Below are positions 1 to 25,119 of a stretch of DNA of 25,119 nucleotides, one piece after another. The stretch is from a virus: the IMG/VR virus record IMGVR_UViG_3300030108_001239, positions 1-25,119 of that record, one strand, 5' to 3'. Made by a program: the position numbers and the translations under genes. The number at the start of each line of letters is the position of its first letter. Position 1 is the first letter of the stretch. The notes under the pieces are model-generated. The model did not search any database, was not told where the DNA came from, and was given only the letters and a program-made list of their open reading frames with translations.

Positions 1-62
1 CGACCTACTCTGGATTCGGTCGAGGGCAACGGACTGCCCTTACGGGCTAATGTTTACCTTCT
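1..62 (-). other. Short non-coding stretch with two adjacent stem-loops at the window edge
   Basis: This lies just downstream of the stop codon of the small minus-strand gene at 63-359. Two inverted repeats stand side by side: GGGCA/TGCCC (24-28 with 35-39) and CGACC/GGTCG (1-5 with 18-22), one base apart. GCCC/GGGC (36-39 with 44-47) could form instead of the first. No T-run follows inside the window, so this is not a clear terminator. The next gene may begin just outside. Confidence 0.3.
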
Positions 63-359
63 TCAAGGATTACCGTTTGACGATGGCGTAGATGCCGCAC
101 CATTTTCTGCTTGTTGGCGATCCTGATATTCATAACCCTTTTTGTCGATAGCAGGATACCACTTGCCGGAATCCTTACTGACTCGTACACACACCTTCAT
201 GCGGTCCCGTGTTGGATTCTGCTCCTGCCATTGCTGAGCAAACTTCCAAAACTTTTCAAGATCAAAGTCTATGTTCAGCTTGATAAAGTCTATGACCTTT
301 TCATGTGGTTCTTGCGTGTACATGCCATCTATAAAAACTGGCTTGTCTGCATCATTCAT
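63..359 (-). CDS. Small phage protein of unknown function, 98 aa
   Basis: Start ATG at 359 overlaps the stop of the upstream annealing-protein gene in an ATGA arrangement, so the two are almost certainly translated together. The N-terminal third has the pattern FIDGMY..EPHEK..DFIK, which resembles small phage proteins found near recombination genes. The rest is mixed helix with charged residues and a disordered Ser/Gly/Pro-rich tail (about residues 85-98). There is no signal peptide, membrane segment or catalytic motif. Position suggests an accessory role in early DNA metabolism, possibly with the annealing protein; this is inference from context only. It could be any early-region accessory protein. 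Confidence 0.75.
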   Translation of the reverse strand: MNDADKPVFIDGMYTQEPHEKVIDFIKLNIDFDLEKFWKFAQQWQEQNPTRDRMKVCVRVSKDSGKWYPAIDKKGYEYQDRQQAENGAASTPSSNGNP

Positions 360-967
360 GCCGCCTTCTCCTTAGTAATCCTGCTTACAGCTTTCCCTAC
401 ATTTCCATGAGGCATGAGTTCATCACGCTCCTTGGTAGTCCATATCCCACCTTTGGTTGTTGCGACCCATAATGCACCAGCAGTAGCATCGTCAAAGTCC
501 ATTACATAACAAGCGGCGGTATCCCAATCTTCATTCTGCATTGCTACCTTGATGTTATAAATCTCTTCAAGGTTTTCTCTAACAGCATGATTATGCTTAA
601 CAGCATCATTTGTTGTTTCAGTGTTCATCGCATTTACGACTTCTTCAGCACTGGCATAGGCTACATCACCGCCGTATCCCATAGATGCCAAGGCTCTTCC
701 GAACGCAGATGTTTCACAGTTCTCCATTGCAGATGTTTTGTTGATCCTGCTGGCTTCTCTAAACTCTTCAGCCACACCAGACCCACGAATCATGCCTTGC
801 TCGTCAAAGATTCTGACTTGAGCAACTACTCTGATTTCGTCATGGTGTAAAACTTCTGTCTCTACACCAAACTCTGGATGAGCTTGACGAAATTCATTTA
901 CTCTTTGGACAATGAGTTTGTAGTCTTTGCCCTTAATATCTACCACGCCTTTCTGTTTACTGCTCAT
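356..967 (-). CDS. Single-strand annealing protein, Rad52/ERF-like, 203 aa
   Basis: This probably coats single-stranded phage DNA and pairs complementary strands during recombination and replication. The key motif, at about residues 79-100, is SAMENCETSAFGRALA followed by SMGYGG. A helix ending in ETSA(I/F)GRALA and a Gly-rich turn is a pattern I associate with phage annealing proteins of the Rad52/ERF-like group. Residues 1-75 look like the alpha/beta core; residues 110-203 are a variable, more acidic C-terminus. Start ATG at 967 has a strong ribosome-binding site (GAGGAGG, spacing 6) and lies behind a sigma-70-type promoter at 997-1025. It is first in a two-gene minus-strand operon divergent from the RepA-like ATPase. 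NinB-like and NinG-like genes nearby support a recombination role. The exact family (ERF, Sak or Rad52-like) cannot be settled by eye. Confidence 0.68.
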   Translation of the reverse strand: MSSKQKGVVDIKGKDYKLIVQRVNEFRQAHPEFGVETEVLHHDEIRVVAQVRIFDEQGMIRGSGVAEEFREASRINKTSAMENCETSAFGRALASMGYGGDVAYASAEEVVNAMNTETTNDAVKHNHAVRENLEEIYNIKVAMQNEDWDTAACYVMDFDDATAGALWVATTKGGIWTTKERDELMPHGNVGKAVSRITKEKAA

Positions 968-996
968 AACGGTCCTCCTCTATCGACCTTCTGCGA

Positions 997-1025
997 AGTC
1001 TAGCAACCTTGCCCCAGGTTGTCAA
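997..1025 (-). promoter_or_regulatory. Sigma-70-type promoter for the annealing-protein operon
   Basis: On the minus strand TTGACA (1025-1020) is followed after exactly 17 bases by TAGACT (1002-997). The -35 is a perfect match and the -10 matches at four of six positions. It lies 30 bases upstream of the start codon at 967. The spacer holds an inverted repeat, AACCT/AGGTT (plus strand 1004-1019 region), placed where a repressor could block RNA polymerase. Use of a host-type promoter suggests host RNA polymerase reads the early genes. Confidence 0.6.
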
Positions 1026-1034
1026 ACCTTTTCC

Positions 1035-1070
1035 AACAATGCCGAAAGTCCTTGACAGTTGGGCATTGTT
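1035..1070. repeat. 9-bp inverted repeat in the divergent early control region
   Basis: AACAATGCC at 1035-1043 and its exact reverse complement GGCATTGTT at 1062-1070 are separated by 18 bases. A second, nested pair GCCGAA/TTCGGC (1041-1046 with 1069-1074) overlaps it. A TTGACA hexamer (1052-1057) sits in the loop in plus orientation, but I see no convincing -10 behind it. The site lies between the two divergent early genes, where an operator would be expected. It could also act as a hairpin in the leader of the ATPase transcript. Confidence 0.4.
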
Positions 1071-1114
1071 CGGCCAAAGTGGTGGGCTCGACCCCGTAAA
1101 AAAAGGAGAAGCCA

Positions 1115-2296
1115 ATGCGCGATGAATGGGCTGAGTATCACGAGATGATGGCAAAGCGGGGCAAGCCTGCAACAACCCCGCCTCAGAGCCACCTCAATGG
1201 CTCCTCAGAGCAAAACTCTTTACCCCCTACCCAAGACATTGAAGTGCCTAAATCTGCTCTCAGCAGGCTTAAAAGCGCCGCTGTCAATAGCAGACTAGAA
1301 GAAATGGAAGAACGCCTCCAACGAGAGCGCGATGTAATCCCTCAGATGATTACGACCGGAACAGTTACCCTTGTGTACGCCCCCAGCGGAGCAGGCAAGA
1401 CAGTCTGGATACTTGGCAACTTATTCCAATCAATCGACAACGGACTCATAAGAGGCGAGGACGTCATCTACTTCAACGAGGACGATGGCGCTAGGGGTGT
1501 AATCCAGAAGGCAAAACTTGGCGATCAGCGCGGCATGACAATGGTGACGCTATCGAACTCCAATGATGCATTACTCAGAAACACAGGCGATGCTCTTAGA
1601 TTATTAAACCTAATCAGAATGGAAGGAGAAGCTGACGGCAAGATAGTCATTTGCGACACCCTTAAAAAGTTTGCCCCAGTTTTAAACAAAGGAGATATGC
1701 GTGAGGTGCTTCATGTGTTCAGAGAGTTTGCAGCATCAGGCGGCACAGTCATATTACTTGGACACTGTAATAAGCACAGGACAATGGACGGCAGGCTCGT
1801 ATACGAGGGTGTAGGTGACCTCAAAGCAGACGTTGACAATATGTTTGGCCTTGACCCTCTCAACGACAAGTACGCCCCATACCAAGAGCTATTAGTAATT
1901 AATGAAAAGGATAGGTCCCAGGTCAGCTTCAAGGGTGGATTCAAGTACAAGCAAACTAGCCAGCTTATAGATTATAAAGAGTCAGTAGCATCTGTTGAGT
2001 TTCTTGGTGAGGACGACATTGAGAATCTAACTCTAAGACAGAAAGCACAGATCAACATAGCAAAAGCAAAGGCTCATTATGAAGATGAGTTCTTTTTCTT
2101 AAAGGCCGCAATGAAAACTGGCCAGACGTTTTCCCAATCAGATCTTTATCGAATGCTGTATGACGATGATATAAATCCTAACGAGTGCACAAAGAAAACA
2201 TTGCGAAATTGCATGAAATTACTGCAAGGAAACTACCTACAAATGGAGCGAGTAGGGCAATACAACGCAAAACATTACAAGTGGGTCACATATTAG
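1115..2296 (+). CDS. RepA-like RecA-fold ATPase (replication ATPase/helicase), 393 aa
   Basis: This is a P-loop ATPase of the RecA/RepA (AAA_25-type) group, expected to be a hexameric helicase or initiator ATPase. Walker A is APSGAGKT at residues 89-96; Walker B is KIVICD at 176-181; a third motif, LLGHCNKH (214-221), matches the conserved His region of RepA-like ATPases and is followed by the usual GDLKADVDNMF segment (about 234-244). Residues 1-75 are a hydrophilic, Pro/Gln-rich leader with a charged helix. Residues 310-393 look like a separate helical, possibly winged-helix, DNA-binding domain. Start ATG has AGGAG six bases upstream. The 9-bp repeat clusters begin over its stop codon, which fits an ATPase acting at a nearby origin. 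A recombination ATPase role cannot be excluded. Confidence 0.75.
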   Translation: MRDEWAEYHEMMAKRGKPATTPPQSHLNGSSEQNSLPPTQDIEVPKSALSRLKSAAVNSRLEEMEERLQRERDVIPQMITTGTVTLVYAPSGAGKTVWILGNLFQSIDNGLIRGEDVIYFNEDDGARGVIQKAKLGDQRGMTMVTLSNSNDALLRNTGDALRLLNLIRMEGEADGKIVICDTLKKFAPVLNKGDMREVLHVFREFAASGGTVILLGHCNKHRTMDGRLVYEGVGDLKADVDNMFGLDPLNDKYAPYQELLVINEKDRSQVSFKGGFKYKQTSQLIDYKESVASVEFLGEDDIENLTLRQKAQINIAKAKAHYEDEFFFLKAAMKTGQTFSQSDLYRMLYDDDINPNECTKKTLRNCMKLLQGNYLQMERVGQYNAKHYKWVTY

Positions 2297-2321
2297 TTGG
2301 CCCCGTTGGCCTCGTTGGCCC
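2295..2321 (-). repeat. Iteron cluster A: three 9-bp repeats, reverse orientation
   Basis: Read on the minus strand the units are GGGCCAACT (2303-2295), AGGCCAACG (2312-2304) and GGGCCAACG (2321-2313), end to end with a 9-base period. The first unit runs into the TAG stop codon of the RepA-like gene. Orientation is opposite to clusters B and C. Confidence 0.8.
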
Positions 2322-2396
2322 CAGATTTAGGGGGCGGGTCCAGATCAGTAAGCGTTCTGGACAGTTCGCGAGAGCTTAGTTCAGGCGTAATATGAT

Positions 2397-2423
2397 GGGC
2401 CAACTGGGCTAACTGGGCCAACA
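2397..2423 (+). repeat. Iteron cluster B: three 9-bp repeats, forward orientation
   Basis: Units GGGCCAACT (2397-2405), GGGCTAACT (2406-2414) and GGGCCAACA (2415-2423) are tandem with no spacer. The AT-rich run ATATATAAAA follows at once, a likely place for strand opening. Confidence 0.85.
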
Positions 2424-2510
2424 TATATAAAACCTGGGTTTAAACGCCTCAGCCTATTACTGATTGAGGCAAAACTGCAATAACCCAGTACTGGTAAAGT
2501 GCAATTTTAT

Positions 2511-2567
2511 GGGAAAAAGTGGCCTGTTTTCCCCTTTAACGTACTAGCTTAGGGGAAAAGCGGCCTG
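2511..2567. repeat. 16-bp imperfect direct repeat flanking a 9-bp stem-loop
   Basis: GGGAAAAAGTGGCCTG (2511-2526) and GGGGAAAAGCGGCCTG (2552-2567) match at 14 of 16 positions and lie 41 bases apart. Between and partly overlapping them is the inverted repeat TTTTCCCCT/AGGGGAAAA (2527-2535 with 2551-2559). With the following GGCCTG/CAGGCC pair this gives a compact set of possible hairpins inside the candidate origin. Confidence 0.6.
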
Positions 2568-2596
2568 AAAGCCCCCTTACAGGCCCCCTAAAACAG

Positions 2597-2623
2597 GGGC
2601 TAACTGGGCCAACTGGGCCAACT
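2597..2623 (+). repeat. Iteron cluster C: three 9-bp repeats, forward orientation
   Basis: Units GGGCTAACT (2597-2605), GGGCCAACT (2606-2614) and GGGCCAACT (2615-2623) are tandem. The cluster begins exactly 200 bases after cluster B. Its last unit touches the GGAG ribosome-binding site (2624-2627) of the NinB-like gene, so a bound protein could also control that gene. Confidence 0.85.
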
Positions 2624-2633
2624 GGAGAAGCAA

Positions 2634-3056
2634 ATGGATGGTGGACAAGGCTGGATTGTTGATACAACTGACAAACTGGAAGGATTTATTGGCTTTGTTA
2701 AAAAGTCATTTAAGGATAACAAACATCACCTGTACTTAATTAAAGATGCAAACAGATCAGTCAAGCAAAACAATGCCATGCATGTATGGTTCAGACAACT
2801 AGCAGAAGAACTAAACAATGCTGGACATACAATGCCACATCCTTTTGATGATGACTTTGAACTTTCATTTACAGAAATACGAGTAAAAGAAATACTTTTC
2901 AAGCCAATCATAGAGGCAATGTATGATAAAAAATCTACTGCAAAACTAACTACTAAAGAACTAAGCGATGCCGCAGAAGAGCTTATACGGTATCTATCAG
3001 AGCACAAGGGGGTCTATGTTCCATGGCCCCAAACAATGAAGGATGAAATGCGATGA
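2634..3056 (+). CDS. ninB: NinB-like recombination mediator (lambda Orf family), 140 aa
   Basis: Lambda NinB/Orf binds single-stranded DNA and helps load the annealing protein, replacing host RecFOR functions. Here the diagnostic part is DANRSVKQNNAMHVWF (about residues 38-53), matching the NRSxxQN motif and following helix of the family. Length (140 aa) is close to the lambda protein (146 aa). The C-terminal half has helices ending with a KGVYVPWP segment in the place of the conserved C-terminal region. Start ATG at 2634 has GGAG six bases upstream, directly after iteron cluster C. Its stop overlaps the next start in ATGA, so it is coupled to the NinG-like nuclease. Sequence similarity is confined to the central motif, hence moderate confidence. 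Confidence 0.62.
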   Translation: MDGGQGWIVDTTDKLEGFIGFVKKSFKDNKHHLYLIKDANRSVKQNNAMHVWFRQLAEELNNAGHTMPHPFDDDFELSFTEIRVKEILFKPIIEAMYDKKSTAKLTTKELSDAAEELIRYLSEHKGVYVPWPQTMKDEMR

Positions 3057-3478
3057 GACTAAAAAGGACGGCGGCGGACCACTGGTTTAGTCGTTGTGTC
3101 AGGATGCGAAATGACTTTATTTGCCAGGGATGTGGCAAACAATACGATGAAAAGAGTATGGCACTGCACTGCTCTCACTACTTTGGACGCGCAAAGAAAG
3201 GCGTAAGGTATGATGGGTTAAATGCTTTTGCTCACTGCTATGGATGCCATCAAAGATTTGGCAGTAACCCTGATTACTTCTACCGTCATTACATTGACAC
3301 CTATGGCGAGGGCGCTTTAACTTTATTAAGAGAAAAAGTAGAAGATATAACGCTTGGCAAACGCATGACAAAAGAACAAAAAGAAATATCCAGTCACTAC
3401 AAAAAAGAAGCTTTCCGCATGGAAAACGAAAGGCTAAAAGGAGTTAAAGGATGGTTAGAGTTTGAAAGCTGGGACTAA
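3053..3478 (+). CDS. ninG: NinG/Rap-like recombination endonuclease with HNH-type zinc site, 141 aa
   Basis: Rap (NinG) of lambda is a structure-specific nuclease that cuts D-loops and Holliday junctions during Red-type recombination. The protein has a Cys/His-rich core: C24-x2-C27, then H39-C40-S-H42, and H61-C62-x2-C65-H66, with GRAKKGVRYDGLNAFAHC between them. This is the layout of NinG and related HNH nucleases (CxxC, central HxxH-like strand, closing CxxCH). It is shorter than lambda NinG (about 204 aa) because the N-terminal extension is missing. The C-terminus is a long charged helix. It is translationally coupled to the NinB-like gene (ATGA). Its stop codon overlaps the stop of the convergent late gene at 3475. 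A generic HNH protein is the alternative. Confidence 0.68.
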   Translation: MRLKRTAADHWFSRCVRMRNDFICQGCGKQYDEKSMALHCSHYFGRAKKGVRYDGLNAFAHCYGCHQRFGSNPDYFYRHYIDTYGEGALTLLREKVEDITLGKRMTKEQKEISSHYKKEAFRMENERLKGVKGWLEFESWD

Positions 3479-6400
3479 TCAGAATTATAGTTTCTTCTAA
3501 GCCAATCATCAGCGGCATCGTTTAATACAGAGCCTTCAGGTGTAACATTTCTTACGCCTCTAGCTCCTTGTTTTACAATCGGCAAAGTTTCATTTACAAG
3601 AGTTGATACAGGTTGATCTCCATCAAGAACTTTAACTGCCTGAGAAGCAATGTCCCAACCTCTTGATAATGGAAGTGGGTACAAACCTTCTATTATTGCC
3701 TGCAATATGCCAGCTTCTTGAATACGCCCATATTGATAGTCATTAAGACCAAGAGTATTTAACGTAAGAATAGATGCCCAGGCATCTCCATATCCTCTCA
3801 TTAATCCTGACACAGACATATCGCCATCGCCAAAAATAAACTGCCTGCCTTCATTGATAACTGCATATCCTCCAGCGCCAAACAAAGCATACCTTCCTAA
3901 AAACTTTATCGCTTCTTCATGGTTACCTTTCTTAATATTGTCAACAACCTCTCTTAAAAACAAAGCTTGCTGTTTAATTACAAATCCTCGTAAGGCCCAC
4001 AAAGGTCGCAAATTTGGATGCCTGCCCCAAGCAGCGGCTCTTCCAGATCCACTAATCAACTGTTGCTGGCCAAGTCCGCCAGCTAACATTTCTTCAATAA
4101 GAGCGCCACCCTCTTTGCTATATTGTCGCCAATCTATTCCATGTTCCGCCAACTCACTTCGGATCATTCTTAATTCAACTGGGTTAAAATAATGTCCAAA
4201 ATGTCGTTCTAAAAATCCATTATCTAATCCATCAACTGCCGCTTTTAATATGCCTCTCATTACACCGCGCTTGCCAATTTGGTCAAAAGCGGTAAATAAA
4301 GATCCTTTCATTAAGTATTCAGCACTTTTTCTAGTAAGCTCTGCTTGCCTGGCCATCCAGCCTTGCTTGTTAGATATTTGTAGATTTAAAGCATCTGTAA
4401 ATTCGCCCATTACCTGAGCATCCAAACCCATTTTTTTTAAATCAGGGCTAGGTATCGACTTAAATGGATTAAGAACCTGTAAGCCTTCTGCTACAGCCGC
4501 ACCGCCATACTTTGCTCCAATCATAGGAACATCAGCAATGTTTAAAACTCCAGACATAAACCCAGCAAGAGTTGTGGCATATGAAAGAGAGTTTGCCGAT
4601 TGCACAAGAGGATGAGGAGCTTGTCCCTGACCAATAATATTGTCAGCTATTGCATTTCTAGCAAAAAGAGCTCCTTCTTCGCTAATACCTTTTTTGTTTA
4701 ATGTGTCCTGAAAAGCATCCATAAACTCATCAGTTGTAAGAACCAAACGATCTGCTTGTTTTTCTAACGCCCTCATTTGTTTTGAAGATAATGTGTATCC
4801 TGATACTGGATCTGTAACATCATAGTATCCCCGATCTTGTAGGAATTTAGCTTTTTTCAACTTCAATGCAGGCTCAACATCTACAGCAAATTGTTTTTGA
4901 AGCTGAGCAAGACGCTCCATGTTAAACAAACGTTGCATGTCACTTATCAATGGATTTTCATAGTCACCTGGATTTGGTCTTTTGGGATCATTCGGATCCA
5001 AATATCTACCACGAGTTCTTGTTTGAAATGCAGGATCGTCAAACAACTGAGTCATTCGGGTATCATCTATTCCTCGCTCAGCTTTTATTTTATCTCTTAG
5101 CTCCTTTATTAAGGATGAATGAAGAAATGTAATGCCATCATCAAACTCTGCACCATGTACAGGTTTATTAAGCGCTTTATTCTTTTTGTAACTCCAGTTT
5201 ATATATGCATTGACTACATTGCGCTGGTCTGAGTTCATGTGATCAGAAAGTAATTCATTCAACCGTGCAATAGATTTTTGGCGCATATCTTCTTCTGCTG
5301 TCTTGCGCCATTTTTCAGGGAGCTTGTCCCTCATTTTAAAATACTCAGCCAGTTCCTTTCTTGGAATCAACTGACCAGAACCATAATCCAAAAGTATTCC
5401 TTTCATTTCGCCGCTTTCATTAATCATCCGCATAATAGGCGGCATGTTGCGAACTAACTTTTGCATTTCTTTAGTTTGCGTAGTAAGAGCTTTAATATCG
5501 CTACGTTGGTATCCAAACCCAACTTCGGGGCCTACTTTTCTGGTAAGCATATCGTCTACACCAGTTACTTTATCGTTATAAAAATATGCAGCGGTATCTG
5601 TGAGTGCTTCAGAAAACTCTCCAAATGTTTGAGTTGATGCTAACACCTCTCTATCAAGAGTTTTAATTTGCTCTTCAAGAAGTTGACGAGCAGTAACCTC
5701 TCTAAACGGAAATGTGTCTGGACGTTCATTAGGAATACTAGCGGTGCTTTGCGTTACCCTTGTTCCCATAAATGGATTGGGCTCTAACGCAATAGGAATA
5801 GACATATCCTGCATCATAATAGGAATGTTATTTTCAAAGTCTTTAATAGCTCTTATCTGCAAGGTTGTTAAAGGAACATTATCTAGTAAGTCAAATTGAA
5901 ATGCAGGAGCTTCACCTGTGGCTTGATTAGCAGCGCGAGGCCCAACACCATCAGGAGTTACGCCGCCAGCCATTCCCCAAAATGCCCTAATAGCACCAGT
6001 TTCTTTTACAAACTGTTCGGCTGGATCAAACCCACTGGCATTAGGCCCAAGTTTTCCTTCAAAATACTCTTGAGGAATGTTCATAAAATCATCTGAATCA
6101 AAAATTAATTTGCCATCTTGAGTAAACCAAACAAACGGAGTTTGTTGGAAGCTGTCTACTAAATCTGGAAAATTGTCTAAACCAAAAACCCGTGGCAAAC
6201 CAGCTTCATCAAAAAAATCAGAAGAGCCAACCTGTGGTTGATACTTGGCATTTTTAGAAATTTCGGACATTATTTTTGTGCTAGATGTTATGTCATCAAA
6301 TCCAACTTGCGAAAATAATGCTGTAGCCCTGGCTTTTTGTATGTCTGCATTTGCTAAATTTGGATCAACAGGAAGCTCACCATCAGCAAGTAAATCAGCT

Positions 6401-7839
6401 TCAGTTTTAAGCCCTCCTCTGAGTGAGGGTGTAACTGCTAAATCAATAAGCTTTCCTAATGTAGCTCCAAATAAAAACCCAGTTCCTCCTAATGCTAATC
6501 TTTGCTCAATACCATCTCCTGAATTAAATCCATAAAATCCAGCATCTATACCACCAGCTATTGGAATTGACTTAACGCCTGCTTTAAACAACAGCGAACC
6601 TAAACCATACCCAGTAGGTAACGATCCAATCCCTTCATATAACAAAGCCTGACCAGGATTATGCAATGCAAATTCTGCCTGTCTCTTTCGTATCTTTGCT
6701 ACTTCTGTTTTATAGTCTGCCTCTGGATCAATCATAGACTCAACAAGAGCACGACCTTCATCATACAAACCAAACGAAACTCCTGTAGCAAGAGATTCTA
6801 CTCTGCCTAAAGCATTAGCTTCTTCTCTTTCAAGATACATAGATACAAACTTATCAACTTCTGTAACTTCTCTGTCCTTTGCATCTACACCTGTTGATCT
6901 AAAAATTCCATACGGCTTAGTAACATTACTTACATCATAGTATTCTTCAAGATCTTGATAAAAAGGACTTTGTCCATCTAATATTCGTGTAAGAGCGTGT
7001 TGTCTAGCTGTATTTAATATGTTGACTTGAAATGGATCAGAAGTATCAAACCTTTGGTTTTTATCCATTGAAAGCATAAAGTCTATTGCCGGTTGACTTT
7101 GACCAGGCACAAAAAGAGGTATTAAAGTATTAGGGCCAAACTCCTTTACAGAAAATCCAAGGTCAGTAGAAAACTCTGTAACAGTTTCGTTTCTTTCATT
7201 TGTAAATGGCCCAAGAAATCCAGATGGAGATTTCAATGACCCATCTTCTCTAACACCAGCAGACAAAATCCTATTTTTGCTATAAAGATCTGGCCGCAAA
7301 TAAGCAAGAACAAACTCTTCAATAGCAGCTCTATATCCACCAACTTCTTTGTTTGCTTTGTTACTGCCAACCTCATGATGTTGAGACAGCCCAGTATTTA
7401 AATCAGGAAAAGCGGCCCACTCTAAACCCATTTGTTTTGCAGTCTGCTGTATTAATCCATCAATATCGTCTGTCCCGCCATTGTCCTTAATGGCTATTCG
7501 CATTCTGTTTTCTATAAGAGCATCAGCAAGCATATCTTGCCCCCGCTCATCAAACACAAAACTTGGATTAAATTTCTTTGGGTTTTGTTGCATCAACATA
7601 TCTAAGGTATTACCAATAATTTGGTATCTACCCATTGCGCTTGACTCAACTCCATAATCATTACGGACCGTTCTTTGTAGCTCTCTAATTTCCTCAAGAG
7701 TTTTATTCGTTAAATCAAGCTCCAAACCACCATGTATCACGTTATATGACGGACCTTCTCCGCTAGAAACGTAATCTCTAAATGTAGAAAATCGATCAAC
7801 AGGACCGCTTGCTAAACTAGTTGTTTGTTGAATTGCCAT
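3475..7839 (-). CDS. Giant internal virion protein with N-terminal muralytic domain, 1454 aa
   Basis: This is probably carried inside the virion and ejected to help DNA cross the cell envelope, like T7 gp16. Residues 17-160 resemble lambda-endolysin-type lytic transglycosylase/muramidase domains: FSTFRDYVSSGEG with candidate catalytic Glu28, YNVIHGG (32-38), then SSAMGRYQII (66-75) and a later FDERGQDMLADALI stretch. Residues about 395-475 hold a Gly/Ala-rich hydrophobic zone that could form membrane-inserting helices, and there is a second such zone near the C-terminus (about 1310-1330). The long middle is helical and polar without a recognisable domain. AGGA lies eight bases before the ATG. 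It is the last gene of the late operon, after two other internal-virion candidates, which is where podoviruses place such proteins. The function of most of its length is unknown. Confidence 0.65.
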   Translation of the reverse strand: MAIQQTTSLASGPVDRFSTFRDYVSSGEGPSYNVIHGGLELDLTNKTLEEIRELQRTVRNDYGVESSAMGRYQIIGNTLDMLMQQNPKKFNPSFVFDERGQDMLADALIENRMRIAIKDNGGTDDIDGLIQQTAKQMGLEWAAFPDLNTGLSQHHEVGSNKANKEVGGYRAAIEEFVLAYLRPDLYSKNRILSAGVREDGSLKSPSGFLGPFTNERNETVTEFSTDLGFSVKEFGPNTLIPLFVPGQSQPAIDFMLSMDKNQRFDTSDPFQVNILNTARQHALTRILDGQSPFYQDLEEYYDVSNVTKPYGIFRSTGVDAKDREVTEVDKFVSMYLEREEANALGRVESLATGVSFGLYDEGRALVESMIDPEADYKTEVAKIRKRQAEFALHNPGQALLYEGIGSLPTGYGLGSLLFKAGVKSIPIAGGIDAGFYGFNSGDGIEQRLALGGTGFLFGATLGKLIDLAVTPSLRGGLKTEADLLADGELPVDPNLANADIQKARATALFSQVGFDDITSSTKIMSEISKNAKYQPQVGSSDFFDEAGLPRVFGLDNFPDLVDSFQQTPFVWFTQDGKLIFDSDDFMNIPQEYFEGKLGPNASGFDPAEQFVKETGAIRAFWGMAGGVTPDGVGPRAANQATGEAPAFQFDLLDNVPLTTLQIRAIKDFENNIPIMMQDMSIPIALEPNPFMGTRVTQSTASIPNERPDTFPFREVTARQLLEEQIKTLDREVLASTQTFGEFSEALTDTAAYFYNDKVTGVDDMLTRKVGPEVGFGYQRSDIKALTTQTKEMQKLVRNMPPIMRMINESGEMKGILLDYGSGQLIPRKELAEYFKMRDKLPEKWRKTAEEDMRQKSIARLNELLSDHMNSDQRNVVNAYINWSYKKNKALNKPVHGAEFDDGITFLHSSLIKELRDKIKAERGIDDTRMTQLFDDPAFQTRTRGRYLDPNDPKRPNPGDYENPLISDMQRLFNMERLAQLQKQFAVDVEPALKLKKAKFLQDRGYYDVTDPVSGYTLSSKQMRALEKQADRLVLTTDEFMDAFQDTLNKKGISEEGALFARNAIADNIIGQGQAPHPLVQSANSLSYATTLAGFMSGVLNIADVPMIGAKYGGAAVAEGLQVLNPFKSIPSPDLKKMGLDAQVMGEFTDALNLQISNKQGWMARQAELTRKSAEYLMKGSLFTAFDQIGKRGVMRGILKAAVDGLDNGFLERHFGHYFNPVELRMIRSELAEHGIDWRQYSKEGGALIEEMLAGGLGQQQLISGSGRAAAWGRHPNLRPLWALRGFVIKQQALFLREVVDNIKKGNHEEAIKFLGRYALFGAGGYAVINEGRQFIFGDGDMSVSGLMRGYGDAWASILTLNTLGLNDYQYGRIQEAGILQAIIEGLYPLPLSRGWDIASQAVKVLDGDQPVSTLVNETLPIVKQGARGVRNVTPEGSVLNDAADDWLRRNYNSD

Positions 7840-7844
7840 TTAAA

Positions 7845-9659
7845 CTATCCTGCTGGGTAGCCCATCGTAGAAACCGCTGTTGGAGAAGGCATTATTGTAT
7901 TTGCTTTTTGTCTTAACGCTTCAGCTTGTGCGGCTCTAACTACTGCTGATGCTCGTTCTACAGTAGCTCTATCTTGATAAAGACGATCCAACCTAGCATT
8001 GCTTACTTCTTTTTTTCCGCCTTGCGTTGCTTCTAATCTAATTACTTCCCTTACTGCCTTTTCAAACTGCTCTGCCATAGGTGCATTGGCTGCTCTACGC
8101 GCATCAACTCTATCTTGAACTGACCTACTAAATTTTATTTCATTAGGCATTTGCTCAATAACAACATCTTCAATAGCCTGCCGATAACCAATGTTTGGGT
8201 CTGCAAGTAACTTAGAAGATAGTTTGTTTAAGAACTTAGTATATGTAGCCTGATCGCTTGCATCATCAGATCTACTTAAACTAAGCAACTCGTCATATAT
8301 TCCATCATTAAACGTAAACCTTATGCGGTTGCTATCAGGGTCAGAAAAATACATTTGCATTGCTGTATCAGCATCTTGTTTTGCTTGGCTTTCCCTAAAT
8401 GCAACACTTTTACGCCTTGTCATTTCAGGGTCATAAATGCTTCTAAATGCTTTTACACTGCGCCTTTTAGTAGAAGCACCAGCATTAGGATCATTTATCC
8501 CAGCAATAATTAATTCATCAAACATACTTTCGTTATCTTCAAAGAATACTTTTTCTTCTTCAGTAAGCTCTCCTAAAGGACGGCTGTCTTGACCTTCTAA
8601 TCTAAGAAGATTGTCTATTTCTGTTAAAGCAAACTCCTTCATTAACAAAGGCAAATGATCTGGATCTTCTGCTGGTAAATTTAATCGACGCTCTAATTCT
8701 CTTTTTGGATCTTCAAAGTTAGTAACTAAAACAGCAGACAACGACTTAGCGGCTGATGCCAATTGAGAATTTCTTTGTTCTCTTTGCATTCTTGCTCGAT
8801 TAAAACGGCTGTTATCAACCCCATCTACTAAAGCAGGATAAAACTTTAACGCTGCATCTAAATCACCTTGACCACCAGGGCGGGTTCTTGCTATTTCTAT
8901 TAGGCTGTCTGTAAGCTCTTGCACTCTCTTTACGTTTTCTGGAGAGTTACGCTCATCCATGGCAAAGTTTGCAATTTCAGTTAGCTCAAGCTCAATATTT
9001 TCTTGTGCTGAGTTTAAACTTACATTTTCTATACGCTCTGCTTCATTGCGTATAGCGCCTTCATTGCGAATACTTTGAGCTTTTGCCGCTACATATGCAC
9101 TTTCACCAGCAGGATATTGGTCTACAAACTCTTTTTGCGACTTTCCTTGAGAAACAGCTAAGTTAGCCGCATTTTGTATGCGTTGTGGTATTTGTGAAAT
9201 AAGTTGATCTGCCGCACTTAAAGCTCTACCTTGAACCTCAGAGTCCAAACCAGCAGATGCAACTGCATCTCCTAAAAATGTTTCTAAATTTTGTCGAGTA
9301 GTAAGTCTTTCTTCTACTGTTCTTTTGGGATCTCGTAACTCTGCCAAAAACCCTTGAATAGTTGCAGCGTTTGCTTTATTAACGCCGCGTTGCTGTGCTT
9401 TTTGAGCAGCAGCTAAAAGCTGTGGATTATTTATAGCTCGTGCTCGCTCTAATGAGTAGTTAATAATAGCGTTTGGATCGCCACTATCTGCTATCTTTGT
9501 CATTTCTGATTCTTGTGTTTTTGCATCTAATGTTTGCGGCATTAAACCACCAAACATTGATGCTTGGCCTAGCTCGCGTAAATATGAAGGGTTAGCCAAA
9601 GCATTTCCTACATTACGGCTAAAGCCAAACTGACCCGATCTTCTGCCAAATAAAGACAT
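7845..9659 (-). CDS. Internal virion protein candidate, helical, 604 aa
   Basis: I recognise no named domain. The protein is highly charged, almost wholly alpha-helical by composition, with repeated Ala/Glu/Arg/Gln stretches (for example residues 60-250 and 520-590) compatible with coiled coils. No signal peptide or transmembrane helix is present. Start ATG at 9659 has GAGG eight bases upstream; the stop lies five bases before the start of the 1454-aa gene. Position between a 357-aa Ala-rich protein and the giant muralytic protein matches the internal-core block of short-tailed phages (T7 gp14-gp15-gp16 order). By analogy it would be the gp15-like soluble core protein; this is inference from order, size and composition. 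Confidence 0.55.
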   Translation of the reverse strand: MSLFGRRSGQFGFSRNVGNALANPSYLRELGQASMFGGLMPQTLDAKTQESEMTKIADSGDPNAIINYSLERARAINNPQLLAAAQKAQQRGVNKANAATIQGFLAELRDPKRTVEERLTTRQNLETFLGDAVASAGLDSEVQGRALSAADQLISQIPQRIQNAANLAVSQGKSQKEFVDQYPAGESAYVAAKAQSIRNEGAIRNEAERIENVSLNSAQENIELELTEIANFAMDERNSPENVKRVQELTDSLIEIARTRPGGQGDLDAALKFYPALVDGVDNSRFNRARMQREQRNSQLASAAKSLSAVLVTNFEDPKRELERRLNLPAEDPDHLPLLMKEFALTEIDNLLRLEGQDSRPLGELTEEEKVFFEDNESMFDELIIAGINDPNAGASTKRRSVKAFRSIYDPEMTRRKSVAFRESQAKQDADTAMQMYFSDPDSNRIRFTFNDGIYDELLSLSRSDDASDQATYTKFLNKLSSKLLADPNIGYRQAIEDVVIEQMPNEIKFSRSVQDRVDARRAANAPMAEQFEKAVREVIRLEATQGGKKEVSNARLDRLYQDRATVERASAVVRAAQAEALRQKANTIMPSPTAVSTMGYPAG

Positions 9660-9669
9660 TAATTAATCC

Positions 9670-10743
9670 TCAAGTAAAAATATCGTTTAGCATTTCTATA
9701 AGACCGCCACTTTCATCGTCTTTTACAGGACTTAATGCGCCAGCTAACAATCCAGATCCAATAGTACCCATAAGATTTGCCTGACCAACACCAGACTGCA
9801 GGAGTGCTTCCAAACCGCCCATAGATGCTTCACCAAACAAACCAGTGCCGTACAGCTGTCCACGTTGCGCTACCTGAGATGCAAGCAAACCTTGACGCAA
9901 TCCTGCTAAAACCTGAGTTTCTGGCCTGTATGCCGCTTCAAGAGCCTTCAGGCCCATGCCCTGTTCTGCGGCTTGAAGTCCAAGATTTCCTGCTAGCAAC
10001 CTACCACTTAAGCCAAAAGCATCAGAAGCTAGTTTTGCCTGATTCATTCTTTCTAGTTCAGCTTGCTCTATAGCCATAACTGCAGCTCTGTTTTTAGCTT
10101 CTTCTTGAGCTTGAGCCAAAGCTAATTGCTCAGATGTACCACCATACATAGCGGTATTTACACCAAGCCTTCCCTGGTTAAAGAGCCTTTCTTCTAACGC
10201 TAATCTAGCCCTTTCTTCTTCTGGTCTTTGGATAGTTCTAAGTCTATTAAATATCCTTTGCTCTCTATCTGCTCTTGATCCAGCAGGAATAGCGCTAAAC
10301 ATTGCATTAGCTCTATTTAAAACGTTCCTGCCGGCGGCTTCTAACCCTGCCGATCCTGACGCATCAGTACCAACAATTGCCCTACGTCTCGCATCTTCAA
10401 GTAACTTATTTTTAAGTAACTGTTCGCCAGCACTTAGGTCAGTCATAACACTGCCTTCAGGGCCAACGTCTACACCAGAGCTGAAATACTGAGAAGGCGT
10501 ACCAGATGTTGAGCCTACTCCTACGCTAAATGGCTTAAACTGAGCATCAGCCCTGCCTAGCTCTCCTATCTCAAGCGCACCTCTTTGAGCGGCTTCTCCA
10601 ATATCTCCAAGACGGTTATAAGCACTATTAACAGCAGCAAGACCACCAGTAACTGCCGCAGTAGTTCCTAAGTTTTCAAGAAGGCTACTTCCAATATCTA
10701 ATAAACCGCCTCCTATTCTGCCAATTAAATTCTCATCGCTCAT
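9670..10743 (-). CDS. Internal virion protein candidate, Ala/Gly-rich, 357 aa
   Basis: The N-terminus (residues about 5-45) is a Gly/Ala-rich amphipathic or hydrophobic segment, with GGGLLDIGSSLLENLG and a following AAVTGGLAAVNSAY run, and could insert in membranes. After it comes FKPFSVGVGSTSG, a pattern I associate with marine phage structural proteins, then a long helical region rich in Ala, Gln and Leu (about 110-320), and a second small Gly-rich hydrophobic patch near residue 325-340. This resembles the smaller internal protein (gp14-like) that forms the outer-membrane channel on infection, which is an inference from layout. The start at 10743 overlaps the stop of the tail-nozzle gene in ATGA. 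Alternative: a tail-associated assembly protein. Confidence 0.55.
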   Translation of the reverse strand: MSDENLIGRIGGGLLDIGSSLLENLGTTAAVTGGLAAVNSAYNRLGDIGEAAQRGALEIGELGRADAQFKPFSVGVGSTSGTPSQYFSSGVDVGPEGSVMTDLSAGEQLLKNKLLEDARRRAIVGTDASGSAGLEAAGRNVLNRANAMFSAIPAGSRADREQRIFNRLRTIQRPEEERARLALEERLFNQGRLGVNTAMYGGTSEQLALAQAQEEAKNRAAVMAIEQAELERMNQAKLASDAFGLSGRLLAGNLGLQAAEQGMGLKALEAAYRPETQVLAGLRQGLLASQVAQRGQLYGTGLFGEASMGGLEALLQSGVGQANLMGTIGSGLLAGALSPVKDDESGGLIEMLNDIFT

Positions 10744-12257
10744 AATGTTCTACCTAATAACGCCAACACGTTAAAGTCCTGTATTGATATTGAATTACCA
10801 TTAATTTCAGTTTCAAAGCCTACTGTGACAACATTGCCATAGCCAGTGGTGTTAATAGATTTGCGATTAATTACTTCGCCTTCAGTAAACTCACCAACAG
10901 TGTATTCTGTCTCTCCATAAAACGCTGGCGTTCCACTTGATGATTGGTAGCTTGCAACATTGCTAGTTAATGCAAAGTCATAACCCCACTTAAGAAAAAG
11001 GTTTGTATTAGACCCACCTATAATTGTAGGCCTAATCTTTTTAAGAAACTTAATCTTGCTAGCATCTCCAAATGTTAAACCTGGGCTAGAGTACCTAAAT
11101 ATAAAACCACTGCCAGCATCAGTAGATCCGGTATAAGTGCCAATACCACTTGTGGAGCCTATATACACATCGCCATTTCTATCTCTAGCAAATGATTTAA
11201 AGTTAACGCCAGGCCACTTAGTCACTCGATATGACCCGTTCTCTAATACGCCTCGCAAGTCAAAACAGTAAATAAGATTGCTATCTGGAAAGCCAATTAA
11301 AAAGAAATAGTTTTCAGGACTATATACAGATGTTAGTGGGCTAGTTTTAGCCGCAATTGTTGCAATTAAATCTTGCTTTACATTTCTGCTCAAATCATTA
11401 ATAGGCAGTGACTTTTCTTGTATTGATCGACCTAGACTTCTAAGTCCGTCCTGACTGAGAAAAAATAGATCATTACCAACAGCCTTAACTGTTTTCCTAT
11501 CCACACAGCCAACACCTGGAATTGTGTCGCTCAATGCCATGCTTGCAGGAGAGTCTGCTCCTGAATAGATAATTATGTTTTGTTCGCCAAATACAACAAG
11601 TAAGCCATTGTGCGCGGCTAATGCTACAATCTTGTCAAAACCATTTGGCCATACTTTTGCTACGTCAATATTGCCACTAGATCCACCACTAAAAGCATTG
11701 CCATCTAGTAAGTCAGACCAATAAATAATTGTGTCATTACTAGCATTACCAGCAATAAATAACCTACCAAAAGCCGCAATAGCCTCATGTGCCTTAAAGG
11801 TAGCATTAGTAGCGCCGCCATTGGCTACCGTAAATGTCCTAACCCCATTGCTATTGTCATAAACAAGAGGGTCAAAACCTCTTTGAAAGAAATACGCCTT
11901 ATCATTAAAGGTTACAATCTTCCAATCATTAGCAGTAATTGTATAAGACCCTGGAGTTGCGTCCGTTAAGGTAGTAGTGCCAGTTAAAATCTTATTATTG
12001 CCAGTGCTGAAAATTACTTCATTACCAGCACTGTCATAAAATTCATGTATGTTATGTATATAATCAGAACCTAAAGCTGTTTTATTTGTTGTTAGTACAC
12101 TATTGCCTTTTCTAGAAGCAAGACGGCCTTCTTTGTCTATTACTGCATTGTCAGCAATCTCAGCAAATGCAGTGTCTTGAGCAATAGGAGAATCTTCAGT
12201 ATTTATTCCCCTGAAACCTGGACTCATCAAACTTATGTTTTGTAATGCTTGTGCCAT
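10740..12257 (-). CDS. Tail nozzle / tail-stabilisation protein (P22 gp10- or T7 gp12-like), 505 aa
   Basis: This likely forms the six-subunit nozzle at the end of the short tail. The N-terminus reads SPGFRGINTEDSPIAQDTAFAE...NAVIDKEGRLASRKG, the typical opening of podovirus nozzle proteins in which a strand with R-x-R/K-x-G follows a list of residues named for the contact to the adaptor. The rest is beta-rich with repeated hydrophobic and Gly/Asn turns, including FGRLFIAGN, ALAAHNGLLVVFGEQNIIIY and VGNDLFFLSQDGLRSL, consistent with a beta-propeller. Size is close to P22 gp10 (about 470 aa). It sits directly after the adaptor gene, the standard order. The ribosome-binding site is weak (AGG, eight bases). 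Whether it is nearer to gp10 or gp12 cannot be told by eye. Confidence 0.68.
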   Translation of the reverse strand: MAQALQNISLMSPGFRGINTEDSPIAQDTAFAEIADNAVIDKEGRLASRKGNSVLTTNKTALGSDYIHNIHEFYDSAGNEVIFSTGNNKILTGTTTLTDATPGSYTITANDWKIVTFNDKAYFFQRGFDPLVYDNSNGVRTFTVANGGATNATFKAHEAIAAFGRLFIAGNASNDTIIYWSDLLDGNAFSGGSSGNIDVAKVWPNGFDKIVALAAHNGLLVVFGEQNIIIYSGADSPASMALSDTIPGVGCVDRKTVKAVGNDLFFLSQDGLRSLGRSIQEKSLPINDLSRNVKQDLIATIAAKTSPLTSVYSPENYFFLIGFPDSNLIYCFDLRGVLENGSYRVTKWPGVNFKSFARDRNGDVYIGSTSGIGTYTGSTDAGSGFIFRYSSPGLTFGDASKIKFLKKIRPTIIGGSNTNLFLKWGYDFALTSNVASYQSSSGTPAFYGETEYTVGEFTEGEVINRKSINTTGYGNVVTVGFETEINGNSISIQDFNVLALLGRTL

Positions 12258-12265
12258 ATCAAAAC

Positions 12266-12912
12266 CTAAGGAGTATAAAAGATAGTTTCTTCAGGATGTT
12301 TTTGTGCATCTAAAGCAATAGCATCTGACAAATGCTTATCAGCAATAGCAAAATACTCTGCTGTAGATGTTCCTCCGGTTTCTCCTCTTTCTCTTGCAAG
12401 CAATGCTATAGCCATATGCAACACAGGAGTGCTTGGTATTGCAAGGGTGTCGCCATTTGCTGATAAGGCTACATTTCTCAAAACCACTTTGGCTCGTAAT
12501 GTATAGGCTTTATCAGGGGTTGGATAAATCTTAATCTGACAATCATCGCTTGCATCTAATCCACTATAGGTATAGTACTGCGGAGCACCTGTAACAGTAT
12601 TCTGTATATATTCTTTATCATCAAACCACTCTTGAGTTTGATATTCCATTTGCAAATTTGATGTGTCATTAATTAAATTAAGTAACTTGCCTTCACTTCT
12701 AAAACCAGTAAGAGAATAAAGGTTATCGTCAGCAGATGTTGTAATAGTTAACGTGCTACGCAGTGCAGACCAATCCCATGCAGTTTCCACAAGATCTTTG
12801 GCATCATTAATAAAGTCACCAACCATCTTGCTGTACGCATCTGCAGATACATTAGTTACCTCATCTTCTCGTAATCTACGAAGTACGCCATTGCAAATAT
12901 CTAAATACGTCA

Positions 12913-12913
<1 letters not shown>
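12266..12913 (-). CDS. Head-tail adaptor (P22 gp4 / T7 gp11-like), 215 aa
   Basis: The protein probably forms the ring between portal and tail nozzle. It begins MTYLDICNGVLRRLREDEV, then a helix KMVGDFINDAKDLVETAWDWSALRSTL, followed by a beta-rich middle (residues 55-150) and C-terminal helix with LLARERGETGG. The opening helix pair with the A-W-x-W/F segment is typical of podovirus adaptors annotated as tail tubular protein A or gp4-like. Start ATG at 12913 overlaps the stop of the low-complexity protein by one base (TAATG), showing coupling. The nozzle gene follows after 8 bases. Size and neighbours both match; distant homologues vary too much to name one family. Confidence 0.62.
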
Positions 12914-14907
<1,994 letters not shown>

Positions 14908-14909
14908 TA

Positions 14910-15287
14910 TTACTTACCTCTTAGCTTCATGAGCTTATTAGCACCACGGATTCCAAAGCTAGCAGATACCGCCAAAAATAATAAATACTGATACCAATCT
15001 GGAAGAGTATCCAAAGCGTCAAAACCATCAGAAACCCTAATAAGAATATCGGGATCATCAATGACAATAGAGTAACCAACACAGAGGAGAGGGATAGCCA
15101 AGATAATTGTCCAGAACTCATCCTTCCAGCTATTCGCGGAAGCATCAGCCATCTTTTCTTCCCAGGTGGCTGTATTGCTAATAACTTCCATCTTGGCTTT
15201 ATGTTTTGCTTGAGACTGCTCATGTCTGTTATCCATCCATGACTTAGCAAGATTAGCTATTGGACCAACTAAAAACTGTAAAGCCAT
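14910..15287 (-). CDS. Putative holin with two membrane helices, 125 aa
   Basis: This probably makes the inner-membrane lesion that starts lysis. Residues about 1-50 are a charged helix (Lys/His/Glu-rich); a conserved-looking SWKDEFWT precedes the first membrane helix at about 57-78; a second lies at about 97-117, followed by a short basic tail ending KLMKLRGK. The amphipathic leader plus W-K-D-E before a helix resembles holins of the gene-transfer-agent three-helix family, though only two clear helices are seen here. The start ATG (15287) overlaps the stop of the 70-aa membrane protein by one base (TAATG). It is the last of three adjacent membrane-protein genes. A non-lysis membrane protein is possible. 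Confidence 0.6.
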   Translation of the reverse strand: MALQFLVGPIANLAKSWMDNRHEQSQAKHKAKMEVISNTATWEEKMADASANSWKDEFWTIILAIPLLCVGYSIVIDDPDILIRVSDGFDALDTLPDWYQYLLFLAVSASFGIRGANKLMKLRGK

Positions 15288-15499
15288 TAGTCATACTCCT
15301 TAACAAACCGACCCTTAGAGTCACGTTTTTGTTTACGGCCTGCTAATTGCTGAACTGTGTCAGTTTCCCAAATACGAATAGACACCCAGATAATAGTAAA
15401 TAGGGCAGATAAAGGTGGAAGAATGGCAGAGATCGTGCCAAGCACAGTGGCAAAACTCAAAGTATCTATAATCTGTTTAGTTGGCTCTTCGATATTCAT
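15287..15499 (-). CDS. Small single-helix membrane protein, class II holin-like, 70 aa
   Basis: A short polar N-terminus (MNIEEPTKQII) is followed by one long hydrophobic segment (about residues 13-43, broken by a Pro-Pro at 28-29) and a basic C-terminus with GRKQKRDSKGRF. Size and layout match small podovirus holins such as T7 gp17.5 (67 aa). The Pro pair may give a hairpin or kinked helix. Start ATG at 15499 overlaps the previous stop (ATGA). With the 125-aa protein it may form a holin/antiholin pair; which one makes the lesion cannot be told. Confidence 0.58.
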   Translation of the reverse strand: MNIEEPTKQIIDTLSFATVLGTISAILPPLSALFTIIWVSIRIWETDTVQQLAGRKQKRDSKGRFVKEYD

Positions 15500-15972
15500 T
15501 CTTTATCCATCACTGCTTTTACAATTATGCTAATTAACCAAGCCGCCGCACCTGTTAAAAGTGCAATCCAGGTTGATTTAACCGCTGTATCTCTAGCTTC
15601 CTGCTGTGCATAAACCTCTCTTTCTCGTTGTGCCTGCACCTCTTTCATGCACCTTCGGTATTCCTCTAAGCCTTCGTTCCCATATGCGTACTGCAAAAGA
15701 GTCACTATCTCTTTCCGTTGATTTTCAATCCGTTTTTTAGCAGCAAACATCTGTGCAGCTTCTGCCTCAACGGAACGAGAAAAAACAACTTCCTTAAAAG
15801 GGTTTGCACGTTTTTTTTGACGTTGACTTGCATACAAAATATCTGATGCATGACCCTGCCATCTAGCTACTACTTGAAAAGTATCCTCTATTGACTTGCC
15901 AGCTTCGATAAATGCTCTGACCCCTGCATACGCTTTTGTAGCTGCCGCCGCTGCCGTAATTGGGTCGATCAT
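15496..15972 (-). CDS. C-terminally anchored membrane protein of the lysis region, 158 aa
   Basis: The N-terminus has an Ala-rich amphipathic helix (residues 5-35). The middle (about 55-125) is a charged helix rich in Arg, Lys, Glu and Gln, suited to a coiled coil. One clear membrane helix lies at about 134-153 (WIALLTGAAAWLISIIV), followed by a five-residue tail. No lipobox or cleavable signal is present, so it does not look like a classical spanin, whose inner subunit is anchored at the N-terminus. It is the first gene of a three-gene membrane-protein block, coupled to the 70-aa protein by ATGA. A role in lysis timing is inferred only from location. Confidence 0.6.
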   Translation of the reverse strand: MIDPITAAAAATKAYAGVRAFIEAGKSIEDTFQVVARWQGHASDILYASQRQKKRANPFKEVVFSRSVEAEAAQMFAAKKRIENQRKEIVTLLQYAYGNEGLEEYRRCMKEVQAQREREVYAQQEARDTAVKSTWIALLTGAAAWLISIIVKAVMDKE

Positions 15973-15987
15973 TACTACACCCCATAA

Positions 15988-16491
15988 TTATGGCTTCTCA
16001 GGCCAGGTTATTGTGCTAGGAAAACCAGCTTGCTGTGGCACATTACGCAAAGCCTGCCTATAAGTTGCCATTTCTGATGACATAGTTACATCAGATAGTC
16101 CGTAATAGTCTGTATCTTTTAACAAGTCATTTCTTTTATTTCTTGCTGACAAAGCCAAAGAATCAGTATCGGCTTTTGTTTTTGCTGCAAGCTGTTCCTC
16201 TGCGGTAACTGTTGTTTCGTTGCCTTCGCTATCGGTAACTGTGTAGTCTTTAAACAAAGCCTCGACTGACCACGCATAAACCCACTGACCATCAGAGTTT
16301 TTAACTGTTCCTGACTGGACTGCTTTTTGGTTGCTTTCTACAGATGGAGGATCAGACTTATAAATAGGATCTACTCCAAGACTGTCAAGCGTTGCTTGCG
16401 TCCATATGCTAGGCAAAGAGGTATTTTTGTATTTATTTTTTAAGGCAACTGTGTTGTAAATTGCTCCGTCACTTCTATCTCTATAGTCCAT
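15988..16491 (-). CDS. Tail-fibre assembly chaperone-like protein (phage tail APC domain), 167 aa
   Basis: The C-terminal 60 residues show the pattern RNKRNDLLKDTDYYGLSD, YRQALRNVPQQ and GFPSTITWPEKP, which is the hallmark of the phage tail assembly chaperone (APC) domain: R-x-x-R-N-x-L-L, T-D, Y-R-Q-A-L-R, and a final W-P-x-K-P. The N-terminal half has a WVYAWSVE segment and then a long helix with AKTKADTD. These proteins help fold or trimerise adjacent fibre proteins and are usually encoded next to them, as here. I prefer ATG at 16491 to the upstream GTG at 16503, because GAGG lies six bases before the ATG, while the GTG has none. The translated product then begins MDYRDRSDG. Confidence 0.8.
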   Translation of the reverse strand: MDYRDRSDGAIYNTVALKNKYKNTSLPSIWTQATLDSLGVDPIYKSDPPSVESNQKAVQSGTVKNSDGQWVYAWSVEALFKDYTVTDSEGNETTVTAEEQLAAKTKADTDSLALSARNKRNDLLKDTDYYGLSDVTMSSEMATYRQALRNVPQQAGFPSTITWPEKP

Positions 16492-16499
16492 TACATGCC

Positions 16500-18005
16500 T
16501 CACATTGTTTTTGTATTGCTACCAAAAAGTGCATCAGTCTGGTTGCTTACACCATCGCCAGACATTCCTGTTTTCATATCAGCGCTTGTGCTAAAAGTAG
16601 TCCCAAGACTTGTTACATTTGATCCTGTTGAGCTAGTCCACGTTACGGTTAAATCTAACGTTGTCCATGTAATTGCTAAAGTAACGTCAGTTACATTATC
16701 GGTAAGATCATTAGTATCAAAACAAGCAAAATCTTTAGCAGACATTGTTGAACTGCCATCGTTTTTTAAATGCATGATAAAACCCATTTCACCAGCGTTG
16801 CTACTATCATCATCATACACCGTGCCAATAACCATAACTCCTGTGGCTGTTGCTTCCATGCTGTGAATTCGAGATTTTACCGTGCCATTTGAGTCCAGTT
16901 TTAAAACGTATCGACCAATAAATTTATTAGTGCTTGGGCGGTATAAAGCAAGAGCATTTCCATACGCAAGCCATATATCATCATTTGCGTTTTTCATGGT
17001 CATATTGCGATAATAATATTCACCTTGACCAACATTTAATTTGGTTTGATTATCGTCTATATCTGCATGACCAAAAGGATTACCGTTTGTAGTGCCAGAG
17101 GTATTCATTTGAAGATGATCAAAAGTAACGCTAGAAGATGTTGGGTTTGCTATGCGTACAAATTTATTTACCTGATCGCGGGTATAATAATAACTTGAAA
17201 CTTTTTCAAGCCTTCCAAGCAGTGGCTCTGAAATATCACTAAATGCTTTTTTCCACGATAAATTTCCTGACGCTGTGGTGCAGGCATTGTAATCATTGCC
17301 GTTAATCCACATCGCCCCATCTTCTAAAATGTCAAAACTTCTAATTGCTAAGACTGCAAAAATAAACCCATCTTTTGACAAACCTTTTCGCCATTTTAAT
17401 GTCCCATTTGAGTTGTACATCTCAAAAAGACCAGAATATGGATACGTTCCGCCGCTTGCTGCAAATTGATTATGAAGCAACATAAATCCATGCCTGCTAT
17501 GTGACTTTGCATGGTTTGATGCATAGTTTTGACCGGGCATTGCTTGTGTGCTACTGCCTTGAATTTTTGCTTCTTCAATATATGCAGTATCACTATCAAA
17601 TTTTAACCACAGCGTTTCTTCTCTACCAGATTGTCCAGTGCTTCCGTTTGTTTCCATGCATACCCAGTTGCCGGTTCTTACATTCTGAGTAAAACTAGAG
17701 TTTGGCATAAATACACAGTTTGACTTTCCATTTACAATTCCTGCTTCTGTTAACGCAGGATGCCCATCAGCAGTTGGTGTTAAACGAAAAATCCTATTAG
17801 CTCTTGCAGAACCAGCACCAGGACCACTTGTAACATAAGTGCTTGCTGTGGTTTTAGTCAGCAAAAAATTATTGTCATCCACCTTAAGCATCGAGCTAAA
17901 ACCAACATCAAACTCAGATCGACTTCCGTGAACCATAAAAAAGTAAGGTAAATTAGCCATAGTTGTACCTGAAGAACCTAATAGTTGTAAGACTAGCCTA
18001 CTCAT
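16500..18005 (-). CDS. Beta-rich tail or receptor-binding protein candidate, 501 aa
   Basis: No named domain is recognised. The protein is rich in Ser, Thr, Asn and Gly with many short hydrophobic strands. Repeated turns such as LEDGAMWINGND, NANDDIWLAYGNALALYR and TATGVMVIGTVYDDD suggest a beta-propeller or similar strand repeat, with six or so comparable blades over residues 60-430. The last 70 residues have a Thr/Trp-rich beta pattern. There is no signal peptide. It lies between the fibre gene and the fibre-assembly chaperone, so it likely forms the distal tail and binds the host. The ATG at 18005 overlaps the fibre stop (ATGA); a second ATG at 17960 (MANLPYFF) has AGG at better spacing and could also be used. 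Confidence 0.55.
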   Translation of the reverse strand: MSRLVLQLLGSSGTTMANLPYFFMVHGSRSEFDVGFSSMLKVDDNNFLLTKTTASTYVTSGPGAGSARANRIFRLTPTADGHPALTEAGIVNGKSNCVFMPNSSFTQNVRTGNWVCMETNGSTGQSGREETLWLKFDSDTAYIEEAKIQGSSTQAMPGQNYASNHAKSHSRHGFMLLHNQFAASGGTYPYSGLFEMYNSNGTLKWRKGLSKDGFIFAVLAIRSFDILEDGAMWINGNDYNACTTASGNLSWKKAFSDISEPLLGRLEKVSSYYYTRDQVNKFVRIANPTSSSVTFDHLQMNTSGTTNGNPFGHADIDDNQTKLNVGQGEYYYRNMTMKNANDDIWLAYGNALALYRPSTNKFIGRYVLKLDSNGTVKSRIHSMEATATGVMVIGTVYDDDSSNAGEMGFIMHLKNDGSSTMSAKDFACFDTNDLTDNVTDVTLAITWTTLDLTVTWTSSTGSNVTSLGTTFSTSADMKTGMSGDGVSNQTDALFGSNTKTM

Positions 18006-19378
18006 CCTAAGGCTTGTCCCGCTGTAAAGCCGTAGTAGGTTGTGCCGCCGTCATGAGTAATAAACACAAAGTAATCAACCGCTGATGCTGTGGCTGTCAA
18101 TGTAGGCGCTGTAGCACTAGGCCAATCTACTGATGCAGGCCACGTTAATGTAAAACCAGATGCACTACTGTCCTGAACAACCTTTAACGTAAATCCAGAT
18201 ACTTTCCCACTAGATGCTGGGTTACTAAAAGTAAACGTAGTGTTTTCTGAAAGAGTGTGGCTAAAGTGTGTGCCGTCTCTTAAATTAACTGTTGTTGCAT
18301 TACTGCTAGATGTAACTGCGGTGTACTCTTCTGATATACCATTATCAAACGTCACCACACCATTAGCATCTGAAGTAACAAGACCTGATGCCTGAGTAAG
18401 TCCTAGCGTATCTGGCAACTTAACCGTGTAGGTTGCCGCCGCACTGTGTGCCGGTCCTTGAACTGTTACACCATGAGAATTACTTTCACAGTTAAATCTA
18501 ATTGTTCCAGCATTAGTATTTCCATATAGCTCTGTAAATCCAGTTCCATTAGGAAACAACTGTATATTGCCATTAGTATCTGTAGACTTAATGGCATTAG
18601 CATCTAATTGAATGTTGTCTACATCTAACTCATTAGCTGTAATTTGTCCTGCCGCACCATAAATAACTGCTTTGCTATTTACTACTGTGTCAGCAGTAGA
18701 GCCGTCAACAAGATTAAGCTCTGTAACAGTAGACGTAAGACTTGTAATCTGAGTGGCCGCTATTGCTAGTGCCGCTTGGTGTGCCGTTACCGATGCTTCA
18801 GTAACAGACAATGTAGGAATTACCGCCTCAACGTGAGCTTTTACAGCCGCATTTGTTGGTATCTGAGTATCACTATTTGAAAATGTTTCGCTGGACGTAG
18901 TAACTGCGCCAGAATCAAGATCAGAAAACGAAACACTTGTTAATACTGCCGCACCACCTACAGTTGCAGATGTAGCCGCAAGCGTAGTAAAGGTTCCTGC
19001 GGCCGCAGTATTAGCACCAATAATTGCACCATCAACGCTACCACCATCTAGGTTAGCAGTCGTAATGGTTCCAAGGTTACTTACAGTAGCGCCATTAAAG
19101 TTAACAGTTCCACTAGCTGTAAGATTTGTAAATGTTCCTGCCCCTGCTGATGCCGCTCCAATAGTGGTTCCATCTATGGCTCCACCATTTATATCAACAG
19201 TTGGGATTGTTGTTGTTCCAGTAAATGTAGGACTTGCAATATCAGACTTAGTAGCTATTGCTGTTGAGATAGCATCAAACTCAGTCTCAAACTCTGTACC
19301 GCGAACAACCTTATTAGAATCACCACTAGAAAGAGAATCTTTAGCGGCAAAATCTGTGGACTTAGTATAATTAGCCAT
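18002..19378 (-). CDS. Tail fibre protein, 458 aa
   Basis: Residues 1-45 have the N-terminal pattern of marine podovirus fibres: short polar start, SNKVVRGTEFETEFDAISTAIATK. Next is a repeat region (about 50-160) in which units like GTFTNLTASGTVNFNGATV and GGSVDGAIIGANTAAAGTFT recur, typical of trimeric fibre shafts. The middle contains LNLVDGSTADTVVNSKAVIYG and NIQLFPNGTGFTELYGNT. The C-terminal 90 residues form a beta domain with FTLTWPASVDWPSA and ending DYFVFITHDGGTTYYGF, a known fibre tip. GGAG six bases before the ATG supports the start. It lies after the capsid terminator, so it is expressed at a lower level than the capsid gene. It is followed by a beta-rich candidate receptor-binding gene and a fibre chaperone. 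Confidence 0.75.
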   Translation of the reverse strand: MANYTKSTDFAAKDSLSSGDSNKVVRGTEFETEFDAISTAIATKSDIASPTFTGTTTIPTVDINGGAIDGTTIGAASAGAGTFTNLTASGTVNFNGATVSNLGTITTANLDGGSVDGAIIGANTAAAGTFTTLAATSATVGGAAVLTSVSFSDLDSGAVTTSSETFSNSDTQIPTNAAVKAHVEAVIPTLSVTEASVTAHQAALAIAATQITSLTSTVTELNLVDGSTADTVVNSKAVIYGAAGQITANELDVDNIQLDANAIKSTDTNGNIQLFPNGTGFTELYGNTNAGTIRFNCESNSHGVTVQGPAHSAAATYTVKLPDTLGLTQASGLVTSDANGVVTFDNGISEEYTAVTSSSNATTVNLRDGTHFSHTLSENTTFTFSNPASSGKVSGFTLKVVQDSSASGFTLTWPASVDWPSATAPTLTATASAVDYFVFITHDGGTTYYGFTAGQALG

Positions 19379-19390
19379 CAGCTACTCCAT

Positions 19391-19421
19391 CCTAAAAAGA
19401 AGAAAGGGGGCCGAAGCCCCC
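19391..19421 (-). terminator. Rho-independent terminator after the major capsid gene
   Basis: On the minus strand a perfect 6-bp GC stem, GGGGGC with tetraloop TTCG and GCCCCC (19421-19406), is followed by TTTCTTCTTTTTA (19405-19393). It begins eight bases after tandem TAA stop codons of the capsid gene. This would limit read-through into the fibre genes and stabilise the abundant capsid message. Confidence 0.85.
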
Positions 19422-19428
19422 ACACTTA

Positions 19429-20406
19429 TTAGGCAGAAGGAACTGCCATAACAAATCCAGCTTCAGGACGATACACCTGGACACCATAAAGAGTGTCTGC
19501 AGTGTACAGAGTAGACAAATACTCTTGCTTGTACTGAGTCTGAGATCTAACAGCCATCTGCTCTGCCATAATGACTGCATCATTGTGGAAAAGCAAAGCC
19601 GCACGAGTGTCAACACTAGATGCAGTGTTATCAGCCGCCGCCTCAATGGTTCTGCAGTTAGCGGAAACGTAAACGTCTACGCCATACAGATTACCAATCA
19701 AGCCATTATTGACTGTACCACCAGATACAAAGTCTGATGATACATACCGATCAATACCCATAATCGCTTTGCGCGTTGCGGGTGGAACGATCAGGTTACG
19801 GCCTTCCATTGGTACATTGTTGTCATCCATCTTCTGGATCATGTCGCGGAAAAAAGCATCCGTGAACTCGTCACCAGCTACCAGAGTGTCATCAGTGTAT
19901 TGAGTGGTAGTGCCATTATCGTTGAAGAAACAACCAGTGTGCTGGTAATCAGTAGCAGCAGGGCTGAATACAACAGCACCACCATCACCAAAACCAGTAC
20001 CAGCCGCATGAAGATCATTGTCAACCTGTACAGCCAAAGCATAACCCGCATCTTCAGTATAGAACTGACGCAGTGAGTTAAGAGCCTGCACTTCAACAAT
20101 GTCCTCAATCAAACGCGAATACTCAAAGTGCCGATTAATAGTAATCTGCAACTCTGATTCAGTGTTTGCAATGATTGTTACCGCAGTATCAGCCGCCTTA
20201 GCGTTGGCATCTCCACGAGTAGGCTTAGGAACATGAATAACATCACCTTTCTTGCCAGTCATTGATAGACGTTTCACAAGAGGTGCCATCTTCAAGTTCT
20301 TTTGATATGAAGCAATAATTTCATCCGACCAAATTTCTGGGATGAAAGTGCCTGCTTCTGTTAGTGCCGTATTACCAGACGAGCCTGGATATGTTGCTGT
20401 AGCCAT
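19429..20406 (-). CDS. Major capsid protein (HK97-fold type), 325 aa
   Basis: This forms the icosahedral head shell. It starts MATATYPGSSGNTALTEAG and contains FIPEIWSDEIIASYQKNL, a motif I recognise at the start of podovirus capsid proteins, followed by GDVIHVPKP and ELQITINRHFEYSRLIEDI, a strand-turn-helix stretch of the E-loop/P-domain region. Helices at about 110-130 form the spine, and the C-terminal part has the YGVDVYVSANCR strand and ends with a beta piece VYRPEAGFVMAVPSA. Length fits a small, decoration-free HK97-fold protein. AGGGAGA precedes the ATG at good spacing. The scaffold gene lies just upstream and a strong terminator just downstream, both normal for this gene. No N-terminal propeptide or protease gene is visible. 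Confidence 0.82.
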   Translation of the reverse strand: MATATYPGSSGNTALTEAGTFIPEIWSDEIIASYQKNLKMAPLVKRLSMTGKKGDVIHVPKPTRGDANAKAADTAVTIIANTESELQITINRHFEYSRLIEDIVEVQALNSLRQFYTEDAGYALAVQVDNDLHAAGTGFGDGGAVVFSPAATDYQHTGCFFNDNGTTTQYTDDTLVAGDEFTDAFFRDMIQKMDDNNVPMEGRNLIVPPATRKAIMGIDRYVSSDFVSGGTVNNGLIGNLYGVDVYVSANCRTIEAAADNTASSVDTRAALLFHNDAVIMAEQMAVRSQTQYKQEYLSTLYTADTLYGVQVYRPEAGFVMAVPSA

Positions 20407-20424
20407 GAGTTATCTCCCTAAGGG

Positions 20425-21234
20425 CTAAATAACCCGACCTTCCTCATACGCCTTCAGGAATTCACCTGATCTTGCTTTGTACTTGTCGGGTTCGTTTATC
20501 ATCATGTTAATAATGTCAGACCGACGATATGTGTTTCTTCGAACCCCGTCATTGCTACCTCTAGCCCCACCAGTTGAAGCAGTTTTTAATGCACGACTGC
20601 GTTGATTTTTCTCCGCTTCTGCGGTTTGAGCTACCATAGTTGCTCTCTCTTTGTAGAGAGAAAATAACTCATTAGCCGCTTCTACGTTGTACATTTGATC
20701 TGCTTCAACAGCCAACCTAGATCTAATTGGAGATGACTTTACCCACTCTTCAAACTTCGGATCAGACAAAATCTCGTCCATATCTGGATGTTGAGTTTGT
20801 AACTGATTTAATGCCGCTTGTTTTCTGTAGTTGTCAGTAATTTCCTCTGCCGCTTTAATCTTTGGATGGTTGTTAATACGACTATCAACAGCCTTAACAG
20901 GGTCAACAAAGAAGTCTACATCTTCATTTTCGTCTGTCTTTTGCTCTTGAGGTGCTTGATTAGTTAATTCCTTTTGGATGTAGTTATCAACAACATACTG
21001 TAACTCTTTGACTTCCTTCCTAGTCTCGCCTACCTCTGCACTATGTTTCTGAAAAACCTCTTCAGCTTCTTGATGCATTTTGACAAGATCTTTAATAGTC
21101 TTGCCACGATACTTCTCAGGAATTTCGTCATTTGATTCTTGAGGTTGTGGCGCTTCAGCCGCCTCAAACATATCCGGAGTTTCAACTTCTGTTGGCTCCA
21201 CCACTTCGTCATTAACAAGTGTCGCTCTCGACAT
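20425..21234 (-). CDS. Capsid scaffolding protein, 269 aa
   Basis: Expected to form the internal scaffold that directs capsid assembly and then leaves. The N-terminal half is very acidic (Glu/Asp with Pro and Gln; residues 1-110), with a helical stretch IPEKYRGKTIKDLVKMHQEAE (about 40-60), a common start for podovirus scaffolds. Residues 100-215 are helical with many charged residues; the C-terminal 60 are basic, with RRNTYRRSDIINMMINEPDKY, giving the basic capsid-contacting end typical of scaffolds. It lies immediately upstream of the capsid gene (18-base gap) in the usual order. The 68-base gap before it contains GATAAT (minus strand, near 21271) that could be a weak promoter -10, but the -35 is poor. 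Confidence 0.78.
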   Translation of the reverse strand: MSRATLVNDEVVEPTEVETPDMFEAAEAPQPQESNDEIPEKYRGKTIKDLVKMHQEAEEVFQKHSAEVGETRKEVKELQYVVDNYIQKELTNQAPQEQKTDENEDVDFFVDPVKAVDSRINNHPKIKAAEEITDNYRKQAALNQLQTQHPDMDEILSDPKFEEWVKSSPIRSRLAVEADQMYNVEAANELFSLYKERATMVAQTAEAEKNQRSRALKTASTGGARGSNDGVRRNTYRRSDIINMMINEPDKYKARSGEFLKAYEEGRVI

Positions 21235-21302
21235 TATTTACATACCCCGCCTGTATTTGGGTTATGGGATTATCCCGCCCGTTAAGGTTATGGAGATAAA
21301 TA

Positions 21303-21539
21303 CTATGCACTTTCACGCATAGCCTCTCTTCCTCGTCGCCCAGCCTCTTCATGTTCTCGTACCCATTTTAAATGACGCCCAGGAAAATCACCTGAATGCC
21401 CATCAAGTACGCACTTAGTTGCTGAAACAACCTTCGTAGCTACAGCACCACAACCGCACCTAATGGTTGCACTGCTATCCTCTACAAATTCTTCAAAAAT
21501 ATGCCCGTTACGGCAACGAAAGTCAAATACCTTAATCAT
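21303..21539 (-). CDS. Small zinc-ribbon protein (FmdB-like), 78 aa
   Basis: Cys9, His13, Cys28 and Cys30 form a likely zinc site (FRCRNGH, then RCGCG), followed by KVVSATKC with Cys43. This is the pattern of FmdB-type zinc-ribbon proteins (Y/F-x-C-xx-x-H-x-F-E ... C-x-C-G), in which the second Cys pair is C-x-C instead of the usual C-x2-C. The C-terminal 30 residues are a charged helix. It lies between the basic mini-proteins and the scaffold, a place where short-tailed marine phages often carry it. The start overlaps the previous stop by eight bases. Function in phages is unknown; a morphogenesis cofactor or transcription modulator is possible. Confidence 0.6.
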   Translation of the reverse strand: MIKVFDFRCRNGHIFEEFVEDSSATIRCGCGAVATKVVSATKCVLDGHSGDFPGRHLKWVREHEEAGRRGREAMRESA

Positions 21540-21771
21540 TAGCCTGTGTCAACTCCTCAAAACTTGCAAGCGTTGATCCTTCAAGATTAATAATATACGC
21601 CAAAACATTTATTTGACCTTTCCTAAAATGCAAATCATCAATTCCTTTTGTGGCTTCAACGCTATTTATTGCATCAGCATTGCTTTGAAGCTCTATCATT
21701 AACTGCTTCCAGCCATCTGATCTAAACATTTCAAAGAATTGAGCATAATAGTCCTCATCTTCTTTGGTCAT
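21532..21771 (-). CDS. Small acidic protein of the morphogenesis module, 79 aa
   Basis: Contains EDEDYYAQFFEMFRSDGWKQLMIELQ and a helix with IDDLHFRKGQINVLAYIINLE, a pattern I have seen in small proteins between portal and capsid genes of T7-like marine phages. It is acidic, helical, soluble, without Cys. The start ATG at 21771 overlaps the stop of the previous gene in ATGA. Possible role: assembly or packaging accessory protein; no direct evidence. Confidence 0.6.
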   Translation of the reverse strand: MTKEDEDYYAQFFEMFRSDGWKQLMIELQSNADAINSVEATKGIDDLHFRKGQINVLAYIINLEGSTLASFEELTQAND

Positions 21772-22016
21772 GCCTTCTTTTTCCTTCTTCTGCCAGATGC
21801 TGTTACTGCATACTTAATAGCCTTTGGGCCTTTTTTCTTTCGCTTTGCGGCTTCTTTCTCTGCCTTAGTCATTTTAGCGGCAACTTTCTTTGGTCTACAT
21901 GCAGGATATGGACGCTTAGAACCTTTGGCTTTCTTGCGACCGCAAGGTTTGCCGGTCTTAATATCAACCCATTCCTCTTTAAACCATTTAGTTAAGCCGC
22001 CCTTAGATTTAGGCAT
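21768..22016 (-). CDS. Lys-rich protein of the DUF5872 type, 82 aa
   Basis: The segment LTKWFKEEWVDIKTGKPCG (about residues 7-25) followed by RKKAKGSKRPYPACRP matches the short DUF5872-like family common in cyanophages, with two Cys in GKPCG and YPACRP. The remainder is Lys/Ala-rich and very basic, ending RRRKKKA. I choose ATG at 22016 over a GTG at 22028 because it overlaps the end of the preceding 58-aa gene by eight bases in the way other genes here do, and the family starts near this residue. Function unknown; a nucleic-acid contact is likely from charge. Confidence 0.7.
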   Translation of the reverse strand: MPKSKGGLTKWFKEEWVDIKTGKPCGRKKAKGSKRPYPACRPKKVAAKMTKAEKEAAKRKKKGPKAIKYAVTASGRRRKKKA

Positions 22017-22185
22017 ATGTGCCACCACGTTTTTTGTATGTCCTTACCAACCATGCATTAGCATATGCACTTGGATATACATCAAACTTCTTTTTAGCCT
22101 CGGCCTTTACCCGAGCATACAATGCTTTGTTCTTGGGTGTTGGGCTTTTGCTTTTCTTTTTGGTGGTTTTCTTTTTTGCCGGCAT
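22009..22185 (-). CDS. Lys-rich mini-protein with FDVYPSAYANAW motif, 58 aa
   Basis: The first 20 residues are mostly Lys with Pro, Thr and Ser. Residues 23-58 read YARVKAEAKKKFDVYPSAYA then NAWLVRTYKKRGGTYA. This (F-D-V-Y-P-S-A-Y-A-N-x-W) is a recurring motif of small phage proteins often found together with or fused to the DUF5872-like segment that follows here. Start ATG shares one base with the TAA stop of the 24-aa gene (TAATG), so it is made by re-initiation. Function unknown. Confidence 0.72.
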   Translation of the reverse strand: MPAKKKTTKKKSKSPTPKNKALYARVKAEAKKKFDVYPSAYANAWLVRTYKKRGGTYA

Positions 22186-22259
22186 TATTTCTTAGCCTTC
22201 TTTTTAGCTTTCTTTTTTGTTGCTTTCTTTTTCTTTGGCTTCATATTTCCGTGATACAT
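22185..22259 (-). CDS. Poly-lysine mini-protein, 24 aa
   Basis: The product is MYHGNMKPKKKKATKKKAKK followed by KAKK: 14 of 24 residues are Lys. The ribosome-binding site AGGAG (22270-22266) with six bases to the ATG is one of the best in the window. Its stop overlaps the start of the 58-aa gene. Conserved-type spacing and coupling on both sides argue that it is translated. It could bind DNA or RNA, or act as a leader for translation of the next gene. Confidence 0.6.
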   Translation of the reverse strand: MYHGNMKPKKKKATKKKAKKKAKK

Positions 22260-22268
22260 AACTATCTC

Positions 22269-22418
22269 CTATTTGCCTTTATGGACTTTCTGAACTTTAA
22301 AATTAGCAGACTGAGAAGCACCCTTATGAGGCTTGTACCCACCAGGGGGATTCTTCATCAACTTATATTCTTTACCATCTTTCATCCAATGATAACCTTT
22401 TGGTGCCTTTACTTTCAT
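22269..22418 (-). CDS. Small basic phage protein, 49 aa
   Basis: The product begins MKVKAPKGYHWMKDGKEYKL and continues MKNPPGGYKPHKGASQSANF, ending VQKVHKGK. The GYHWMKDGKEYKLM box looks like a two-strand hairpin and resembles small unannotated proteins of marine phages. GGTGA lies about six bases before the ATG. The stop (TAG) overlaps the ribosome-binding site of the 24-aa gene. It is basic, with no Cys. Function unknown. Confidence 0.68.
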   Translation of the reverse strand: MKVKAPKGYHWMKDGKEYKLMKNPPGGYKPHKGASQSANFKVQKVHKGK

Positions 22419-22422
22419 ATCA

Positions 22423-22701
22423 TCACCATTTTTTGCACGACCAATATCGTGCGCTTAGTTTATCCGGAGGGCTAGTATCGCACTTATGCCTTGCTCTAAA
22501 AGACTTTCTTCTAGCAGGCTGGTCTTTCTTGATAGTCATTTTAGCGTCACCAAATCTAATCAACTTGGTTTTATCACCTTTTTTAGCAACAACAACAAAC
22601 TTTTTAGTAGGATGGCTAGGAGTTCTTTTTGGCTTGTTATAAGCGCTTACTCCCGCCCTTGCTAGTTTCGGGTCTTTCTTCTTTGTCTTTTTGGTTGTCA
22701 T
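22423..22701 (-). CDS. Small basic protein with RARHxC...YWSCKxW C-terminus, 92 aa
   Basis: Lys-rich N-terminus (residues 1-35), then FVVVAKKGDKTKLIRFGDAK, PARRKSFRARHKCD and a closing SARYWSCKKW. This end matches a marine-phage family (DUF6321-type) whose members share RFGD, R(K/R)SF(K/R)ARH and a final YW-x-x-K-x-W. Two Cys (in RHKC and WSCK) could pair or hold a metal with His. Start ATG overlaps the portal stop (ATGA), so it is made together with the portal. A packaging, capsid-interior or DNA-binding role is only inferred from charge and place. Confidence 0.7.
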   Translation of the reverse strand: MTTKKTKKKDPKLARAGVSAYNKPKRTPSHPTKKFVVVAKKGDKTKLIRFGDAKMTIKKDQPARRKSFRARHKCDTSPPDKLSARYWSCKKW

Positions 22702-24716
22702 TGCTGTATCCCTTGTAATGCCTGCGGATTTTGCGTTGCAAGGTTTGCAATTTGCTCAACGTTTGCTGGCGTTCCTCTTTGAGCATTTTCTCTAGGTTCG
22801 CTATTAGTTCTTCTTTCGTCATTAGCTATCTGACGCTCTTTCAACAATCTATCAGCCAAGTCTAACCTTCTCTTAAACTCTTTATCATCCTCAGTACCAT
22901 CTTTCATATTTTTGGTTACAGCATTAATTACATCTATTTGCAACTCTTGAGGCATAAGCTCACCCTCAATAATCATCTTAGCGGCTCGTGCCTCTGACTC
23001 TGCGGCCTGTCCATTCAATGCGGCTGTCTGACTTTGTTGCAATGCAATTTGAGATTCCTGTACTGCCATTGCCATTTGTTGCGCCTGAGGATTAGGCTCT
23101 CCCGCCTGTTGCATTGACGCTATTAACTCTTCTCTATTAGACAAGTTCATATTGTCAATAATGCTTTGTATCAAAACAGGATACATTGGACTATCTTGTT
23201 TCATTGTCTGAAGCAACTGAACAAGCTGAGTAACTTCATACTCTCTAGCAATAATTCCTAATGTGCTTGTAGCAGTAAACTTATAATCAGCAACAGGATA
23301 GTTGTCTGGATCAAACTGCATATACCTATGTGCAGCTTTTGTTACAAACGGCAAAAGAAAAGATTGCTGGAAGTTAATAAGAGTACGCTTATGGCGCTTG
23401 ATAATAGCGCCGAGAGACATACTGATGCCAGCGGCCGTCGCTTCACCATTGACCTGACCTGCAATTCCAGCAGAATCAACCGCCCCTGTTGCCTGTTGAA
23501 CCATCTGTTGTAACTGGGCGGCTTGACCAAACGTAATCTGGTTGACTTGTCCGAAGTTGAACGGCTGTAAGACTTCACGAGGATCTCCATTGGTTAAAAT
23601 CATTTTCCCAGGTCTAACTTCTGGCTTAGCCCCTCTAGGGAGCCGTGTAGCGTCCACAGCAAGCATTGGGTGGATTGTTAGACTCAGGGCATCTATTCTT
23701 GCTCGAAGCTCTGTATCAAGCGCTTTTTGGCTGTTATAGCCTTTCTCACAAACACCACGACCCCAAAATCGCCCTGGAACCACATCCCAAGGAAATGCAA
23801 CAACGGGCCGATCACCCATCATGTAAGGATTTGCTTCTGCTTTAAGAAGTGTTCCGCTATTAGCAATAACAACAACAGCCTCTACATACATAGACTTGTT
23901 ATCTTCATCTATATCAACGCCCTCTTCTTCAAGAAGATCTCGTGGTACAAGTCCATAGTATTTAGTCAGCCTTACTTTATCGTCATTGTAAATTGCAAGA
24001 TCTTGATCTGGTTCTAAGTTAGTATTAGCCGCTGCACTTTCAATCACACCTTCACGATATATGCCTTGCTCTTGAAGTAACTCAACACTGTGCTTGCTAA
24101 CAAACTCATCAATAGCTACGCCATATGCATCTTCAACCGATGTGGCAACAGGATCTATCAAAAAGTTTTGCGGAAGAATAGGCTTTAGCTTTACTGCCAC
24201 CCTGTCTCTAATTGTTACGCCTACAGCTTTTAACTCACCACCCATCATTGGCTGAGATGCAGGAGCCATTTCCTTTATCTCTTCCAATACAACCTCACCA
24301 ATGCCAGTGCCATATACTGCTGAGTTAATTAGACACTCTGCAACAGACTTACGAATCTTGCAGGCTTCAAAATCCTCATCTAGCTTCTTCCTGAGAAAAA
24401 GCATATCAGTAGGGTCTTGATCTATGAGGTCATCAGAAATATCAAAAAACTTGCCACGACCAAATGTTGCTTCTTCTAACTCTGCAACATTCGATTCCAC
24501 AGCCTGCTGTAACGCTGGGGATATAATTCTAGACCTTTCAGAAGCTCTTTGAGAATCTGCAGGATCCCATTGACCACGCCACAATCTGTAGTATTCATCA
24601 AAGTCCTCTTCATAGTTTGACTCATAGTAATCGCGCCAACTTTCACATTTGTGCATTACCCATGCTTCAATGCTTTCTTGAGCCAACAAAGGGTCTAAGG
24701 TGTATTCTTCTGCCAT
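22698..24716 (-). CDS. Portal protein (P22-type head-tail connector), 672 aa
   Basis: The dodecameric ring through which DNA enters and leaves the head. Recognisable parts: N-terminal helices with ESWRDYYESNYEEDFDEYYR and LWRGQWDP (about 20-55), the PALQQAVESNVAELEEATFG stretch, the FRGKFFDISD-like region FGRGKFFDIS, the wing with VKLKPILPQNFLIDP (about 175-190), FPWDVVPGRFWGRGVCEKGYNSQKA (about 312-335), stem helices ATAAGISMSLGAIIKRHKRTLINFQQSF, and a Gln/Ala-rich helical tail (about 520-672) as in P22 barrel domains. Length is close to P22 portal (725 aa). AGGA precedes the ATG; the gene starts one base after the terminase stop. Order terminase-portal-scaffold-capsid is standard. The residue positions are estimates. 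Confidence 0.82.
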   Translation of the reverse strand: MAEEYTLDPLLAQESIEAWVMHKCESWRDYYESNYEEDFDEYYRLWRGQWDPADSQRASERSRIISPALQQAVESNVAELEEATFGRGKFFDISDDLIDQDPTDMLFLRKKLDEDFEACKIRKSVAECLINSAVYGTGIGEVVLEEIKEMAPASQPMMGGELKAVGVTIRDRVAVKLKPILPQNFLIDPVATSVEDAYGVAIDEFVSKHSVELLQEQGIYREGVIESAAANTNLEPDQDLAIYNDDKVRLTKYYGLVPRDLLEEEGVDIDEDNKSMYVEAVVVIANSGTLLKAEANPYMMGDRPVVAFPWDVVPGRFWGRGVCEKGYNSQKALDTELRARIDALSLTIHPMLAVDATRLPRGAKPEVRPGKMILTNGDPREVLQPFNFGQVNQITFGQAAQLQQMVQQATGAVDSAGIAGQVNGEATAAGISMSLGAIIKRHKRTLINFQQSFLLPFVTKAAHRYMQFDPDNYPVADYKFTATSTLGIIAREYEVTQLVQLLQTMKQDSPMYPVLIQSIIDNMNLSNREELIASMQQAGEPNPQAQQMAMAVQESQIALQQSQTAALNGQAAESEARAAKMIIEGELMPQELQIDVINAVTKNMKDGTEDDKEFKRRLDLADRLLKERQIANDERRTNSEPRENAQRGTPANVEQIANLATQNPQALQGIQQ

Positions 24717-24717
24717 C

Positions 24718-25119
24718 TTAGTATCCTGCCACTACATCTAGGATTTCGTGGTCATCAATTTCGTATTCGTAGCTATAGGCTACCTGTGCCAACTGGTCTA
24801 TATACGCTAAAGCATCAACCAAGTCATCATGTGTAAGGGTATCTGGAAACTGAAACAACTGATCCAGAAACCTACTATTCCATTCGCCCTGGTTTAATAG
24901 GATGTGTCCGTTTTCAAACCTCCCTTGGAGCGCCCACATGACACGATCAGTTTTCTTTTTGTTGCCATGAGTTAATTCTTCTACCCTAAAAAACGTACCA
25001 TAGCGTTTCATTAGGTCACTCAATGGCGACATTACAGCCTGCTTTGCAATTCCTCTTTCAATCCCTACGCTAACAGGGCGGTAATCACGCACAGCCTGAA
25101 ATATCTTCATGGCAGTTTC
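24718..25119 (-). CDS. terL: Terminase large subunit, C-terminal part only (cut by window edge)
   Basis: The frame stays open to the window edge (Glu-Thr-Ala precede the Met at 25110), so this is the end of a longer gene, 133 residues visible. It carries the nuclease part of the packaging motor: VGIERGIAKQAV, then KKKTDRVMWALQGRFENGHI and finally LTHDDLVDALAYIDQLA. The K-x-D-R-V...L...R-x-x-G and D-D-x-V-D-A-L-A-Y elements are hallmarks of the RNase H-like nuclease of terminase large subunits; Asp residues in the last motif bind the catalytic metal. The ATPase half lies outside. It is directly followed by the portal gene. Confidence 0.85.
   Translation of the reverse strand, partial: ETAMKIFQAVRDYRPVSVGIERGIAKQAVMSPLSDLMKRYGTFFRVEELTHGNKKKTDRVMWALQGRFENGHILLNQGEWNSRFLDQLFQFPDTLTHDDLVDALAYIDQLAQVAYSYEYEIDDHEILDVVAGY

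Follow-up and report, generated by a model that had tools for sequence, protein, structure and literature searches.

Opposed arrays of 9-bp repeats beside a RecA-like ATPase gene as a candidate replication origin in uncultured, mostly marine phages

The alpha protein of phage P4 binds iterons through a C-terminal winged helix at two separated cis sites, ori and crr. RepA of RSF1010 is a hexameric helicase of the AAA_25 family, and the iterons are bound by a separate protein, RepC. The origins of PICI, SaPI and SCC elements lie directly 3′ of rep and carry iterons that are read by a C-terminal domain (PMC6092414, PMC7581432); in 2018, the PICI origin plan was described as known in no other bacterial replicon. 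Lambda O reads with its N-terminal half four 19-bp iterons, which lie inside the O gene and have an AT-rich flank (PMC4488673), and ORF904 of pRN1 has a C-terminal winged helix, with the origin directly downstream of the replication gene (PMC4234260).

Here we analysed a 25,119-nt stretch of viral DNA (the window) in which 9-bp repeats follow the gene of a RecA-like ATPase, a putative initiator. As in PICIs and SaPIs (and in the SCCmec Cch2-ori), the element lies immediately 3′ of the candidate initiator gene and comprises two sets of short iterons, for which the predicted reader is again a C-terminal domain. However, the iteron sets of PICIs and SaPIs flank an AT-rich region, whereas the phage core is GC-rich; PICIs and SaPIs are islands, whereas the array element belongs to complete phages; and the phage ATPase is a RecA-like AAA_25 protein with a winged helix, in which no SF3/D5/MCM-type helicase was identified. 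The comparison with PICI-type SF3/AAA+ Rep proteins draws on Pfam, which gives AAA_25 only, and on a poor model of the ATPase core. Because of the different ATPase type and the GC-rich core, we regard the element as one that would work like a PICI origin, without filing it as a member of that group. With P4 it shares a putative initiator with a C-terminal winged helix and two separated array sites, the second of which, as an accessory initiator site, would be comparable to crr, but alpha is a fusion of primase and SF3 helicase and the second site is optional in the phages studied here. Lambdoid O proteins likewise are phage initiators with iterons of their own; the present element differs in its 9-bp units, in their position outside and 3′ of the gene and in the predicted C-terminal reader. 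The origin of pRN1 is a conserved stem-loop without iterons, whereas our element has iterons and no conserved pairing. RSF1010 RepA belongs to the same broad Pfam ATPase family, a comparison based on the AAA_25 match and on weak Foldseek matches to RecA-fold proteins, with no sequence match in the PDB; the difference is that ATPase and predicted iteron reader are joined in one phage protein.

The window, a virus contig, encodes its late genes on the minus strand and the ATPase, ninB and ninG on the plus strand (Table 1). Its capsid and portal proteins are distant from those of known phages, the portal being nearest to Roseobacter/Puniceispirillum-type phages (about 25%). The 9-bp units occupy three 27-bp clusters in the 337-bp gap between the ATPase stop (2296) and the NinB-like start (2634), and the last cluster ends 10 bp before the latter. 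Eight of the nine units have at most one mismatch to GGGCCAACT, and the middle unit of cluster A has two. A period-9 self-match of at least 16/18 was found in exactly three stretches of the window, all in this gap, and in none of 100 dinucleotide shuffles, so that the nine units in three clusters with cluster A inverted, as described in the first-pass annotation, were recovered in full. Clusters A and C lie at the outer ends of an imperfect inverted repeat with 41-bp arms (2295-2335 and 2583-2623, 85% complementary). Between them, at 2511-2579, lies a partly palindromic core repeat, AGGGGAAAAGYGGCCT...TTTTCCCC, which is also present in the cores of L053 and L055; common to otherwise distant lineages, it may be a small insertion of its own.

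Table 1. Coordinates of the ATPase gene, the repeat element and its neighbours in the window, and loci of the second array in relatives
Feature	Position	Strand	Description
AAA_25/RecA-like ATPase, 393 aa, candidate initiator-helicase	1115..2296	+	Walker A PSGAGKT; Pfam AAA_25, E 7e-8
ATPase C-terminal domain, residues 300-393	2012..2293	+	predicted repeat-reading winged helix
Predicted recognition helix, residues 360-370	2192..2224	+	columns 362 and 364 separate the types
Specificity-linked residues	T362 2198-2200; R364 2204-2206	+	within predicted recognition helix
Cluster A, left array	2295-2321	-	three units, GGGCCAACG AGGCCAACG GGGCCAACT (unit strand); equivalent array in relatives
Core box TTTAGGGGGCGGG	2326..2338	+	beside left array; conserved in relatives
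Cluster B	2397-2423	+	three units, GGGCCAACT GGGCTAACT GGGCCAACA; private to sub-lineage
GGCCCCCTAAAA, inverted partner of core box	2582..2593	+	beside right array
Cluster C, right array	2597-2623	+	three units, GGGCTAACT GGGCCAACT GGGCCAACT
NinB/Orf-like recombination mediator	2634..3056	+	phrog_72, E 9e-9; linkage control
NinG/Rap-like endonuclease	3053..3478	+	phrog_5034, E 3e-23
Second-array loci at late/early junction	L122, L140, L169-L172, L176, L178-L180, L209, L213		single orientation

We compared the window with relatives from viral contigs (80) and with 45 further loci obtained by a DNA-only search. Directly 3′ of the RecA-like (AAA_25) ATPase gene, virtually all of the 124 viral relatives carry two opposed 9-bp arrays, separated by a short core that is mostly GC-rich, contrary to the absence from relatives that had been named as grounds for rejecting the element. 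After the ATPase stop come, in order, 3-7 reversed units (the left array), the core and 3-6 forward units (the right array); in 54 of 65 distinct elements, the left array starts at most 30 bp away from the stop. Over all lineages the unit consensus is G (92%), G (99%), G (96%), C (85%) or G (10%), then A-rich/T-rich positions, C and T. The core usually starts with TTTAGGGGGC, contains a TAGGGGGC-type box in 86 of 123 parsed relatives and has a median AT content of 44% with GC-rich boxes; AT-rich stretches occur outside the arrays in some lineages. In several relatives, inserted genes separate the array from the ATPase gene or from ninB, and the element stays intact; L038, L040 and L042 carry extra small ORFs exactly between the ATPase stop and the left array. 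When 2.9 million viral contigs were scanned for GGGCAAACTGGGCAAACTGGGCA alone, 46 stretches matched; 44 followed the ATPase gene by at most 600 bp, one was truncated there and one was unrelated. Since many of these contigs were already known by protein, the scan shows the specificity of the sequence and does not add further independent examples.

Other parts of the first description belong to the window and its closest kin. The spacing of 200 bp between clusters B and C holds in the window and is 168 bp in L005, whose ATPase is 95% identical; cluster B itself is present in these two only and decayed in L006, so the B-C part of the pattern is not a rule. Likewise, the three-by-three layout is limited to the window and L005; the general plan has 3-7 units in each of two opposed arrays. 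The AT-rich patch after cluster B is not conserved among relatives either. A switch in GC skew had been suggested as a mark of the origin. The skew is positive only at about 1.0-3.5 kb, where the genes of the window are on the plus strand, and in the window, as in six long relatives, it goes with the strand of the genes; it therefore cannot serve as a test for an origin here.

The ATPase matches phrog_6357, which is labelled as of unknown function. Modelled alone, its C-terminal domain is predicted by AF2 as a winged helix with a mean pLDDT of 87.6, nearest to PadR, HxlR and Fur-type DNA-binding domains (VIA, Z about 9). The model of the ATPase core is of low confidence and matches RAD51/KaiC/DnaB/Twinkle folds weakly in Foldseek; claims about the fold from the full-length model were dropped because the core is modelled too poorly. 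By sequence, no relative was found in the PDB, solved RepA proteins included. No cultured relative came up at E 1e-5 in 50,697 phage records, and the weak matches up to E 10 were led by a Campylobacter phage protein (1e-4); in bacterial genomes, a relative was found in one MAG contig only. The phage family that carries the ATPase-array element is uncultured and mostly marine.

The relatives fall into two repeat types, which differ at unit position 4: G in 13 phages (GGGG type) and C in 111 (GGGC type). Across the 124 ATPases, only columns 338, 345, 362 and 364 (window numbering) separate the types completely, and all four lie in the C-terminal winged helix, 362 and 364 within the predicted recognition helix. 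Column 362 is K in GGGG phages and T, M, Q or S in GGGC phages; column 364 is L in GGGG phages and R in all 111 GGGC phages. Loss of an arginine together with its paired G, and gain of a lysine together with the new G, would be chemically sensible. No column of the ATPase core separates the two types, and none in NinB follows the repeat type, though NinB flanks the array on the other side. From this covariation, together with the exchange and second-array results below, we are highly confident that the repeats represent iteron-like binding sites of the C-terminal winged helix of the adjacent ATPase.

The distribution of the types indicates that winged helix and array travel together. Between L059 (GGGG) and L064 (GGGC), DNA identity is 0.88-1.00 over the ATPase core; it drops to 0.5-0.8 in a segment that coincides exactly with the winged-helix codons plus the array, and where ninB starts it is again 0.98-1.00. 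On the core tree, the GGGG phages need four changes, two of which are forced by well-supported branches, and a single GGGG clade is rejected (p-AU 0.023); independent type switches are few (two forced, about four in the best tree). Related phages have thus exchanged the winged helix and its sites as a matched pair, much as a lock is replaced along with its key. Since the two are neighbours, linkage alone could explain such a joint exchange.

A second, distant array separates these explanations. In some genomes, the intergenic region between the leftward late and the rightward early genes, 8-9 kb away from the ATPase gene, contains one array of the left type, so that the repeats, which had been proposed to be confined to the one locus, are nearly but not entirely so. 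The second array is followed by a GGGGGCGGG box, which is also part of the main element, and by an AT-rich stretch. It is missing from many genomes, including most of the other junctions located by the landmark TTGTATCTGGGTGG. Where both types are known, that of the second array equals that of the ATPase in 12 of 12 contigs, six of them GGGG (L025, L026, L029, L038, L059 and L060) and six GGGC (L031, L032, L046, L053, L057 and L064). By count alone the probability of this match is 1/924, for twelve contigs which are related; three GGGG lineages among them are separate on the core tree. At the second array, the L059 and L064 contigs (L178 versus L170) are nearly identical on either side, except for about 35 bp of diverged sequence immediately ahead of it; within the array, each unit differs at position 4. 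Linkage cannot explain the match of an array at this distance, and a type switch amid near-identical flanks argues that specificity is set by a trans-acting factor. The ATPase winged helix is the sole candidate found to change with the repeat type and very probably reads the repeats in trans. The second array would be an accessory initiator site or an operator; given its place where genes diverge, a role in regulation would be just as natural. The same intergenic region contains a strongly conserved landmark, TTGTATCTGGGTGGNAACT with CCTATCCTATA upstream (for example in L168, 3219-3237), which probably represents divergent promoters or a regulatory site.

The main rival to an origin is transcriptional regulation, with the arrays as operators through which the ATPase would control ninB-ninG and, in genomes with a second array, the divergent late/early promoters instead of the start of replication. 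Such operators would account for the covariation as well as an origin does, and they would fit both the right array, which in many phages ends a few bases before the ninB start, and the second array within the divergent intergenic region. Yet there is no promoter-like site in or beside the window element, insertions on either side of the array have not led to its loss, the many genomes without a second array indicate that it is not needed for core regulation, and it would be unusual for a RecA-like ATPase to act simply as a repressor. We consider this explanation unlikely, although it deserves serious attention. Less probable still is a partition, packaging or recombination site of NinB, NinG, terminase or a host factor. 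NinB and NinG adjoin the arrays, and the second array is next to the leftmost of the late genes, close to the terminase end, but the repeat type is followed by four winged-helix columns and by none in NinB, and no phage integrase was found in 17 relatives. An attP site was rejected on the same search (no PF00589 match in the 17 related records).

It is very improbable that the element works as a structured RNA or cruciform by pairing of its left and right arms. The window region has a strong predicted fold (z -7) and its arms are complementary to the extent given above; among 58 distinct elements, however, the consensus units of the two arms are identical in only one and different in 57, so that pairing is not what selection keeps. 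The commonest pair of arms, GGGCATTCT on the left and GGGCAAACT on the right, leaves mismatches without compensation, and in a few relatives the two arm types are reversed. A conserved hairpin is largely refuted by this lack of compensatory change across the arms. Moreover, searches against Rfam and for tRNAs gave no match, and pairing would leave the second, single-orientation array and the covariation with the winged helix unexplained. A G-quadruplex array was likewise rejected, as the motif of four G-tracts with short loops is present in 31 of 65 right arms, 23 left arms and both arms of 17 elements and is not conserved. That the repeats arose by chance or encode a collagen-like repeat can be dismissed almost entirely: the same 26-mer elsewhere in viral contigs is mostly part of longer period-9 runs that seem to resemble Gly-X-Y coding repeats, but in all relatives the units are intergenic, opposed and of lineage-specific sequence, and the shuffled windows had none. 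Other viral contigs with a CCAACT array resemble coding collagen-type repeats and were set aside.

Replication initiation is the best-supported role of the element, since an ATPase that reads iterons adjoins its own sites. We therefore think that the ATPase-adjacent element is probably a replication origin of the phage, and we favour, with reasonable confidence, the joint reading of iteron-like sites for the ATPase winged helix within an element that most likely serves as an origin. The iteron origin proposed at first sight has thus held as a conserved cis element of the ATPase gene with the ATPase as its very probable binder, which together are what an iteron origin needs, and its origin function is the part that we infer, with PICI/SaPI origins as the closest precedent. 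In G011, a complete-looking genome with terminal repeats, the early genes covered by a profile scan include an exonuclease, an Erf-like annealing protein, the ATPase, NinB and an anti-restriction protein, and among them no polymerase, primase or other initiator was identified.

In the proposed mechanism, each winged helix would dock on one 9-bp unit, and the two opposed arrays would gather two ATPase oligomers face to face across the core. These oligomers could then open the strands or load onto them and bring in the host replisome, so that replication would proceed in both directions. Hexamer formation, helicase activity, strand opening and origin activity are all inferred here, helicase activity because the ATPase core is poorly modelled and has no sequence relative in the PDB. 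With its median AT content and GC-rich boxes, the core offers no obvious melting site. More tentatively, and with slightly less than even confidence, the phages could possess an undescribed type of replicon: a RecA-like ATPase with a winged helix as a self-loading initiator-helicase, two opposed 9-bp arrays around a GC-rich core, an optional distant array and at least two interchangeable origin-specificity types, with the type decided by two residues of the recognition helix and a single base of each repeat, so that coinfecting phages of different type would replicate independently.

Our analysis provides a likely initiator and a specific candidate origin for a sizeable uncultured, mostly marine phage family for which the phage collection searched contained no close cultured relative. 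The natural series of GGGC with R364 versus GGGG with K362 and L364, in which the second array switches in step, represents a ready-made experiment on the base preference of winged helices and on the co-evolution of initiator and site. If the element is an origin, phages with a different ATPase would also have evolved the arrangement of two iteron sets 3′ of rep that a 2018 report described as confined to PICIs.

Three further observations were made in these contigs. The 58-kb contig IMGVR_UViG_3300046167_000364 (L136, L143) carries two different ATPase-array modules and is either a chimeric or concatenated assembly or a phage with two modules. A 62-kb contig (L125) is the sole unrelated viral contig with a GGGCAAACT array, which occurs there twice and away from any ATPase gene of this type. 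In the window, positions 12913-14907 (minus strand) encode a 664-aa protein with long Gly-Thr and Gly-Asp tracts, located among tail and structural genes.
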